From: Arthrobacter ruber
GTDB lineage: Bacteria; Actinomycetota; Actinomycetes; Actinomycetales; Micrococcaceae
Direction: 5' to 3'
Length of the DNA: 64,000 nt
Assembly: GCF_002954225.1 (NCBI RefSeq)
Contig: NZ_PPTH01000017.1
Location: 439,311 to 503,310 of the forward strand
In this document: piece by piece, positions 1 through 64,000 of the stretch
Layout of the letters: each line of letters starts with the position of its first letter
How positions within the stretch are numbered: position 1 is the stretch's first letter
Made by a program: the position numbers and the translations under genes
The notes under the pieces: generated by a model
The model's database searches: none
Told to the model about the DNA's origin: nothing
What the model saw: only the letters and a program-made list of their open reading frames with translations

Positions 1-2998
1 CGTCCGACATCGAAGGATCCCAGGCGCCGACGGCCTCCGGCACTGCCGGACCGGTGGAAGCAGCGGGCCGGCCGGTACCGCCCGTGGTGCGGGTGCCGGT
101 AGGTCGCGCGTCGTCACGGCGCACGGCGGCATCGGGGCGCCTTCCCTGCTCGGCGTCAGGCGTCGGCGCTGCATCTGACCGCACATCGGACCGCAGGGCG
201 TCGGACCGCGCGGCGGGGTGGCTGCCCGAGCGGGACGGTGCTCCCGTGGTCGACGACGCCCGCCCTCCGGCGGTGCCAGGACTGCTGGATGACGGCGCAG
301 CTGGGGGCGCAGCCTGCCCGGGCACGGGCCCGGACGCCGCAGGCCCGTCCGTGGGAGCGGGCGCGGAGGCGGCTGGACTCGTCCCATGTCCCGATCTGCC
401 GACTGCTGACGGGGCGGCAGCCTGAGCATCATCCCGGCTCAACGAGGGCCGGGTACCGGGGGACGGAGCGTCCTCGTCGGCGACGACCGCTGATCGGTGG
501 GCGGGCAGGCCGACAGCCGGGGGCGCGGGGGACTGCGATGAACTGTTCGGCCTCCCGTCAGCACCTCCGCGCCCGGGTGGGGGCACAGCAGGAGCGAGGC
601 CCGGGTTACTGCCCGGGGCCGCCTGACTGGCCGGTACTTTTGGGCCCGACTCACCCGCCCCGCCGGCGTCGTGGACCGCCTCGATGGAACAGGTGAGACC
701 GAGCACCTTGTGGATGGCCTGCTTCACGTTGTCCACGTGGGGGCCGCGCTGGAAGCCGATGGCGGTCCCCTGGTTCGCGAAGGCCAGGACGAGCTGGTTG
801 CCCTCGAACGAGCGCGGCTTCGCGGAGACGTTGACGATCAGCCAGGTGGCCCGCTTGATCCGGGCGACCTCGTCCATGATCTCGGGCCAGGCGCGGCGGA
901 TCATCTCGACGTTGCCGCCGGAAGCACCGGGAGCCGGGGGCTGACCCTGCCCCTGGTCCGCGCGGCGGGCCTCCTGCTGGGGCCGCCCCGCGCCAGTCTG
1001 TGCCGGGTCCACCTGCGGCCGGCCGGTCTGGGGAACGTCCTGCGGTGCCTGCTGCGGCCGGCCCTGCTGCGGCCGACCCTGCTGCGGTGCCTGCTGCGGT
1101 GCCTGCTGCGGCGTTCCCTGGGGACGGGAGGGCGCACCCCAGGACGGCGCGTCCTGGCTGCCGCGAACCGGGGCGTCGCCCGCCGGTCCGTCCGTGGCAC
1201 CCGGGCGCCGGGTACGGTCGGGAGCCGCCTGCCCAGCACCCGAAGGCTGCCGGTCGCGGGCGGCATCGGCTGCCGGCGCACGCCCGCCGTCGTGCTCAGG
1301 CGCACCGAGCGGAGCCGGCGCTGACGGCTGTCCCCGGCGGTCGGCAGCAGCGTCCGGCACCCTCGGTGCGGCAGTATCGGCGTCGTCCTCCGTGTCCGCC
1401 GCCCGACCGGGCTGACCCGTCGGGGCGGAGAAGGCGGGTGCGGCAGCCGACGGGACCGCAGGTACCGCGTCGGACTGGTTCGAGGCACGCGGAGGACCGC
1501 CTGCGGCCGGCTCCTGCGGCGCCCCACCCTTCGTGGCCCCGGGACCCGCGAAGGCGGAGTCGGTGGACACACCCCAGCTGCCACCCCAGTCGGGGGACGA
1601 GTCGGCGGGTACGGGTCCGCCACCCGGACCGGGCACGCGGGCTGCGACGGGGACGGCGGGGGAGGAGGGATCCGGAGCGGTGCCGGGATCGGCGACCGCG
1701 ACGGCGGGAGCTGCCGGATCGGCTGCGGGCAGCGACCAGCGGGCCGCAGCCTCCTCCGCGGTCCTGGGGACATCGAGGCGGGGGCGGGCGGGCGCCTTCG
1801 GCGTTTCCTCGGCTTCCGGAGCAGGCGTACCGCCGGCGTACTCCAGGCGACGCTCGATGCGATCCACGCGGGCGAGCGTGCCCCGGACCGTGGCGTCGGC
1901 CGCGGGAAGCAGCAGCCGGGCACACAGGAGCTCGAGGTGCAGGCGGGGCGAGGTGGCGCCCGTCATCTCGGTCAGCGCGGTGTTGGTGACGTCCGCCGAG
2001 CGGGACAGCTCGCCGGCCCCGAGCTGGTTGGCCTGGGAGCGCATGCGATTGAGCTGGTCGTCGGGGACCCCGCGGAGGATCGACGCCGCTCCCTCGGGCA
2101 CGGCGTTGATGACGATCAGGTCGCGGAAGCGCTCGAGCAGGTCCTCGACGAAGCGGCGCGGATCGTGCCCGGTCTGGATGACGCGGTCCACGGCATCGAA
2201 GACGGTGCCGGCGTCACCGGCCGCCACGGATTCGACGACGTCGTCGAGGAGCGTCGCATGGGTGTACCCGAGGAGCGAGACGGCGAGTTCGTAGTCGAGG
2301 CCGTTCTCACCGGCACCGGCCATCAGCTGGTCGAGGACGGACAGGGAATCGCGGACGGAACCCCCGCCTGCGCGGATCACCAGCGAGAGCACCCCGGGCG
2401 CCACGGGCACGTTCTCCTGGCGGCAGAGAAGCTCGAGGTACGCCATGAGGGGCTCCGGCGGAACGAGCCGGAACGGGTAGTGGTGCGTGCGGGACCGGAT
2501 GGTGCCGATGACCTTGTCGGGCTCCGTCGTGGCGAAGATGAAGAGGATGTGCTCCGGCGGCTCCTCGACGATCTTCAGCAGGGCGTTGAAGCCCGCCGAC
2601 GTGACCATGTGGGCCTCGTCGATGATGAAGATCTTGAAGCGGTCGCGGACGGGCGCGAAGGTGGCACGCTCGCGGAGGTCGCGGGCATCGTCGACGCCAC
2701 CGTGACTGGCGGCGTCGATCTCGATGACGTCGAGGCTGCCGGAGCCGTTACGCGCCAGTTCGACGCAGCTGTCACACGTGCCGCACGGTGTGGAGGTGGG
2801 CCCCTGGGCGCAGTTGAGGCAGCGGGCCAGGATGCGGGCGGAGGTGGTCTTGCCGCAGCCGCGTGGGCCCGAGAACAGGTAGGCGTGATTGATGCGGTTC
2901 TTGTCGATGGCCGCCATCAGGGGTTCGGTGACATGCTCCTGGCCGATGACGTCCGCGAAGGTCTCGGGACGGTAGCGGCGGTAGAGGGCTGTACTCAC
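1..2998 (-). CDS. dnaX: DNA polymerase III subunit gamma/tau (3' end beyond window)
   Basis: Clamp-loader ATPase subunit of the replicative polymerase. The GTG start at 2998 gives MSTALYRRYRPETFADVIGQ, the family's opening. Walker A GPRGCGKT is at residues 44-51, zinc cysteines at 63, 72, 75 and 78, and Walker B IIDEAH at about 125-130. After the AAA+ and collar domains (to about residue 370) comes a very long linker rich in Ala, Pro, Gln and Gly. A conserved polymerase-binding-like block with WPEIMDEV and ATWLIVNV follows, then another disordered tail that runs off the left edge still open. More than 990 residues are present, longer than E. coli DnaX (643). The start overlaps the gluQ stop by 4 bp (GTGA), so the two are probably translationally coupled. 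I see no A-rich slippery site for a short gamma form. Confidence 0.97.
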   Translation of the reverse strand, partial: MSTALYRRYRPETFADVIGQEHVTEPLMAAIDKNRINHAYLFSGPRGCGKTTSARILARCLNCAQGPTSTPCGTCDSCVELARNGSGSLDVIEIDAASHGGVDDARDLRERATFAPVRDRFKIFIIDEAHMVTSAGFNALLKIVEEPPEHILFIFATTEPDKVIGTIRSRTHHYPFRLVPPEPLMAYLELLCRQENVPVAPGVLSLVIRAGGGSVRDSLSVLDQLMAGAGENGLDYELAVSLLGYTHATLLDDVVESVAAGDAGTVFDAVDRVIQTGHDPRRFVEDLLERFRDLIVINAVPEGAASILRGVPDDQLNRMRSQANQLGAGELSRSADVTNTALTEMTGATSPRLHLELLCARLLLPAADATVRGTLARVDRIERRLEYAGGTPAPEAEETPKAPARPRLDVPRTAEEAAARWSLPAADPAAPAVAVADPGTAPDPSSPAVPVAARVPGPGGGPVPADSSPDWGGSWGVSTDSAFAGPGATKGGAPQEPAAGGPPRASNQSDAVPAVPSAAAPAFSAPTGQPGRAADTEDDADTAAPRVPDAAADRRGQPSAPAPLGAPEHDGGRAPAADAARDRQPSGAGQAAPDRTRRPGATDGPAGDAPVRGSQDAPSWGAPSRPQGTPQQAPQQAPQQGRPQQGRPQQAPQDVPQTGRPQVDPAQTGAGRPQQEARRADQGQGQPPAPGASGGNVEMIRRAWPEIMDEVARIKRATWLIVNVSAKPRSFEGNQLVLAFANQGTAIGFQRGPHVDNVKQAIHKVLGLTCSIEAVHDAGGAGESGPKVPASQAAPGSNPGLAPAVPPPGRGGADGRPNSSSQSPAPPAVGLPAHRSAVVADEDAPSPGTRPSLSRDDAQAAAPSAVGRSGHGTSPAASAPAPTDGPAASGPVPGQAAPPAAPSSSSPGTAGGRASSTTGAPSRSGSHPAARSDALRSDVRSDAAPTPDAEQGRRPDAAVRRDDARPTGTRTTGGTGRPAASTGPAVPEAVGAWDPSMSD
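1038..1112 (-). repeat. Imperfect tandem repeat in the dnaX linker
   Basis: Short units built on ctgctgcgg, 12 to 15 bases apart, recur about five times. On the coding strand they encode repeated PQQ-type steps (PQQAPQQAPQQGRPQQ). The repeat lies in the disordered linker of DnaX, so copy-number change would stay in frame when the unit is a multiple of three. Confidence 0.75.
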
Positions 2999-3948
2999 GG
3001 ATGAACCTTATCGGTTGGTGCTGACGGTTTGCATGCCGGGCCGGTGGACGCGGGGAACAGCTGCGCGGGATCCACGACCCAGGGATCGCGCGGCAGCCGA
3101 GGGGGGTCGAACACCGCGAGGGCGGCCTCGGGCGACCCGTCGGGAAGGTCCAGCGAAGCCAGGATGACGCCCAGCACCGCACGCGCCGGCCAGCCTCGCC
3201 GGGCAAGGTCCTCCAGTGTCACAGCGCCGTCCCGTTTTGCCAAGCGGCGGCCCTCCGGCGAGACGGCGAGGGGCACATGGGCGTAGACCGGGACCGGCAG
3301 CCCCAGCAGCGAGGCCAGGTAGGCCTGCCGGGGAGCGGAATCGAGCAGGTCGTCCCCACGCACCACCTGGTCGATGCCCTGGGCGGCGTCGTCGACGACG
3401 ACCGCGAGGTTGTAGGCGATCACGCCGTCGTTCCTGCGGAGCACGAAATCATCCACCGGTGCCGTGACGCGGCCGGCCATCAGGTCGTCGATGCTCCACG
3501 TCCCCGCCGCGGAGGCGAGCCGGAGCGCCGGACGCCGCTGCGTCCGCCGTCGTCCCCGCTCGTCCTCGCTGAGCCCGCGGCAGGTCCCCGGGTAGAAGCC
3601 GGGCCGACCGTGCGGCGCGCTCGCGGCCTCGGCGATGTCCCGGCGCGTGCAGAAGCACTCGTAGACCCGTCCCTGGACCATCAGCCGGTCCAGTGCGCGC
3701 TCGTAGCGTCCTGTCTGCTCGCTCTGGCGGATGACGGGTGCGTCGGGGACGAGCCCCAGCGCGGCCAGTTCGGCCAGCTGCTCGGTCTCGGCTCCCGCGC
3801 GGACGCGGTCGAGGTCCTCGACGCGGACCAGGAACCTCCTGCCGGTCGAACGGGCGAAGAGCCAGGCGAGGACGGCGGTGCGGAGGTTGCCGATGTGCAG
3901 CTGTCCGGAGGGGCTGGGAGCGAACCGGCCGGCGCCCTGCTCTGCCAC
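2995..3948 (-). CDS. gluQ: Glutamyl-Q tRNA(Asp) synthetase
   Basis: Truncated GluRS paralogue that attaches glutamate to the queuosine base of tRNA-Asp. The class I signature HIGN lies just after RFAPSPSG, the KMSKS-equivalent is LAKRDGA, and a zinc site is visible as CFC followed by YPGTC. There is no anticodon-binding domain and the length (317 aa) fits the family. I chose the GTG at 3948 because GGGAGGT lies 6 bases upstream; the longer ATG start at 3990 would run into the SRP RNA gene. The last codons overlap dnaX by 4 bp. Tgt, which makes the queuosine substrate, is encoded at 10.7-12.0 kb. Confidence 0.9.
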   Translation of the reverse strand: MAEQGAGRFAPSPSGQLHIGNLRTAVLAWLFARSTGRRFLVRVEDLDRVRAGAETEQLAELAALGLVPDAPVIRQSEQTGRYERALDRLMVQGRVYECFCTRRDIAEAASAPHGRPGFYPGTCRGLSEDERGRRRTQRRPALRLASAAGTWSIDDLMAGRVTAPVDDFVLRRNDGVIAYNLAVVVDDAAQGIDQVVRGDDLLDSAPRQAYLASLLGLPVPVYAHVPLAVSPEGRRLAKRDGAVTLEDLARRGWPARAVLGVILASLDLPDGSPEAALAVFDPPRLPRDPWVVDPAQLFPASTGPACKPSAPTDKVHP

Positions 3949-3980
3949 CGTCCGACCTCCCGCTGCTTGCTTAAAGTAGA

Positions 3981-4067
3981 GACCCCCCATGCACCTGCCA
4001 GAGCCCGCTTACCCTTGCTACCTTCCGGTCCTGGGGGAGTTCACAGGATGACACCACATGAGGGGCC
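3981..4067 (-). ncRNA. ffs: Signal recognition particle RNA, small bacterial type (4.5S)
   Basis: The minus strand carries the domain IV core GGACCGGAAGGTAGCAAGGG, with the GGAA tetraloop and the asymmetric internal-loop motif that bind Ffh. The ends pair (GGCCCCTCATG with CATGGGGGGTC), closing a rod of about 87 nt. A TAGACT -10 box at 4075-4080 (read on the minus strand) sets the likely 5' end near 4067. The 3' end near 3981 is inferred from pairing. The position upstream of gluQ-dnaX matches the frequent ffs-dnaX neighbourhood. Confidence 0.9.
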
Positions 4068-4194
4068 GGGAAATAGTCTACACATGAGGATGGACGGCTT
4101 CCGAATCGGCCGGGGAGGGCCGCCGGATGGCGCCTGCCGCGCACGATTCGGCAGGATCGGCTTGTATGGGTATTCTGGTATCTGCTCCAAATGA

Positions 4195-4279
4195 GGAGGA
4201 TTCGCCTAGCGGCCTATGGCGCACGCCTGGAACGCGTGTTGGGTTAACGCCCTCGGGGGTTCAAATCCCCCATCCTCCG
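4195..4279 (+). tRNA. tRNA-Ser, anticodon GGA
   Basis: Cloverleaf with acceptor GGAGGAT pairing ATCCTCC, discriminator G and no encoded CCA. The anticodon stem CACGC/GCGTG encloses loop CTGGAAC, giving anticodon GGA. A long variable arm, typical of tRNA-Ser, and a T arm GGGGG-TTCAAAT-CCCCC are present. A TATTCT -10 box lies about 20 bases upstream (4171-4176). Confidence 0.96.
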
Positions 4280-4283
4280 CTCG

Positions 4284-4325
4284 AAGCAGCTGGACCCCGG
4301 CCACACGGCCGGGGTCCAGCTGCTT
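4284..4325. terminator. Bidirectional hairpin terminator between tRNA-Ser and the MpaB-like gene
   Basis: A perfect 19-bp inverted repeat (arms 4284-4302 and 4307-4325) with loop ACAC. The arms end in AA and TT, so each strand shows a short A/T border. It lies directly between a plus-strand tRNA and the stop codon of a convergent minus-strand gene. Confidence 0.85.
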
Positions 4326-5226
4326 AAGCGGACCCTGTCACACGGCGGATGCGGGTTTTCGCCGCTGCCTCCGCAGGGCCCTCCGGGCCGAGTCCGAGAC
4401 GGATCACGCCGAGCACCAGGCGGACCCCGGTGCTGACGGGCAGCGGAACCGGTCCGAGCGACGGCACCCGCAGGCCCAGCATCTCGCGGTGTCGGGCATC
4501 GAGGGTGGCCACCGCTCCGGCGAAAAGGATCCGGTACCCGAGGCGCTGCGAGCGCGGCAGCGGAGGACGGCGGATGTAGGTCAGAGCCTCCTGAACCTGC
4601 TCGCTGTTCGTGAGTTCACCGTCGAACGCCGCGAGCTGGGAGCGGAGCTCTTCCTCCGACCGGGGCGGGTCCTCGAGCCCCATCAGCCGCCCCGCCTGGG
4701 CCCACTCCTCCACGTAGCGGTCAGCGCCGCCCGGGATCGGCCCGCCGTAGGCGGCATGGGCGGACACGAAGGCGTCGGTGAACGCCAGGTGCACCCAGCG
4801 TGTGAGATCGGGATCGGCTGCGGAGTAGGGCTGCTCCGCGCCCCGGCTGTCGGTGTACGTACCGTGCACGCGGGTGTGCAGCCGCTGCACGAACGCGGAC
4901 CCCTCCTGGGCGGCGACCTTCGAACCGTACGTCACGGTGAAGATCCAGCGGATCGTGTTGGCGAGGCGCCCGAGCGGCTCCTCGCGGAAACTCGAGTGGG
5001 CGTGGACGCCCGCCATGGCACCGGGATGCAGGGTCTGCAGCAGCAGCGCGCGGATGCCTGCCACGGTGGGCGTCATGGAGCTGTGCACCGTCCAGACGGC
5101 CGAACCGACGGGGAAGTAGCCGGCGTCGTCGCCCTTCTCGAACTCGAACTGCCACTGGGGGATGGTGGGATCGCCGTCCGTGAAGGTGGTCCTGAGCTGC
5201 GTCTTCCAGGTGTCGATGATTCCCAT
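4324..5226 (-). CDS. Oxygenase MpaB / DUF2236 family protein
   Basis: 300-residue protein of the DUF2236 family, which includes the fungal oxygenase MpaB and the rubber-degrading latex-clearing proteins. The family signature LHPGAMAGVHAHS is followed by RLANTIRWIFTVTYG, and a WVHLAFTDAF helix lies further on. No signal peptide is visible, so it is predicted cytosolic. I use the ATG at 5226 (MGIIDTWKTQ); a longer open frame upstream is arginine-rich and looks non-coding. The stop codon sits at the edge of the terminator hairpin. The substrate cannot be told from sequence. Confidence 0.8.
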   Translation of the reverse strand: MGIIDTWKTQLRTTFTDGDPTIPQWQFEFEKGDDAGYFPVGSAVWTVHSSMTPTVAGIRALLLQTLHPGAMAGVHAHSSFREEPLGRLANTIRWIFTVTYGSKVAAQEGSAFVQRLHTRVHGTYTDSRGAEQPYSAADPDLTRWVHLAFTDAFVSAHAAYGGPIPGGADRYVEEWAQAGRLMGLEDPPRSEEELRSQLAAFDGELTNSEQVQEALTYIRRPPLPRSQRLGYRILFAGAVATLDARHREMLGLRVPSLGPVPLPVSTGVRLVLGVIRLGLGPEGPAEAAAKTRIRRVTGSA

Positions 5227-5408
5227 GCAAGACCTATCGTTGAGGGTGACCGGCCACCTCTCGGGGGTCGGCGTGCGCGACCGTCCCGGCCGCCGTCTCC
5301 TCCAACGTATCTCCGCACCCGTTTGCTCCGGCCGGTTCGCCGGTCCGCGGACCATCCGGGGGTCGGGGCAGGACGAAGCACGAGCAACACCACTACCAGG
5401 GAGCCTCA

Positions 5409-5912
5409 ATGTCCTCGTCAGAGCTGTACGGGATCGACCTCACCATGAACGACGGTACCCGGAAGTCCTTCGGCGACTTCCGCGGGCATCCCGTCCTGGT
5501 GGTGAACGTGGCCTCCAAGTGCGGCTTCACGCCGCAGTACGCGGGCCTCGAGAAGCTGTACGGGACGTACGCCGAGGAGGGCCTGGTGGTTCTCGGCATG
5601 CCCTGCAACCAGTTCATGGGCCAGGAGCCGGGGAACGACGACGAGATCGCCGAGTTCTGCTCCACGACGTTCGGCGTGACGTTCCCGCTGATGTCGAAGG
5701 GCGACGTCCGCGGCAAGGACCAGCACCCGCTGTACGGGGAGCTGACGAAGTTCCGGAACGGCGTGCTGCCGGGGCTCGTGAAGTGGAACTTCGAGAAGTT
5801 CCTCGTCAACCGCGAGGGGTCGGTCGTCGCGCGGTTCGCGCCCACGGTGGAACCCGACGCACCCGAGCTCGTCACCGCGATCGAGGACGTCCTGGCACGG
5901 CCCGCCGCCTGA
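5409..5912 (+). CDS. Glutathione peroxidase family protein (thiol peroxidase)
   Basis: 167-residue GPx-fold peroxidase that reduces hydroperoxides, in bacteria usually with thioredoxin or a similar thiol. The three family blocks are VVNVASKCGFT (peroxidatic Cys), MPCNQFMGQEPG and KWNFEKFLV. The selenocysteine position of animal enzymes is Cys here. GGGAG lies upstream of the ATG. It is divergent from the MpaB-like gene and convergent with the HAD hydrolase. Confidence 0.93.
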   Translation: MSSSELYGIDLTMNDGTRKSFGDFRGHPVLVVNVASKCGFTPQYAGLEKLYGTYAEEGLVVLGMPCNQFMGQEPGNDDEIAEFCSTTFGVTFPLMSKGDVRGKDQHPLYGELTKFRNGVLPGLVKWNFEKFLVNREGSVVARFAPTVEPDAPELVTAIEDVLARPAA

Positions 5913-5988
5913 GCGCGACACCGGACCGGGTCCCGCGCGACCGGGCCACCCGGACGCGTCCGCGCAGGAGCGCCCCGGGGCTCGAGCG

Positions 5989-6909
5989 TCAGCCCAGTGA
6001 GGCGACGCACCGCGTGAGGAAGGCCGCTCCGGCCTCCTCGTGGATCAGCGAGCCCTCGGTGAGGATCTCGTAGGGCTTCGCGGGGATCCCGTCCGCGGGC
6101 CGCACATCCACGTGCGCGACGTCGAACCCCTGCTCGTGCAGGTAGTCGGCCATGGCGTAGTCGGTGCGGGAATCCCCGACCGTCCGCCAGGTCCGCGGGA
6201 TCTCCATGAACGGGGCGATGAGCGTGAGGGCGCGTTCAGCGCCGACATCCTTGCCCACGCGCACCGACTCGATGTCGGTGGAGATGATGGTCGGGTCCAC
6301 GCGGTACTCGATGTCCCCGTTGCTGTTCGGTTCCTCGCGCTCCAGCCGGCACGCACCCATGTCGTGGCTGTGCATGATGTCCAGGGCATCGCTGTCGAAG
6401 GAGCCCTGAGCCGCGAGATAGTCGGCGTTCGTCGCCTCGAGGGACTGCTCCACGGACACCATGGCGAGTTTCGTCTCGTCGAAGAACATCAGGTCGGCGT
6501 ACTTCTCCTCCACGAGGTCCCGGACATCGTCGGCGAAGCTGCTCGGCAGCGCGAGCGCGCGGTCGACGAACACCTGGCCCGCGCCGTCGGCCGTGAACGA
6601 GAACCACGTGCTGCCCTTCTCGCAGACGGCGTGGAAGGTGACCCCGGCCGGTATGCCCCGCGCGAGCATGGGCTCCATGACCTGCTCCCTGATGAAGGCA
6701 TCCGAGCGACCCGTGTTGAAGACGACCGGCCACCCCGCGGAGGCGAGCGTCAGCAGATCGTCGATGATCCCGGCCGGCACGGTGCGCGTGACGGGGCTCG
6801 CCACCGGGCCGTCGACGTCGAGCAGCAGCCCCTGGACGGGCCGCCCGTCGGCGGACGCGGGAGCGGCGGGGGCATCGGGGAGCAGATCGATCGGGGCGTC
6901 CGTAGGCAT
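5989..6909 (-). CDS. HAD superfamily hydrolase, sugar-phosphate phosphatase-like
   Basis: 306-residue HAD phosphatase. Motif I is LLLDVDGPV (D31 nucleophile, D33), motif II is VVFNTGRSD and motif IV is VGDSRTDYAMADYL. The large insertion between motifs II and III fits a C2 cap as in sucrose- or trehalose-phosphate phosphatases. The ATG at 6909 (MPTDAPIDLL) is preferred over a longer frame that would run into the divergent kinase gene. The start codons of the two are only about 75 bp apart, so a shared control region is likely. Confidence 0.8.
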   Translation of the reverse strand: MPTDAPIDLLPDAPAAPASADGRPVQGLLLDVDGPVASPVTRTVPAGIIDDLLTLASAGWPVVFNTGRSDAFIREQVMEPMLARGIPAGVTFHAVCEKGSTWFSFTADGAGQVFVDRALALPSSFADDVRDLVEEKYADLMFFDETKLAMVSVEQSLEATNADYLAAQGSFDSDALDIMHSHDMGACRLEREEPNSNGDIEYRVDPTIISTDIESVRVGKDVGAERALTLIAPFMEIPRTWRTVGDSRTDYAMADYLHEQGFDVAHVDVRPADGIPAKPYEILTEGSLIHEEAGAAFLTRCVASLG

Positions 6910-6984
6910 GACCCCATTATGTTCCCGAGCCGCTCCCGCCTTCCATTCGCACCCGGTCGACGGCCGCGTGGGAGACTGCTGGGC

Positions 6985-7902
6985 ATGGACAGCATGCGGG
7001 GCATCGCAGTCGTCGGATCGATCAACGCGGACCTCCTGGTCACCCTCGAGCGCCATCCGCAGCCGGGCGAGACCGTGCTGGGCCGCACCATGACGGTGCT
7101 GCCCGGCGGCAAGGGCGCCAACCAGGCCGTGGCCGCGGCGCTGCTCGGCGCGGACGTCATGATGGTCGGCGCGGTGGGCACCGACTCCCATGCGGTGACC
7201 GCCCTATCGGCGCTGGACTCCGCGGGCGTCGATCTGCAGGCGGTGCAGCGGATCGACGGCGGCACGGGCGTGGCGATCGTGGAGGTGTCCGACGACGGCG
7301 AGAACACCATCGTCGTGCTGCCGGGCGCGAACGCCGCCGTGACACCCGCCCTGGTCGCGGCGTCGGAGGCAGCCATCAGGACTGCCGCCGTCGTCGTCGT
7401 GCAGGGCGAGCTGCCGGCCGACGCCACCGCGGAGGCCGTCCGCCTCGCGTCCGGGCGGGCGATCATCAACCTGGCCCCCGTCATCGCCGTCGACCGCGAG
7501 GTACTCCTGCGGGCCGACCCGCTGATCGTCAACGAGCACGAGGGCGCCCTGCTCCTCACGCAGCTGGGCGGCGCCGAGGCCGGGGACCACGCCGCCGTCG
7601 TCGCCGGCCTCCTCGCCTGCGGCTTCGCGTCGGTGGTCATGACCCTCGGTGCCGCCGGCGCGCTGCTGTCCGACGGCGGAGCGGTCCGGGCAGTACCCGC
7701 CCCGCAGGTGCACGCCGTGGACACGACCGGCGCAGGTGACGCCTTCGTGGGAGCACTCGCCGCCCGCCTCGCCACGGGCGGATCGCTCGACGACGCCGTC
7801 CGGGTCGCCGTGCGGGTGGGCTCCTACGCCGTCCAACGCCCGGGTGCGCAGCCCTCCTACCCGACGCAGGCCGACGAGCTTCCCGCCGGACACGAGGTGT
7901 AA
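6985..7902 (+). CDS. rbsK: PfkB-family carbohydrate kinase, ribokinase-like
   Basis: 305-residue sugar kinase. The N-terminal signature is GSINADLLVTL then PGGKGANQAVAAALLG. The C-terminal PfkB signature DTTGAGDAFVGALAARL carries the catalytic Asp. The order and spacing match ribokinase. No rbs transport genes are adjacent, so the exact sugar (ribose, deoxyribose or another) is not certain. The ATG at 6985 or the one at 6994 could start it. It is divergent from a HAD sugar-phosphate phosphatase, suggesting a shared sugar-phosphate context. Confidence 0.85.
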   Translation: MDSMRGIAVVGSINADLLVTLERHPQPGETVLGRTMTVLPGGKGANQAVAAALLGADVMMVGAVGTDSHAVTALSALDSAGVDLQAVQRIDGGTGVAIVEVSDDGENTIVVLPGANAAVTPALVAASEAAIRTAAVVVVQGELPADATAEAVRLASGRAIINLAPVIAVDREVLLRADPLIVNEHEGALLLTQLGGAEAGDHAAVVAGLLACGFASVVMTLGAAGALLSDGGAVRAVPAPQVHAVDTTGAGDAFVGALAARLATGGSLDDAVRVAVRVGSYAVQRPGAQPSYPTQADELPAGHEV

Positions 7903-7940
7903 CCATTGAGCCACGAGATGACGGTACCGAGCCCTCCGCG

Positions 7941-7969
7941 TTCCTTTCACTGAAGCAATTACCTAGGCT
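7941..7969 (+). promoter_or_regulatory. Predicted leaderless promoter of the 7976 gene
   Basis: TTCCTT (7941-7946), a 17-bp spacer and TAGGCT (7964-7969). The start GTG begins 7 bases after the -10 box, where transcription is expected to start, and there is no Shine-Dalgarno sequence. This is the standard arrangement of leaderless actinobacterial genes. Confidence 0.6.
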
Positions 7970-7975
7970 GTAGCA

Positions 7976-8275
7976 GTGATCTTCAAAGCAGTACGTGACG
8001 GACGGCCCTACCCGGACCACGGACACGTGACCCCCAAGGACTGGGCGGAAGTACCTCCCCGGCAGGTACGGCTCGACGACCTCGTGACCACCAAGACCAC
8101 CCTCGACCTCGAGGCGTTGCTCGCCGAGGACTCCACCTTCTTCGGGGACCTCTTCCCGCACGTGGTGCAGTGGAAGGACGTGCTGTACCTCGAGGACGGC
8201 CTGCACCGCGCCGTCCGGACCGCCCTCCACCAGCGGACCATCCTGCACGCGAGAGTCCTCGTGCTCGATGACTGA
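7976..8275 (+). CDS. Conserved small actinobacterial protein, VapB-antitoxin-like annotation in relatives
   Basis: 99-residue soluble protein starting MIFKAVRDGRPYPDHG and ending LHRAVRTALHQRTILHARV. From memory, close homologues in Streptomyces and Arthrobacter are labelled type II antitoxin VapB-like, but no toxin gene is adjacent and the sequence shows no obvious ribbon-helix-helix, so I treat that name as doubtful. It overlaps the LytR_C gene by 8 bp, a pairing I recall from other actinobacteria. The GTG start is supported by a leaderless promoter. Confidence 0.75.
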   Translation: MIFKAVRDGRPYPDHGHVTPKDWAEVPPRQVRLDDLVTTKTTLDLEALLAEDSTFFGDLFPHVVQWKDVLYLEDGLHRAVRTALHQRTILHARVLVLDD

Positions 8276-8996
8276 CCGGGAGTCGACGGCACGGCACGGG
8301 GCGCAGGGCGCGATGCGCCACCAGCGGACACAGGAGTCGCCGCGCCAGCTGCGGGCCCAGGCGAAACGTGATCCCACCGAGTGGCACGGCCACCGGATCG
8401 TCACCGAGACCGACCTCGGCGCCGTCTTCGAGGAGGACGACGCCGAGCGGCGCCGCCGTATGTCGCGGCGCCGCATCCGCCACGGCGTCGTGCTGGTGCT
8501 GCTCGTGGGACTGCTGGCAGCCGGCGTCTTCCTGGCCGTCGGCCTCGCACGCGGCGACATCAGCATCGGGGCCTCCGAGCCGACCCCGACGCCCACGTCG
8601 ACCTGCCCGGCGGGGCCCTTCGACTACCAGGACCCGAGCGCCATCACCGTCAACGTCTACAACAGCACGAGCATCGACGGTCTTGCCGGCGCGGCGGCGG
8701 ACCAGCTCCGGGGCCGCGCCTTCGCGGTACGGGACATCGGCAATCGCCAGGTCGACGCCGCGGCCGTGACGGCGGTCATCGTCTCGGGGGAGGGCGGACG
8801 CGCCAACGCCTTCACCCTGCAGCGCACCCTGCCCGGATCGGTCTACCGGGCCGACGAGCGCGAGGACAGGTCGGTCGACGTCATCGTCGGGTCCTCCTTC
8901 GCCGGCCTGGTGCCGCCCGAGGGAGTGGACATCACGCCGGCGGGGCTCAGCTGCGCACCCGAGCCGGGAGCGACGCCCACCCCCGTGGCACCCTAG
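8268..8996 (+). CDS. Membrane-anchored LytR C-terminal domain protein
   Basis: 242 residues. A basic cytosolic N-terminus (about 1-65) leads to one transmembrane helix (RHGVVLVLLVGLLAAGVFLA, about 70-92), a short Thr/Pro linker, then an extracytoplasmic LytR_C domain beginning ITVNVYNSTSIDGLA. It lacks the LytR-CpsA-Psr catalytic domain. LytR_C proteins are linked to cell-wall glycopolymer metabolism but their role is unresolved. It is translated from the same message as the 7976 gene (8-bp overlap). Confidence 0.85.
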   Translation: MTDRESTARHGAQGAMRHQRTQESPRQLRAQAKRDPTEWHGHRIVTETDLGAVFEEDDAERRRRMSRRRIRHGVVLVLLVGLLAAGVFLAVGLARGDISIGASEPTPTPTSTCPAGPFDYQDPSAITVNVYNSTSIDGLAGAAADQLRGRAFAVRDIGNRQVDAAAVTAVIVSGEGGRANAFTLQRTLPGSVYRADEREDRSVDVIVGSSFAGLVPPEGVDITPAGLSCAPEPGATPTPVAP

Positions 8997-9110
8997 GCGC
9001 CCGCGGACGTCCGTCGGTCCCGGATGCGGGGAGGACGCGGATGACCGGAGGCCGGCCTCGTGGTCATGTCCGCGGGCTCGACGTCGGCGCGGTCCGTTCG
9101 GTGTCGGCGG

Positions 9111-9740
9111 TCAGGAGGCCGATCGGCCCGCCACGGCACGGCGCCGGAGCGCCAGCGGATAGACGACCCACAGCAGCAGCACCACGAGCAGGATCGATCC
9201 GGCCACGACGAGGCCCGCGGCCCGGCCCACCACGAGGTCGAAGATCAGCCATGCGGTGCCCGCGAGCACGAGTCCCACGAGGGCGATCGTGGTCCGGATG
9301 ATGACCGCGGTGTGCCGCACGAGCGTCGCCTTCACGCGCAGGCCGAACAGCACGCGGTGCAGGTTCACCGAGGACAGCACCAGGGCGGTGATCAGCGCCG
9401 ACAGGCAGACGAGGCACAGGTAGACGAGGACCTGCACGTCGTCGAGCTCGGTGAACCGGCTCTGGAACGGCAGGGTCAGCAGGAATCCGGTGAGGATCTG
9501 GATGCCCGTCTGCATCACCCGCAGCTCCTGCAGCATCTCCTGCCAGTTGCGGTCGAGGCGCTGGTTGCTGCTCTCGCCCCGCCCGTCGTCGTCCGGGGAC
9601 AGGTCGGTGCCGGACGCCCGGACGACGGCGCCCGTGGCGCCGGACGGGGCGCCGTCCCGGTCCGACGGCGTCGAATGCCCAGGACCCGGACGGGACATGG
9701 CTGCGCCGCTCTCTCCGACCGGATCCGCCGCGGTGCTCAC
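9111..9740 (-). CDS. DUF6328-like membrane protein
   Basis: 209 residues. A polar N-terminal tail of about 60 residues is followed by four predicted transmembrane helices (ILTGFLLTLPFQ, VYLCLVCLSALITALVL, TTIALVGLVLAGTAWLIF, LVVAGSILLVVLLLWVVY). The segment LDRNWQEMLQELRVMQTG before the first helix matches what I recall of the DUF6328 family. Function unknown. It ends convergent with the LytR_C gene and starts 16 bp downstream of the pdxK stop, so the two minus-strand genes may be co-transcribed. Confidence 0.75.
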   Translation of the reverse strand: MSTAADPVGESGAAMSRPGPGHSTPSDRDGAPSGATGAVVRASGTDLSPDDDGRGESSNQRLDRNWQEMLQELRVMQTGIQILTGFLLTLPFQSRFTELDDVQVLVYLCLVCLSALITALVLSSVNLHRVLFGLRVKATLVRHTAVIIRTTIALVGLVLAGTAWLIFDLVVGRAAGLVVAGSILLVVLLLWVVYPLALRRRAVAGRSAS

Positions 9741-9755
9741 CTGGACTCCCTCCCG

Positions 9756-10577
9756 TTACGCGCGCGCGCCGCCCTGCCACACGGCGTCGAAGGGGGCGTT
9801 CGACGCCACGCGGTTGCGGATGCCCTCGGTGACGAAGGCCTTGGCGGTGCGGGCGGCGTCGAGCGGTGCCGCGCCCTTGGCGAGTTCGGCGGCGACGGCC
9901 GCTGCCAGGGTGCAGCCCGCGCCACTCACGGCGACCTCGCCGACCTTCGGTGCGGACAGCACCTCGAGGGTCTCCCCGTCGAAGTAGACGTCCACGGCGT
10001 CGGGTCCCTCGATGCGCACCCCGCCCTTGGCGAGGACCACGGCACCGCTCTGCCGGTGGATGATGCGGGCGGCTTCCTTCAGGTCGTCGAGCGTCCCGAT
10101 GGTGATCCCGGAGAGGGACTCCGCCTCGAAGTGGTTCGGGGTGACGAAGGTGGCCAGCGGCAGGATGTTCGCCTTCAGGGCCTGGTCGGTGTCGAGCGCG
10201 GCACCGGGTTCCTGTCCCTTGCAGATCAGGACCGGATCGAGGACCACGTTGTCCCACTCCTGGCTCTTCAGGGCGGTGGCCACGGTGTCGATGGTGTCGG
10301 GGGTGCCGAGCATCCCGAGCTTGACCGTACGGAGCGGGTAGCAGGACTGGATGGCCTCCAGCTGGTCGGCGATCACCTGCTGGTCCACGGGTACGAAGCG
10401 GTGCTGCCAGTCGTTCTTCGGGTCGAAGGAGACGATGCAGGTCAGCGCCACGATGCCGTAGACGTCGAGTTCCTGGAACGTCTTGAGGTCGGCCTGGGCG
10501 CCGGCGCCGCCCGTCGCCTCGGAGCCGGCGATGGTCAGGGTGACGGCGGGGGTTGCGGAGGTCTGGGTCTCGGACAT
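9756..10577 (-). CDS. pdxK: Pyridoxal/pyridoxine kinase of the ThiD-like type
   Basis: 273-residue ribokinase-fold enzyme. It carries TIAGSEATGGAGAQADLKTF at the N-terminus, a DPVLICKG block, TPNHFEAESLSG, and the C-terminal SGAGCTLAAAVAAELA. The Cys in GAGCT and the FDPKNDWQHRF block resemble the Bacillus subtilis PdxK (CC-type pyridoxal kinase) more than classical ThiD, so vitamin B6 salvage is favoured. HMP/HMP-P kinase activity for thiamine synthesis is the alternative. No thi genes are nearby. Confidence 0.82.
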   Translation of the reverse strand: MSETQTSATPAVTLTIAGSEATGGAGAQADLKTFQELDVYGIVALTCIVSFDPKNDWQHRFVPVDQQVIADQLEAIQSCYPLRTVKLGMLGTPDTIDTVATALKSQEWDNVVLDPVLICKGQEPGAALDTDQALKANILPLATFVTPNHFEAESLSGITIGTLDDLKEAARIIHRQSGAVVLAKGGVRIEGPDAVDVYFDGETLEVLSAPKVGEVAVSGAGCTLAAAVAAELAKGAAPLDAARTAKAFVTEGIRNRVASNAPFDAVWQGGARA

Positions 10578-10700
10578 CTCCCTAGTCTGCCCGAACCGGC
10601 TCCGGGGCGGCCACCCGGCCCTTCACCGGGATCTCGTCGAGCGCCGGGCAGAGTGGAGGGTAGGGCGAAGCCTGCGGCTCCCACGCGCGTGTCGCCCGGA

Positions 10701-12915
<2,215 letters not shown>

Positions 12916-13024
12916 GTACGTCGTGCCAACCTCTGCCAGTAGCCCCCTGGATGTTCTGCGGCGCCCCAGCGCGCCCGTTTCACGATACGGTAACGCGGCT
13001 GCCGGCGAGTGCTGCGTCCTACGG

Positions 13025-13564
13025 CTAGCGGCCCCACCCGGCATGCGCGAGCGCCTGGCGCAGCAGATCCCCGCGACCGCCGGAGAGCTCGGCCTGGATG
13101 GTGGGGCTCAGGGCCTCGGAGGGGGTGAGCCAGGACAGCTCGAGCGCGTCCTGGCGGGGAGCGCATTCCCCGGTCACGGGGATGATGTACGCGAGGGCGA
13201 CCGCGTGCTGGCGGTCGTCGGTCAGGCCGGTCTCCGAGGGGGACGGGAAGTATTCCGCGATCGTGAAGGGCAGGGGCGACGGCGCCAGCTGCGGCAGGGC
13301 GAGCGGCCCGAGGTCCTTCTCGAGGTGGCGCAGCAGCGCCGCGCGGATGGTCTCGCGGTACATCACGCGGCCGGACACGAAGGTCCGCAGCATCTCGCCC
13401 TGCTCGTTGGCCTGCAGGAGCAGCCCCACCTCGTTGACGTACCCGAGGGCGTCGCACCGCACGGGGATCGCCTCCACGTACACCATCGGGAGGCGGCGGC
13501 GGGCCTCGTACAGGTCATCTTCGGAGAGCCAGCCCGGGTTGGGATCAGGGGTGCGTACGTTCAT
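13025..13564 (-). CDS. DUF4916 / NUDIX-like protein with a degenerate Nudix box
   Basis: 179 residues with a NUDIX-type layout. The box region reads G-x5-E-x7-RHLEKDLG, where a canonical box would have R-E-U-x-E-E-x-G. Two of the metal-binding Glu positions are His and Lys and a third is Asp, so classical pyrophosphohydrolase activity may be weak or lost. A YVEAIPVRCDALGYVNEVGL strand pair at the start is typical of DUF4916. Nine bases separate it from the upstream VOC gene, so the two are likely co-transcribed. Confidence 0.75.
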   Translation of the reverse strand: MNVRTPDPNPGWLSEDDLYEARRRLPMVYVEAIPVRCDALGYVNEVGLLLQANEQGEMLRTFVSGRVMYRETIRAALLRHLEKDLGPLALPQLAPSPLPFTIAEYFPSPSETGLTDDRQHAVALAYIIPVTGECAPRQDALELSWLTPSEALSPTIQAELSGGRGDLLRQALAHAGWGR

Positions 13565-13572
13565 ACCCCCAG

Positions 13573-14316
13573 TTAAGCAGACACCCGCCCCTGAATCCTG
13601 TCAGTGGACCGCCCGAGGAACTCCCGCCGGCACTCGTTGATCCAGACCTCGGCGCCCCAGGGAGCGCGTACGCGCAGCGACCGCCCGTAGCTCCCGTCGA
13701 CGACGGCGGGCTCGAACCCGGCACCGGTGAGGCCGCCGAGCAGGTCCTGCACATCACCGTCGTACTCGAACGCCAGTTCCGCCGCCGTCCGATGTCCCGT
13801 GTGCGCCGCCACGAGGCCGCCGTTCTTCGCGCGGAAGTCGTGCCACGTGCCGGTGTCCGAACTGATCCTCGACCTCGCCCCGATGTCCTGCAGGACCCCG
13901 ACGGCAGGGCCGACGTCGGGGGTGTACCAGCGGACCAGGACCGCCAGGGGCGACGGCGGCGCGCCCGTCTCGCGCGGCCCTGCGTCCGCGAGGAAGGACA
14001 TCCCGTCCGGTGCGGAGACGCGGGCCGCGAGTCCGTGGCCTTCCCGGGAGAGCTCGACGGTCAAGCGGGCACCGCCCTCGGCGGTCCGGCGGGCGAACTC
14101 GCGCACATCGGAGACGTCGAACGCGAGCGAGGTGGTGCCGTCCTCCGGGCTGCCCGGCTCACAGGCATGGAGTGCCACGCGACCGCTGCTGGCGTCGAAC
14201 ACGGCGTAGGAGCCGCTGGGTGCGGGGTCCGCGGCCGGGCGGAGCCCGAGCGCCTGCAGGAAGCGGGACGCGCCCGGAAGATCCGGCGTGTTGACGATGG
14301 GGCGGACGCGGAGCAT
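13573..14316 (-). CDS. VOC (glyoxalase/bleomycin-resistance fold) family protein
   Basis: 247 residues with two vicinal-oxygen-chelate modules. The first begins VRPIVNTPDLPGASRFLQAL and contains RVALHACEPG; the second begins LVRWYTPDVGPAVGVLQDIG and contains FEYDGDVQDLLGGL. These metal-binding proteins range from lyases to dioxygenases and drug-binding proteins; the substrate is not identifiable. The ATG at 14316 overlaps the tail of the damaged antitoxin-like gene upstream, suggesting former coupling. Confidence 0.75.
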   Translation of the reverse strand: MLRVRPIVNTPDLPGASRFLQALGLRPAADPAPSGSYAVFDASSGRVALHACEPGSPEDGTTSLAFDVSDVREFARRTAEGGARLTVELSREGHGLAARVSAPDGMSFLADAGPRETGAPPSPLAVLVRWYTPDVGPAVGVLQDIGARSRISSDTGTWHDFRAKNGGLVAAHTGHRTAAELAFEYDGDVQDLLGGLTGAGFEPAVVDGSYGRSLRVRAPWGAEVWINECRREFLGRSTDRIQGRVSA

Positions 14317-14458
14317 CGGTTCTCCCTGGGGTCGGCGCGGAGGGCCTGTTCCACGAACGCGGACAGGCTGAGTGTCTCGTCGATACTGCGGTGCTTGGCC
14401 TCGACACGAGGTCCGGGGGCAGGTTCACGTCGAACTGCACCTTCGGTTCGTCGGCCAT
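14317..14458 (-). pseudogene. CopG/ribbon-helix-helix-like small protein broken by a 2-nt insertion
   Basis: From the ATG at 14458 one frame reads MADEPKVQFDVNLPPDLV and then becomes nonsense. Two bases away the next frame reads EAKHRSIDETLSLSAFVEQA. Joined, they make a typical RHH/CopG antitoxin-like protein (LPPDLVEAKHRSIDETLSLS). The junction contains GTGTCGAG, where removing one GT restores the frame. The intact form would have run into the VOC start. Frames and junction are read directly; the family name is an inference from about 40 residues. Confidence 0.6.
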
Positions 14459-14480
14459 GGACAGGATGCCAGCAATCGGG

Positions 14481-14509
14481 TTCACGAATGACCAAGGGAG
14501 TCCTAGGGT
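14481..14509 (+). promoter_or_regulatory. Predicted leaderless promoter of the YdeI-like gene
   Basis: TTCACG (14481-14486), a 17-bp spacer and TAGGGT (14504-14509), followed after 7 bases by the ATG at 14517. Spacing places the transcription start at the start codon. Confidence 0.6.
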
Positions 14510-14516
14510 GTTTGGC

Positions 14517-15170
14517 ATGAAGGCCGAACTCCCCGAACTCCTGCTGCCCGATGCGCCGGCCTGGCGCCACTGGCTCGAGGAGAATCACGCGTCCTCGCCG
14601 GGCGTCTGGCTCATCGAGCACAAGAAGGGCGGGACGACGACGGCGCTGACCTACGCGCAGGCGCTCGACGAGGCGCTGTGCTTCGGCTGGATCGACGGCC
14701 AGGCGAAGTCCCGCGACGAAGGCAGCTACCTGCAGCGCTTCACGCCGCGCGGTCCGCGGAGCATCTGGTCGGTCCGCAACCGAACCTATGTGGACCGGCT
14801 GCGCGCCGAGGGACGGATGCGCGAGGCGGGGGAGCGGGCGGTCGCGGCGGCGCAGGCCGACGGCCGGTGGGAGCGGGCCTATGCCGGTCCGGCGACGGCC
14901 CAGGTGCAGCCGGAACTCATGGCGGCGATCGAGGCCGACGAGGCCGCACTGGCCACCTTCCGCACCCTCTCCTCCCAGAACCGGTATGCCATGATCTTCC
15001 GACTCTCCCAGTTGAAGACCGAGGCGGCGAAGCAGCGCAACATCACGAACTTCGTCGCGATGCTCGCCCGTGGCGAAACGGTCCACCCCCAAGGGCAAGG
15101 GGCGGGGCAAGGCCGCCGAATAGTACGCCCTTCGCCGATTCTTTACCAGAGCTTAAGGACTGACGGGTAG
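14517..15170 (+). CDS. YdeI/OmpD-associated family protein with an altered C-terminus
   Basis: YdeI-type bacteriocin-protection-like cytosolic protein: DAPAWRHWLEENHASSPGVW, GWIDGQAKSRDEGSYLQRF, WSVRNRTYVDRL and NITNFVAMLARGETVHP are family blocks. The frame as given ends at 15170 with an unfamiliar tail. If the C5 run at 15086-15090 had four C, the protein would instead end HPKGKGRGKAAE with a stop at 15121-15123, a lysine-rich end like relatives. So either a natural 1-bp slip or a sequencing error changed the last residues; the conserved domain is intact either way. The name bacteriocin-protection comes from Salmonella work and need not apply here. Confidence 0.8.
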   Translation: MKAELPELLLPDAPAWRHWLEENHASSPGVWLIEHKKGGTTTALTYAQALDEALCFGWIDGQAKSRDEGSYLQRFTPRGPRSIWSVRNRTYVDRLRAEGRMREAGERAVAAAQADGRWERAYAGPATAQVQPELMAAIEADEAALATFRTLSSQNRYAMIFRLSQLKTEAAKQRNITNFVAMLARGETVHPQGQGAGQGRRIVRPSPILYQSLRTDG

Positions 15171-15191
15171 TTCTGGCACGGTTTCATTCGC

Positions 15192-15401
15192 TATGGTCGG
15201 AGAGCGTCATCCTGTTCCGAATCAGATCGCGGTAGCTCCCATCCGGAGCGCTGACTGCTACGAACCAGGACCGCACCACCGGTCGACCGGCGTCCGCGCC
15301 CTCGACCGCAGCACCATCCGGCTCAGCTGTCAGTACTGCTGGGGAGCAGAGGCTGAGCCGGCACAACGTCATTTGCACTCATCGCACGGCCCGACCGGTC
15401 G
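15192..15401 (+). promoter_or_regulatory. Leader region of the pilus operon: promoter, long hairpin, two palindromes
   Basis: The stretch 15124-15426 holds no convincing gene. I see a candidate promoter (TTCTGG at 15171, TATGGT at 15192-15197), a 12-bp palindrome at 15279-15290, a related 10-bp palindrome at 15392-15401, and a strong composite hairpin at 15318-15361. The hairpin's 10-bp outer stem (CCGGCTCAGC with GCTGAGCCGG) encloses a 5-bp inner stem with a GGGG loop. No T-run follows, so it is not an obvious terminator. A frame stays open from 15193, but its residues are Arg/His/Pro-rich and look non-coding. Confidence 0.5.
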
Positions 15402-15426
15402 CGGCGATCCTGTACAGGGGTATTTT

Positions 15427-18400
15427 TTGTCTCCACTTCGTGGGGGCCGGCGGTCTCACCGGCGCACGGTCTCTTGGTCTCTTCTGCACCGCGTCATGGC
15501 GATGTGCCTCGCGGTCGTCCTCGGCGCGGGTTCGGTCGTCGCGCTGTCCGTCTCCACTAGCTCGGGCGCTGTCGCGGCTCCGAGCGTCGCGAACGTTCCC
15601 GACAAGAAAACCGAGCCCTCTCCTTCCGTCGCGACGTCGACGCCTACTCCTGTCGAGGTGTCCACTCAGCCGGCCCCTCCTCAGGAGTCGAACCCTGAGG
15701 ATTCCGGGCCTGCCCCGTCAGTTGCAGCACCCACTCGGGAGCCGAGCCCGGACGAGCCTGAGCCTCGCATCTCCGTTCTGCCCCCCACCCCGAAGCCCGT
15801 TCCCTCTCCCGCGCCCGCTGCAACCCCGGACCTCGTGGTGCCTGGTGATGACCCTGCGGCCGAAAGCGGTCGTTCGCCACCTGCGGAGCCCGATAGGGCG
15901 GACGAATTCAGAACGTTCGCCCAGGTCGGTTCCGCTGCCATAGGTGCTCCCGAGGGGCCCCGCCAGGTGTGGGTCGAGTCCTTCGAGCAGGGACTGACGA
16001 ACACCGCCAGCGGACTTCCCACCTACGCCACGAACCGGTACACGGCGTCGCCGGGCTGGGCGACAGGAGCGAACTGCACGGGCGTCCTTCTGAACTACCT
16101 TGCCCCGTACCCGAACACTGCGTTCTGTCCCTCGCAGACCTCAGGAGGATCGTCCGCTGCGCGCGAGGCCCGACGCATGGCGGACGTACTCGGCCAGGTC
16201 CAGGTGCCCGTGGTCGGCGGTACGGCCGCCAACGCGCCGGCCAACGGTTCCAACGCCACGACTCGGAGCAATCACGCGCTCGTCTCGCTTCCCTACGCCG
16301 CACTCCCGGCGGGCAGCACCACGGTCCTTCAGTCCGCTGCAGGGATCGGAATCAGCGCCCCGAACCCGCGGTACTACGCACTCGCGATGGACGCCGTGGG
16401 CGCGCGGTGCGGCACGAACAACGCGGCGCTCTCGCTGAACCTGGTCACGGGTGCCACCACTCCGGTAACCCTCCTGACGGGATTCGGGGCCCCGATCGTT
16501 CCATGTACGCGAACGGGCAACGTCTACTACACGTCCCCCGCTCTCAGCACCGTCCCCGGCCTCACCGAACCGGCGTTCCCGACCTCCGTGCGGGCGGAGA
16601 CCTTCAACGGTACGAACACCGCCCTCCTCACACCCGCGCAGATCTCCGCTGCCCGGGTGCAGATCGCGAACGCTCAGGCGGGCGCGGGTGGCGGGTTCGG
16701 CGTGGACCAGATCCGGGTACTCGACGTCACGCCCGCTCTGGACGTCGCCTTCGATCCTGCACCGGCCACGGCTACCGTGCCCACGACCTTGACCTACACG
16801 ATCACCAACACCTCGGAGCTCTCTGCAAAGGCCGACTGGGGGTTCACGAACACGCTTCCGCAGGGGCTCACCGTGGCGCCGAACCCCACCCTCGGCGGCA
16901 CCTGCGTGAACTCCGTCGGCGCCGCCTTCGCCGTCACCGCCGCGGCGGGTACGGGTAGCATCTCGGTCACCGGTGGAGACCTCCCTGCGGGCGCAGCCTC
17001 GTGCACGATCTCGGTCAACGTGGTGGCAGCACAGGCAGGAACGTACTCCAGCGGCACCGTGACCGCCAACGGACTCATCGCATCGGCGCCGATCGACCTC
17101 ACGGTCGACCCCCGGACCACGATCACGGTGCGCAAGAACCTCCCCACGCGCACGGCATCGGCCGACCAGTTCACCCTTTCGCTACGCGAGGGCACCACCG
17201 TGCTGGCGTCGGCCACGACCTCCGGCACCGCCACCGGCATCCAGGCCGCGCAGATCACCGGCTCCACGGTGCGACCAGGCGCCACCTACACGATCTCCGA
17301 GGCACCGACGAACAACGCCGGTCTCGGTTACTCGAACGGCTACGAGTGTGCCCGGGCCGGCACGGTGATCGCCTCCGGATCTGGAGCGTCGGGTACCATC
17401 ACCATCCCCGACGAGGCGGGGGCGGAGATCACCTGCACCTTCACGAACACCGCGCAGACGCCGCGCCTGTTCTGCGACACCAACCACTTCTACTCGATCC
17501 AGGCCACCGGTGCGCTGGAGCAGGCGGACATCGTCGCGGGAGGCCTTCCCGCTGCAGTCGGAAGCTGGACGAGCGTGTCATCAGCGAACGCCCTCGGCAT
17601 CGGATCGGGCGGGAACGTCGCGTACGCGCTCGACCGGTCGAGCGACGGAAGCGACGTGCTGTCGATTCTCAAGTGGACCCCGGGCGGCGGTTTCGTGAAG
17701 CTGCCCAGCTCGGCCTACACGACCACGACCAATAACGGTGTCGAGGTCGCGGGCACCATCGTTGCCGGCGCCGTGGACCTTTCGAACGGTCGCTATCTCT
17801 TCGGCAAGTTCAACGGTGGGCAGTTCCACATCTGGAGCTTCACCGAGACGAACCCACTCGCGTCCCGGTTCGCTTACGTGGGTTCGTTCGCCGCAGGCAC
17901 CGTATCCGCGAACGGGGACATGGCACTCGACGCCAACGGGAACCTGTATGTGGTCGGTGCGCCTTCGGGCGACTCCACGAGCACCACGAGCACCATCACG
18001 ATCTACACGATCGCCAGGGCGACGCTCACCGCAGCGAACGGCGGCTCGTTGGCGGTGAGCACGTCCACGGCGAAGCCGTTGACCGGCACCGATGCTGCCT
18101 TCGCCAATCCGAACGGCGTCGCGTTCTCGCCACGCGGTACCCTCTACCTCGGCAATGTGGGAAGCGCCTACGAGTTCGATGCCAACACCGGGCGCCGTGT
18201 GCCGGGTACGCCCCGCGTGTCCGTCAACTCCACCGACCTCGCGAGTTGCACGACGCCCTCGACCATCACCGTGCAGAAGAACGTGGTGGCACGGCAGGCC
18301 CCGAGCGACCAGTTCACCCTGACGGCAGCGACAGGATCGCCACCGGCAACAATCGCCACGGCAACGACCTCCGGAGCTGCTACCGGGCGCCAGGCTGAGC

Positions 18401-19800
18401 AGTTGGGTCCCTTCCCCGCCGCGGCAGGCAGCACGATCACCATCTCGGAGACCATGGCCGCCAGCTCCGCCTCCGCACTCAGTAGCTACAGGACCTCCTA
18501 CGACTGCTGGGCAAACGGAGTGCGATTGAGCGCGGGTAACACCACAACAGGTACCGTCACCATGCCCAATGGTCTCGGTGTCAATGTGAACTGCACGTTC
18601 GTCAATTCTCCGGGCCCTGTTGCTGATTCGAGCGTGCGGATCACGAAGACCATCCGAGAGGCCTCGGGTCTCACTCGCCCCGGCGTCGACTGGACCGTGG
18701 GGGTGACGGCGACGGCGACCACGGGAACCGCGACGGCCCTGCCGAGCGAGGCTCCCAGGCAGCAGACCGATGCGGTGGGCCAGGCCAGCTGGCAGGTGCT
18801 GTTCGGTTCGGGGGCGTCGCGGGCAACGGTCGTCGTCTCGGAGGTCCAGCAGGCAGGGTTCGAGTTCGTCAGCGGCTCGTGCACGGCGAACGGCGCGGCG
18901 CGTCCGGTCACCTTCACGCAGGCCGGGGCGATCATCAGTGCCAGTCTGACGGACATACCCCCCGCTTCCGCCATCGACTGCACTCTGATCAACCGGCCTA
19001 CGGCATCCCTCACACTCGTGAAGGAAGTGACCTCCGGGTCTGCACTGCCCACGGACTGGACCCTGAGCGCCACCGGCCCCAGCGGGGCCCTACCCGGGCC
19101 CTCCGGCCGTTCGGGTTCGGCAGCGGCTTCGGGCGTTCCCGTCACCCCCGGTGTCGCCTACCGCCTGGCGGAAGCCGGCGGTCCGCTCACCTACGTGCAG
19201 ACCGGCGCATGGCAGTGCCGCACGGCAACCGACGAGCCTGTCGCCGTCACTGCCGCGGGAGATGTCACCCCGACCGCCGGCGCCCGGATCACCTGCACGG
19301 TGACGAACTCGACAGCGTCCATCACGCTGCTCAAGCAGGTGCTGAACCCCCGGACGGGCTTCCAGGCCCCGGACTGGCGGGTCACCGCGACACCGGCAGC
19401 GATCGCAGGCGGGGTCCTGCCGACGGAGAGCCGGCTCGGTGCCGAGTACGTCGCCTCGGGCAACCCGGCGAACACCTTCTTCGTGAGACCGGGCCACAGC
19501 TACACGCTGTCGGAAGCGGCCACCGATCCTGCACGCCCCCTCGCGTACCAGGAACTTCGTCTCGAACAGCTGACCGGGTCGACGTGGACCCCTGTGTCGT
19601 CACGAACCATCTCCGCTCCGGCGGCGGGTCAGACGGCGGTCTACCGCTTCGTCAACGCCCCCGTGGAGCCCACCACACTGCCGCTCACCGGCGGCACGAG
19701 CGCCGACGCGTACTACATCGGAGGGGGATCGCTGCTCGTTCTGGCGCTCGCCTTCTCCGTGTGGCACGGGCGTCAACGAGGGCGAGGCGCCTTCCGGTGA
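15427..19800 (+). CDS. Large LPXTG surface protein / pilus-associated adhesin with prealbumin-like repeats
   Basis: About 1,457 residues from a proposed TTG at 15427 (AGGGG just upstream); an ATG at 15499 is the alternative. Order: basic N-terminus and hydrophobic signal (MAMCLAVVLGAGSVVALSV); a Pro/Ser/Glu spacer; a beta-rich adhesin-like region with WVESFEQGL; a DUF11-like domain; a prealbumin-type repeat (TITVRKN, TISE, CTFTNT); a region rich in NGNLYVVG/RGTLYLGN-type strands suggesting a beta-propeller; then four more related repeats. The Lys, Glu and Asn of each repeat fit self-formed isopeptide bonds. It ends with sorting signal LPLTGG, a membrane helix and GRQRGRGAFR. Probably the tip or ancillary subunit displayed with the pilin and sortase that follow. 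Confidence 0.85.
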   Translation: MSPLRGGRRSHRRTVSWSLLHRVMAMCLAVVLGAGSVVALSVSTSSGAVAAPSVANVPDKKTEPSPSVATSTPTPVEVSTQPAPPQESNPEDSGPAPSVAAPTREPSPDEPEPRISVLPPTPKPVPSPAPAATPDLVVPGDDPAAESGRSPPAEPDRADEFRTFAQVGSAAIGAPEGPRQVWVESFEQGLTNTASGLPTYATNRYTASPGWATGANCTGVLLNYLAPYPNTAFCPSQTSGGSSAAREARRMADVLGQVQVPVVGGTAANAPANGSNATTRSNHALVSLPYAALPAGSTTVLQSAAGIGISAPNPRYYALAMDAVGARCGTNNAALSLNLVTGATTPVTLLTGFGAPIVPCTRTGNVYYTSPALSTVPGLTEPAFPTSVRAETFNGTNTALLTPAQISAARVQIANAQAGAGGGFGVDQIRVLDVTPALDVAFDPAPATATVPTTLTYTITNTSELSAKADWGFTNTLPQGLTVAPNPTLGGTCVNSVGAAFAVTAAAGTGSISVTGGDLPAGAASCTISVNVVAAQAGTYSSGTVTANGLIASAPIDLTVDPRTTITVRKNLPTRTASADQFTLSLREGTTVLASATTSGTATGIQAAQITGSTVRPGATYTISEAPTNNAGLGYSNGYECARAGTVIASGSGASGTITIPDEAGAEITCTFTNTAQTPRLFCDTNHFYSIQATGALEQADIVAGGLPAAVGSWTSVSSANALGIGSGGNVAYALDRSSDGSDVLSILKWTPGGGFVKLPSSAYTTTTNNGVEVAGTIVAGAVDLSNGRYLFGKFNGGQFHIWSFTETNPLASRFAYVGSFAAGTVSANGDMALDANGNLYVVGAPSGDSTSTTSTITIYTIARATLTAANGGSLAVSTSTAKPLTGTDAAFANPNGVAFSPRGTLYLGNVGSAYEFDANTGRRVPGTPRVSVNSTDLASCTTPSTITVQKNVVARQAPSDQFTLTAATGSPPATIATATTSGAATGRQAEQLGPFPAAAGSTITISETMAASSASALSSYRTSYDCWANGVRLSAGNTTTGTVTMPNGLGVNVNCTFVNSPGPVADSSVRITKTIREASGLTRPGVDWTVGVTATATTGTATALPSEAPRQQTDAVGQASWQVLFGSGASRATVVVSEVQQAGFEFVSGSCTANGAARPVTFTQAGAIISASLTDIPPASAIDCTLINRPTASLTLVKEVTSGSALPTDWTLSATGPSGALPGPSGRSGSAAASGVPVTPGVAYRLAEAGGPLTYVQTGAWQCRTATDEPVAVTAAGDVTPTAGARITCTVTNSTASITLLKQVLNPRTGFQAPDWRVTATPAAIAGGVLPTESRLGAEYVASGNPANTFFVRPGHSYTLSEAATDPARPLAYQELRLEQLTGSTWTPVSSRTISAPAAGQTAVYRFVNAPVEPTTLPLTGGTSADAYYIGGGSLLVLALAFSVWHGRQRGRGAFR

Positions 19801-19892
19801 GGTGCATCCACCCTTCCGTCCCACGTTCCTGCTCTTTCCACTCGTTCCCTTCGGTCTCACCCTTGCAACTCTCACTCACTAGGAGATAACAC

Positions 19893-21386
19893 GTGTCCAC
19901 CTCCATCCTCCGGCGGCTGTCCGCCGCTGCCGGCGTGCTGGCGCTGAGCGCAGCGGCGACGTTCGTCGCCGTCGCACCGGCGACAGCCGTCACCCAACCG
20001 GGCAACATCGATCCGTCGATCCCCCGCACCCTGACCATCCACAAGTTCGCGCTGGGCCCCGAGAACGGTCAGCAGGTCGGTACCGGCCAGGAAGTCAACG
20101 TCCCCGGCACGCCGCTGGCAGGCGCGACCTTCACCGCCGCCCTGGTCCAGGGTGTCGACCTCACCACGCCGGCAGGCTGGACCGCGGTCTCCACCCTGAC
20201 TCCTGCGACGGCGGCATCGCGTGTCACTGCGGCCGACACCTACACGGCGACCACCGGCACCGACGGTGTGGCACGGTTCAATGCCGGTGACACCCTCCCG
20301 CTCGGTCTGTATCTCGTGACCGAGACCGCACTGCCGGCCGGGGCGACCAACCCGGCCGCGCCGTTCCTCGTCACGCTGCCGTTCCCGACGGGTTCGGACG
20401 GTGCCCCGTCCAACCAGTGGATCTACGACGTGCATGCCTACCCCAAGAACGCGGTCACCGATCTGACGAAGACCCGCGTCCCGGCGCCGGCCAACTCGGT
20501 CGAGGCCCGCAATCCCGACCTGATCCGCTGGGCGATCACCCAGAGCGTGCCGACGCTCGCCGGTGGCACCACCCTCGACACGTTCGCGCTCACCGACTCG
20601 CTGCCCGCGGAGCTCGAGTACCTCGCGAACGGCCCGGACGGCGTCGCCCCGACGAGTGTGCGGGTCACGAACGCCGCCGGCGTCACCCAGAACTTCGTCG
20701 AAGGTACGGACTACACCCTCGTGTACGCCGCCGCCACGAGTAACCTCACCGCCACCTTCACCCCTGCTGGTCTCACCCGACTGTCAGCCCTGCCCGGAGG
20801 CAAGGTGACGCTCACCGTGCTGAGTCGTGCACTGACGATCCCCGCCAATGGCTTCATCACCAACACGGCGACGGGCGTCGTCAACGGCAGCACCACGACG
20901 GTCGAAGGCAGGACCCCGATCGGCCAGCTCACCGTAGCCGCCTTCCAGAACGGCGGACGGAACCCCCTCGCCGGCGCCGTGTACCAGGTGTTCCTCAACG
21001 AGAACGACGCCAACCTCGGCCAGAACGCCGTCTTCATCGACGGCGTCCAGAACTGGACGACCGGCGCGGACGGCCGCGTCGCGATTCCGATCATCACGCC
21101 GGGCACCTACTACGTGCGCGAGATCACCCCTCCGGCCGGATTCCAGCTGCCGCGGCCGAGCCAGGCGCAGGTCCGGGTTGTGCCCGGTGCTAGCTCGACC
21201 GTCGCGCCGGTGCAGAACTACGTCGAGTTCCTGCATGACCAGGTTCCCGCCTTCGCTCTCCCCCTCACCGGTGGTGACGGGGCCCTGTGGTTCACCGTCG
21301 GTGGTACCGGGCTCATCGCGATCGCCCTCGGGACCGGGGTCGTCGCGGCGCGTCGTCGTGCCACGTCGGCGCTCGCCGACGCGTAA
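19893..21386 (+). CDS. Major pilin, SpaA/SpaH-type, LPXTG-anchored
   Basis: 497-residue pilus shaft subunit. Signal peptide to about residue 32 (ending APATAVT). Domain 1 starts RTLTIHKF (K51) and has E-box YLVTETALPAG (E144). The pilin motif WIYDVHAYPKN places the polymerising Lys at K185. A central domain follows (about 190-340), then a third domain with E-box YYVREITPPAG (E410) and a C-terminal LPLTG at 456-460, a membrane helix and an RRR tail. The sortase joins K185 to the Thr of the next subunit's LPLTG. In domain 3 the position expected to hold the isopeptide Lys is Ala350. GTG start with AGGAG 7 bases upstream. Confidence 0.93.
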   Translation: MSTSILRRLSAAAGVLALSAAATFVAVAPATAVTQPGNIDPSIPRTLTIHKFALGPENGQQVGTGQEVNVPGTPLAGATFTAALVQGVDLTTPAGWTAVSTLTPATAASRVTAADTYTATTGTDGVARFNAGDTLPLGLYLVTETALPAGATNPAAPFLVTLPFPTGSDGAPSNQWIYDVHAYPKNAVTDLTKTRVPAPANSVEARNPDLIRWAITQSVPTLAGGTTLDTFALTDSLPAELEYLANGPDGVAPTSVRVTNAAGVTQNFVEGTDYTLVYAAATSNLTATFTPAGLTRLSALPGGKVTLTVLSRALTIPANGFITNTATGVVNGSTTTVEGRTPIGQLTVAAFQNGGRNPLAGAVYQVFLNENDANLGQNAVFIDGVQNWTTGADGRVAIPIITPGTYYVREITPPAGFQLPRPSQAQVRVVPGASSTVAPVQNYVEFLHDQVPAFALPLTGGDGALWFTVGGTGLIAIALGTGVVAARRRATSALADA

Positions 21387-21395
21387 CGTAGCACT

Positions 21396-22436
21396 GTGAA
21401 TGCGGAGGCGGGGCGTCAGGAAGGCGCCCCGCCTCCGCGCGTTCCGGGGGAAACGCCCGGATCATCCGCCGCCGCTCCGCCCTCGGGGCCGGCCCGGCGC
21501 GGGCGGGACCAACACCTTCGATGGCGGCTCCCGGTGCTGCCACTGCTGGTCGCGCTCGCAGTGGTCACCGGGGCAGCACTCCTGCTCTACCCGGCCGCGG
21601 CCGCGTGGTTCAGCTCGGTGGAGCAGTCGCGCGAGATCGACAAACTCACCGAGGGCATCAACGACCTCGGCGCCGAGACCTTACGCGAGAAGCTCGGGGA
21701 GGCGCGCGAGTACAACGAGTCCTTGAGCGGCGGTGGAGCGGCCGTCGCAGCGAACGAACGGCTTCCCCTCGCGGACGAACCCGGCTCCGATGACGAGCAG
21801 CAGTACCTCTCGATGCTCCGGGGTGATTCCGAGGGCCTGATGGCGCGGATCAGGATCGCCTCGATCGGACTCGACCTGCCGATCTACCACGGCACGAGCG
21901 AAGCGGTCCTCGAACGCGGCATCGGCCATCTCGAGGGCACCGCGCTCCCCGTCGGCGGGCCGTCGACCCACTCCGTGGTCACCGGCCATCGAGGCCTCGC
22001 GACGTCCGAGCTCTTCACCAACCTCGACAAGGTCACGGTCGGGGACGCCTTCACCATCGAGGTCTTCGGCGAGACTCTCGCCTACCGTGTCACCGAGACG
22101 CTCGTCGTCGAGCCCGAGGACACCGAGACCCTGCTCATCCAACCCGGCAAGGATCTCATCACCCTCGTCACCTGCACGCCCCTCGGCATCAACAGTCACC
22201 GCATCCTCGTCACGGGCGAGCGCGTGATCCCCACCCCCCAGGCCGACATCGACGCAGCCGGTGATGCCCCCGACGTGCCTGGCTACCCGTGGTGGATGGT
22301 CATCGCCGGCGGCGTGATCGCGGGCGCCGGCACGTACGTGTGGCTTTCGGGACGGCCGCCGCGGGCTGTCCGGCGGGAGCTCGCCCGGGAGCGCCAGGCG
22401 CTCACGCTGGATCAGCTGATGGAACGAGCGCAGTGA
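21396..22436 (+). CDS. Class C (pilin) sortase
   Basis: 346-residue membrane transpeptidase that builds pili. N-terminal disordered tail, transmembrane helix at about 45-66, sortase domain with IYHGTSEAVLERGIGHLEG, catalytic H198 (VTGHRG), C260 (LVTCTPLG) and R269 (SHRILVTG), and a second helix near 300-318 typical of class C. The lid segment between EYNESL and YLSML lacks a clear DPF/DPW motif (it reads ADEPGSDDEQQ). The GTG lies 9 bp after the pilin stop with no clear Shine-Dalgarno, so coupling to the pilin is likely. Confidence 0.93.
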   Translation: MNAEAGRQEGAPPPRVPGETPGSSAAAPPSGPARRGRDQHLRWRLPVLPLLVALAVVTGAALLLYPAAAAWFSSVEQSREIDKLTEGINDLGAETLREKLGEAREYNESLSGGGAAVAANERLPLADEPGSDDEQQYLSMLRGDSEGLMARIRIASIGLDLPIYHGTSEAVLERGIGHLEGTALPVGGPSTHSVVTGHRGLATSELFTNLDKVTVGDAFTIEVFGETLAYRVTETLVVEPEDTETLLIQPGKDLITLVTCTPLGINSHRILVTGERVIPTPQADIDAAGDAPDVPGYPWWMVIAGGVIAGAGTYVWLSGRPPRAVRRELARERQALTLDQLMERAQ

Positions 22437-22495
22437 GAGGTCATCCCTCGCTCCGGTGCGGCGGACGACCTGTCCGCTGATCGACGGAGGGCGTG

Positions 22496-23587
22496 TCAGT
22501 ACCGGGGCAACCGGTGCCGGCACGCCCGTGCCGCTTCCAGGACCGTCCACGCCTGGAGCTGCGAGGACAGGCTCACAGGTCCGTCCTGCCGTGGGGGGAA
22601 CAGGAAAGCCGTCGTGTCCGACCCGGCACGGGCGGCGCGCGTACCGGCCGGGCCGGGGCGGTCCACGCGGGTACCGATGGCACCGGGGACGTCAACCTCC
22701 GTGCGGTCGGCCCAGAGCCGCCCGGCCGTGGCATCCAGGAGCGTCCGGGCGGTCACCGCAGCGTCTGCGTCGATGCCCGGGGTCACCGCGGCGAGCGCCA
22801 GATAGCGCCCCAGGATCCCGGTGAAGAGACCGCCGTCGCCCTCCGCAGACAGCGGCAGTGCGCCGTCGTCGTGGGCCACGTGGTCCGCGACGGCACGGAT
22901 CAGTGCGTCCGCCCGCGCCAGGTTCTCCTTCCCGCCGGTCGCGACGAGCGCCCCGAGCACGGTGCCCTGGTTGTAGGTGTGGATGGTGCGCTCCACCTGT
23001 CCGCCGGCCTTCACCCCGTCGAGGTACAGCCCGGTCTCCGTGTCGAACAGGCGGGCCCGGAGCCAGTCGAGGAGCTCCTGGGCGCGGAGGGTGTCCCCGG
23101 CGCGCGCGAAGAAGAGCGCTGCGGGCGCCGTGCTCGGGGTGTTCTTGTAGTCCCGTGTGGTGTTCCAGTAGACGCCGCCGCCGAGGTCCGGTGTCTGCGC
23201 GGACTCCAGGGCGAGCCCGAGGACCCGCACCCGGCGTCGCGGCCGCCGTCGTCCCTCCACGCCGTCGAGGCGCTGCAGGGCGAGTGCCAGCCAGGCCATG
23301 TCGTCGTAGTAGGCGTTGCGCCAGCGGCCGCCGTTGCGCACCCAGATGCCGCGGGCGAGCCTGCGGGCGTCCGCCAGCGCATCACCGTCGGGATTCCGCA
23401 GGTGCTCGTCCAGGAGGCAGTCGAGGTAGTGCGCCTGCCACCAGTAGTGCCAGTGGCTGCGGGGACTGGTCGGTGACGGATAGGCGACGGCGCCCAGCCT
23501 CGTTCCCGGGAGGCGCAGGCTGCGCCGTGCGAAGAGGCGGCGGACAGTGCTCGCCGCCATGGCGGCGGCGTCGTCGGGGATGGGCAT
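22496..23587 (-). CDS. Glycoside hydrolase family 76-like protein, apparently cytosolic
   Basis: 363 residues with an (alpha/alpha)6-barrel pattern. The paired acidic motif [14 protein letters not shown] (D95, D96) is the catalytic signature of GH76 alpha-1,6-mannanases. [11 protein letters not shown] and [11 protein letters not shown] are further family blocks. No signal peptide is visible, whereas characterised bacterial GH76 enzymes are exported, so it may act on intracellular glycans or be non-catalytic. It ends convergent with the sortase gene, 59 bp apart. Confidence 0.8.
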
Positions 23588-23731
23588 ATGACCACCCTAG
23601 CCACGCCGGCCCGACCGGAGATTGCGCACGATGCGCAGTCGAACCCCGTCCGGGTGCGCAGTGGGCCACGTCACAGTATGCTGGGCGTGGGGACGGACCA
23701 ACGGCGGTCCTCCCGGCGCGGAAGGATCAGC

Positions 23732-24517
23732 ATGGACATCAGGGGATCGGTGGCGCTCGTCACCGGAGGTGCGTCCGGACTCGGATTCGCCACTGCCCGC
23801 AGACTGGTCGACGACGGCGCCTCGGTGGTGCTCGTCGATCTCCCGCAGTCCGCCGGCACCGGGGCCGCGACGGAGCTCGACCCGTCCGGTACCCGCGTGC
23901 GGTTCGTCGCAGCCGACGTCGCCGATCCCGTGCAGGTGCAGGCGGCGGTCGCCGCTGCCTCCGAGCTCGGGCCGCTGCGCATCGTGGTCAACTGCGCCGG
24001 TATCGCCACGCCGGGCAAGGTCCTCGGGCGCGAGGGTGTCCTGCCGCTCGAGCAGTTCGCCCGTGTCATCAACGTCAACCTGGTGGGCACATTCAACGTC
24101 ATCCGGCTCGCCGCAGAGGCCATGGCCGCCACCCCCACCGTGACCGGCCTCGGCGGCTCCGACGAACGCGGCGTCATCATCACCACGGCATCCGTCGCGG
24201 CCTTCGACGGCCAGATCGGGCAACCCGCGTACTCGGCGTCGAAGGGCGGCGTCGCGGCCATGACGCTACCCATCGCCCGTGAGCTCGCACGATCCCTGAT
24301 CCGCGTCGTCACGATCGCCCCGGGCATCTTCGAGACGCCCATGATGGCGGGACTGCCGCAGGAGGCCCAGGACTCCCTCGGCGCCCAGGTGCCGCACCCG
24401 TCCCGCCTCGGCAGACCCGTCGAGTACGCGGCGCTCGCCGCCCACATCGTCGAGAACCAGATGCTCAACGGCGAGACGATCCGCCTCGACGGCGCCATCC
24501 GCATGGCACCGAAGTAG
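23732..24517 (+). CDS. Short-chain dehydrogenase, 3-hydroxyacyl-CoA dehydrogenase type
   Basis: 261-residue SDR. Cofactor motif [16 protein letters not shown] followed by an acidic VLVDLP, so NAD is preferred; VNCAGI; catalytic Ser in [11 protein letters not shown] and YSASKGG. The overall pattern, with [10 protein letters not shown] and the [10 protein letters not shown] end, resembles type 2 3-hydroxyacyl-CoA dehydrogenases (17-beta-HSD10-like). The acyl-CoA dehydrogenase 55 bp downstream supports a role in fatty or branched acyl-CoA oxidation. GGAAGGA precedes the ATG. Confidence 0.88.
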
Positions 24518-24572
24518 GACGCGCCACTCCGGCTTCACCGCCCGGTCTCAGCTCGATCGAAAGGACGGCTCG

Positions 24573-25736
24573 ATGGAGAGCCACTTGCCAAGCGCCGACT
24601 TCCTCGGCTTCGAATCGCTCCTCGCCGCCCATGAGCGGGAGAAACTGCAGGACGTGCGTGACTTCCTCGCCAAGGAGGTCTCACCGCGCGCCGTCGAATG
24701 GTGGAACCGCGCCGAGTTCCCCCACGAGATCCTTCCCAAGCTCGCCGGGTTGAACCTCAGCACGCCCGTGCAGCAGGGCTACAGCCACCTGTTCAGCGGG
24801 CTCGTGATCGCCGAGTTGACCCGTGCCGACACCTCGATCGCCACGTTCTTCATGGTCCACCACGACCTCTTCGTCGAAGCCCTCCACACCTTCGGCAGCG
24901 AGGACCAGAAGGCCCGCCTCCTGCAGGACGCCATGGACCTGAGGATCACCGGTGCCTTCGCGCTCACGGAGCCGCTGCACGGGTCCGATGTCGCCGGCGG
25001 CATGGCCACCACCGCCACGCGCGACGGCGACACCTGGATCATCAACGGCGTCAAGCGGTGGATCGGCAACGGGACCTTCTGCGACTACATGCTCCTGTGG
25101 GCACGGGACACCGGCACAGGAGGCGTGCGCGGCTTCATCCTCGACGCCACCCTGCCCGGCGTGACCCGCACCGTCATCGGGAACAAGACGGCGCTCCGCA
25201 CGGTCCAGAATGCCGACATCACCCTGACCGACGTCCGGATCCCGGAAGCCGACCGCTTCGCCGGCATCGAGTCCTTCGACGACACCCGGCAACTCCTGCT
25301 CGGCTCCCGCATCCTGGTCGGCTGGCAGGCCGTCGGACAGCAGCTGGCCGCGTTCGACGTCGCCCGGCAGTACGCCGTGGAGCGCCACCAGTTCGGGCGG
25401 CCGATCGCAGGCTTCCAGCTCGTCCAGGACCAGCTCGTCACGATGATGGGCAACACGACGGCGAGCCTGGGCGTCATGGTGCGGGTGGCCCAGCTCCAGG
25501 GACAGGGCGCGTCCGACATGCCACAGGCCGCTTTCGCGAAGTCCTTCACCACCGCGCGGATGCGGGAGACCGTCGCCCTCGGCCGGTCCATCCTCGGCGG
25601 GAACGGGATCGTGACGGACTTCGGGATGGCGAAGATCTTCGCGGACGCCGAGGCGGTCTACACCTACGAGGGCTCCTACGAGATCAACAGCCTCATCGTC
25701 GGCAGGGCGCTGACAGGCATCTCGGCCTTCGCCTGA
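24573..25736 (+). CDS. Acyl-CoA dehydrogenase, glutaryl-CoA dehydrogenase-like
   Basis: 387-residue flavoenzyme. Family blocks: GAFALTEPLHGSDVAG (substrate and FAD contacts), WIINGVKRWIGNGTF, RHQFGRPIAGFQLVQ and the C-terminal YTYEGSYEINSLIVGRALTG, where the Glu of YEG is the expected catalytic base, as in glutaryl-CoA dehydrogenases. It probably forms an operon with the upstream SDR, both serving acyl-CoA breakdown. The preferred acyl chain cannot be read from sequence. Confidence 0.9.
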   Translation: MESHLPSADFLGFESLLAAHEREKLQDVRDFLAKEVSPRAVEWWNRAEFPHEILPKLAGLNLSTPVQQGYSHLFSGLVIAELTRADTSIATFFMVHHDLFVEALHTFGSEDQKARLLQDAMDLRITGAFALTEPLHGSDVAGGMATTATRDGDTWIINGVKRWIGNGTFCDYMLLWARDTGTGGVRGFILDATLPGVTRTVIGNKTALRTVQNADITLTDVRIPEADRFAGIESFDDTRQLLLGSRILVGWQAVGQQLAAFDVARQYAVERHQFGRPIAGFQLVQDQLVTMMGNTTASLGVMVRVAQLQGQGASDMPQAAFAKSFTTARMRETVALGRSILGGNGIVTDFGMAKIFADAEAVYTYEGSYEINSLIVGRALTGISAFA

Positions 25737-25876
25737 TCGGCCGGTCGGGGCGGGCGCCCGGTCACATGACGGACGGGGTGAGGCGCCCGACACATTACTG
25801 GGTAGTATCCCAACAGCAATCCGTCGTATCCAGTGCCGCATACGCCCCGTTTTCCATGCCCTGAAAGCAGGCCGTT

Positions 25877-28717
25877 GTGACAGTGCCCCTCGAAGTGTCT
25901 CCTCTGCAGGCCGCCGACCCGTTCGCCAGTGCTCCCGACGACATCAGCTCCGACCTCCGCGCCGACGTGCGGCGCGTGAGCACGCTGCTCGGTGAATCGC
26001 TCGTACGGCAGCACGGCCCGGAGCTGCTCGACCTCGTGGAGCGCGTCCGTCTGCTCACCAAGCAGTCCAAGGAGTCCGGCAGCGGCACGGACGCCGAGCG
26101 GGCCGCCCTCGCGGAGCAGGTGCGCGAACTGCTCGCCGCCCTGCCCATCGACCGGGCCACCGAGCTCGTGCGCGCCTTCGCGGCCTACTTCCACCTCGCG
26201 AACGCCGCGGAGCAGGTGCACCGGGTGCGCGGGCTGAGGACCCGCTCCGAGGAGGACGGCTGGCTCGCCCAGACCGTCACCCGGATCGCAGCCGACGCCG
26301 GTCCCGAGGCGCTCGCCGACGTCGTGCGGGCGCTCGACGTCCGCCCGGTGTTCACCGCGCACCCCACGGAGGCCTCGCGCCGCTCGGTGCTGGACAAGCT
26401 CCGCCGGCTCTCCGACATCCTCGCCGACACGACGCCGGAGGGCTCCCGGCAACGACGCCGGCAGGACCGCCGGCTCGCCGAGGTGATCGACCTGATCTGG
26501 CAGACCGACGAACTGCGGCAGGTGCGCCCCACGCCGATCGACGAGGCCCGCAACGCCATCTACTACCTCGGCGACATCCTCACCACCACCATGCCCGAAC
26601 TGCTCGAGGACCTCTCGGACCTGTTGGCCGAGCACGGAGCCGCCCTGCCGTCGGAGGGCGCCCCGCTGAAGTTCGGCTCCTGGATCGGCGGTGACCGCGA
26701 CGGCAACCCGAACGTCACCGCCGCGGTGACGCGCGAGATCCTGCAGATCCAGAACCAGCAGGCCGTCCGGATCGCCCTCCACTTCGTCGACCGGCTCATC
26801 TCCTCGCTGTCGTCGTCGACGGCGATCGTCGGGGCATCCGAGGAACTGTCCGCCTCGATCGAGCGCGACCTGGCGAACCTGCCCCGCCTCGACAGGCGCG
26901 TCCTCGAGCTCAACGCCCAGGAGCCCTACCGGCTCAAGCTCACGTGCGTGAAGGCGAAGCTGCTCAACACTGCGTCCCGCGTGCAGAACCAGACCGCGCA
27001 CGAGCCCGGCCGCGACTACAACACCACCGCGCAGGTGCTCGCGGACCTGCAGCTCGTCGGCGACTCGCTCCGGCAGCACTCGGCGGGTCTCGCGGCCGAC
27101 GGCGCCCTCGCCATGGCGTCGCGGGTCATCTCCTCCTTCGGCCTGCACCTGGCGACCCTCGATGTCCGTGAGCACGCGGACATGCACCACGACGTCATCG
27201 CGCAGCTGACCGACCGCCTCGGGGAGCTGGACGTGCCCTACCTCGAGCTGACCCGCGAGGACCGCCTGCGGGCGCTGTCCCGCGAACTCGCGTCCCGGCG
27301 CCCGCTCGCCACGGTCAACCCACCGCTCGACGACGGCGCACGGCGCACCTTCGACGTCTTCCGTGAGATCGCCTCGGCGCTGGGAACCTACGGCCCCGAT
27401 GTCATCGAGACCTACATCGTGTCCATGACCCGAGGGGCGGACGACGTCCTCGCGCCCGTGGTCCTGGCGCGTGAGGCGGGACTCGTCGACGTCGTCGGTG
27501 ACGGCTCCGGCGGCCCGGACTCGGGGGCCTTCGCGAAGATCGGCTTCGCGCCCCTCCTCGAGACGGTCGACGAGCTCCGCGTCTCCGCCGAGATCGTGGA
27601 CACCCTGCTCTCCGACCCGACCTACCGCGAGGTGGTGCGCCTGCGCGGTGACCTGCAGGAGGTCATGCTCGGGTACTCGGACTCCAACAAGGAGTCGGGC
27701 GTGCTCACGAGCCTGTGGGAGATCCACAAGACCCAGCGCCGCCTGCGCGACGTCGCCGCCAAGCACGGCGTCCGGCTCCGCCTGTTCCACGGACGCGGCG
27801 GGTCGGTGGGCCGCGGCGGCGGCCCGACGTACGACGCCATCCTCGCACAGCCCAACGGCGTGCTCGAGGGCGAGATCAAGTTCACCGAGCAGGGCGAGGT
27901 CATCAGCGACAAGTACTCCCTGCCGGCGCTGGCCCGCGAGAACCTGGAACTCTCCCTCGCCGCCGTCATGCAGGGGTCGGCCCTGCACCGCACACCCCGT
28001 ACGTCCGACGACGACCGCGGACGCTGGGCCGAGGTCATGGAGACCGTGTCCGACGCCGCCTTCGCCCGGTACCGCTCACTGATCGATCACGAGGACCTGC
28101 CGGCGTACTTCCTCGCCTCGACGCCGGTGGAGCAGCTCGGTTCGCTCAACATCGGTTCGCGCCCGTCCAAGCGTCCCGACTCCGGCAGCGGACTCGGCGG
28201 GCTCCGGGCCATCCCGTGGGTCTTCGGCTGGACGCAGTCACGGCAGATCGTCCCCGGCTGGTTCGGTGTCGGCTCCGGACTGCGGGCCGCCCGCGAGGCG
28301 GGGCACGAGGGGGTGCTCGCCGAGATGCTCGACCGCTGGCACTTCTTCCGGTCCGTCGTCTCCAACGTCGAGATGACGCTCGCCAAGACCGACCTCGAGA
28401 TCGCTGCACACTACGTCGACGCCCTGGTGCCGGGTGAGCTGCAGCACCTCTTCGCCGTGATCCGCGAGGAGTACGAGTTGACCCTGGCCGAGATCAGGCA
28501 CCTCACCGGCGAGCTCGAACTGCTCGACAACCAGCCCGTCCTCAAGCGCTCGCTGGCGGTCCGCGACCAGTACCTCGACCCGATCTCCTACCTGCAGGTC
28601 GAGCTGCTGCGCCGTGTGCGCGCGGAGGCCGACGGCGGGCAGCCCGACGGACAGCTCCAGCGCGCCATGCTCATCACCATCAACGGCGTCGCCGCGGGCA
28701 TGCGCAACACGGGCTGA
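25877..28717 (+). CDS. ppc: Phosphoenolpyruvate carboxylase
   Basis: 946-residue anaplerotic enzyme making oxaloacetate from PEP and bicarbonate. Catalytic His is in [14 protein letters not shown] (about residue 160), [12 protein letters not shown] at about 270, the glycine-rich loop [14 protein letters not shown] at about 636, and SKRP with [14 protein letters not shown] further on. The C-terminus is GMRNTG, a variant of the usual QNTG. GTG start with weak GCAGG upstream. The 140-bp gap before it carries a TAGTAT box (25803-25808) but no convincing -35. Confidence 0.98.
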
Positions 28718-28859
28718 TCGGGGAGTCGGCCGGCGTCGCACCTGTCGTCGTGCCCGAGGCTGCCGTCCCGCACGGCCGGAATACGTGCAGGGCGGTGCCG
28801 GTTTCGCCTCTGGCAGCAGAACGGCAGCTGCCGCACCGGCATCCCAAAAGGAGAACCGC

Positions 28860-29792
28860 ATGAAGGCAGTGTTCTACGAGCAGTACGGCAGCCCCGACGT
28901 CCTGCAGTACGGGGAGCAGCCCGACCCGAAGGTGGGACCGGACTCCGTGCTGGTCGACGTGCGCGCAGCGTCGGTCAATCCCGTGGACTGGAAGATCACC
29001 GCGGGCTACCTCGACGGCGCGCTGCCCACCTACTTCCCGGTGATCCCGGGATGGGACGTCGCCGGCGTCGTCGTGCAGCCCGGCCCCTCCGTGACGGAGT
29101 TCGAGGCCGGCGACGAGGTCATCGGCTATCTCCGCATGGACACCGTGGGGCTCGGGACGTTCGCCGAGCAGGTGGCCGCCCCCGTCCGGACGCTCGCCCG
29201 GAAGCCACGGAACGTGTCCTGGGCCGAAGCGGCCACGATGCCGCTGGCGGGGCTCACCGCGTACCAGTCCCTGCAGGCGGTCGGCGCGGGGGAGGGCGAC
29301 ACCGTCCTCGTGCACAACGGCGCGGGCGGCGTTGGTACCTATGCCATCCAGATCGCGAAGGCCTGGGGAGCCCGGGTGCTGGCCACCGCGTCGGAGAAGA
29401 ACCATGAGTTCCTGCGCTCGCTCGGCGCCGAACCGCTGACCTACGGGGAGGGCCTGACGGAGCGCCTACGCAAGGCGGCACCGGACGGGCTCGACGCCGT
29501 CGTCGACTTCGTGGGCGGCGATGACAGGGTCGCATCCCTCGAGCACCTCAAGGACCAGAAGCGCGCGGCATCGGTGGCCGACGTCGCGGCGAAGGACACG
29601 GGCGGGCGTTACATCTTCGTGCGGGCCGAGCCCGCAGACCTGCTCGCGCTCACGGAACTCGTGGAGGCGGGGCGCGTGAAGCCGGTCCTCGCGGAGACCT
29701 TCCCGCTGGAGCGCGCCGCCGACGCCTTCCGCAGCAGCATCGAGGGCCACGTGCGGGGCAAGATCGCCGTCACGGTGGGCGAGCAGGACTGA
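28860..29792 (+). CDS. NADP-dependent zinc-free alcohol dehydrogenase / quinone oxidoreductase
   Basis: 310-residue medium-chain reductase. N-terminal GroES-like fold (MKAVFYEQYGSPDVLQYGE, SVNPVDWKITAGY), nucleotide fold VLVHNGAGGVGTYAIQIAKA, and a C-terminal GRVKPVLAETFPLERAADAF. The catalytic and structural zinc cysteines of true alcohol dehydrogenases are absent, which is typical of quinone oxidoreductases. AAAAGGAGAACCGC precedes the ATG at 28860, a strong ribosome-binding site. Confidence 0.9.
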   Translation: MKAVFYEQYGSPDVLQYGEQPDPKVGPDSVLVDVRAASVNPVDWKITAGYLDGALPTYFPVIPGWDVAGVVVQPGPSVTEFEAGDEVIGYLRMDTVGLGTFAEQVAAPVRTLARKPRNVSWAEAATMPLAGLTAYQSLQAVGAGEGDTVLVHNGAGGVGTYAIQIAKAWGARVLATASEKNHEFLRSLGAEPLTYGEGLTERLRKAAPDGLDAVVDFVGGDDRVASLEHLKDQKRAASVADVAAKDTGGRYIFVRAEPADLLALTELVEAGRVKPVLAETFPLERAADAFRSSIEGHVRGKIAVTVGEQD

Positions 29793-29939
29793 TCCTGGCA
29801 CCAGCCACGATGCGTCCACCCACTCGGTGCCAGCCCTCGACGCGGTGAAGCGGGAATGTTCACCCCTTCGCACTTCACGGTCCTGAGAACCGGGATGCAG
29901 CCGCGGGTAGAGGCTCCCGACCCACCCGGGCCGGGGTGC

Positions 29940-31208
29940 TCAGGAGCGCGAGTCCTCGTAGTCGTCGCCGAGGAGATCGAGCGGCTCGCGCTGCGCGTCC
30001 TCCTGCGCGCGGAGCCAGCGGCGGTAGGCGTGGTCCACGCGGTGACGGCGCGATCCGGCCGTGATGAGCAGCAGGAAGATGGCGAGGGCCGCGACGAACG
30101 CGACGCTCAAGGCGACCGGCTGCCCCAGCACGCGCTCGACGGCGATCCACAGCAGGCCCCACGAGGTGGCGGCCGCGACGGCGAGGCGTCCGCGGTCGGT
30201 GGAGCAGATCACGGCGGCGGTCATCATGACGGCGATGACGCCGATACCCGCCCACAGGGCGCCGCCCCAGCCGAACAGGTCCACGCCCCCTGCGGTGAGG
30301 AGCGCCGCCGCATTCGCCGCAGCAGCGACCAGCACCCACCCGAGGTACAGTCCGATCGGCGTGTCGACGAGCGCCCCCTCGAGCCGGGTCTCGCTGGGAT
30401 GGTCGTTCAGGGCCCGGACGGCCGCGAGCAGCGTGAAGAAGAGCAGCATGATCACTACGAGGCTCAGCACCAGCAGGTCCGCCTGCGCGCTCAGGATCCA
30501 GGCGAGGTTCAGGAGCATCGAGGCCGCGACGGTCCAGCCCAGGTGCCGCTGGCGCTCCGACCGGCGCTGCGACGGCAGCCACTGGAACACCGTGTACGCG
30601 ATGAGACCCGCATAGATGACACTCCAGATGGCGAACGCCGACGACGACGGCGCGAGCAGGGTCGCGTCAGGAGCGAACAGTCCGCCGGCGGCGTCCCTGA
30701 TCGACGGACCGCCGAAGGCGCCGACTCCCGCGGCCGAACCGAGGATGCACGCGATGGCGCACACGGTGACGGCGGTCTGCCGCACGAGGTCCCGATCCCA
30801 GGAACCCATGGTGCGGACTGCAGCAGTGCTGCCCCGACGGGCGGCCCTGTACGTCGCGTCCGCAGCGACCCTCGTCCTCCCGGCCGCGACCCTCGCCCGG
30901 TCGGAGGCGATCCTCGCCTTTTCTGAGGCGGTGCGGTGCCGGTCCGAGGTGCCGGATCCGCCGCCGGCTCCCTGCGCGCCGGCTGACGCGGTGGCACTCG
31001 GGAGGGTCCCGGTGCCCTGCGACTCGTCCGTCCGGCGGTCCTGGTCGTCGTCGTGCGTGGACACCGCGCGTGGCTGCGCGGCCCGCAGGCGTTCGAGGAC
31101 GCTCGCCGTGTCGGAGGGCGGCTCGGCCGCGGGCGTCGACGGCGCGATCGTCGGCGGCCGGACGGGCTTGTCAGGAACCCTGGGTCCCGGGGTCTTCGGG
31201 GTGCTCAT
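29940..31208 (-). CDS. TspO/MBR-like tryptophan-rich membrane protein with a long cytosolic tail
   Basis: 422 residues. The first 135 are disordered and charged, with a repeated basic segment (ARIASDRARVAAGRTRVA). The rest carries about eight hydrophobic helices, including FAIWSVIYAGLIAYTVFQW and a second half with ALVDTPIGLYLGWVLVAA, resembling the TspO/MBR family but larger than the usual five-helix protein. Its start lies inside the end of the DedA gene (38-bp overlap), so the pair is one transcription unit. Ligand unknown. Confidence 0.75.
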   Translation of the reverse strand: MSTPKTPGPRVPDKPVRPPTIAPSTPAAEPPSDTASVLERLRAAQPRAVSTHDDDQDRRTDESQGTGTLPSATASAGAQGAGGGSGTSDRHRTASEKARIASDRARVAAGRTRVAADATYRAARRGSTAAVRTMGSWDRDLVRQTAVTVCAIACILGSAAGVGAFGGPSIRDAAGGLFAPDATLLAPSSSAFAIWSVIYAGLIAYTVFQWLPSQRRSERQRHLGWTVAASMLLNLAWILSAQADLLVLSLVVIMLLFFTLLAAVRALNDHPSETRLEGALVDTPIGLYLGWVLVAAAANAAALLTAGGVDLFGWGGALWAGIGVIAVMMTAAVICSTDRGRLAVAAATSWGLLWIAVERVLGQPVALSVAFVAALAIFLLLITAGSRRHRVDHAYRRWLRAQEDAQREPLDLLGDDYEDSRS

Positions 31209-31806
31209 GCGCGTTCGTAGCCTTCCGGTGTTTCCTCACGGCGAGGACTGCCGCCGTGATGGCTCCCACCAGCGTACCGACCGCCATTCCGAGCAGGGCG
31301 CTGACGCCGGCAGGGAGGCCCGTGGACGCCCCCGCCACGAAACCGAGGCCCAGCAGCCAGGCGGTCCACAGCACGCCACCGCCCGCGGCCGCGAGCATGA
31401 ACGGGCGCAGCGGGAGTTCGGCGATACCCGCGGCGGCCACGCTCGCGGTCCGGCCGCCGGGAAGGAAGCGGACGGCGACGACGGCGGCGTAGGTGGGCGA
31501 GGTGCCCGCCTTGTCGATCGCGTTGCGCAGTCCGCGGTGGATGGAGCGTCCCCACCGGAAGCGGTCCAGGAAATGCGTGAGGCGGCGCCGGAACAGCAGG
31601 AAGAGCGCGACGTCGCCGAGCCAGCTGCCGGCGAAGGCCGTGACGATCGCGAAAGGGAGCAGCAGCGTGCTGTGTGCCGACATGGTGCCGGCACCGATCA
31701 CGAGGAGCTCGGAGGGCACCACGGGAAGGACGACGTCCACGACCACGACGGCGAGCATGACGAGGAGGTAGAGCGGTGCTGGGATGTCCGTGCCGGGCAG
31801 GTCCAC
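31171..31806 (-). CDS. DedA (SNARE-associated/VTT) family membrane protein
   Basis: 211 residues. Family features: VDVVLPVVPSELLVIGAG, FAGSWLGDVALFLLFRR, the RFLPGGRTASVAAAG amphipathic signature (normally xRFxPGxR) and a hydrophobic C-terminal pair of helices. DedA proteins are proton-dependent flippases or transporters, some recycling undecaprenyl phosphate or phospholipids. The GTG at 31806 is 6 bases downstream of TAGATT on the minus strand, so the message may be leaderless. Confidence 0.88.
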   Translation of the reverse strand: MDLPGTDIPAPLYLLVMLAVVVVDVVLPVVPSELLVIGAGTMSAHSTLLLPFAIVTAFAGSWLGDVALFLLFRRRLTHFLDRFRWGRSIHRGLRNAIDKAGTSPTYAAVVAVRFLPGGRTASVAAAGIAELPLRPFMLAAAGGGVLWTAWLLGLGFVAGASTGLPAGVSALLGMAVGTLVGAITAAVLAVRKHRKATNAHEHPEDPGTQGS

Positions 31807-31868
31807 CCTGCAAATCTACCGTCCGCCGGGCGGCAGAGGTCCACGGCCGTCACCGGATCTCCGACGCC

Positions 31869-32786
31869 TCAGGCGGACTCGCCCAGCACGAGGCCGGACT
31901 CGAACCGACGTTCCTCGCCGTTCACGGGATCCGTGAAGGCGATGCTGTGGGCCAGAAGCTGCAGTGGCCGGGCGTAGTCATCGGGTGCCCGGGGGTGCAG
32001 CACCGGGTAGAACGGGTCGTTGACGATCCCGAGTCCCAGCGACGCCATGTGCAGCCTGAGCTGGTGCGTCTTGCCGGTGTGCGGCTGCAGCCGGTACAGG
32101 CCCCGGTCCCCGCGCTGCTCGAGCAGGCTGACCGTGGTGTGCGTGTTCGGCGGTCCCTCGACCTCCTGGGCGAGCAGGTACGTCCGCGACTTCACGATCC
32201 GGCTCCTGACGTCCCGCGGCTCGGTGTCCAGGTGCAGTTCGGGCCGCACCGGCGCGACCGCGCGGTACTCCTTGCTGATGCGCCGGTTCTCGAAGAGCAG
32301 CTGGTACGCGCCGCGGGTCTGCGGGTCGGTGGAGAACATCAGGATGCCCGCGGTCATGCGGTCCAGTCGGTGCATGGGGATGAGGTCCGGGAGATCGAGC
32401 TCCACGCGCAGCCGGACCAGGGCCGACTCCGCCACGTACATCCCGCCAGGGGTGGTGGGCAGGAAGTGCGGCTTGTCGACGACGAGCAGGTGCTCGTCGC
32501 GATGCAGCACCGACAGCTCCACCGGCAGCCGCTCCTCGACCGGCAGCTCCCGGTAGTACCAGACGAAGGTGTGCTCGCCCAGCGGCGTGGTCCGTGTGAG
32601 GACCTCGCCGCCCAGCGCCACCACCTCCCCGCGGTCGAATCGCCGGCCGATGCCGTCGGGGTCGACGTGGTCGAAGCGGTCGAGGATGTACTCCAGCGCC
32701 GTCTCCCAGGGCCCCTCGGCGGGCAGCCGGAGCCGGGTCGCGTTCACGCCGTTGCGTACGGGCAGGGGGGAACGCATCGCCATCAC
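31869..32786 (-). CDS. RluA-family pseudouridine synthase
   Basis: 305 residues. The catalytic motif is HRLDRMTAGILMF (Asp nucleophile), with the second signature PHTGKTHQLRLHMASLG. An S4-like N-terminal segment precedes it. Compared with RluA (HRLDxxTSG) the Thr-Ser-Gly is Thr-Ala-Gly. Target uridine in rRNA or tRNA cannot be assigned. Several ATG codons lie near the start (32786, 32783, 32777). It is transcribed in the same direction as nei2 with 30 bp between. Confidence 0.88.
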   Translation of the reverse strand: MMAMRSPLPVRNGVNATRLRLPAEGPWETALEYILDRFDHVDPDGIGRRFDRGEVVALGGEVLTRTTPLGEHTFVWYYRELPVEERLPVELSVLHRDEHLLVVDKPHFLPTTPGGMYVAESALVRLRVELDLPDLIPMHRLDRMTAGILMFSTDPQTRGAYQLLFENRRISKEYRAVAPVRPELHLDTEPRDVRSRIVKSRTYLLAQEVEGPPNTHTTVSLLEQRGDRGLYRLQPHTGKTHQLRLHMASLGLGIVNDPFYPVLHPRAPDDYARPLQLLAHSIAFTDPVNGEERRFESGLVLGESA

Positions 32787-32816
32787 CGCATCACCCGCCC
32801 GTCGCCGTCCATCCCG

Positions 32817-33635
32817 TCAGGGTAGTGCCGTCCCTGCTGCGGCTTCCAATCGCGGCTGGCAGTGCGGGCAGTAGTAGAGCTCGCGCAGCTCGGTCTCCTT
32901 GTCCCCGAGCTGCTCGAGCGCAACGGGCGTCCCGCAGCGCAGGCACCCTCGCCGCGACCGCCCGTAGACCCAGAGGGTGTTGCCGCGCAGCTGCCCGGTG
33001 GTGGCCCGGGTACTGCGCGCCTTGTTCGCCTCGAGGAGCTTCTTCGACAGCTCCACCATGCGCGGCAGGTTGGGCACCTCGCCGGTCGGCGTGAGCGGGT
33101 GGACACCGGCCAGGAAACAGAGCTCGCACCGGTACACGTTGCCGATCCCGGCGAGGTTGCGCTGGTCGAGCAGGGCCAGGCCGATGGGACGTTCGGGCTG
33201 CTCGAGCAGGCGGCGGAGCGCCTCGTCCGGATCCCAGTCCGGCCCGAGCAGGTCCGGTCCCAGGTACCCCACCGCCTCCTCCTCCTCGGCACGCGCGATC
33301 ACGCGGAGGAATCCGAGTTCGAACCCGACGACGACGGCGCCGTCCGTCTCCAGGATGCACCGGGCCTTGAAGGCGGGCCGGCGCCACTTCTCCCCGCGGG
33401 CGTAGACGTGCCAGAGGCCCTCCATCTTGAGGTGCGAGTGGATGTCCCAGCCGTCCTCGCCCCCGCCGCGGATCAGCAGGTGCTTGCCGCGGGCCACGGC
33501 CTCCTGCACGGTGTCCCCGGTGAAGTCCACGGTGGCGAAGCGGGGCACGCGGATGTCGCAGCGCGTGAGCACCTTCCCCGCGAGGGCGCGATGCAGCTCG
33601 CGGGCTGCCCGCCAGACGGTATCGCCCTCAGGCAC
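32817..33635 (-). CDS. nei2: Fpg/Nei family DNA glycosylase-AP lyase (Nei2-like)
   Basis: 272-residue base-excision repair enzyme that removes oxidised pyrimidines. The mature N-terminus is Pro2-Glu3 (MPEGDTVWRAARELHRAL), the catalytic pair. The beta-strand Lys is in ARGKHLLI, the H2TH region includes LLDQRNLAGIGNVYRCE, and the zinc finger is CLRCGTP...YYCPHC. The start overlaps the lhr stop by 8 bp; lhr and a nei gene are also neighbours in mycobacteria, so a repair operon is likely. Confidence 0.93.
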   Translation of the reverse strand: MPEGDTVWRAARELHRALAGKVLTRCDIRVPRFATVDFTGDTVQEAVARGKHLLIRGGGEDGWDIHSHLKMEGLWHVYARGEKWRRPAFKARCILETDGAVVVGFELGFLRVIARAEEEEAVGYLGPDLLGPDWDPDEALRRLLEQPERPIGLALLDQRNLAGIGNVYRCELCFLAGVHPLTPTGEVPNLPRMVELSKKLLEANKARSTRATTGQLRGNTLWVYGRSRRGCLRCGTPVALEQLGDKETELRELYYCPHCQPRLEAAAGTALP

Positions 33636-36600
33636 GGATCCTCAGCCCCTTCGGCGTGGAGTGGAAGCCGGCGTCGGCCAGAGCGCGGCCGATGTCCGTG
33701 TCCAGGATCTCGCCGCCGTTCACCTTCTCGAGGGCCATCTTGTCCGCGGCGCCGCGGCGGATGATGGTCACCAGCGACAGGGCGGCCGCGCGCAGCACGT
33801 CCGGGTCCTCGGTGAAGGTCAGCAGGGTCTTCCCGCCGCGCTCCACGTAGAGGGCGAGCGCTCCGTCCACGAGGACCACGAGGGCGCCCGCCTTCCGTCC
33901 GGCACGGTGTCCGCCGTCGGCCTGCGGCCAGCTCAGCGCCGCGCCGTAGGGGTTGGCGGGATCGGTGGCGGCGAGCGCGACGGCCTTCAGGGGGGCCGCT
34001 TCCCCGCCGAGCACGTCCTGCGCGGTGGGCAGCTGGTTGTCCGCGCTGAAGGAGCGCAGGCGGTCCACCGTGGCGGGCACCGCGAACTGGGCCGCGCCGA
34101 GGTGTTCGATGAAGTAGCCGCGCCGGCACCGGCCCATCTCCTCCAGACGCGCCAGCACCTTGTACATGAGGCCGAACCCGCCCGGGATGCCCTCGTTGCC
34201 CACGGCTCCGCGGGTGACCACGCCGTACCGGTCCAGCAGCAGCTCCGCCGTGGCGTGGGCGTGCAGCGTCGTCTCCGCCTCCACCCCGGGCAGCATGTTC
34301 CACCGCCCGCCGGCCAGGGGCGGTGTGGGCCGCTGGTAGGCGCCGCCGTCGTCCGCTCCCACGGTCAGGCGCATCGAAGCGCCGGTGAGGGACTTGCCCG
34401 GCGCCCGGCCGAGGCGTCCCGCCCGGGAGGTCCGTGCCCGGGCCGGGACGGGCTTCTGCTTGTGTGCCGTCTTGCCGTGGGCGAGGAGCGCGCGTACCGG
34501 CGTGAACGTGTCGTTGCTGATCCGGCCCGCCCACACCAGGTCCCACAGGGCCGTGACGACGGCGGTGTCCGTCGTCGCCTCCTGCACGTCGAGCAGATTG
34601 GTGAGCTGCCGCAGGAAGAAGCCGCCGCCGCCGGCCAGCAGGTCCAGCAGTGCGGTGTGCAGAGAGGAGGGCTCGAAGGCGGGGTCGGGGCGGAGCGTCA
34701 GGGGGGCGTTCTCGGCCAGGTGCAGGGCGATCCAGCCGTCGTTGCCGGCGAGGGATCCCGCGCCGGACCACAGCACCTCGCCGGTGGCGGTCAGCTCATC
34801 GAGCATGGCCGGCGCGTAGTTGGCGACGCGCTGCGCCAGGATGAGCGGCTCCCAGGCGGACGCCGGGATGGGCACGCCGGAGAGCTGGTCGATCACGGTC
34901 ACCACGCCGTCGAGCCCGCGCAGGCTGGAGCCCACGTGCTGCCATGCCGGCAGGAACCGTGCGTAGGCCGCCGGGTCCACCGGCTCGACCTCCTGGCGCA
35001 GCGCGGCCAGCGAGCGGCGGCGCAGGCGGCGGAGCACCTCGGCGTCGCACCACTCGCTGGCCGCCGGGGTGTGCACGGTGATGGTGCCCGGAGCAGCGCC
35101 CGAGGCCGCCGAGATGTCGAGGACGGGCACCGACTCGGCGGGTCGGAACTCACCCTCCACCACCCGGCCGGCGCCGGCGAGGCGCTGGAGGGATCCCGTG
35201 ACCACGGCGACGCCGAGCCCCAGGCGGGCGGCGGCCTCGGCGGCGGTGAACGGACCGTGTGTGCGCGCGTAGCGCCCGATGAGGTCCCCGAGCGGATCGG
35301 CGACGGGCTCGATGAACGCCAGCGGGATGCCCATGGGCAGCGGCACGCCGATGGCATCACGCAGCCGGGCCGCGTCCTCCACGGCCGCGATGCGCTCGAC
35401 GCCGGCGATGTGCACGGTCAGCGCCCGGTTGGCCTTCACCAGGGCCGCGACGTGCTCCCGGACCAGGTCGGGTGAGGCACGGCCGGGCGTCGGGGCAGGG
35501 GAGGCTGCGGCAGCGGCGAGCGCCTCGTCCGACAGGTCCTCGTCCGGGTCCTCGTCCCCGGCCCGAAGGTCGATCCCGTGGAGGACGCCGGGCGCCTGGG
35601 CGCCACCCGACCCGGCGGCAGGGAGGGCGGGCTGCGCATCCGCCGGAGCCTCGAGCCGCTCGGCGATCTCCCCGACGGTGAGCGGCCCCAGCAGGCGCAG
35701 CAGGTCCGCGACGCCCTCGAGTCCGCGCGCCAGACGGTCCGGCCGGAGACGCTGCAACTCGAGTTCCGTCTCGGCGATGACCCGCGCGTCGAGCAGTTCC
35801 CGCAGCTCCGCCCGCCCGAGCAGCTCGTTGAGGAGCGTGGGATCGAGGGAGAGCGCAGCGGCCCGGCGTTCGGCCAGGGGCGAGTCACCCTCGTAGAGGA
35901 AGGACGCCACGTAACCGAACAGCATGGACCGCGCGAAGGGCGAGGGCTGCTGCGTGGTGACCTCGACGATGCGCAGCTCCCGGCGCTCGATCGATGCGGC
36001 GAGGTCCTTGAGGGCGGGCAGGTCGTAGACGTCCTGCAGGCATTCGCGCACCGTCTCGAGGACGATCGGGAAGGTGGGGTACTTCTTGGCGACGTCGAGC
36101 AGCTGCGCCGAGCGCTGCCGCTGCTGCCACAGGGGCGTGCGCTTGCTGGGGTTCTGCCGCGGCAGCAGCAGGGCGCGGGCGGCGCACTCCCGGAACCGGG
36201 AGGCGAAGAGCGCGGAACCGCCCACCTCGGCGGTGACGATGCCGTCGAGCTCCTCGGGATCGAACAGGAAGAGGTCCGCACCGGGCGGTTCGTCGTCCAT
36301 GAGCGGCACGCGCAGCACGATGCCGTCGTCGGATGCCATCGCCGCACCGTCCATGCCGTACCGCTGTTCCAGTCGCGCGCCGACGGCGAGCGCCCAGGGC
36401 GCGTGGACGGGCATCCCGAAGGGGCTGTGGAGCACCACGCGCCAGTCGCCGAGCTCGTCGTGGAACCGCTCGACGACGAGCGTCCGGTCGCTGGGAACCA
36501 CCTCGGTGGCCTCACGCTGCTCCGTCAGGTAGGTGATGAGGTTCCCTGACGCCCACGCGTCGAGGCCGATCCTCGCGCACCGCTCCTGGGCCTTGTCCGG

Positions 36601-38619
36601 CGTGGAGCCGGACATCTCCCGGTTGAAGGCGCCCAGGGCGCGGCCGAGCTCCACGGGCCGGCCGAGGGAGTCGCCCTTCCAGAAGGGGAGCTTGCCGGGC
36701 TGCCCGAAGGCGGGGGAGACCAGCACGCGGTCGTGCGTGATCTCCTCGATGCGCCAGCTGGTGGCCCCGAGCGCGAAGACGTCGCCCACACGCGACTCGT
36801 ACACCATCTCCTCGTCGAGCTCCCCCACGCGGCGGCCTCCCGCACGGGGCCCCTCGCCCTCGGATCCGACGAGGAACACCCCGAACAAGCCGCGGTCGGG
36901 GATGGTGCCGCCGGAGGTGACGGCGAGGCGCTGGGCCCCGGGCCGGCCCGTGATGGTGCCCTCCACGCGGTCCCAAATGATGCGCGGGCGCAGTTCGGCG
37001 AACTCGTCGGACGGGTACAGGCCGGCGAGGAGGTCGAGGGTCGCGTCGAAGGCGGACCGCGGCAGGGTGGCGAACGGCGCGGAGGCACGGACGACGTCGA
37101 ACCACTCCTCGACGTCGATGGTGCCAAGCGCCGCGGCGGCGACGGTCTGCTGCGCCAGGATGTCCAGCGGATTGGTGGGGATGTAGAGGGGTTCGATCTG
37201 CCCGGCGAGCATGCGCTCCACGGTGACCGTGGTGTTGACGAGATCCCCGCGGTGCTTGGGGAACAGGACGCCCTGGGAGACCTCGCCCACCTGGTGGCCG
37301 GCGCGGCCCACGCGCTGCAGCCCGCTGGCCACCGAGTGGGGGGACTCCACCTGCACCACGAGGTCCACCGCGCCCATGTCGATGCCCAGCTCGAGGGAGC
37401 TGGTGGCGACGACGCAGCGCAGCCGCCCGGACTTGAGGTCGTCCTCGATGAGCGCGCGCTGGTCCTTGGACACCGAGCCGTGGTGGGCGCGGGCCAGCAG
37501 CGGCTCCGCGCCGTTGCTCTGCCCCGCCTGGGCCATCATCTCGGCCGGCGTGGCCGTGGTGTGCGCGAAGGACGGCGCCGCGGGCTCGACGGCGGCAGGG
37601 TTGCCGCCCGCGGCCCACACGGCGTCGCGCTCGAGGCGCTCGGCGTGGATCTCGTTGAGGCGTGCGGTCAGGCGTTCGGCGAGCCGGCGGGAGTTCGCGA
37701 ACACGATCGTCGACCGGTTCTGCTCGATCAGGTCGACGATCTTCTCCTCGACATGCGGCCAGATGCTCGCCTGCGGCACGGCGTCGCCGTCGTCGTCGGT
37801 GTTCGCCGCGGCCCCTCCGAGTTCCGTCATGTCCTCCACGGGCACGGTGACGGTCAGGTCCCACTTCTTCTCGGACGGCGGGGCGACGATCTCCACCGGG
37901 GCGTTGCCCGCGAGGAAGCGGGCCACGGTCTCCTTGGGCTCCACCGTGGCCGAGAGGCCGATGCGCTGCACGGGCTTGTCGAGCAGGGCGTCGAGGCGGG
38001 CCAGGGACACCGCGAGGTGCGCCCCGCGCTTGGTGCCCGCGACGGCGTGGACCTCGTCGATGATGACGGTGTCCACCTCCATCAGGGTCTCCCGCGCCTT
38101 GGAGGTGAGCATGAGGAACAGCGACTCGGGCGTGGTGATGAGGATGTCCGGCGGCCGCGTGAGCATGGCACGCCGCTCGGCCTGCGGGGTGTCACCGGAG
38201 CGGACGCCCACCGTGATGCCGGGCGCCGGCAGTCCCAGGCGCTTGGCCGTCTGGGTGATCCCGATCAGCGGTGCGCGCAGGTTCCGCTCCACGTCCACAC
38301 CGAGCGCCTTCAGCGGCGAGATGTAGAGCACGCGGGTGCTGCGCTTCGGTTTCGGGGGAGTCTTCCGGCCCTTCGCCGGAGCGGGGGCCTCCGGTTCGAG
38401 ATCGCCGTTCCCCTCGCCCGAGGCGATCAGGCGGTCCAGCGCCCAGAGGAACGCAGCGAGGGTCTTGCCGGAGCCGGTGGGTGCGACGACGAGGGCGTTG
38501 GACCCGGCCGAGATGGCGGACCACGCGCCCTCCTGGGCGGGCGTGGGCTCGGAGAAGGCCCCGGCGAACCACTCGTGCGTGGCCGGGGTGAACCTCGTCA
38601 GTACCTGCGTCGTCACCAC
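33628..38619 (-). CDS. lhr: Lhr-type large ATP-dependent helicase
   Basis: About 1,663 residues, the size of long actinobacterial Lhr. Motif I APTGSGKTLAAFLWALD, motif II IIDEVHAVAG, motif III LSATV, motif IV/V region VVATSSLELGIDMGAVD and motif VI QRVGRAGHQVG are present, followed by the winged-helix/beta-barrel Lhr core and a C-terminal extension of about 600 residues. Lhr is a DNA-repair 3'-5' translocase, shown in mycobacteria to unwind RNA:DNA hybrids. GTG codons at 38619 and 38616 precede TTQVLTRFTPATHEWF, the conserved beginning; upstream frame residues look non-coding. Confidence 0.95.
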   Translation of the reverse strand: MVTTQVLTRFTPATHEWFAGAFSEPTPAQEGAWSAISAGSNALVVAPTGSGKTLAAFLWALDRLIASGEGNGDLEPEAPAPAKGRKTPPKPKRSTRVLYISPLKALGVDVERNLRAPLIGITQTAKRLGLPAPGITVGVRSGDTPQAERRAMLTRPPDILITTPESLFLMLTSKARETLMEVDTVIIDEVHAVAGTKRGAHLAVSLARLDALLDKPVQRIGLSATVEPKETVARFLAGNAPVEIVAPPSEKKWDLTVTVPVEDMTELGGAAANTDDDGDAVPQASIWPHVEEKIVDLIEQNRSTIVFANSRRLAERLTARLNEIHAERLERDAVWAAGGNPAAVEPAAPSFAHTTATPAEMMAQAGQSNGAEPLLARAHHGSVSKDQRALIEDDLKSGRLRCVVATSSLELGIDMGAVDLVVQVESPHSVASGLQRVGRAGHQVGEVSQGVLFPKHRGDLVNTTVTVERMLAGQIEPLYIPTNPLDILAQQTVAAAALGTIDVEEWFDVVRASAPFATLPRSAFDATLDLLAGLYPSDEFAELRPRIIWDRVEGTITGRPGAQRLAVTSGGTIPDRGLFGVFLVGSEGEGPRAGGRRVGELDEEMVYESRVGDVFALGATSWRIEEITHDRVLVSPAFGQPGKLPFWKGDSLGRPVELGRALGAFNREMSGSTPDKAQERCARIGLDAWASGNLITYLTEQREATEVVPSDRTLVVERFHDELGDWRVVLHSPFGMPVHAPWALAVGARLEQRYGMDGAAMASDDGIVLRVPLMDDEPPGADLFLFDPEELDGIVTAEVGGSALFASRFRECAARALLLPRQNPSKRTPLWQQRQRSAQLLDVAKKYPTFPIVLETVRECLQDVYDLPALKDLAASIERRELRIVEVTTQQPSPFARSMLFGYVASFLYEGDSPLAERRAAALSLDPTLLNELLGRAELRELLDARVIAETELELQRLRPDRLARGLEGVADLLRLLGPLTVGEIAERLEAPADAQPALPAAGSGGAQAPGVLHGIDLRAGDEDPDEDLSDEALAAAAASPAPTPGRASPDLVREHVAALVKANRALTVHIAGVERIAAVEDAARLRDAIGVPLPMGIPLAFIEPVADPLGDLIGRYARTHGPFTAAEAAARLGLGVAVVTGSLQRLAGAGRVVEGEFRPAESVPVLDISAASGAAPGTITVHTPAASEWCDAEVLRRLRRRSLAALRQEVEPVDPAAYARFLPAWQHVGSSLRGLDGVVTVIDQLSGVPIPASAWEPLILAQRVANYAPAMLDELTATGEVLWSGAGSLAGNDGWIALHLAENAPLTLRPDPAFEPSSLHTALLDLLAGGGGFFLRQLTNLLDVQEATTDTAVVTALWDLVWAGRISNDTFTPVRALLAHGKTAHKQKPVPARARTSRAGRLGRAPGKSLTGASMRLTVGADDGGAYQRPTPPLAGGRWNMLPGVEAETTLHAHATAELLLDRYGVVTRGAVGNEGIPGGFGLMYKVLARLEEMGRCRRGYFIEHLGAAQFAVPATVDRLRSFSADNQLPTAQDVLGGEAAPLKAVALAATDPANPYGAALSWPQADGGHRAGRKAGALVVLVDGALALYVERGGKTLLTFTEDPDVLRAAALSLVTIIRRGAADKMALEKVNGGEILDTDIGRALADAGFHSTPKGLRIRA

Positions 38620-38647
38620 TTCATCATGCCCCAGCGCACCGACACTC

Positions 38648-38703
38648 GACGGAGGTGCGGCGCACCTCCGTCCTACTCCCGCCACAGGGGCGGGGGGAGT
38701 AGG
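38648..38703. promoter_or_regulatory. Two inverted repeats in the lhr / 38747 divergent gap
   Basis: A perfect 11-bp inverted repeat, GACGGAGGTGC (38648-38658) and its complement (38662-38672), separated by GGC, abuts a second one: CCTACTCCC (38672-38680) with GGGAGTAGG (38695-38703). Both lie between divergent genes, where terminators are not expected, so they are candidate operators. The regulator is unknown; the XRE-type gene at 39379 is one candidate. Confidence 0.5.
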
Positions 38704-38746
38704 TTTCAGGGGAGAGCCGCGCCGCGCGGCCGGGGGAGGAGCGGTC

Positions 38747-39382
38747 ATGGCGGCACGAGAAGCAGGGGCCGCTCAGCCTCGCGTCCCCCGCGGGCACGTG
38801 TCCCACAACTGGCTGCCGGTGGCGGGGATCGGGTCCCTCTTCGTCGGCGGGGCCGTGGCGGCGCTGGTCTTCGACGGCGACACGGGCCGCACGGCCGTCT
38901 ACTTCGTGGTCGGCACGCTGGTGCTCATCCTCCTGACCGCGCCGTGGCTCGTCCGCCACCCGCCCGCGATGCGCGCCGGCCCCGGTGCCTACCTGGTCCT
39001 CGCCGTCGTCGTGGAACTCGGTGCACTCCTCGGCGGGGCCGTGGAGGCGTTCCGCGGACTCGGTGCGTGGGTGGTGCTCGGGATCGGCCTCGCGGTGTAC
39101 GGGCACTTGGAGCGGGGCCGCGTGATGGTCACGGCCGGAGCGGGCGCCGCGCTCCTGGGCGTCGTCGCCATCGTCGCGGCGCTGCCCTGGCTGACCCTGG
39201 TGCTCGCACTGGCCACCGCCGCGCTGCTCGTGTTCGCGGCCTGGCGGCTGCGGCTGCTCGGGCTGCAGACGGCCGGGGCGCCCGGGTTGCCCGGCGTCCC
39301 GGGCGTTGGACGTGCCGTCGGGGATGCAGGGAGTGAATCAGAGGCTCGATGGTGGTACGGGACGGGAGGACGACGGCGATGA
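38747..39382 (+). CDS. Hypothetical membrane protein
   Basis: 211 residues with about six hydrophobic helices (VAGIGSLFVGGAVAALVF, AVYFVVGTLVLILLTAPWLV, AYLVLAVVVELGALLGG and others) and a Gly/Pro-rich cytosolic tail. No family recognised. GGAGGA lies 7 bases before the ATG. The stop overlaps the start of the XRE regulator (ATGA), so both come from one message and the membrane protein may share the regulator's signal. Confidence 0.75.
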   Translation: MAAREAGAAQPRVPRGHVSHNWLPVAGIGSLFVGGAVAALVFDGDTGRTAVYFVVGTLVLILLTAPWLVRHPPAMRAGPGAYLVLAVVVELGALLGGAVEAFRGLGAWVVLGIGLAVYGHLERGRVMVTAGAGAALLGVVAIVAALPWLTLVLALATAALLVFAAWRLRLLGLQTAGAPGLPGVPGVGRAVGDAGSESEARWWYGTGGRRR

Positions 39383-40218
39383 TCGATCGGGAGGGACTGG
39401 CTGCGTTCCTGCGCCACCGGCGCGAGGCGCTGCAGCCGGAGGACGTCGGACTGGTCCGGGGTTCCCGCCGGCGGACGGAGGGCCTGCGCCGGGAGGAAGT
39501 GGCAGCGCTGTGCAGCATGTCCACCGACTACTACGCCCGGTTGGAGCGCGCCACGGGACCGGCACCGTCGGAGCAGATGGTCGGTGCCATCACGCAGGGC
39601 TTCCGTCTGTCGCTGGACGAGCGTGACCATGTCTTCCGTCTCGCCGGGCACCAGCCACCTCCTCGCGGGACCTCGAGCGAGCACATCAGCCCTGGTCTGC
39701 TCCGTGTCTTCGATCGCCTGCAGGACACTCCTGCGGAGATCGTCACCGAACTCGGCGAGACTCTTCGCCAGACCCCGCTGGCGGCGGCGATCATGGGCGA
39801 CGCGTCTCATCGCAGGGGCGTGGACCGGTGTATCGGTTACCGGTGGTACACCGATCCATCGGTTCGGGCGCACTACCCGCCCGAGGAGCAGGAGGTGTTG
39901 TCCCGCGTGTATGCCGCCGGGCTGCGGGAACTGACCGCGCTGCGCGGCCCCCGGTCGCGGGCAGCGCAGCTCGCCACCCTGCTTCTCGAGCAGAGCGGGA
40001 CCTTCCACGATGTCTGGGCCGCCCAGGAGGTGGGCGTACGGCCCCCGGAGGTGAAGCGCTTCCACCATCCGGGAGTCGGGCCGCTCGAACTGGCATGCCA
40101 GACACTGCTCGATCCGGAGCAGTCCCATCGCCTCCTGGTCTATACGGCCGCCCCCGGAAGTGACAGCTACGACAAGCTGCAGGTCCTTGCGGCGATCGGT
40201 GCATCCACTCCTCCGTGA
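39379..40218 (+). CDS. XRE-family regulator with MmyB-like ligand domain
   Basis: 279 residues. The N-terminal helix-turn-helix contains RGSRRRTEGLRREEVAALCS and MSTDYYARLERATGPAPSEQ, the hallmark of MmyB-like regulators. The rest is the MLTR-type ligand-binding domain (RCIGYRWYTDPSVRAHYPPE, DVWAAQEVGVRPPEVKRFHH), which binds a small hydrophobic molecule in characterised relatives. The ATG at 39379 overlaps the previous stop and has GGGAGGA 8 bases upstream. The next gene is an SDR oxidoreductase, the usual partner and target. Confidence 0.9.
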   Translation: MIDREGLAAFLRHRREALQPEDVGLVRGSRRRTEGLRREEVAALCSMSTDYYARLERATGPAPSEQMVGAITQGFRLSLDERDHVFRLAGHQPPPRGTSSEHISPGLLRVFDRLQDTPAEIVTELGETLRQTPLAAAIMGDASHRRGVDRCIGYRWYTDPSVRAHYPPEEQEVLSRVYAAGLRELTALRGPRSRAAQLATLLLEQSGTFHDVWAAQEVGVRPPEVKRFHHPGVGPLELACQTLLDPEQSHRLLVYTAAPGSDSYDKLQVLAAIGASTPP

Positions 40219-40253
40219 TCCTCCCGTCCGAGGGGTGGATTCCCGATCAGTGG

Positions 40254-40278
40254 ATGGGCGCGCACTGGATGCGCCCAT
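40254..40278. promoter_or_regulatory. Inverted repeat upstream of the SDR gene
   Basis: ATGGGCGC (40254-40261) and GCGCCCAT (40271-40278) with a 9-base spacer, 64 bp before the SDR start and 36 bp after the regulator stop. It is a candidate operator for the MmyB-like regulator. Confidence 0.45.
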
Positions 40279-40341
40279 GGCGGACCGTGACCATGAGCTG
40301 GTAGCAGAAAAGATCATCCCCCACCCGAAGGTGTCACGCTC

Positions 40342-41271
40342 ATGACTCGCACTTCCGACTTCCAGGTCCCCGACCTCCACGGCACGTACGCCCTCGTCAC
40401 CGGAGCCAGCGACGGCATCGGCTACGTCATCGCAACTCGCCTTGCACGGGCGGGTGCCGACGTCGTCCTGCCCGTACGGAACGCGGCCAAGGGGCAGGCG
40501 GCGGCCGAACGGATCCGCACCCGGGTGCCGGGGGCCGACGTCACCACGCGGGCGCTGGACCTCTCCTCCCTGGATTCGGTGGCGTCACTGGTAGGGACAC
40601 TCACCGCCGAGGGTCGCCCCATCAACATCCTGATCAACAACGCCGGTGTCATGACCCCACCGAACCGCCTGACCACGAAGGACGGGGTCGAGCTGCAGTT
40701 CGGTACCAACCACCTCGGGCACTTCGCACTCACGCTCGGCCTCCTCCCGCTACTCCGGGACGGCGGCGCCCGTGTGACCCACCAGACGAGTGTCGCCGCT
40801 CGACAGGGCGGAATCAACTGGGACGACCTGAACTGGGAGAAGGACTACGACGGCATGAAGGCGTACTCCCAGTCGAAGATCGCCGTGGGACTCTTCGCCC
40901 GCGCCCTCGACGCCCGAAGCCGAGCCGAGGGCTGGGGACTGACCAGCAATCTGTCACACCCCGGGATCTCGCCCACCAATCTGCTCGCCGCGCAGCCGGC
41001 CATGGGCCGCCCGAAGGAGACCGGCAGCCGCCGATTGATCCGCCTCCTGTCCCGCGTGGGAATCACGGGAACGGTCGACAGCGCAGCGGGCCCTGCACTG
41101 ATGGCGGCGACCGACCCGACGGCACGAGGCGATGAGTTCTACGGCCCCCGACGCGTGCTCGGTGGCCCACCCGCCCGACGGGACCTCTGGGCTCCGCTCA
41201 CGAGCACGGACGACGCCGACAGGATCTGGGAGCACTCCGAACGCCTCGTAGGGGCACACTTCGCGAGGTGA
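40342..41271 (+). CDS. Short-chain dehydrogenase/reductase, retinol-dehydrogenase-like
   Basis: 309-residue SDR with [20 protein letters not shown], an Arg in the next loop (LPVRNAAKG) suggesting NADP, INNAGVM, and the catalytic block [16 protein letters not shown]. The long C-terminal part with [12 protein letters not shown] fits the WWOX/retinol-dehydrogenase-like group often found beside MmyB-type regulators. Substrate unknown. Confidence 0.88.
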
Positions 41272-41362
41272 TGCGAACGGTCCCTCGATCGCGACGCCGG
41301 ACGCAGCAGCACCGTCCGGGAGGGTATCCACCGATCGAGGATCACCCGACGGCCCGAGCCGG

Positions 41363-42106
41363 CTAGGAGGCGGGCTGCAGCGTCCCGACCGTCATCAGCA
41401 CCACGGAGGTCGCGGAGCACGCGGGCAGCTGCTGCGGCAGCACGAGCGAGTCGGTGGCGCCGGGCGGGTACACGCGGAGCCCGACGGCGGGGGTGAGCCC
41501 GCAGTCGGCACCGTAGTTCTGGGCGTTCGTCTGCCGCACCGTGGTGGTGGACGACGCCCCCGGCGCGAGGGTGACCGGGACCGACGCCGACCCGTCGCGG
41601 TCCGCGGGAGCGCCGATCTGGGCACCGGATGCGTCCACGAAGGAGACCCCCGGGAAGCCGTCCACGGTGCATTCCTGGTCCGAGGCGTTGGTCAGCACGA
41701 TGGTGCGGGACACGCTGCCCGCCCCGGCGCCGCCGAGCTGGTCCTCGACGCTCCCGGTCAGCTGCGCCGCCGTGCAGGTCCCACCCGCCGCGGGCGTCGG
41801 CGCCGCGCTCGGCGTCGGATCCGCGGAAGAGGAGGCGGAGGTAGAAGCCGAGGCAGACGGCTCGGCGGCCCCGGACGGGCCCGACGACGGCGATGCCGAC
41901 GGCTCCGTGGTGCCGGTGGCCGAGCCCGATGCCGACGGCGATGCCGACGGCGATGCCGAAGCCGACGACGATACCGACGACGACACCGGCGGTGCCGCAG
42001 CCCCGCCGCCGTCCGTCCCGGACGACGCGCAACCGCTCGCCACCATCAGGGTTCCGGCGGCCGCAGCGGCCATGATCCAACGCTTGCTCCCCAGCAGACT
42101 AGTCAT
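41363..42106 (-). CDS. DUF4232 lipoprotein
   Basis: 247 residues. The lipoprotein signal MTSLLGSKRWIMAAAAAGTL ends in lipobox VASGC, with Cys26 as the expected lipidated residue. A low-complexity Ser/Ala/Pro/Thr spacer of about 75 residues tethers a DUF4232 domain (CTAAQLTGSV, NASDQECTVDGFPGVSFVD, PGASSTTTVRQTN). Extracytoplasmic; function unknown. The spacer DNA is a run of repeated GCCGACGGC-type triplets and could vary in length. Confidence 0.88.
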   Translation of the reverse strand: MTSLLGSKRWIMAAAAAGTLMVASGCASSGTDGGGAAAPPVSSSVSSSASASPSASPSASGSATGTTEPSASPSSGPSGAAEPSASASTSASSSADPTPSAAPTPAAGGTCTAAQLTGSVEDQLGGAGAGSVSRTIVLTNASDQECTVDGFPGVSFVDASGAQIGAPADRDGSASVPVTLAPGASSTTTVRQTNAQNYGADCGLTPAVGLRVYPPGATDSLVLPQQLPACSATSVVLMTVGTLQPAS

Positions 42107-42269
42107 GCCCTCACCCTACGTGCGGGATCCCGGAGCGCCAGTGGGCGGAGAACGCCGTGCCGTGATCGTTATCTGCGCCACCATCCGGGCCCCTGCCCGC
42201 GCAGGCCCGCGCAGGGCTCACGCCGGGCTCATGCCGGGCTGCAGGATGCCGGTGGGAGCCGGGTGGCGC

Positions 42270-42725
42270 CTATTCGTGGTGGTAGGAGCGCCCTCCGGCG
42301 ATCTCCTGCGCGCGGTACACCTGCTCGGCGAGGATGAGGCGCACGAGCTGGTGAGGGAAGACCAGCGGGGAGAGGGACCACACGAAGTCGGCGCGCTGGT
42401 GCACCTGCGGGTCCACGCCGTAGGCGCCGCCGATGATCACCGTGACGCTGCGGGACGCCTCGAGCGGCCGCAGGAGGGTGCGGGAGAGCGTCGGCGAGTC
42501 GATGGCCTTGCCGCGCTCGTCCAGGAGCACCACGTAGTCGGTACCGAGCCGGGCGAGGAGCCGCTCGGACTCCTCCCTGCGGGCGGCGTCGTGCTCGCGG
42601 GCGGAGTGGTTGATGAGCTGCCAGGACAGGTCGAACGGCTTCTTCAGGCGCTTCGCGTAGCGCTCGATGCCCTCGGAGACCCAGCTCTCGTGCTTGCGGC
42701 CCACTGCGAGCACCCGGATTGCCAT
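42270..42725 (-). CDS. rlmH: 23S rRNA (pseudouridine1915-N3)-methyltransferase
   Basis: 151-residue SPOUT methyltransferase that methylates pseudouridine 1915 in helix 69. Family blocks: MAIRVLAVGRKHESWV, IIGGAYGVD (SAM-binding knot), LSPLVFPHQLVRLILAEQVY and the C-terminal RSYHHE. Length and ends match the family exactly. It is divergent from the envelope operon that starts at 42958. Confidence 0.96.
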   Translation of the reverse strand: MAIRVLAVGRKHESWVSEGIERYAKRLKKPFDLSWQLINHSAREHDAARREESERLLARLGTDYVVLLDERGKAIDSPTLSRTLLRPLEASRSVTVIIGGAYGVDPQVHQRADFVWSLSPLVFPHQLVRLILAEQVYRAQEIAGGRSYHHE

Positions 42726-42900
42726 GGCCTCAGGTTATCGCCCCGGACCAGGGGCCCGCGTGGCGCCGGAGGGGTCCCGGGAGGCACGGGAACTGCCCCC
42801 GGAGGACCCCTGGAAGTGAACGCCCGGCGAACACGAGGCAAAGAACAGGCGTCCGCACAAGGGCTTCACCCGCCGAACTTCTCCTGTCCGATCCCGTGGA

Positions 42901-42918
42901 CCGTCAGTACGCTGACGG
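42901..42918. promoter_or_regulatory. Palindrome over the predicted -10 box of the envelope operon
   Basis: CCGTCAG (42901-42907), TACG, CTGACGG (42912-42918): perfect 7-bp arms. The TACGCT at 42908-42913 fits a -10 box about 45 bp before the ATG at 42958, so a protein bound here would block transcription. The -35 (TGTCCG, 42885-42890) is weak, and a hairpin in the transcript is the alternative reading. Confidence 0.45.
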
Positions 42919-42957
42919 AATCCCGGGCAGGGAACGAATCGTACGAAGGAGGCGGCA

Positions 42958-44421
42958 ATGTCGACCATCACCGATGGAATGGACGCACCACGCGCAGCGG
43001 ACGATGAGGCGCGCTCCCGACGACGAACGGTCGGCGTGATCCTCGCCGGTGGTATCGGCACGCGGATGGGCCTCGAGATCCCCAAGCAGCTGGTACCCGT
43101 GGCGGGCCGCACGAGCCTCGAGCACACCGTCGAGATCTTCCAGCAGTGCCCCGTCATCGACGAGATCATCGTGATGATGGATCCGGGCTCCATGGACCGC
43201 GCGGAGAAGCTCGTGACGCGGGAGCGCTTCCCGAAGCTGGCAGGGCTGCTGCCCGGCGGCCGCGACCGCAACGAGACCTCCTACCTGGCGCTGCGGGAGA
43301 TCGCGACGCCGGGCTCCAAGGTGGTCTTCCACGACGCCGTCCGTCCGCTCCTGGACCCCGCGATCATCCGCGCGTGCGTCGATGCGCTGGACACCTACGA
43401 CGCCGTCGACACCGGCATCCCCTCGGCCGACACCATCATCGAGGTGGACGAGCACGACATCATCCGCGCGGTGCCGCCGCGGGCATCCCTCCGCCGCGGG
43501 CAGACGCCCCAGGCCTTCCGGTGGGACACGCTGATGGAGGCCTACGGGTCCGCGCACCAGGACCCGGACTTCGCTGCCACGGACGACTGCTCGGTGGTGC
43601 TGAAGTACTGCCCGGACGTCCCGATCATCGTGGTGCCGGGCCACGAGGCCAACATCAAGATCACGCACCCCATCGACATCCACCTGGCCGACAAGCTGTT
43701 CCAGCTCAAGCACCAGAACGCCCCCGCCCTGCCGTTCCGGGCCGCCTCGCTCCGTGGCGCCGTCGTCGTCGTGTTCGGTGGCAGCTCGGGCATCGGCAGT
43801 GAGCTCGGCCGGCAGCTCTCTGACGAGGGCGCACACGTGCTGTGCCACAGCAGGACCGGCAGCGGCACCTTCGTGGAGGACCGCGCCTCCGTCGCGCGCG
43901 CCCTGGCCGACGCCGCCGACCGGTTCGGGCGGATCGACCACGTGGTGCTCACCGCCGGGGTCCTGACGATCGGCGACCTCGTGGGTCTCTCCGACGAGCA
44001 GCTCCAGCACGACGTCGGCGTGAACCTCATGGCCGCGTTCGTCGTCGCGCAGGAGTCCCACTCCCACCTGGCGGCCTCCCGCGGGTCCCTGCTGCTGTTC
44101 TCCTCGAGCTCCTACACGCGCGGCCGCGCCAAGTACACGGTGTACTCGGCCACGAAGGCGGCGCTCGTGAACCTCACGCAGGCGCTCGCGGACGAGTGGA
44201 GCTGCGACTCGATCCGGGTCAACTGCATCAGCCCGAGCCGCACCGCCACGCCCATGCGGGAGAAGGCGTTCGGTCACGAGGACGAGGCCACGCTCGTGCA
44301 GGCCGCCGACGTCGCCCGGGTGTGTGCGCAGGTCCTCGCCTCCGACACCACGGGGCAGGTCTTCGATGTCCGCCTGGCGCAGGTCGATCCACTGCCGACC
44401 CAGCTGGAAAGTGTCCGGTGA
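42958..44421 (+). CDS. Bifunctional cytidylyltransferase / SDR reductase, predicted CDP-ribitol synthase
   Basis: 487-residue fusion. Residues about 25-255 are an IspD/TarI-like cytidylyltransferase (VGVILAGGIGTRMGLEIPKQ, FHDAVRPLLDP, RRGQTPQAFRWDTL). Residues about 265-480 are a short-chain dehydrogenase (VVFGGSSGIGSELG, YSATKAALVNLTQAL). The same order is found in Haemophilus Bcs1/Acs1, which reduces ribulose-5-phosphate and activates it as CDP-ribitol. Another CDP-alditol cannot be excluded. GGAGG precedes the ATG, and the stop overlaps the next gene by GTGA. First gene of a six-gene coupled operon for a surface glycan. Confidence 0.85.
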   Translation: MSTITDGMDAPRAADDEARSRRRTVGVILAGGIGTRMGLEIPKQLVPVAGRTSLEHTVEIFQQCPVIDEIIVMMDPGSMDRAEKLVTRERFPKLAGLLPGGRDRNETSYLALREIATPGSKVVFHDAVRPLLDPAIIRACVDALDTYDAVDTGIPSADTIIEVDEHDIIRAVPPRASLRRGQTPQAFRWDTLMEAYGSAHQDPDFAATDDCSVVLKYCPDVPIIVVPGHEANIKITHPIDIHLADKLFQLKHQNAPALPFRAASLRGAVVVVFGGSSGIGSELGRQLSDEGAHVLCHSRTGSGTFVEDRASVARALADAADRFGRIDHVVLTAGVLTIGDLVGLSDEQLQHDVGVNLMAAFVVAQESHSHLAASRGSLLLFSSSSYTRGRAKYTVYSATKAALVNLTQALADEWSCDSIRVNCISPSRTATPMREKAFGHEDEATLVQAADVARVCAQVLASDTTGQVFDVRLAQVDPLPTQLESVR

Positions 44422-45950
44422 GGGCGGGGTCCCTCACAGCCGACGCACAGCGGCTGGTGATTCCCGACGCCCGCATCCCCTCCGGTGACGCCCTGTCCGT
44501 CCTGCTCGGCGGGCGCCGCATCTGGACGGTCCGCGCCCCGGGGGCGGACGACGACGGCGCCCTCACCCTGCCCTGGCCGGCCTCGCTGGCCGAGCGGCTC
44601 ACGGGCCGGGCACGGCTCGCCGTCGAGCACGCGGGCCGAGAGGTGGCAGCAGCCACCGTGGCGTTCGACGACCACCCGACCGACTTCGGCCTGAACGAGC
44701 CGGGCACGGGGATCCCGCTGGTCGTCAACAAGTGGGGGCGCATCGCCCGGTCCTTCGAGGGCCGTGACGCCTCCCTCCTCGAGCAGGTACTCGACGAGGC
44801 CGAGCGCCTCATCGAGGTGCTGCACCGTACGCTCGGGATCGACCTGTTCGTCACGGGCGGCACGCTCCTCGGCCCGGTCCGGGACGGTCGGATCCTGGCC
44901 CACGACGACGACGCCGACCTCGCCTACTTCAGCGGGCACACCAACCCGTCCGACATCGCCCTCGAGAGCTTCCGCATCGAGCGGACGCTTGCGGAGCAGG
45001 GGTACGAGACGGTCCGGCACTCGAGCGGGCACCTGCAGCTGCTGTTCCCCGGCGGCACGGTGACGGACAGCTTCTACCTCGACATCTTCACCTACTTCGA
45101 GTGCGACGGCTGGTTCTACGGAACCTTCCACGCCCGCGAGCGCGCGGACACGGTCACCCTCCACCCGCTGAAGCCGCTGTCCGTGAACGGCAGGATGCTG
45201 CCGGGCCCCGCCGAACCCGCGCAGCTCCTCACCGCCATCTACGGGCCGTCCTGGGCGGTGCCGGATCCCACGTTCACGTTCGCCACGCCGCCCGCCGCGT
45301 TCCGCCGCTACTACTGGTGGCTCAACCACTTCGACGTGGACCGTGAGAACTGGGAGGACCACCATCGCGCCGAGATCGAGGCCGGGCCGGGCATCACGCC
45401 CTCGGACCTCGCCGTCTCCGCCGCGCAGCAGCTGCCGCCGTCGTCGACCGTCCTGGACCTCGGGTGCGGTCTCGGAGCCGACGCCCGGTACCTGGCCGAC
45501 CGCGGCCACCGCGTCCTGGCGGTCGACTACAGCCGGCCCGCGCTCGCGTGGGCGAAGGAGCACCTCGCGCACGACGACGGCGTCCGCTTCGAACGCGCGA
45601 ACCTGACCATGGCCCGCCACGCGCTGCACCTGCGGAAGCGGTGCGCCGAGCTCGACACCACCGTGCACGTCCACGCGAACCACCTCTTCAACGCGCTCAA
45701 CCCGCTGGGGTGGGACACCACGCTGATGCTCGTCAAGCACCTGCTGGCGGCGCCGGGGAGCACCGCGTTCCTCGAGGTGGGGGTGGCCGGCGCGGAAGGG
45801 TCGGCGAGCTGGATGGAGTACCAGCCCGTGGACTGGACGAGATTCCAGGAGCAGTTGCACCGGTACTCGCTGAGTGCCGAGGAGCAGGACGACGACGGAG
45901 CAGGCGAGGCGACAAGCCGCCGCGTGCTCGTGAGGAGGGAGAGGGCATGA
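44418..45950 (+). CDS. LicD/fukutin-like phosphotransferase fused to a SAM methyltransferase
   Basis: 510 residues from the GTG at 44418, which overlaps the previous stop. Residues about 115-315 carry the LicD core: LFVTGGTLLGPVRDGRILAH then DDDADLAYF, the metal-binding acidic cluster of nucleotidyltransferase-fold phosphotransferases. Residues about 335-510 are a class I methyltransferase (VLDLGCGLGADARYLA, VLAVDYSRPALAWAKEHL). LicD transfers phosphocholine; the related human FKTN and FKRP transfer ribitol-phosphate from CDP-ribitol. Next to a predicted CDP-ribitol synthase, ribitol-phosphate transfer with a linked methylation is the best guess. Confidence 0.8.
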   Translation: MRAGSLTADAQRLVIPDARIPSGDALSVLLGGRRIWTVRAPGADDDGALTLPWPASLAERLTGRARLAVEHAGREVAAATVAFDDHPTDFGLNEPGTGIPLVVNKWGRIARSFEGRDASLLEQVLDEAERLIEVLHRTLGIDLFVTGGTLLGPVRDGRILAHDDDADLAYFSGHTNPSDIALESFRIERTLAEQGYETVRHSSGHLQLLFPGGTVTDSFYLDIFTYFECDGWFYGTFHARERADTVTLHPLKPLSVNGRMLPGPAEPAQLLTAIYGPSWAVPDPTFTFATPPAAFRRYYWWLNHFDVDRENWEDHHRAEIEAGPGITPSDLAVSAAQQLPPSSTVLDLGCGLGADARYLADRGHRVLAVDYSRPALAWAKEHLAHDDGVRFERANLTMARHALHLRKRCAELDTTVHVHANHLFNALNPLGWDTTLMLVKHLLAAPGSTAFLEVGVAGAEGSASWMEYQPVDWTRFQEQLHRYSLSAEEQDDDGAGEATSRRVLVRRERA

Positions 45951-46228
45951 CCGACACGACCCAGGCCACACCCCGGGCGACGACCCAGGACATGAAGCTG
46001 CAGTTCACCGGACCGGAGGACCTCGCGGAGCAGGTCCTGGCGCTCCGGGGGGAGATGCAGGAATTGCTGGCACTCCGCGGCGAGGTGGAGCAGCTGCGCG
46101 CGGAGGTCGTCCGGCTCGACGCCGACCTCGACGAGTCGCGCCGGCTCAACCTGCGGGCCGCCGAACTGCTCGACGTCGTCTACGAGGAACTCGGCACGCG
46201 CCGCACCCCGTCGGAGGAGGCACCGTGA
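45947..46228 (+). CDS. Small coiled-coil protein (DUF6752-like)
   Basis: 93 residues from the ATG at 45947 (ATGA overlap with the previous gene, GAGGGAGAGGG upstream). Residues about 25-85 form one continuous heptad pattern: LAEQVLALRGEMQELLALRG, VEQLRAEVVRLDADLDESRR, then LNLRAAELLDVVYEEL. No enzyme motif or membrane segment. Translational coupling on both sides inside a glycan operon suggests a scaffold or length/assembly factor. The DUF6752 label is from memory. Confidence 0.8.
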   Translation: MTDTTQATPRATTQDMKLQFTGPEDLAEQVLALRGEMQELLALRGEVEQLRAEVVRLDADLDESRRLNLRAAELLDVVYEELGTRRTPSEEAP

Positions 46229-47562
46229 GCCCCCGGGAGGTCGGACCTCCGCTGGAGATCATCGGTGGTTTCGAGAGCACCTTCATGCCCGCGCACGACC
46301 GCGACATCGTCGAGACCACGGAGCACGACATCCGCTGGCGCGAGGACCTCGCCCTGCTCTCGAAGTCGGGCATCACCCGGCTGCGCTACCCCGTCCGCTG
46401 GCACCGCATCGAGGAGGTCGAGGGCGTCTTCGACTGGTCCTCCACGGACGAGGTGCTGGGCTACCTGCACGAGCACGGCTTCCGGCCCATCGTGGACCTC
46501 GTGCACCACACGAGCTACCCGGCATGGCTCGCCGAGGGCTTCGCCGACACGCGGTTCGGCCCGGCCTACCTGCGCTACGCGGAGGCCTTCGCCCGCCGCT
46601 ACCCGTGGGTGGAGGAGTACACCCTCTTCAACGAGCCCTTCTCCACCCTGTTCCTGTGCGGACACGAGGCCATCTGGCCGCCCTACCACTCGGGGTTGCA
46701 GGGATTCGTGGACCTCCTGGTCAACGTGCTCCCGGCGGTCGCGGAGGCGAGCACCCTGTACCGGGAGCTGCTGCCGGCCGCCCGGCACGTCTGGGTGGAC
46801 ACCTGCGAGTTCCACACCGGCTCCGACGAATCCGGGCAGCGGTACGCAGACATGGCCAACGACCGCCGTTTCCTCGCCCTCGACGCCTTCCTGGGCCGCG
46901 GGTACGACGTCGACAGCCAGCTCGGCCGCGATCTCGCCCCCGTGGGTGGCGAGCGCCTGCTCGGTCTCCCCACGGGGACCATCGACGTGCTCGGCCTGGA
47001 CTACTACGCGCACTGCCAGTGGAACTTCTCCGAGCAGGGCGGCACGGCGCCCACGCCCACCCCGCTGCCACTGGCCGACCAGATCCAGCAGTACTGGGAG
47101 CGGTACGCGGTGCCGTGCATGCTCACCGAGACCAATGTCCGCGGTCGCACCTCGGACCGCGCCACCTGGCTCAAGTACGTGCTCGAGCAATGCGAGGACG
47201 CCCAGACGCGCGGCGTGGCACTGGAGGGTGTCTGCTGGTTCCCCGTCATCGACTCCACCGACTGGAACTCCCTGCTCTTCCGCTGCGAGGGCCACGTGGA
47301 CCCCGTGGGTGCCTACTGGCTCGACGAGGACCTCGAGCGGCGGACGTCCGTGATGTCGACGTCGTACGCGCTCGCGGCCGGGGGAGCCCGCGCCGCGGAC
47401 CTCCCCGCCTACGTGCTCGGTGAACCCGTGGCCACCTGGCTGCAGGGCTACCGGCAGCAGATGGCCCACTGGGACTGGCAGCAGCCTCCCGGGACCGATC
47501 TCGGTTCCCGCCTCCCCCGTACAACCACTCGAATGGAATTGAGGATCGTCGATGCACAGTGA
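46225..47562 (+). CDS. Glycoside hydrolase family 1-like protein
   Basis: 445 residues, TIM-barrel pattern. RLRYPVRWHRIEEVEGVFDW and LVHHTSYPAWL match GH1/clan A strands; TLFNEPFST (acid/base Glu, about 135) and CMLTETNVRG (nucleophile region, about 300) mark the catalytic positions, though canonical GH1 has ITENG rather than LTETN. No signal peptide, so it acts in the cytosol. Within this operon it may trim or transfer sugars during glycan assembly rather than feed on glucosides. GTG start overlaps the previous stop (GTGA). Confidence 0.8.
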   Translation: MSPREVGPPLEIIGGFESTFMPAHDRDIVETTEHDIRWREDLALLSKSGITRLRYPVRWHRIEEVEGVFDWSSTDEVLGYLHEHGFRPIVDLVHHTSYPAWLAEGFADTRFGPAYLRYAEAFARRYPWVEEYTLFNEPFSTLFLCGHEAIWPPYHSGLQGFVDLLVNVLPAVAEASTLYRELLPAARHVWVDTCEFHTGSDESGQRYADMANDRRFLALDAFLGRGYDVDSQLGRDLAPVGGERLLGLPTGTIDVLGLDYYAHCQWNFSEQGGTAPTPTPLPLADQIQQYWERYAVPCMLTETNVRGRTSDRATWLKYVLEQCEDAQTRGVALEGVCWFPVIDSTDWNSLLFRCEGHVDPVGAYWLDEDLERRTSVMSTSYALAAGGARAADLPAYVLGEPVATWLQGYRQQMAHWDWQQPPGTDLGSRLPRTTTRMELRIVDAQ

Positions 47563-48688
47563 ACTCATTGTCTTGTCCCACCTGCGGTGGGAATGGGTCT
47601 GGCAGCGGCCTCAGCAGCTCGTGTCGCGCCTGAACCGTGCCCCGGGGCGCACGACCTACTTCGTCGAGGAACCCCTCACGCCGCCCGACGTCGAGCTGAC
47701 GGAGAACCGGCTGGGCACCACGGACATCGACGGCCTGACGCGCGTCTACCTGGAGATCCCGGAGCAGGGCCGGCACGTGGGCTTCTTCGACGAGGTCATG
47801 CCCGACTACGTCGCGCAGCTGCCCCAGCTCCTCGGCCCGCCCACGGGCGAGCGCGTCGTGTGGATCTACACGCCCCTGGTGCTGGAAGCCGCCCTCGCCC
47901 TGGAGCCGACCACGCTCGTGTTCGACGTCATGGACGACCTCGCGGCCTTCCGGAACGCGGCTCCCGAGCTGCTCGTGCGGCAACGCCAGGCGCTGAAGCG
48001 GGCCGACGTCGTGTTCGCGGGCGGGCGCTCGCTGCACCGGTCGGTGGTCAAGCAGGGCAGGGAGGACGCGCACCTGGTACCGAGTGGCGTCTCCGTGGCG
48101 CACTACGCGGCCGCCGCGCGGGCGGCGGACCCGGACCGCAGCAAGCCGGTGGCCGGCTACGTCGGCGTGCTCGACGAACGGCTCGACCTCGACCTCGTCG
48201 CGGGCCTCGCCGAGCGCCTGCCCGAGTGGGAGATCCGGATGATCGGTCCCATCTGCAAGATCGAGGAATCGGACCTGCCGCAGGCGCCGAACATCACCTA
48301 CTACGGACAGCAGGACTACAAGGACCTGCCGGGGCACATGGCCGACTTCGACGTCGCCCTGATGCCGTTCGCCCTCAACGAGGCCACGAAGTCCATCAGC
48401 CCCACCAAGACGCTGGAGTACCTGGCGTCCCGGCTGCCGGTGGTCTCCACCCGGGTGCCCGACGTCGTCGCGGACTTCCCGGGCGTCGTCGAGCTGCAGG
48501 ACGACGCCGAGGGCTTCGCCGCGGCCTGCGAGGCCCTGCGGGGTCGGGCCGGTGAACCGCCGTCCGCCGAGCTGCGCAAGCTGCTGAGGCGCCACGACTG
48601 GGACAGGATCGCGGAGCTGATGGACAAACTGGTGTTCGACCAGGAGCGGTCGGCGCCGGAGCGCGCCACGGCCGAGGCCACCGCCTAG
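47552..48688 (+). CDS. Glycosyltransferase, TuaH-like (GT-B fold)
   Basis: 378 residues. The opening LSHLRWEWVWQRPQQLVSRL resembles Bacillus TuaH (teichuronic acid glycosyltransferase) and related proteins. The C-terminal half has PVAGYVGVLDERLDLDLV, a donor-site block with ISPTKTLEYLASRLPVVST, and PFALNEATKS. Cytosolic or peripheral. It overlaps the GH1-like gene by 11 bp. Donor and acceptor sugars are unknown, but the context fits wall glycopolymer synthesis. Confidence 0.85.
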   Translation: MHSELIVLSHLRWEWVWQRPQQLVSRLNRAPGRTTYFVEEPLTPPDVELTENRLGTTDIDGLTRVYLEIPEQGRHVGFFDEVMPDYVAQLPQLLGPPTGERVVWIYTPLVLEAALALEPTTLVFDVMDDLAAFRNAAPELLVRQRQALKRADVVFAGGRSLHRSVVKQGREDAHLVPSGVSVAHYAAAARAADPDRSKPVAGYVGVLDERLDLDLVAGLAERLPEWEIRMIGPICKIEESDLPQAPNITYYGQQDYKDLPGHMADFDVALMPFALNEATKSISPTKTLEYLASRLPVVSTRVPDVVADFPGVVELQDDAEGFAAACEALRGRAGEPPSAELRKLLRRHDWDRIAELMDKLVFDQERSAPERATAEATA

Positions 48689-48693
48689 CGCCC

Positions 48694-49605
48694 ATGCCGA
48701 CTCCCAGTAGACCCGAGGGTGCAGCCCTCTCGGGGGAGCACCCTCCCGCCGACCATCTCCTCCTCCACTTCAGCGACACCCACTTCGTGGCCGACGGCCC
48801 GCTGTACGGCGGGGTCGACGCCCGCGAACGGCTCGCCCAGCTGCTGGAGGAGGTGGGGCGCTCAGGCGTCCGTCCCGATGCGCTCGTCTTCACGGGCGAC
48901 CTCACGGACAAGGGCGCCCCCGACGCCTATGCGTCCCTCCGGGAGGTCGTGGAGCCCGTCGCCGAGGAGTTGGGCACTCCGGTGATCTGGCTCATGGGCA
49001 ACCACGACAAGCGGCCCGCCCTGCGCGCGGCGCTACTCGGCGAGCCGCCGGAGGACACGCCGCTGTACCGCAGCTACCGATTGGGCGGGCTGCGCGTCAT
49101 CGCGCTCGACACCTCGGTGCCCGGCTACCACCACGGGGAGCTCGACGACGCGCAGCTGGCCTGGCTCGGGGCGGAGCTGGCCCGGCCCGCGCCCGAGGGC
49201 AGCATCCTCGCCCTCCACCATCCGCCCATCCCGACGGTGCAGGACCTCGCCGTGCTCACCGAGCTGCGCCGGCAGGACCGGCTCGCGGAGGTCGTGGCGG
49301 GGTCGGACGTCCGCCTGATCATCGCCGGCCACGCGCACTTCCCGTCGTCCGCGATGTTCGCGGGGATCCCGGTGTCGGTAGCGTCGTCCACCTGCTACAC
49401 GCAGGACCTCACCGTGGCCGTGGGCGGCGTGAGGGGCAGGGACGGTGCGCAGGGCTTCAACCTCGTGCACGTCTATCCGCACACGATCGTCTCGTCGGTG
49501 GTCACGATCGGGTCCTACCCGACCGTGGGGGAGTACATTCCCCCGGAGGAGGTACGACGGCGCCTGGCGGCGGTGCACGGGGCGGTGGGCCCGGTGCGGC
49601 GCTGA
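48694..49605 (+). CDS. CpdA-like metallophosphoesterase
   Basis: 303-residue calcineurin-fold phosphoesterase with all metal motifs: HFSDTHF, VFTGDLTDKG, LMGNHDKR, LALHHPP and IAGHAHFPS. Closest general family is cyclic-nucleotide phosphodiesterase CpdA, but many relatives hydrolyse phospholipid-type or teichoic phosphodiesters. It starts 5 bp after the glycosyltransferase stop and is the last gene of the envelope operon, so a phosphodiester of the glycan pathway is a plausible substrate. Confidence 0.88.
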   Translation: MPTPSRPEGAALSGEHPPADHLLLHFSDTHFVADGPLYGGVDARERLAQLLEEVGRSGVRPDALVFTGDLTDKGAPDAYASLREVVEPVAEELGTPVIWLMGNHDKRPALRAALLGEPPEDTPLYRSYRLGGLRVIALDTSVPGYHHGELDDAQLAWLGAELARPAPEGSILALHHPPIPTVQDLAVLTELRRQDRLAEVVAGSDVRLIIAGHAHFPSSAMFAGIPVSVASSTCYTQDLTVAVGGVRGRDGAQGFNLVHVYPHTIVSSVVTIGSYPTVGEYIPPEEVRRRLAAVHGAVGPVRR

Positions 49606-49713
49606 GTCTCCGGTGAGGGGGCCTCAGCCATCCGCGTTCTCCCGCGACGTGATGCCGAAGCCCGGGGACTGCAGGTCGGTGAAGTTCCCGACGCTGGCGC
49701 GCACGACGCACTC

Positions 49714-51525
49714 GCCTTCAACCGGTGCAGGCAGCTCACCTCCCGCACCCGCGGCGGGCAGGGTTTGTTGTGGGCGTACGACGCCGACGGCAACCGGACT
49801 TCCTTCACCGATACCCGGGGTACGACCACCACCTACACCCGCGACAGTGCCGGACGGCTCACCACCGTCACCAACCCGCTGCTCGGGCACGCGGTGTTCA
49901 CACACAACCCCTCCGGACGCCTCACCTCGGCGACTGCGGGATATTTGGTGCAGGAATGGGCCTACCGTCATGGGGCTCTTGCTGAGCACAGCCGCACCGT
50001 CTCCTCCACCCACGCGGGGTGGGCCGACCACATGGACGGCCCAGAAAGTGCCTCGAGCACTACAGACGGCACGGACGTGACGCTGATCGGTCGGGACGAC
50101 GACAGCCGCATCACCGCGCTGACCCGCGCCGGGGCGGTCACACGGTACGGGTACGACGGAGCCGGGCAGCTGATCACCGCCACCACCTCCGCGATCGGTG
50201 GCTCGGAAGCACCGGCACCGGCACCGCAGGCGGAGTCGACGTCGGAGTGGGAGTACGACGCCGGTGGACGACTGGTCCGCGAGGCCACCCCGGCAGGGTC
50301 GCGGGTATTCGACTACGACGCCGCAGGACAACTCCTGGCCATCATCGGCCCCGACGGGTCACGGACGGAATTCATCCACGACGGACTCGGCCGGCGCACC
50401 CGGCTCATCCACCCAGGGGGGTCCTGGACCGAGTACGCATGGGGCCCCACCGGTCACCTGAAGAGCACGTGTGACCGCACCCCCGACGGCGAGGTCACGT
50501 CCCGACACGAGCTGTGGGTCGACGCCCTCGGCGAACTCGCCGGCATCGACGGCGCCCGGCTGTGGTGGGACACCGCGAACCACATACCCACCCTCACGGG
50601 TATCACCCCAACGACCTCCGGCGGCACTGGCCCTACTCCCACCAGCGGCCTCGCAGGTGTCGCTGGTGAGCAGGTGTTGTCCCTGCCCGGCGGTGTGACA
50701 GGAATCGGGGAGGCATGGACGGCGTCGGGCTGGCGGGCCGCCCGCCCCACCGATGAGGCCGACCCTTGGGCGGTCCTGGGCGCCCCGGCGATCCCCGACC
50801 CCTCACCCGGACGCACCTCGGCCGGGATGGTCGGTGGACTGCCGGTGGGTGTCAGCCTGACCCGTCACGGCGGGGTGGACACTGCGGGCCTGGAGTGGCT
50901 CGGAGGTGGGGCGCTGACTGCCGGGCGGGCCGCCGCTGCTATGGCGTCATTGGCTTCGAGGCTCGGCAGCTACGTCGCCGTGAATGCGGGTGTCAACGGG
51001 GCAGCGGGCGCTGTTGGTGGCGCTGCGACTCATCTGATCAAGAACGGGGGCAGAGTCGACAACTGGCGGTCCTTCGCTGGATCCGTAGCCGGTGGTACTT
51101 TGAGCGGCGCTGTGGGCGGGCTGGCGGGACCTGCTGGCGGGACCCTGGCCCGTGCAGGCGGTCATGGCGCATATACGCTCACTGCCGCAGGCGCCAGGCC
51201 TACACTTCAGGCTGCGGCAGCAACCACTGCGCTTGGAAGTGGTGGTGCGATCGCGGGTACCGTGACCGACAAGTTCATCTCCGGGGAAGCAGTCACGTGG
51301 GCCGACGTAGGGTGGTCGGGGATTACCGGTGGTGCGCTCACCCACCTACCTGGCGGACCCAGCTCATCAAGTACACTCCAGCAAGCGGCACGAACGAACG
51401 TCAGTACGTTGTCGGGGCTTGCGAGCGGCGGCCCGAACTCGATTGCGTTGGTACGTTCCTCCCTCTATGGAACGACGACGGGATCGGGACTGGATGTTGC
51501 CAAGTTTTTCGTTGCTGGAAACTGA
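49714..51525 (+). pseudogene. RHS-repeat protein remnant, 5'-truncated with an internal core deletion
   Basis: The frame is open from 49606, but RHS-like sequence begins only near 49714 (NRCRQLTSRTRGGQGLLWAY), and the first usable start is a TTG at 49765 with no proper ribosome-binding site. YD-type repeats follow (YDADGNRTSFTDTRGTTTTY, EYDAGGRLVREATPAGSRVF). At VDTAGLEWLG, where RHS cores normally continue to ARxYDPxTR and a DPLG end, the sequence jumps to an Ala/Gly-rich C-terminal segment ending FVAGN. Core closure and any recognisable toxin domain are missing. Composition drops in GC towards the end. Interpreted as the scar of a polymorphic-toxin gene. Confidence 0.75.
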
Positions 51526-51540
51526 GACGCGGAGAAATTG

Positions 51541-52338
51541 ATGGACGACCGTAAATCTGCTCGATTGCGTGGTTCAGGTGAATCACGCGAAGTCTGGTTT
51601 CGCCTGCTGATTCCCGCGATACTTCTGGTCCTGTTGTTGTTTCTGCTGGTCGGCTATGTGCCGCGCGAGGCGCTCGTGCCGGCGATCGTAGTAGTGGGAG
51701 CGGGGCTACTGATCAGTGGCGCTGTAGGTGTTCGTACGGGCATCCGCGGGCCGGCCTGGCTCATCTACGCTGTGATTCTTGCTGAACTGGCTCTGTTGCT
51801 CCTCGCGCCTGCCCCCTGGCGGGGGTTTGCCCTCCTGTCCGTTCCGGTGTCTGCCATCGGATACGTCATCGGGAAGGAACTCGCCTTCTTCGGATACAAC
51901 CGTCGTCACCAGGCTTCACCGTCTACGTGGGTCGTGGCCGGAGAAGCGATCGACAGTGTCGCGGAAGCCAAACAACGGGCGCTGTCCCGACTGGGGCGCT
52001 GGGAGAGTCTCGAGGATGGTCGGTTCGTCGTCGTTCTCGGTCACCGTCGCTTCGAGGCCTGGGGCGCTGCAGCGGAAGGATTTGTTGTACACATCGCTTC
52101 GGACGGTCGAGACCTTGAGACGTTGTCAGTACTCACTCATGTTCCTCACCAGAACGACGAAGTATCGATCCGCCTGGACACACATGGTCTGACGGGCAGG
52201 GTGCCGCAGGGAGTGAAAGTTCCCACCGACGTGGCGGAGCAGGCCCTCAACGGGTTTTTCGAGACCCAGGGAGCCAAGGACCTCACCGGCTGGGCTTGGG
52301 AGCGCGGCGCTCAAGCCCAGGACCTTCGTTTCTCCTAG
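51541..52338 (+). CDS. Four-helix membrane protein with a C-terminal soluble domain, possible immunity protein
   Basis: 265 residues. Four transmembrane helices at about 20-39, 44-62, 72-90 and 93-111, then a soluble domain (129-256) with W130, SVAEAKQRAL, RFVVVLGHRRFEAWG and VAEQALNGFF. GGAG lies 6 bases before the ATG, 15 bp after the RHS remnant stop. Base composition is less GC-rich than the neighbouring core genes. A damaged second copy of the soluble domain follows. Position behind an RHS toxin remnant suggests immunity, but no known immunity family is recognised. Confidence 0.7.
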   Translation: MDDRKSARLRGSGESREVWFRLLIPAILLVLLLFLLVGYVPREALVPAIVVVGAGLLISGAVGVRTGIRGPAWLIYAVILAELALLLLAPAPWRGFALLSVPVSAIGYVIGKELAFFGYNRRHQASPSTWVVAGEAIDSVAEAKQRALSRLGRWESLEDGRFVVVLGHRRFEAWGAAAEGFVVHIASDGRDLETLSVLTHVPHQNDEVSIRLDTHGLTGRVPQGVKVPTDVAEQALNGFFETQGAKDLTGWAWERGAQAQDLRFS

Positions 52339-52398
52339 GCGACGGCCCGTATACGCCGGCACCGATTGCGATCCCGTTCGCACCGGTGGTCCCGTCGA

Positions 52399-52852
52399 TG
52401 CCTGAAGTCGGAAGCCAGTGCCCCCGGCCCTCTAGTGATGCGCTTGCTGCCTGGACAGTGGACGGTCGAGGCATGAGCACCGTCGCGGAGGCGCGGAAAG
52501 CGGCTGGTGCTGCCCTGAACGGCACGAAGGGTGGGCGTCTGTCCGTCGAGCGGCGGGACGCGCGGTTCGAGGTGGCCGGTGCGGTACACCCGGGCTTCAT
52601 CTGCCATCGCACCACCGACGCCGCCGATGAAGGATCTTGGGCGGTCCTGGTGCGTACCGGGCCGGTGGCGAATACTCGGTGGAGATACCGATGGGCGGTC
52701 CGAAGGGTTTCATGCCCCTGCGACTGGTTCACGACGTCGTGGCCGTCGAAGAGGCACTGGCCGAATTCTTCGCGGATCCGGGATCGTCCTCGTTCGGACA
52801 GGACTGGGAGACAGGCAATCAGGCTGAAGGTACCCGCCTGACAACCCGCTAG
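52399..52852 (+). pseudogene. Frameshifted second copy of the soluble domain of the 51541 gene
   Basis: One frame reads AAWTVDGRG, STVAEARKAAGAAL, RLSVERRDARFEVAGAVHPG and VLVRTGP; the frame one base back then reads GGEYSVEIPMGG, VVAVEEALAEFF and GQDWET. Laid on the 51541 protein these match TWVVAGE, SVAEAKQRAL, GHRRFEAWGAAAEG, NDEVSIRL, VAEQALNGFF and GWAWE in order. The loss of about one base near 52670-52690 explains the break. The transmembrane half is not duplicated. The start is uncertain. Confidence 0.65.
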
Positions 52853-52901
52853 TTGTTCTGGGCCGGGAGCTCAGGCTTCCCGGGGAGCTGTGTTCACGCT
52901 T

Positions 52902-53224
52902 TCCTCCTGTGCTGCTGCCGCCGAACAGCCACCGCAGTCGCAGGCGTCCACGGCACCGAGCCCGCGGAGGGAGGTACCCAGTTCTCGATGGTGAACAAGG
53001 ACTGGAAGGACGTGGACGATCTCGACAACGAGTACGTCAGCACCTTCAACAACGTCTCCACCATGACGGAGAACGAGACGACGGTGCCTCCCGCGGGAAA
53101 GGGATTCACTGTCACCGAACAGGTGATCATGCAGATTCGGGTGGAGCACGCGAACACTTCCAGCATGATCACCGCGAGATTCAATTCCGCCGATCACAAC
53201 CGCTTCCTCATCGAGCTCACGTAG
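52902..53224 (+). pseudogene. Fragment of a lipoprotein-like protein, probably frameshifted
   Basis: One frame contains a lipobox-like FTLSSC followed by AAAAEQPPQSQASTAPSPR and stops at 52992-52994. The frame one base back continues MVNKDWKDVDDLDNEYVSTF and ends RFLIELT at 53224. Together they look like a small secreted lipoprotein that lost most of its signal peptide and one base. If instead translation starts at the ATG 52988, it is an unknown 78-residue protein. Neither reading has a good ribosome-binding site. Confidence 0.4.
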
Positions 53225-53298
53225 CTCCGGAGCCTTCATGATCGCACTCGGCGATCCGGGCCGAGCGTAGGGTGGAAGCCGGACGAAAGGAGCACTCC

Positions 53299-54066
53299 AT
53301 GAAGAAGATCCTCATGGTTCTGACCAGCGTTTCAGAGATCGGCGATACAGGGGAGAGGACCGGCTACAACGTGGCCGAGGCCGCGCACCCCTGGAAGGTG
53401 TTCAAGGATTCCGGGCATTTCGTCGACTTCGCCTCCATCCAGGGCGGGCAGCCCCCGCGCGACGAGGTGGACACCACGGACCCTGTCCAGGTCGCCTTCA
53501 CCGAGGACGAGACCACGCGTGCCGGGCTCTACAACACGGCCCGGGTGGATGTCGTCGACCCCGCCCAGTACGACGCCGTCTACCTCGTGGGCGGCCATGG
53601 CACCATGTGGGACTTCCCGGACAGCGAGGGCCTGCAGAGACTCGTGGCGAGCGTCTACGATGCCGGCGGCCTGGTGGGCGCGGTCTGCCACGGACCGGCG
53701 GGGCTGCTGAACGTGGAACTGGAGAACGGGTTCCGCCTCGTGGAGGGCCGGAGGGTGGCCGCCTTCACCAACGACGAGGAGGTCGCGGCGGGGAAGGACG
53801 GGGTCATCCCGTTCTTCCTGGCGGATCGGCTCGAGGAGCAGGGCGCCACCCACGTCCCTGCCGATGTCTTCGAGGAACAGGTAGTGGTCGACGACCGGCT
53901 GGTGACCGGTCAGAACCCGGCGTCGGCGGCCGGGGTGGCCAAGGAGATGGAGAAGCTCTTCGCGGTGGTCATCCACCAGGAGAAGGCCGACGAGCAGCAG
54001 GAGACGGAAGCGCTGCGTGCCGAGAAGGACGCTCTCAAGGCCGCTGCGGCCGGCGGCGAGGAGTAA
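53299..54066 (+). CDS. DJ-1/PfpI-family protein, Hsp31-like
   Basis: 255 residues. KKILMVLTSVSEIGDTGERT starts the class I glutamine-amidotransferase-like fold; VGGHGTMWDF and the nucleophile elbow AVCHGPAGLL (Cys at about 129) match Hsp31/YajL-type glyoxalase III, chaperone or deglycase proteins. A C-terminal extension (HQEKADEQQETEALRAEKDA) looks like a short coiled coil not usual in the family. AAAGGAG precedes the ATG. The gene ends in a strong hairpin. Confidence 0.9.
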   Translation: MKKILMVLTSVSEIGDTGERTGYNVAEAAHPWKVFKDSGHFVDFASIQGGQPPRDEVDTTDPVQVAFTEDETTRAGLYNTARVDVVDPAQYDAVYLVGGHGTMWDFPDSEGLQRLVASVYDAGGLVGAVCHGPAGLLNVELENGFRLVEGRRVAAFTNDEEVAAGKDGVIPFFLADRLEEQGATHVPADVFEEQVVVDDRLVTGQNPASAAGVAKEMEKLFAVVIHQEKADEQQETEALRAEKDALKAAAAGGEE

Positions 54067-54080
54067 CAGGGACTGATGGA

Positions 54081-54126
54081 CTCGTCGGGGGAGGCGCGGC
54101 GTCCGCTCCGCGCCTCCCCCGACGAG
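54081..54126. terminator. Long perfect hairpin between convergent genes
   Basis: A 19-bp perfect stem (arms 54081-54099 and 54108-54126) with an 8-base loop lies 15 bp after the DJ-1-like stop and before the convergent MerR gene. No T-tract follows on the plus strand, so it may act as a weak intrinsic or RNA-stabilising end. Confidence 0.7.
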
Positions 54127-54206
54127 GGTTCAGGCTCCGGCCGGGCCGGAGGGGTGGTCAGACGTCCCGCTTCTTGGCCACCACCAGGGCCGCCGGAGGT
54201 TCGGCC

Positions 54207-54962
54207 TCAGGGCGTGGGGTCGTCCTCCGTCGTCTGTTCCTCCCGGATGATGCCGCCGGCAATGACGCTCGCGCGTGCAAGGACGTCACGCTGCGCCGGG
54301 TTGTAGAGGGCCATGATCGATTCGACGACCGTGTTCTGCGTCGTCTCGAGGCTCTTCGACAGGTGCTTCCCCGGATCCATGACCCACGGGTAGTCCCTGA
54401 TGGCGCGTGCGATGACCGGTGCATAGCGTTCCGCGAGTTCGGCGCGTGCTGTCTCGTCGGCGTCAGGGGGCAGCGCGTCGAACTCCTTGCTCGCCGACTC
54501 GGGATCCGCCCGGACCATGTTCCGCAGATCCTGCATCGCGTCGTCGTCGTACAGCTGGGAGTAGATCAGCATCAGCGACTGATCCGGCTTGGACAACTGG
54601 GGTGCCAAGTCCTCGAATCCTGCCGGGACGCCGGTCACCGAGGCTCCCTGGAGGATCGCCTGGATCTCCGCCCTGGCGCGCTGCAACCTCTCGATGCTCA
54701 CCGCGAGGTCCGCGTCGATGGCTCTCAACGCCTCGAACGACGAATCGCCCTCGAGGGCCACCTCGTCGATCTGATCGAGCGGGACGCCGAGATCCCGCAG
54801 GCGCCGTATCTTCAGGAGACGGACGAGGTGCCTGACCTGGTACTGCTTGTAGCCGTTGGGCATCCTGTCCGGCTGCTCGAGGAGCCCCACCCGATGATAA
54901 TGACGCACGGTGTTCACCGTCGTCCCGGCCAGTTCGGCGATTCCCTGGGTGCTCCACGCCAT
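54207..54962 (-). CDS. MerR-family transcriptional regulator
   Basis: 251 residues. N-terminal MerR helix-turn-helix: STQGIAELAGTTVNTVRHYH, RVGLLEQPDRMPNGYKQYQV, then RLLKIRRLRDLGVPLDQID, with a coiled-coil dimerisation helix following. The C-terminal about 150 residues are helical and resemble TipAS-like ligand domains only loosely; no metal-binding Cys cluster is seen, so an organic ligand is likely. The ATG at 54962 is chosen because the helix-turn-helix begins at once. Two MerR-type operators lie 0.8-0.9 kb upstream. Confidence 0.88.
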   Translation of the reverse strand: MAWSTQGIAELAGTTVNTVRHYHRVGLLEQPDRMPNGYKQYQVRHLVRLLKIRRLRDLGVPLDQIDEVALEGDSSFEALRAIDADLAVSIERLQRARAEIQAILQGASVTGVPAGFEDLAPQLSKPDQSLMLIYSQLYDDDAMQDLRNMVRADPESASKEFDALPPDADETARAELAERYAPVIARAIRDYPWVMDPGKHLSKSLETTQNTVVESIMALYNPAQRDVLARASVIAGGIIREEQTTEDDPTP

Positions 54963-55086
54963 GTCCGCAGTCCTTCCTCGTTCTGCTCCACCGGTCCGCT
55001 CGTCACGTACCTGCTGTCGGTCGATCGGCCTTCCGGAAGAGAACCTCATGGTCCCACCGAAGGGTCAGGGGGTCACGGGGTGTCCG

Positions 55087-55608
55087 TCACCAGCCCAGGA
55101 CGCCGACGAGCCAGGTCGCGACGAGGGAGACGACGACGGTCCACAGCGCGATCGCGACCCCCTGCCAGAGCAGGACCCGCTTCCTGTCGACGCCGGACGC
55201 CGCGAAGAATGCGGCAGTGAGCTGCGTGGGAAGAGCGAGAGGGGCGAGCAGGCTCGCGCCCGGCACCCCGAACCGCGAGAGCCAGCCCTGCAGGCGCCGC
55301 TGCCCCTTCGCCCGCCTGGCCGAGGGGGCGGGCGCAGGATCTGCCGCCTCAGCACCGCCTCCTCGGTGGGCGACGACTCTCTCGCGGACGCGGGAACTGA
55401 CGACGACGACGGCGAGCACGCTCAGGAAGTTGCCCACCATGGCTGCGATCGCCGCCACGAACGGATTGATCCCGAGGATGATCCCGATGCCGGACGCCCC
55501 CTCGCCCTCGACGTAGGGGATCATGCCGGCGACGGCGACACCGATGGGCTGGACGAATTCGGGTAGTTGTTGCACCCATTCCTGGATGCCTTCGTAGGGG
55601 TTGGACAT
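55087..55608 (-). CDS. Small multidrug export protein family membrane protein
   Basis: 173 residues, family Sm_multidrug_ex: PIGVAVAGMIPYVEGEGASG, IGIILGINPFVAAIAAMVGN and a C-terminal half with GVPGASLLAPLALPTQLTAA and LLWQGVAIALWTVVVSLVAT. About four to five helices with a basic central loop. GGAGGAAAACGC precedes the ATG at 55608. It is read in the same direction as the downstream MerR gene (124-bp gap), and one of the twin operators lies about 125 bp upstream. The family name reflects early annotation; substrates are unproven. Confidence 0.82.
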   Translation of the reverse strand: MSNPYEGIQEWVQQLPEFVQPIGVAVAGMIPYVEGEGASGIGIILGINPFVAAIAAMVGNFLSVLAVVVVSSRVRERVVAHRGGGAEAADPAPAPSARRAKGQRRLQGWLSRFGVPGASLLAPLALPTQLTAAFFAASGVDRKRVLLWQGVAIALWTVVVSLVATWLVGVLGW

Positions 55609-55732
55609 TGCGTTTTCCTCCGTGGTCTCGACGGCGGGCACGGGTCGCGCCGCCGTCGTCCACCACGCTTCCGCGACGGCGCTGGTTGCGCTCTGTCGTG
55701 GCGTGGTGGGGTGTACGTCAACCAGTGAAAGG

Positions 55733-55754
55733 CCTGTTCCAGCCACAGGGTCAA
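55733..55754 (-). promoter_or_regulatory. MerR-type operator/promoter facing the small export gene
   Basis: Read on the minus strand: TTGACC as -35 running into the dyad CCTGT-N7-ACAGG, with TTCACT about 19 bases further as a candidate -10. A dyad inside an over-long 19-bp spacer is the hallmark of MerR-controlled promoters. It matches the plus-strand copy at 55839 at 20 of 22 positions. Confidence 0.65.
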
Positions 55755-55838
55755 GGCGAGGAAGCGAGACGTTGGACACATACCCGGCTGAGCCGCGATC
55801 CGACCTCACCGTCGCCCAGACAGGGGCATCCACCCGTG

Positions 55839-55860
55839 TTGACCCTGTGGTGGGAACAGG
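55839..55860 (+). promoter_or_regulatory. MerR-type operator/promoter facing the ridA remnant
   Basis: TTGACC (55839-55844), dyad CCTGT-N7-ACAGG, and TTTCCT at 55864-55869 as a possible -10 with a 19-bp spacer. It is the second, oppositely oriented copy of the element at 55733-55754, and would drive the reading frame that begins at 55955. Confidence 0.65.
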
Positions 55861-55954
55861 GTGTTTCCTGTGGTGCACCGGCACGGCGGCGTGGGAGCCC
55901 AGCGTTGCAGCCTCCCGCCGGCACATCCACCGAACCCTCAGCGAAGGACACCCG

Positions 55955-56105
55955 GTGACCGTGCACCTCAGCCATCCCCACGGTCTGCTGCAGCAGACCG
56001 ACTACGCGCCGGTCGCCCCTGCCGCCCATTACCGTCATCGGAGTCCAGGCGCTGTGGGTTCCCGCTCTTCCCGTCGAGATCGAAGCCACGGCTGTCCTGA
56101 GGTGA
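55955..56105 (+). pseudogene. RidA-family remnant with a central deletion
   Basis: From a GTG at 55955 (AAGGA upstream) one frame reads VTVHLSHPHGLLQQTDYAPV, close to RidA-family N-termini. In another frame the sequence then reads PPITVIGVQALWVPALPVEI and EATAVLR before a stop at 56103-56105, matching the RidA C-terminus (TxxGVxxLxxPxxLVEIEATAV). About 70-80 central residues and the frame are lost. Apart from this remnant, the two operators and the terminator, I see nothing gene-like in the 55609-56226 gap. Confidence 0.65.
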
Positions 56106-56180
56106 GCCGCCGGGGCTCCGCGGCGAAGAGGCACCAGCGGACCCGGTCGCCCGACGCCCCCCGTCCACCAGGCAAAGCGA

Positions 56181-56221
56181 AAGGCCCCGCATCCCTGTTT
56201 TCACAAGGGCTGCGGGGCCTT
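56181..56221 (-). terminator. Intrinsic terminator of tRNA-Ser(CGA)
   Basis: Hairpin AAGGCCCCGCA / TGCGGGGCCTT with additional CCCT/AGGG pairing, immediately downstream of the minus-strand tRNA and followed on that strand by TTTCGCTTT. Confidence 0.8.
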
Positions 56222-56226
56222 CTCCA

Positions 56227-56316
56227 TGGCGGTGACGGTGGGATTTGAACCCACGTTGGCTTTTACACCAAACAACATTTCGAGTGTTGCACCTTCGGCC
56301 GCTCGGACACGTCACC
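56227..56316 (-). tRNA. tRNA-Ser, anticodon CGA
   Basis: Minus strand: acceptor GGTGACG with CGTCACC, discriminator G and an encoded CCA (56227-56229). Anticodon stem CAACA/TGTTG closes loop CTCGAAA, anticodon CGA. The long variable arm and TTCAAAT T loop are as in other tRNA-Ser. Confidence 0.96.
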
Positions 56317-56373
56317 AACGCCACTACGTTACCGGTTCCACCACCCCGAACCCAAAACGGGTCCGGTGCGGAC

Positions 56374-56862
56374 CTACGGCAGGTCGATGACCTCGTTCTT
56401 GCCGGAGTCCGGCTTGGTGCCCGTCACGAGGCCCTTGACCATCTTCACGGCCGAGACCACGCGCGGCGCGTCCATGGACCAGTACTCGGCCGTGTCGGCG
56501 TCGACGTGGATGAGGGCGACGGCGGGATCGTCGCGCCCGTCCTCGAACCACGCGGACACCGAAGGGCCCCACAGTTCGTCGATCTTCGCCTGGTCCTTCG
56601 TGAGCGTCGCGGTCCCGGCGATCGAGACGTAGCCCTTGCCCGTGCTCGCCGAGACGTTCACCTGCGGGTTCGCGCGGATCTCGTCGGCCTTGGGGGAGGG
56701 GTCCTCGGTGAAGAACCAGAGGTCGCCGTCGAAGTCCTTCGCCTGCAGGGCGAGCGGCCGGCTCACGAGCTGCCCGTCGAGGCTCACCGTGGTGAGGATC
56801 GCGATGTCGGCCTTGCCGAGGATGTCCTGTACTTCCTTCAAACCGTCCTGCTGGTCTGCCAC
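56374..56862 (-). CDS. Pyridoxamine-5'-phosphate-oxidase-fold protein, general stress 26 type
   Basis: 162 residues with the split-barrel flavin-binding fold: ILTTVSLDGQLVSRPLALQA, LWFFTEDPSPKADEI, NVSASTGKGYVSIAGTATLT and AEYWSMDAPRV. This is the pattern of GsiB/YdaG-type general stress proteins that bind FMN or F420. No catalytic residues for PNP oxidase itself are evident. Transcribed in the same direction as tadA, 49 bp downstream of it. Confidence 0.85.
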   Translation of the reverse strand: MADQQDGLKEVQDILGKADIAILTTVSLDGQLVSRPLALQAKDFDGDLWFFTEDPSPKADEIRANPQVNVSASTGKGYVSIAGTATLTKDQAKIDELWGPSVSAWFEDGRDDPAVALIHVDADTAEYWSMDAPRVVSAVKMVKGLVTGTKPDSGKNEVIDLP

Positions 56863-56911
56863 GTCTACTCCTTGTCGAAGGGTGCTGCGTATTTCATCAG
56901 CCTACGCAGTA

Positions 56912-57406
56912 TCAGGGAGCGCCGGAACCGGACCGCTGGGCTGCGAAGAACTCCCGGAGCAGCGCGGCGCACTCGTCCTCCCGGACCCCGGCCACCACCT
57001 CGGTCCAGTGGTTCAGCCGCCGCTCGCGCAACACGTCGAACACCGAGCCGGAGGCCCCGGCCTTCTCGTCCCACGCCCCGAACACCACGCGGGGGATGCG
57101 CGCCAGGACCGACGCCCCCGCACACATGGCGCACGGCTCCAGCGTCACCACCAGCGTGCACCCCTCGAGCCGCCACGCGCCCAGCCGGAGAGCGGCAGCA
57201 CGGATGGCCTGCACCTCGGCGTGCGCGGTCGGATCCCCGAGCTCCTCGCGCTGGTTCCAGCCCGTCCCCAGCACGTCGCCCTCCGGGTCGATGACGACCG
57301 CACCGATCGGCACGTCGACACTCGCGCGGGTCCGTTCGGCGGCGTGCAGGGCCAACCCCATCCACGCCCGATGCTCGGGATCCACGGGCTGCAGGGCAGG
57401 GCTCAT
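56912..57406 (-). CDS. tadA: tRNA-specific adenosine deaminase
   Basis: 164-residue zinc deaminase that converts A34 to inosine in tRNA-Arg(ACG). HAEVQAI (zinc His and catalytic Glu) and EPCAMCAGA (two zinc Cys) are intact. FDVLRERRLNHWTEVVAG is the usual C-terminal tRNA-contact segment. Its expected substrate, tRNA-Arg(ACG), is encoded at 63616-63691. The start lies 23 bp from the divergent upp start, with the two -10 boxes overlapping. Confidence 0.92.
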   Translation of the reverse strand: MSPALQPVDPEHRAWMGLALHAAERTRASVDVPIGAVVIDPEGDVLGTGWNQREELGDPTAHAEVQAIRAAALRLGAWRLEGCTLVVTLEPCAMCAGASVLARIPRVVFGAWDEKAGASGSVFDVLRERRLNHWTEVVAGVREDECAALLREFFAAQRSGSGAP

Positions 57407-57413
57407 GGGCTCA

Positions 57414-57423
57414 ATGGTACTTT
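57414..57423. promoter_or_regulatory. Overlapping divergent -10 boxes of tadA and upp
   Basis: On the plus strand TACTTT (57418-57423) ends 6 bases before the upp ATG. On the minus strand TACCAT (57419 to 57414) ends 7 bases before the tadA ATG. The two boxes share the TA at 57418-57419, and both starts would be leaderless. No good -35 boxes are seen. Confidence 0.5.
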
Positions 57424-57429
57424 TGAGGC

Positions 57430-58065
57430 ATGCGCGTACTGGTAGTCGACCACCCCCTGGTAGCCCACAAACTCACGGTTCTCCGGGACAAGGACACGTC
57501 GTCGCCGGTGTTCCGGCTCCTGACCGAGGAGCTCGTCACCCTGCTGGCCTACGAGGCCACGCGCGACGTCCGCGTGGAGACCGTGTCCATCGAGACACCC
57601 GTCACCGCCACCCAGGGCACCGGGCTCGTGAAGCCCACCCCCCTCGTGGTCCCCATCCTCCGCGCAGGCCTCGGCATGCTCGAGGGCATGACGCGCCTCG
57701 TGCCGACAGCGGAGGTCGGTTTCCTCGGCATGGCCCGCAACGAGGAGACGCTCGAGGCCATCACCTACGCCGAGCGGCTGCCGGACGACCTCACGGGCCG
57801 GCAGGTCTTCGTGCTCGATCCCATGCTCGCCACGGGCGGGACCCTCCGTGAGGCCATCAAGTTCCTCTTCGCCCGCGGCGCCGCCGACATCACCTGCATC
57901 TGCCTCCTCGCAGCACCCGAGGGACTTGCCACCCTGCAGGAGGAGCTCGAGGGCCGTAACGTCACGATCGTCCTCGCCTCGATCGACGAGAAGCTGAACG
58001 AGAAGTCGTACATCGTCCCCGGTCTCGGGGACGCGGGAGACCGCCTCTACGGCGTCGTCGGCTAG
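57430..58065 (+). CDS. upp: Uracil phosphoribosyltransferase
   Basis: 211-residue pyrimidine salvage enzyme making UMP from uracil and PRPP. N-terminal [35 protein letters not shown], the PRPP loop [12 protein letters not shown], and the uracil-binding [15 protein letters not shown] end are all conserved. The sequence GAGGC lies too close to the ATG to act normally, and a -10 box is at the leaderless position. Confidence 0.96.
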
Positions 58066-58151
58066 GTCGGACACTTCCCTCCGGGAACCGGGCAGCACCC
58101 TGCCGCTCGGTGGGGGTTGCGTCGGCGCGCGCGAAGGACTGCAATAGTGCG

Positions 58152-59489
58152 ATGGCGACGGACAGCGGCACCACCGAAGCGAGCACGCATGGCGGACTGA
58201 AGCGCGCGATCGGTGCGCCGCTACTCTTCGCGTTCATCGTCGGAGACACCCTCGGCGCCGGGATCTACACGCTCGTCGGTACCATGGCCGACGACGTCGG
58301 GGGCGTCATCTGGTTACCGCTGCTCATCGCGCTGGTGGTGGCGCTCCTCACCGCGGGCACCTACGCGGAGCTCATCACCAAGTACCCGCACGCCGGCGGC
58401 GCTGCACGGTACGTGGACCGGGCCTTCGGCATCCCGTACCTGTCCTTCCTCGTCGGGTTCCTGATGATGGCGTCCGGCATCACCACGGCGGCCGCCCTCG
58501 CGAACGCGTTCGCGGGTGACTATCTGTCCGCCCTCATCGACGTGCCCGCCGCCCCTGCCGCGGTGGTCTTCATCATCCTGCTGACGCTGATCAACCTCCG
58601 GGGCGTCCGCGAATCCCTGACCGCGAACCTCGTCGCGTCCGTCATCGAGGTCACCGGCCTCGTGCTCGTCATCGTGCTTGCCGCCCTCGTGCTCGGCAGC
58701 GGCAACGGCGAGCCTGCGCGGCTCCTCGAGTTCGCCCCCGACGTGCCCCCGCTGGAGGGAGCCTTCGCGGCCTCCGTCGTCGCGTTCTTCTCGTTCCTCG
58801 GGTTCGAGGCGGCCGCGAACATGGCAGAGGAGGTCCGGGATCCCTCGAGGGCCTACCCCAAGGCCCTCTTCGGCGCGATCGGTACCGCCGCGGTCGTCTA
58901 CCTCCTCATCGCCGTCGGCGCGGTCATCGTCCTCCCCCCGACGGAACTCGCGCAGTCCACCGGGCCCCTGCTCGACGTCGTGAATGCCAGCGGTGCGGGG
59001 ATCCCGCCCTGGCTGTTCAGCATCATCGCGCTGATCGCGATCGCCAACGGCGCGCTGCTGTTCATGGTGATGGCCAGCCGCGTGGGCTACGGGCTCGCGG
59101 AAGCCGAGCTCTTGCCGAGCGCGTTCGCCCGCGTGCTGCCCAGGCGGCGCACGCCGTGGGTCTCCATCATCGTCGTCGCCGGGCTGACCATCGTCCTGAC
59201 CCTTTTCGGGGACCTCGCCACCCTCGCCGAGACCACCGTGCTCCTGCTCCTGCTGGTGTTCATCTCGGCCAACATCAGCGTCCTCGCGCTCAAGAAGGAC
59301 AGGGTAGAACACTCCCACTTCTCGGCCCCCAGGATCGTGCCCATCCTCGCCATCATCGCCAGCATCGTGCTGCTGGCACAGCAGTCCGGCGTCGTCTGGC
59401 TCGGGGCCCTCGCCTACATGGTGGTCGGGTCGGTGCTGTTCCTCATCGCCCGCGCCGGGCGCAGGCGCGAGGCGCGCGTCCCGCAATAA
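58152..59489 (+). CDS. APC-superfamily amino acid permease
   Basis: 445 residues, about twelve transmembrane helices. Helix 1 has the unwound GDTLGAGIY substrate motif; KYPHAGGAARYVDRAFG and SFLGFEAAANMAEEVRDPSR (helix 6 region) are typical of cationic or broad-range amino acid transporters. Start ATG at 58152 chosen because the longer frame has no ribosome-binding site. Substrate not assigned. A gap of 313 bp follows with regulatory repeats. Confidence 0.88.
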   Translation: MATDSGTTEASTHGGLKRAIGAPLLFAFIVGDTLGAGIYTLVGTMADDVGGVIWLPLLIALVVALLTAGTYAELITKYPHAGGAARYVDRAFGIPYLSFLVGFLMMASGITTAAALANAFAGDYLSALIDVPAAPAAVVFIILLTLINLRGVRESLTANLVASVIEVTGLVLVIVLAALVLGSGNGEPARLLEFAPDVPPLEGAFAASVVAFFSFLGFEAAANMAEEVRDPSRAYPKALFGAIGTAAVVYLLIAVGAVIVLPPTELAQSTGPLLDVVNASGAGIPPWLFSIIALIAIANGALLFMVMASRVGYGLAEAELLPSAFARVLPRRRTPWVSIIVVAGLTIVLTLFGDLATLAETTVLLLLLVFISANISVLALKKDRVEHSHFSAPRIVPILAIIASIVLLAQQSGVVWLGALAYMVVGSVLFLIARAGRRREARVPQ

Positions 59490-59550
59490 TGCCGCCCCAA
59501 CCGGGGCCCGACCATCGGCGCCCGCCGTCCGCATCGCGGACAAGTTCCTT

Positions 59551-59687
59551 TGTTACTTGCGCGTAGGCGAATGTTACGTGCAATAATTTCCAGCGTGATC
59601 ACCAACTCACCCGCATCCGCAGCTTCCTCCCCGGACACCGTGTCCGTGGCGGCTTCCAGCTGTCTTCGAATGCACGCGTAACGGTTA
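59551..59687. promoter_or_regulatory. Cluster of GTTAC half-sites before the winged-helix regulator
   Basis: The 59490-59802 gap holds TGTTACTTGC at 59551 and TGTTACGTGC at 59572, a direct repeat offset by 21 bp (two helical turns), and a palindrome GTAACGGTTAC at 59677-59687. Repeated GTTAC half-sites suggest one DNA-binding protein, plausibly the OmpR-type regulator encoded next. No other gene is seen in the gap. Confidence 0.5.
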
Positions 59688-59802
59688 CACCCAACCTCTT
59701 CTTACGCACTCCGAGCCCAACGGCGGGCATTTCTCAACATCCCGACCGGGCGCGTCCCGCATTCGAGCCGTGATGACGGCACATTTCTCCGAGGTGGTTT
59801 CC

Positions 59803-60612
59803 ATGTCAGTCAATCCGGGCTACGTCCATATCTCCCAGCGCTCCCCGCAGAACCGCGCGTCGTTCGCGCCGTCGTTACCCGCCCACACGCAGCAGGTGCC
59901 CCGCCCGCACTCGCGTCTCCAGGCGATCCCCGGGAGCGACCCCCAGCACCTGAGCGCCCCGGTCCCCGTCGTCACGCCCAACGGCGTGCCCGGTCCGCAG
60001 GCCGTCACGGGCGACACCACGGCACGCGGCTTCGTGCTGTACGTCGCGCTCGACGAGGCGACCGCCGCAGCGGCCGGAACCACCCTATCGAAGCTCGCGC
60101 AGGACGTCCGCTCCTACGTGCGCTCGCTCGTGCCGACGGCCGAGAGCCACGCGGCCGTGGCGCTGGCACCGGCCGACGCCGCGGGATCCGATATCGACGT
60201 CGTCCGTGCGGCCCTCGGCGATCCCACGGTGGCCCGGCGTCCGCGGCCGGCCGCAGCGCCGGCCCCGTCGCAGGCCCAGTCCGTGCGCCCGACCGGCGTG
60301 CTCATCGACCTGTCGCGGCGTGAGGTGCACCTCGACGGTGAGACGCTGAATCTGACGTTCAAGGAGTTCGAGCTGCTGAACTACCTCGTGGAGAATGCGA
60401 CCCGCACGGTGGGTCGCGAGGAGCTCCTCGGGGGACTCTGGCGCAACGCGGACGAGGTGCCGAACGAGCGCACCATCGACGTCCACATCCGGCGCCTCCG
60501 GTCGAAGCTCGGGCGGCTGGCCAACACGGTGCGCACCGTGCGCGGCCAGGGCTACCGCTTCTACGACCACCCCGAAGTGGTGGTCTGGGCCGCTCCGGAG
60601 TACTCCATCTAG
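59803..60612 (+). CDS. Orphan winged-helix (OmpR/PhoB C-terminal type) DNA-binding protein
   Basis: 269 residues. The C-terminal 100 form a Trans_Reg_C winged helix: LIDLSRREVHLDGETLNLTF, KEFELLNYLVENATRTVGRE, then ERTIDVHIRRLRSKLG and VRGQGYRF. The N-terminal part is not a receiver domain: no phosphorylatable Asp set is visible; it is Pro/Ala-rich with a small block (GFVLYVALDEATAAAAG). So it is likely regulated by level or by partner protein. GAGGT lies 8 bases before the ATG at 59803. Confidence 0.85.
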   Translation: MSVNPGYVHISQRSPQNRASFAPSLPAHTQQVPRPHSRLQAIPGSDPQHLSAPVPVVTPNGVPGPQAVTGDTTARGFVLYVALDEATAAAAGTTLSKLAQDVRSYVRSLVPTAESHAAVALAPADAAGSDIDVVRAALGDPTVARRPRPAAAPAPSQAQSVRPTGVLIDLSRREVHLDGETLNLTFKEFELLNYLVENATRTVGREELLGGLWRNADEVPNERTIDVHIRRLRSKLGRLANTVRTVRGQGYRFYDHPEVVVWAAPEYSI

Positions 60613-60650
60613 GCTCCTGCCCATTGCCGGGACGCCATAGACTGCGGAGC

Positions 60651-61187
60651 ATGTCCTCCGACCATCTGAAGAAGCTCATGCTGCTGCGGCATGCGAAGGC
60701 CGAGTTCCAGGAGGGCGTCTCCGACCACGAGCGCTCGCTCAGTTCGCGGGGTCACGCGGACGCCCCGCTCGTGGGCCGGTGGATGGTGGAGCACGACGCC
60801 GTCCCCGATTTCATCCTCGTCTCAACGGCCCTGCGCACCCGGCAGACGTGCACGTGGGTGTGCAAGGAGCTCGGGGACAAGGCGCCCACCCCCAAGCTCG
60901 AGGACGACCTCTACGCGGCACGGCCCACGGAGATGCTCTCGCTCATCAACCGCGTGCCGCCCACTGTGACCAGCCTCCTCGTGATCGCGCACAACCCAGG
61001 GGTCCAGGAACTGGCCATGCGCCTGGCTTCCGTGCGGTCGGACGAGAGGGCCGTCATGGACCTCGCCACCGACTATCCGACGGCGGGACTCACGGTCCTG
61101 ACCTTCGACGGCGACTGGGCCGAGCTCGACGGGCGCGACGCCGAGGTCACCGACTTCGTGGTGCGCCGGGCGTCCACCCTCCGCTGA
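60651..61187 (+). CDS. SixA-like histidine phosphatase
   Basis: 178 residues of the histidine phosphatase superfamily: MLLRHAKAEF (RHG-type motif with the phospho-accepting His), STALRTRQTCTWV, and IAHNPGVQELA (second catalytic His). The short length and RHAKAE motif match SixA phosphohistidine phosphatases, which dephosphorylate His-phosphoproteins. TAGACT ends 7 bases before the ATG; GCGGAGC could also serve as ribosome-binding site. Confidence 0.88.
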   Translation: MSSDHLKKLMLLRHAKAEFQEGVSDHERSLSSRGHADAPLVGRWMVEHDAVPDFILVSTALRTRQTCTWVCKELGDKAPTPKLEDDLYAARPTEMLSLINRVPPTVTSLLVIAHNPGVQELAMRLASVRSDERAVMDLATDYPTAGLTVLTFDGDWAELDGRDAEVTDFVVRRASTLR

Positions 61188-61226
61188 CCCCGGGCCGGTG
61201 TGTCTCCCCGGGGACGCCGCCGACCG

Positions 61227-62057
61227 CTAGAACGGTGTCCCGCCGGGCTTCCGTCGTCCGGCGAGCTGCCGGCGTTGCCATTCGTACACGCCGGGCAACC
61301 ACTCCCTGCCGTAGGTCGCCGACGGGCCGATGCGCGGGTCGGCAGGGGCGCGGCCGTCGCGCAGGGCCTCGACGTACGTGCGGTCTAGGTCGATCCGTCG
61401 GCGTGCCTCACCGGCTCCGCCGACGGATCCATGTCCCGGGATGACGACGGCGACGTCGCCCGCCACGGCCTCGAGCAGCCGCAGACCTTCGAGGTAGTCC
61501 TCGAGCGGACGGGCGGTGTCCAGGTCGGGGAACGGCATCAGGATGTCGGAGAGCATGTCGCCGGCCACGAGGACGCCGGGCTCCTCGACCAGCAGTGCCG
61601 CGTGTCCCTGTGCGTGCGCGGGATGCTCGATGATCCGGACTGCCGGGCCGTCCCAGGGGATCCGCGCGGTCCCGGCGGGCAGGCCGGTGATGAGGCCGAA
61701 AAGGTCCAGCGGGATCTCGTCTGCGATCTCCGGTGGTAGCCCCTCCGCCACGCGGGCCTTCCAGTCAGCGTCGGACAGCAGGTCGTGCATGAACTCCGCG
61801 CAGCGGGCCGTACCGTACCGTGGAGCCGTGCCGAGTCCGGTGTGCCAGAGCACGTGGTCCCAGTCGGGGTGCGTCGAGAAGCCGGCCGCAACGCTCCGAC
61901 CCGAGGCGCGGAGGTCGCCCGCAAGGCACGCCATCTCTGCGTCCCGGATCCCGGGATCGACGAGCAGCACGCCGGTGGAGCCGTCGATGACGACGGCGTT
62001 GTTCCGGATCAGTTCGCTCTGGTGGACGAGCACGCCCTCCGCGACCTGCGTCAGCAT
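61227..62057 (-). CDS. MBL-fold metallo-hydrolase
   Basis: 276 residues. The metal motif is THPDWDHVLWH, a variant of HxHxDH in which the second His is Asp; later ligands are in HAQGHAALLVEE, VAGDMLSDI and VIPGHGSVGG. The ligand set suggests a divalent-metal hydrolase, substrate unknown. No signal peptide. It is followed on the same strand after 49 bp upstream by the flavin oxidoreductase gene end. Confidence 0.85.
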   Translation of the reverse strand: MLTQVAEGVLVHQSELIRNNAVVIDGSTGVLLVDPGIRDAEMACLAGDLRASGRSVAAGFSTHPDWDHVLWHTGLGTAPRYGTARCAEFMHDLLSDADWKARVAEGLPPEIADEIPLDLFGLITGLPAGTARIPWDGPAVRIIEHPAHAQGHAALLVEEPGVLVAGDMLSDILMPFPDLDTARPLEDYLEGLRLLEAVAGDVAVVIPGHGSVGGAGEARRRIDLDRTYVEALRDGRAPADPRIGPSATYGREWLPGVYEWQRRQLAGRRKPGGTPF

Positions 62058-62105
62058 GTGATTCCTCGCGTCCGTGGCATCCCCGGAGACATGGGCGCTC
62101 GCCCG

Positions 62106-63524
62106 CTACAGCCCGTACTGCTCGAGCAGCCGCAGCCAGACCTCGCTGACGGTGGGGTAGGCGGGCACCGCATGCCACAGGCGGTCCAGGGGCACCTCCC
62201 CGACGACGGCGATGGTGGCGGCGTGCAGCAGCTCGGACACCTCCGGTCCGGCGAACGTCACGCCGACGAGCACCTTGCGGTCCTCGTCCACCACCATCTG
62301 CGCCCAGCCCTTGTAGTCGTCCGAGTGGAGCGACGAGCCGGCCACGGCGATCGGCAGCGATGTCTCGGACGCGTTGATGCCGTCCTCCCGAGCCTGGTCG
62401 AGGCTGCGCCCCACCATCGCGATCTCCGGGTCGGTGAAGACCACCTGGGGTACGGCCCCGCGGTCCGCGGTGGCCGTGTAGGGGCTCCAGTCCACCGCGG
62501 AGTCCCCGAGAGTGCCCGCGGCGCGGGCGGCGATGGCGTCGCCGGTCATGCGCGCCTCGTACTTCCCCTGGTGCGTGAGCTGCACCCTGCCACCGGCGTC
62601 GCCGACCGCGTACAGCCAGCCTCCGGCGTCGGGCACGCGCCCGGTGTCGTCCGGGTGGATGTTCTTCGGGTCGAGTCCCAGGTCCTCGAGGCCGAGTCCG
62701 GTGGTGTGCGGATGGCGGCCGGTGGAAAGGAGCAGCCGTTCCGCGGTGACGCGCCGGCCGTCGCCGACGTCGAGCACGAACAGGCCGTCCTCCTTGCGGA
62801 TCGCGTTCGTGGCCGTGTCCGTCAGGATCGTGATTCCCTCTCCCCGTAGCGCCTCGAGCACGAGGTCGGACGCCTCCTTCGGGTAGTTGCCGAGGATACC
62901 GCTGCGCGCGACGACGGTGACCTCCGCGCCGAGCCGCGCATAGGCCTGCGCCAGTTCGACGCCGGCCACCCCGCCACCGAGGACCGCGAGGCTCGCCGGG
63001 ACCTCCCTGGCCGAGGTGGCTTCGCGGGTGGTCCAGTAGTCGAGGTCCTGGAGGCCGTCGATGGGCGGCACGGTCGGCGTCGAGCCCGTGGCGAGGACGA
63101 CGGCGTGGCTGGCCCGGTAGTGCGACTCGGATCCGTCATCGTGGCTGATGGACACCTCCCGCTCACCGGTCAGCGTCGCCCACCCGCGTTCGAGGGTGAT
63201 CCCCGCCGAGGCCACCCATTCCTCCTGCGAGGAGTCGTCCCAGTCGGAGGTGAAGGACGTGCGGCGCTCCAGCACCTGCCGGGTGTCGAGCGACCCGGTG
63301 ACCGCTTCGCGGACACCGGCCACGCCCCGTGCCGCGTTGAGGACGGTTCCGGGACGGAGGAGAGCCTTGGAGGGCATGCACGCCCAGTAGGAGCATTCAC
63401 CGCCCACGAGATCGGATTCGACGAGGACGGCCGAGAGGCCCTTTTGGACCACCCGCCCTGCGACATTCTCGCCGACTGCGCCGGCTCCGATCACGATGAC
63501 GTCGATGCTCCGGGGTTCACTCAT
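62106..63524 (-). CDS. FAD/NAD(P)-dependent disulfide-reductase-like oxidoreductase
   Basis: 472 residues with the lipoamide-dehydrogenase/mercuric-reductase architecture: DVIVIGAGAVGENVAGRVVQ (FAD), redox pair GGECSYWACMPSKAL, LAVLGGGVAGVELAQAYARL (NAD(P)), GWLYAVGDAGG, and a dimerisation domain. At the C-terminus the catalytic His-Pro pair of the family (HPT) is replaced: AYPTVSEVWLRLLEQYG. Without that His, ordinary dithiol chemistry is doubtful. ATG at 63524. Confidence 0.88.
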   Translation of the reverse strand: MSEPRSIDVIVIGAGAVGENVAGRVVQKGLSAVLVESDLVGGECSYWACMPSKALLRPGTVLNAARGVAGVREAVTGSLDTRQVLERRTSFTSDWDDSSQEEWVASAGITLERGWATLTGEREVSISHDDGSESHYRASHAVVLATGSTPTVPPIDGLQDLDYWTTREATSAREVPASLAVLGGGVAGVELAQAYARLGAEVTVVARSGILGNYPKEASDLVLEALRGEGITILTDTATNAIRKEDGLFVLDVGDGRRVTAERLLLSTGRHPHTTGLGLEDLGLDPKNIHPDDTGRVPDAGGWLYAVGDAGGRVQLTHQGKYEARMTGDAIAARAAGTLGDSAVDWSPYTATADRGAVPQVVFTDPEIAMVGRSLDQAREDGINASETSLPIAVAGSSLHSDDYKGWAQMVVDEDRKVLVGVTFAGPEVSELLHAATIAVVGEVPLDRLWHAVPAYPTVSEVWLRLLEQYGL

Positions 63525-63567
63525 GGGCTGAGCCTTCCACCGACGCTGCACGGGGGCAACCCCACGC

Positions 63568-63596
63568 AAAAGGCCCCGGCCGAAGCCAGGGCCTTT
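63568..63596 (-). terminator. Intrinsic terminator with TTCG loop after tRNA-Arg
   Basis: Minus strand: a 12-bp stem AAAGGCCCTGGC closed by TTCG, with one G-T pair, ending in TTTT. It lies between tRNA-Arg and the flavin oxidoreductase gene, both on the minus strand. Confidence 0.9.
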
Positions 63597-63615
63597 CAAT
63601 GGTTCCAGAGAACCG

Positions 63616-63691
63616 TGGTGCGCGCGAAGGGATTCGAACCCCCAACCTTCTGATCCGTAGTCAGATGCTCTATCCGTTGAGCTACGCACGC
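63616..63691 (-). tRNA. tRNA-Arg, anticodon ACG
   Basis: Minus strand: acceptor GCGTGCG with CGCGCGC, discriminator A and encoded CCA. Anticodon stem TCTGA/TCAGA, loop CTACGGA, anticodon ACG. D arm TAGCTCAACGGATAGAGCA and T loop TTCGAAT are standard. A34 is expected to be edited to inosine by TadA. Confidence 0.97.
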
Positions 63692-63808
63692 ATCCGTAGT
63701 CCGTCGATCCGCAGTGCGAATCCGTCCTACAAGCGGGCCGTTTGGCCGTAGACAACTTTAGCGTGAAATCAGCGGGGCGCCTAATCAGGTGCCCCCTCTC
63801 TCTGCGAC

Positions 63809-63836
63809 TAGACCGGTCTACGTGACCTTTGTCACA
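63809..63836. promoter_or_regulatory. Adjacent palindrome and CRP/GlxR-like site
   Basis: A perfect 12-bp palindrome TAGACCGGTCTA (63809-63820) is followed at once by CGTGA-CCTTTG-TCACA (63821-63836), matching the CRP/GlxR consensus TGTGA-N6-TCACA at nine of ten positions. It lies about 145 bp before the start codon at 63982. A candidate promoter (TTGCGC at 63921, TAGCAT at 63942) lies between them. Confidence 0.6.
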
Positions 63837-63981
63837 GTCCGGCGCTATGCAAGCGCATGACATCGCTGTTATGACGCGGATCACCGGAGGACACCTGGAC
63901 GTGTCCCGCGGTCGGGACCCTTGCGCGAAATATCCCGCCCCTAGCATCGATACACCGAGCACCCAACCGAAGGGAAGAGTA

Positions 63982-64000
63982 ATGGGCGATACTGCGCATC
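63982..64000 (+). CDS. Start of an unidentified gene (cut by window end)
   Basis: AAGGGAAGAG precedes ATG at 63982, and a TAGCAT -10 box lies at 63942-63947. Only MGDTAH is visible, which is too short to name. The CRP-like site upstream suggests control by cyclic AMP or carbon state. Confidence 0.55.

Follow-up and report, generated by a model that had tools for sequence, protein, structure and literature searches.

Bcs1 of Haemophilus has been shown to make CDP-ribitol (PMC10299916). The Haemophilus enzyme (Bcs1/Acs1) carries a cytidylyltransferase and a reductase in one polypeptide and stands with the capsule polymerase Bcs3. The human ISPD-FKTN/FKRP system combines an activating enzyme with an FKRP-fold transferase. 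Bacterial proteins in which an ISPD-like part is joined to LicD have been noted before (PMC4873967), so this pairing in itself is not new. A different logic is found in the O-antigen terminators WbdD and O7 ORF6, which join a methyltransferase, a domain adding a phospho-group and a coiled coil, and act on ABC-exported glycans (PMC11231755, PMC3482155); WbdD adds its phosphate by means of a kinase domain.

The locus described here lies in a 64,000-nucleotide stretch of DNA from the soil bacterium Arthrobacter ruber, called the window, and consists of six coupled genes (g1 to g6) on the + strand at 42958-49605 (Table 1). In its domain architecture g1 is, like Bcs1, a cytidylyltransferase-reductase fusion, but its partner gene encodes an FKRP-fold transferase rather than a capsule polymerase. 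The catalytic aspartates of human FKRP are identical in g2; however, g2 is bacterial, is fused to a methyltransferase and lacks the zinc-finger-loop cysteines, and the SDR motifs of g1 are intact. The parts of WbdD and O7 ORF6 recur in g2-g3, with a LicD/FKRP domain in place of the WbdD kinase. In contrast to those terminators, the coiled coil (g3) is short and usually a separate gene, the glycan would be an actinobacterial galactofuranan, the host Wzt has no carbohydrate-binding module in Pfam, and termination is here a proposal. Computation establishes the domains, the residues of the active sites, the fold, the pairing of the genes and the change of activated-alcohol supplier, whereas ribitol, the galactofuranan acceptor, capping, the target of methylation and the roles of g3 to g6 are inferred. 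On balance we favour, with somewhat better than even confidence, the view that the operon provides a polyol-phosphate (probably ribitol-phosphate) and methyl cap for an exported galactofuranan. A search of the open-access literature returned nothing bearing on CDP-ribitol or wall glycopolymers in Arthrobacter, on a cytidylyltransferase with LicD in actinobacteria, or on LicD with galactan.

Organization and conservation of the operon

The six-gene coupled operon is real, correctly placed and conserved. As the sequence-only reading had described, start and stop codons overlap at g1/g2 (GTGA), g2/g3 (ATGA) and g3/g4 (GTGA), g4 and g5 overlap by 11 bp, and 5 bp separate g5 from g6; its domain calls agree with Pfam and NCBIfam (IspD and adh_short in g1, GH1 in g4, Metallophos in g6). 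The operon goes beyond chance, because dN/dS (NG86, against two relatives, L004 and L008) is 0.12-0.41 across the six genes and half of the g2 loci from a single scan (19/38) keep the order g1-g2-g3-g4-g5. The expected synteny holds well wherever g2 is present, but g2 itself is patchy, being found in 5/297 genomes of the order (E <= 1e-20) and, within the family, in 2/24 of that sample.

Table 1. Positions in the window of the operon, its genes and their domains and residues
Feature	Position	Strand	Basis or detail
Shine-Dalgarno-like AAGGAGG 5' of g1	42946..42952	+	sequence
g1, IspD/TarI-type cytidylyltransferase fused to SDR, predicted Bcs1-like CDP-polyol synthase, 487 aa	42958..44421	+	ATG start
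g1 cytidylyltransferase domain, residues 27-246	43036..43695	+	PF01128, 156.7 bits
g1 SDR reductase domain, about residues 264-475, FGGSSGIG and YSATK intact	43747..44382	+	
g2, LicD/FKRP-fold transferase and SAM methyltransferase, 510 aa	44418..45950	+	
g2 FKRP-like nucleotidyltransferase-fold core, residues 105-287	44730..45278	+	
g2 catalytic DDDAD (D163, D165, D167 = FKRP D360, D362, D364)	44904..44918	+	FKRP alignment
g2 D222 (= FKRP D416)	45081..45083	+	FKRP alignment
g2 methyltransferase domain, residues 307-510	45336..45947	+	
g3, short coiled-coil protein, DUF6752, 93 aa	45947..46228	+	
g4, GH1-like protein	46225..47562	+	
g5, GT-B glycosyltransferase, weakly TuaH-like	47552..48688	+	
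g6, calcineurin-like phosphodiesterase, CpdA/SpdA-like	48694..49605	+	

The genes g4 and g5 are a separate GH1-like/glycosyltransferase module with a wider distribution of its own. The catalytic residues E137 (46633-46635) and E302 (47128-47130) of g4 are invariant, and no signal peptide was seen in this protein by eye. Family models place g5 in glycosyltransferase group 1. Its proposed TuaH-like character reduces to a glycosyltransferase with weak TuaH resemblance, since the NCBIfam TuaH model gives 80.1 bits against a cut-off of 550, which rules out membership of that family; three distant g5 relatives are fused to UDP-galactopyranose mutase (UGM). The metal motifs of g6 are intact by eye, and in relatives this gene sits before g1 or after g5.

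A bifunctional transferase with varying suppliers

The call of g2 as a LicD-fold transferase stands for its first half; the methyltransferase of the second half (Methyltransf_25, 39.1 bits) had been overlooked, so that g2 is bifunctional. Pfam LicD gives 22.0 bits on the window protein, just short of the 22.6 cut-off, and PF04991 is present in the precomputed annotation of several relatives. Because the structure search with the full model filled with methyltransferases, residues 1-325 were folded on their own, and the first 13 Foldseek matches of this predicted fold are FKRP. After the FKRP chain numbering was shifted by 40 to match the published residue numbers, the four catalytic aspartates (D163, D165, D167 and D222) could be aligned, and they are invariant in 34/34 alignment rows. 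The fukutin/FKRP-like fold with an intact active site, which had been named as a point on which the reading could fail, is therefore borne out. By eye, residues 90-140, the site of the FKRP C4 zinc-finger loop, contain no cysteine. No kinase family is matched in g2, the FKRP fold standing in its place.

The identity of g3 had been missed: it is a DUF6752 protein (28.2 bits, cut-off 27) with the motif LDESRRLNLRAAELLDVV and a coiled coil, paired with g2. Although usually a separate gene, it is fused to g2 in two relatives (L022 and L057). Over 41 g2 loci the g2-g3 pair is near-constant while the supplier of the activated alcohol varies: 22 loci have an IspD-SDR enzyme, eight a TagD-type, glycerol-1-phosphate-type or other nucleotidyltransferase, and in 11 of the 19 loci without g1 none was recognised with the queries used. 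Two suppliers are MobA-like nucleotidyltransferases whose top models, below cut-off, are of the sugar-phosphate uridylyl- or GlmU-type, and that of L056 is an unfused IspD that could be a housekeeping enzyme. Relatives of g2 also occur with suppliers of the glycerol type, so this family of transferases is not bound to ribitol.

The anatomy of a CDP-ribitol synthase that had been read into g1 is supported, an IspD/TarI-type domain being fused to an intact SDR. The YxxxK of the SDR is present in 22/22 sequences (the window and 21 loci), and its glycine loop in 13 of them by pattern and in the other nine by eye. Of the best four PDB matches, two chains bear the name ribitol-5-phosphate cytidylyltransferase and the other two are labelled MEP cytidylyltransferase, although in the tree this second pair clusters with the first; 2vsh is a TarI. 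The g1 residues VRP, AVDT, GQTPQ and DxC are common to four TarI-group chains and absent from two IspD. Overall identity (33-36% with TarI versus 36.6% and 30% with IspD) does not separate the two groups, and in a small tree g1 forms a third cluster, outside TarI. The NCBIfam ispD and ribitol models give 166.7 and 153.1, both under cut-off. The host has a separate IspD, followed by IspF, whose IspD score exceeds that of g1, and on account of this pair g1 was rejected as the MEP-pathway IspD of the cell. A third IspD-family match of the host, on contig C11, is GlmU-like by eye and was set aside.

Both g1 domains occur in 31 genomes of the order, and 29 of these carry a PF04464 (TagF/TarL) polymerase gene of wall teichoic acid, against 159/297 overall (Fisher p 5.7e-7, a value inflated by relatedness, since 17 of the 31 come from one family, f20; outside it the figure is 12/14). 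The only two without PF04464 are the host and a congener (G041), and both carry g2. Near g1 itself, a strong PF04464 match is found in 4 of 13 g1 stretches of other genomes, those four being the sources of the query proteins. The g1 product is probably a CDP-polyol, for which CDP-ribitol is the likeliest candidate. Another activated alcohol, such as CDP-arabinitol or CDP-xylitol, used likewise and compatible with capping, is rather unlikely. In its favour, the pentulose used cannot be read from the SDR sequence, g1 has its own cluster in the tree, and glycerol-type suppliers accompany g2 relatives. However, the TarI-like residues of the cytidylyltransferase domain would speak for ribitol, as does the fused Haemophilus Bcs1, a CDP-ribitol producer (PMC10299916).

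Galactofuranan as the candidate acceptor

The absence of a TagF/TarL polymerase, claimed for the operon, extends to the whole host genome, where PF04464 has no match (the same search was positive in 3/14 control genomes). This rules out a TagF/TarL polymer in the host and supports the earlier suggestion of decoration rather than polymer building. An ABC exporter had been read as missing, but a Wzm/Wzt exporter does exist in a galactan locus elsewhere in the genome; outside the operon the genome also has UGM and GlfT2-like genes. This locus is apart from the operon (contig C5 versus C8), and the Wzt protein (243 aa) has no carbohydrate-binding module in Pfam.

In other genomes the two sets of genes come together. 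UGM or GlfT2 genes are present in 13/41 g2 loci, and g2-g3 adjoins them in Actinomycetospora, Leucobacter and two further genomes (G212 and G223). In G021, homologues of the Wzm (53%) and Wzt (61%) of the host galactan locus lie beside g1 and a fused g2-g3; the stretch that follows contains DUF6541, GlfT2 and UGM, the last of these about 17 kb from g2. Within the stretch around each locus, UGM/GlfT2 were not seen in 21 of 22 g1-bearing loci, including G021 with its genes just beyond, nor in five Geodermatophilaceae g2 loci. The congener G113 has the galactan locus and lacks g1 and g2, so the cap would be dispensable for galactan. The presence of UGM in 5/5 g2 genomes carries too little weight to be used, since it occurs in 160/297 genomes of the order.

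Under the capping proposal, g1 would reduce a pentulose 5-phosphate (likeliest ribulose 5-phosphate) with NADPH and activate the product with CTP to a CDP-polyol, likeliest CDP-ribitol. The FKRP-fold half of g2 would move the polyol-phosphate onto a galactofuranose chain, putatively the galactofuranan for which the genome encodes UGM, GlfT2-like and Wzm/Wzt proteins elsewhere, and the methyltransferase half would methylate either the transferred group or the end of the chain. The coiled-coil partner g3 may space or dock g2 on the polymerase/export complex. This glycan is probably also the target of g4 and g5, where g5 would be a Galf-related transferase and g4 a GH1 enzyme that trims or transglycosylates, and g6 may recycle a CDP-alcohol or a cyclic nucleotide.

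It is rather unlikely, a shade more so than the choice of another polyol, that g1-g2 add a ribitol-phosphate side group to some other glycan (a glycolipid, a teichuronic-type polymer or the g4-g5 product), unrelated to galactan termination. Galactan genes are indeed missing around the operon in the host and around nearly all g1-bearing loci, as counted above, and g4-g5 is the neighbour in 19/38 scan loci; against this stand the adjoining UGM/GlfT2 genes in the four genera or genomes named, the galactan-type Wzm/Wzt in G021 and the UGM fusions of the three g5 relatives. It is quite improbable that g2 transfers phosphocholine or phosphoethanolamine like classical LicD proteins. It shares their superfamily, and a LicD-family protein shown to use CDP-choline is also most FKRP-like (PMC11982090), but the neighbours that were annotated are of the IspD-SDR, TagD and glycerol-1-phosphate types. 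Least probable by far is that g1 is a second MEP-pathway IspD in an operon for isoprenoid or general metabolism, an idea that the high IspD scores and an identity to one IspD equal to that with TarI would favour, but that the higher-scoring host IspD-IspF pair, the SDR fusion and the co-occurrence of g1 with PF04464 polymerases or g2 contradict.

A possible chain terminator with an exchangeable alcohol

More tentatively, and short of even confidence, the capping proposal may be extended to g2-g3 in general as the protein pair that terminates a wall galactan exported by an ABC transporter. The LicD/FKRP domain would set a polyol-phosphate cap, the methyltransferase would finish it, and the coiled coil, of clade-specific length and fused or separate, would serve as ruler or dock; in the course of evolution one cap alcohol would have given way to another whenever the supplier cassette was replaced (IspD-SDR, TagD, or glycerol-1-phosphate dehydrogenase plus nucleotidyltransferase). 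We know of no earlier actinobacterial terminator of this kind. Galactofuranan genes (UGM) are widespread in the order (160/297 genomes), but outside mycobacteria little is known, to our knowledge, about the termination or modification of these chains. FKRP is a human muscular-dystrophy protein, and a bacterial FKRP-fold enzyme with its own polyol supplier and methyltransferase would be a tractable model of the fukutin family. If the proposal is true, WbdD-type capping logic extends to Gram-positive walls, with a polyol-phosphate transferase replacing the kinase, and the change of supplier predicts which sugar alcohol each lineage carries.

The coupled operon and its cytidylyltransferase

The host genome (3.66 Mb, 100% complete) carries six genes, here g1 to g6, which the sequence-only reading described as one coupled operon; all six genes, together with every junction stated for them, match the window sequence, and the arrangement was thus confirmed. 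In comparison with two relatives, dN/dS values range from 0.12 to 0.41 across the operon, the highest being that of g3, which encodes a short coiled-coil protein. The nearest named relatives of g2, a LicD/FKRP-fold protein with a methyltransferase domain, belong to Arthrobacter (90-91% identity). Immediately 3' of the operon an Rhs/YD-repeat-like frame was seen by eye, and beyond it the GC content is lower for a stretch, at about 62%.

The biochemical proposal, a CDP-ribitol synthase (g1) paired with a fukutin-like transferase (g2), was largely borne out with respect to fold and motifs. The cytidylyltransferase domain of g1 matches the IspD family with 156.7 bits. Its four best solved relatives are 4jis and 6xhp, named ribitol-5-phosphate cytidylyltransferases, and 3f1c and 2vsh, labelled MEP cytidylyltransferases, the last of which we take to be a TarI. 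In a small tree, 3f1c and 2vsh cluster with 4jis and 6xhp, while g1 and its relatives form a cluster of their own, separate from both TarI and IspD. Identity is not decisive, being 33-36% with members of the TarI group and 36.6% and 30% with two IspD proteins, and the NCBIfam scores for ispD (166.7 bits) and ribitol-5-phosphate cytidylyltransferase (153.1 bits) both fall below the cut-off. At four places (VRP, AVDT, GQTPQ, and DxC) g1 agrees with the TarI group and differs from the two IspD proteins. The host possesses a second IspD, scoring above g1 and followed by IspF. The SDR domain keeps its YxxxK motif in 22/22 g1 sequences (the window and 21 loci), as well as its glycine loop (13 by pattern, nine by eye).

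Strong g1 matches are present in 32 of the 297 genomes of the order, 31 of them with both domains. A PF04464 (TagF/TarL polymerase) gene is present in 29 of these 31 genomes, versus 159/297 overall (Fisher p 5.7e-7, a significance inflated by relatedness); 17 of the 31 belong to a single family, outside of which the proportion is 12/14. Only the host and one congener, G041, lack such a gene, and both have g2. Therefore, the g1-type enzyme mostly accompanies polyol-phosphate polymer genes, a LicD-type transferase being found here instead.

The g2-g3 unit and its candidate suppliers

We collected 41 g2 loci, 38 from one scan of named genomes plus L055, L056, and L057. The scan loci come from Arthrobacter, Pseudarthrobacter, Microbacteriaceae including Leucobacter, Geodermatophilaceae, Actinomycetospora, one Propionibacterium, and one record titled Vibrio cholerae strain 35D. 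The latter shows Arthrobacter gene order, with g1, g2, g4, g5, and g6 at 79-90% identity, and is probably a mislabelled or contaminated assembly.

A short gene matching the g3 profile, which was built from seven sequences (five of them from the loci counted), directly follows g2 in 38/41 loci. The coiled coil is joined to the C-terminal end of g2 in L022 and L057, and in Propionibacterium acidifaciens (L023) the g2 frame is broken, with a g3-like coiled-coil match downstream. Pfam DUF6752 was confirmed in g3 of L023, L024, L030, L032, L039, L055, and the window; the host genome contains no second DUF6752 protein. Among those scanned, g3 varies from 64 (L039) to 137 residues (L024) around a constant C-terminal motif.

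The supplier of the activated polyol is less constant. g1 accompanies g2 in 22/41 loci, and the queries used found an alternative candidate in eight of the other 19. A TagD-type cytidylyltransferase occurs in L028, L033, L034 (assigned from its similarity to L028), and L056; glycerol-3-phosphate cytidylyltransferase is the top NCBIfam model for L028, L033, and L056, above cut-off only in L056, where an additional unfused IspD may be housekeeping. L025, L027, and L029 combine a nucleotidyltransferase with a glycerol-1-phosphate-dehydrogenase-like protein (best model, below cut-off, in L025; by similarity in the other two), and L055 has a MobA-like nucleotidyltransferase. The best models for the L025 and L055 nucleotidyltransferases are sugar-phosphate uridylyl- and GlmU-type, both below cut-off. 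With these queries no supplier was found in the remaining 11 loci, several of which lie on short contigs. A near-constant transferase with an exchangeable supplier is the pattern expected of a CDP-alcohol phosphotransferase.

A probable link to galactan

Both GH1 catalytic glutamates, presumably the acid/base and nucleophile positions, are kept in 22/22 aligned g4 sequences. The distribution of g4 extends beyond the class: at E <= 1e-60 it is found in 7/296 genomes sampled across the phylum, counting the host, and among the matches listed at E <= 1e-5 there are at least 756 g4 proteins vs at least 214 for g2. A glycosyltransferase like g5 adjoins g4 in 5/6 other genomes fetched; in four of these five UDP-galactopyranose mutase (UGM) adjoins the pair, and in three it is fused to the glycosyltransferase. 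Thus, g4-g5 constitutes an independent, Galf-linked module that has become joined to g1-g3 in the window. The phosphodiesterase gene g6 follows g5 in 10/38 scan loci and precedes g1 in 7/38.

Coordinates of features in the window and in fetched loci
Feature	Position	Remarks
Operon g1-g6	window 42958-49605	+ strand
Rhs/YD-repeat-like frame	window 49765-51525
Broken g2 frame	L023:9896-11718	P. acidifaciens
TylF-like methyltransferase gene	L030:8905-9741	Actinomycetospora; adjoins g2 and GlfT2; N-terminus coiled-coil-like by eye
Host galactan locus	L043:3581-12839	DUF6541, Wzt, Wzm, GlfT2-like, UGM, AT3-SGNH acyltransferase
Galactan-type locus	L056:6660-18613	two g2 copies, TagD and IspD-type cytidylyltransferases
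g5-like glycosyltransferase-UGM fusions, GH1-like gene adjacent	L067:6604-8922, L068:6906-9146, L069:10558-12732	three distant actinobacterial genomes

UGM or GlfT2 occurs in 12/19 g2 loci without g1 and in 1/22 with it (L015). In genome G212, about 12 kb hold GlfT2, two g2 copies, TagD, IspD, and UGM, with a short gene after each g2, the first of which was tested as g3. In genome G021, g1 and a g2-coiled-coil fusion adjoin homologues of the host galactan exporter proteins Wzm (53%) and Wzt (61%), the next stretch carrying DUF6541 (29%), GlfT2 (46%), and UGM (74%). The only UGM of the host lies inside its galactan locus, where GlfT2 is 48% and UGM 95% identical to those of G041. Counting against a galactan acceptor, galactan genes were found near g2 neither in most g1-type loci nor in 5/5 Geodermatophilaceae loci, the congener G113 has the galactan locus and lacks g1 and g2, and UGM is present in 160/297 genomes.

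A putative capping role

WbdD and O7 ORF6 terminate ABC-exported O-antigen chains by means of a methyltransferase and a kinase together with a coiled coil that serves as a ruler (PMC11231755; PMC3482155). g2-g3 has a comparable composition, except that g2 carries an FKRP domain where those proteins have the kinase, and for this reason we favour capping over internal decoration as its putative role. Caution is called for by the short coiled coil of g3 and by the host Wzt, in which Pfam detects no carbohydrate-binding module. In L056, where g2 occurs twice and both TagD and IspD-type cytidylyltransferases are present, the gene content suggests that a single organism carries two distinct caps.

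Fusions between ISPD-like and LicD proteins in bacteria are already mentioned in PMC4873967, so that the novelty here lies in the unit of methyltransferase and coiled coil, in the exchange of its suppliers, and in its link to galactan. Beyond the pairing first proposed, this g2-g3 unit and its connection with galactan are the larger find.
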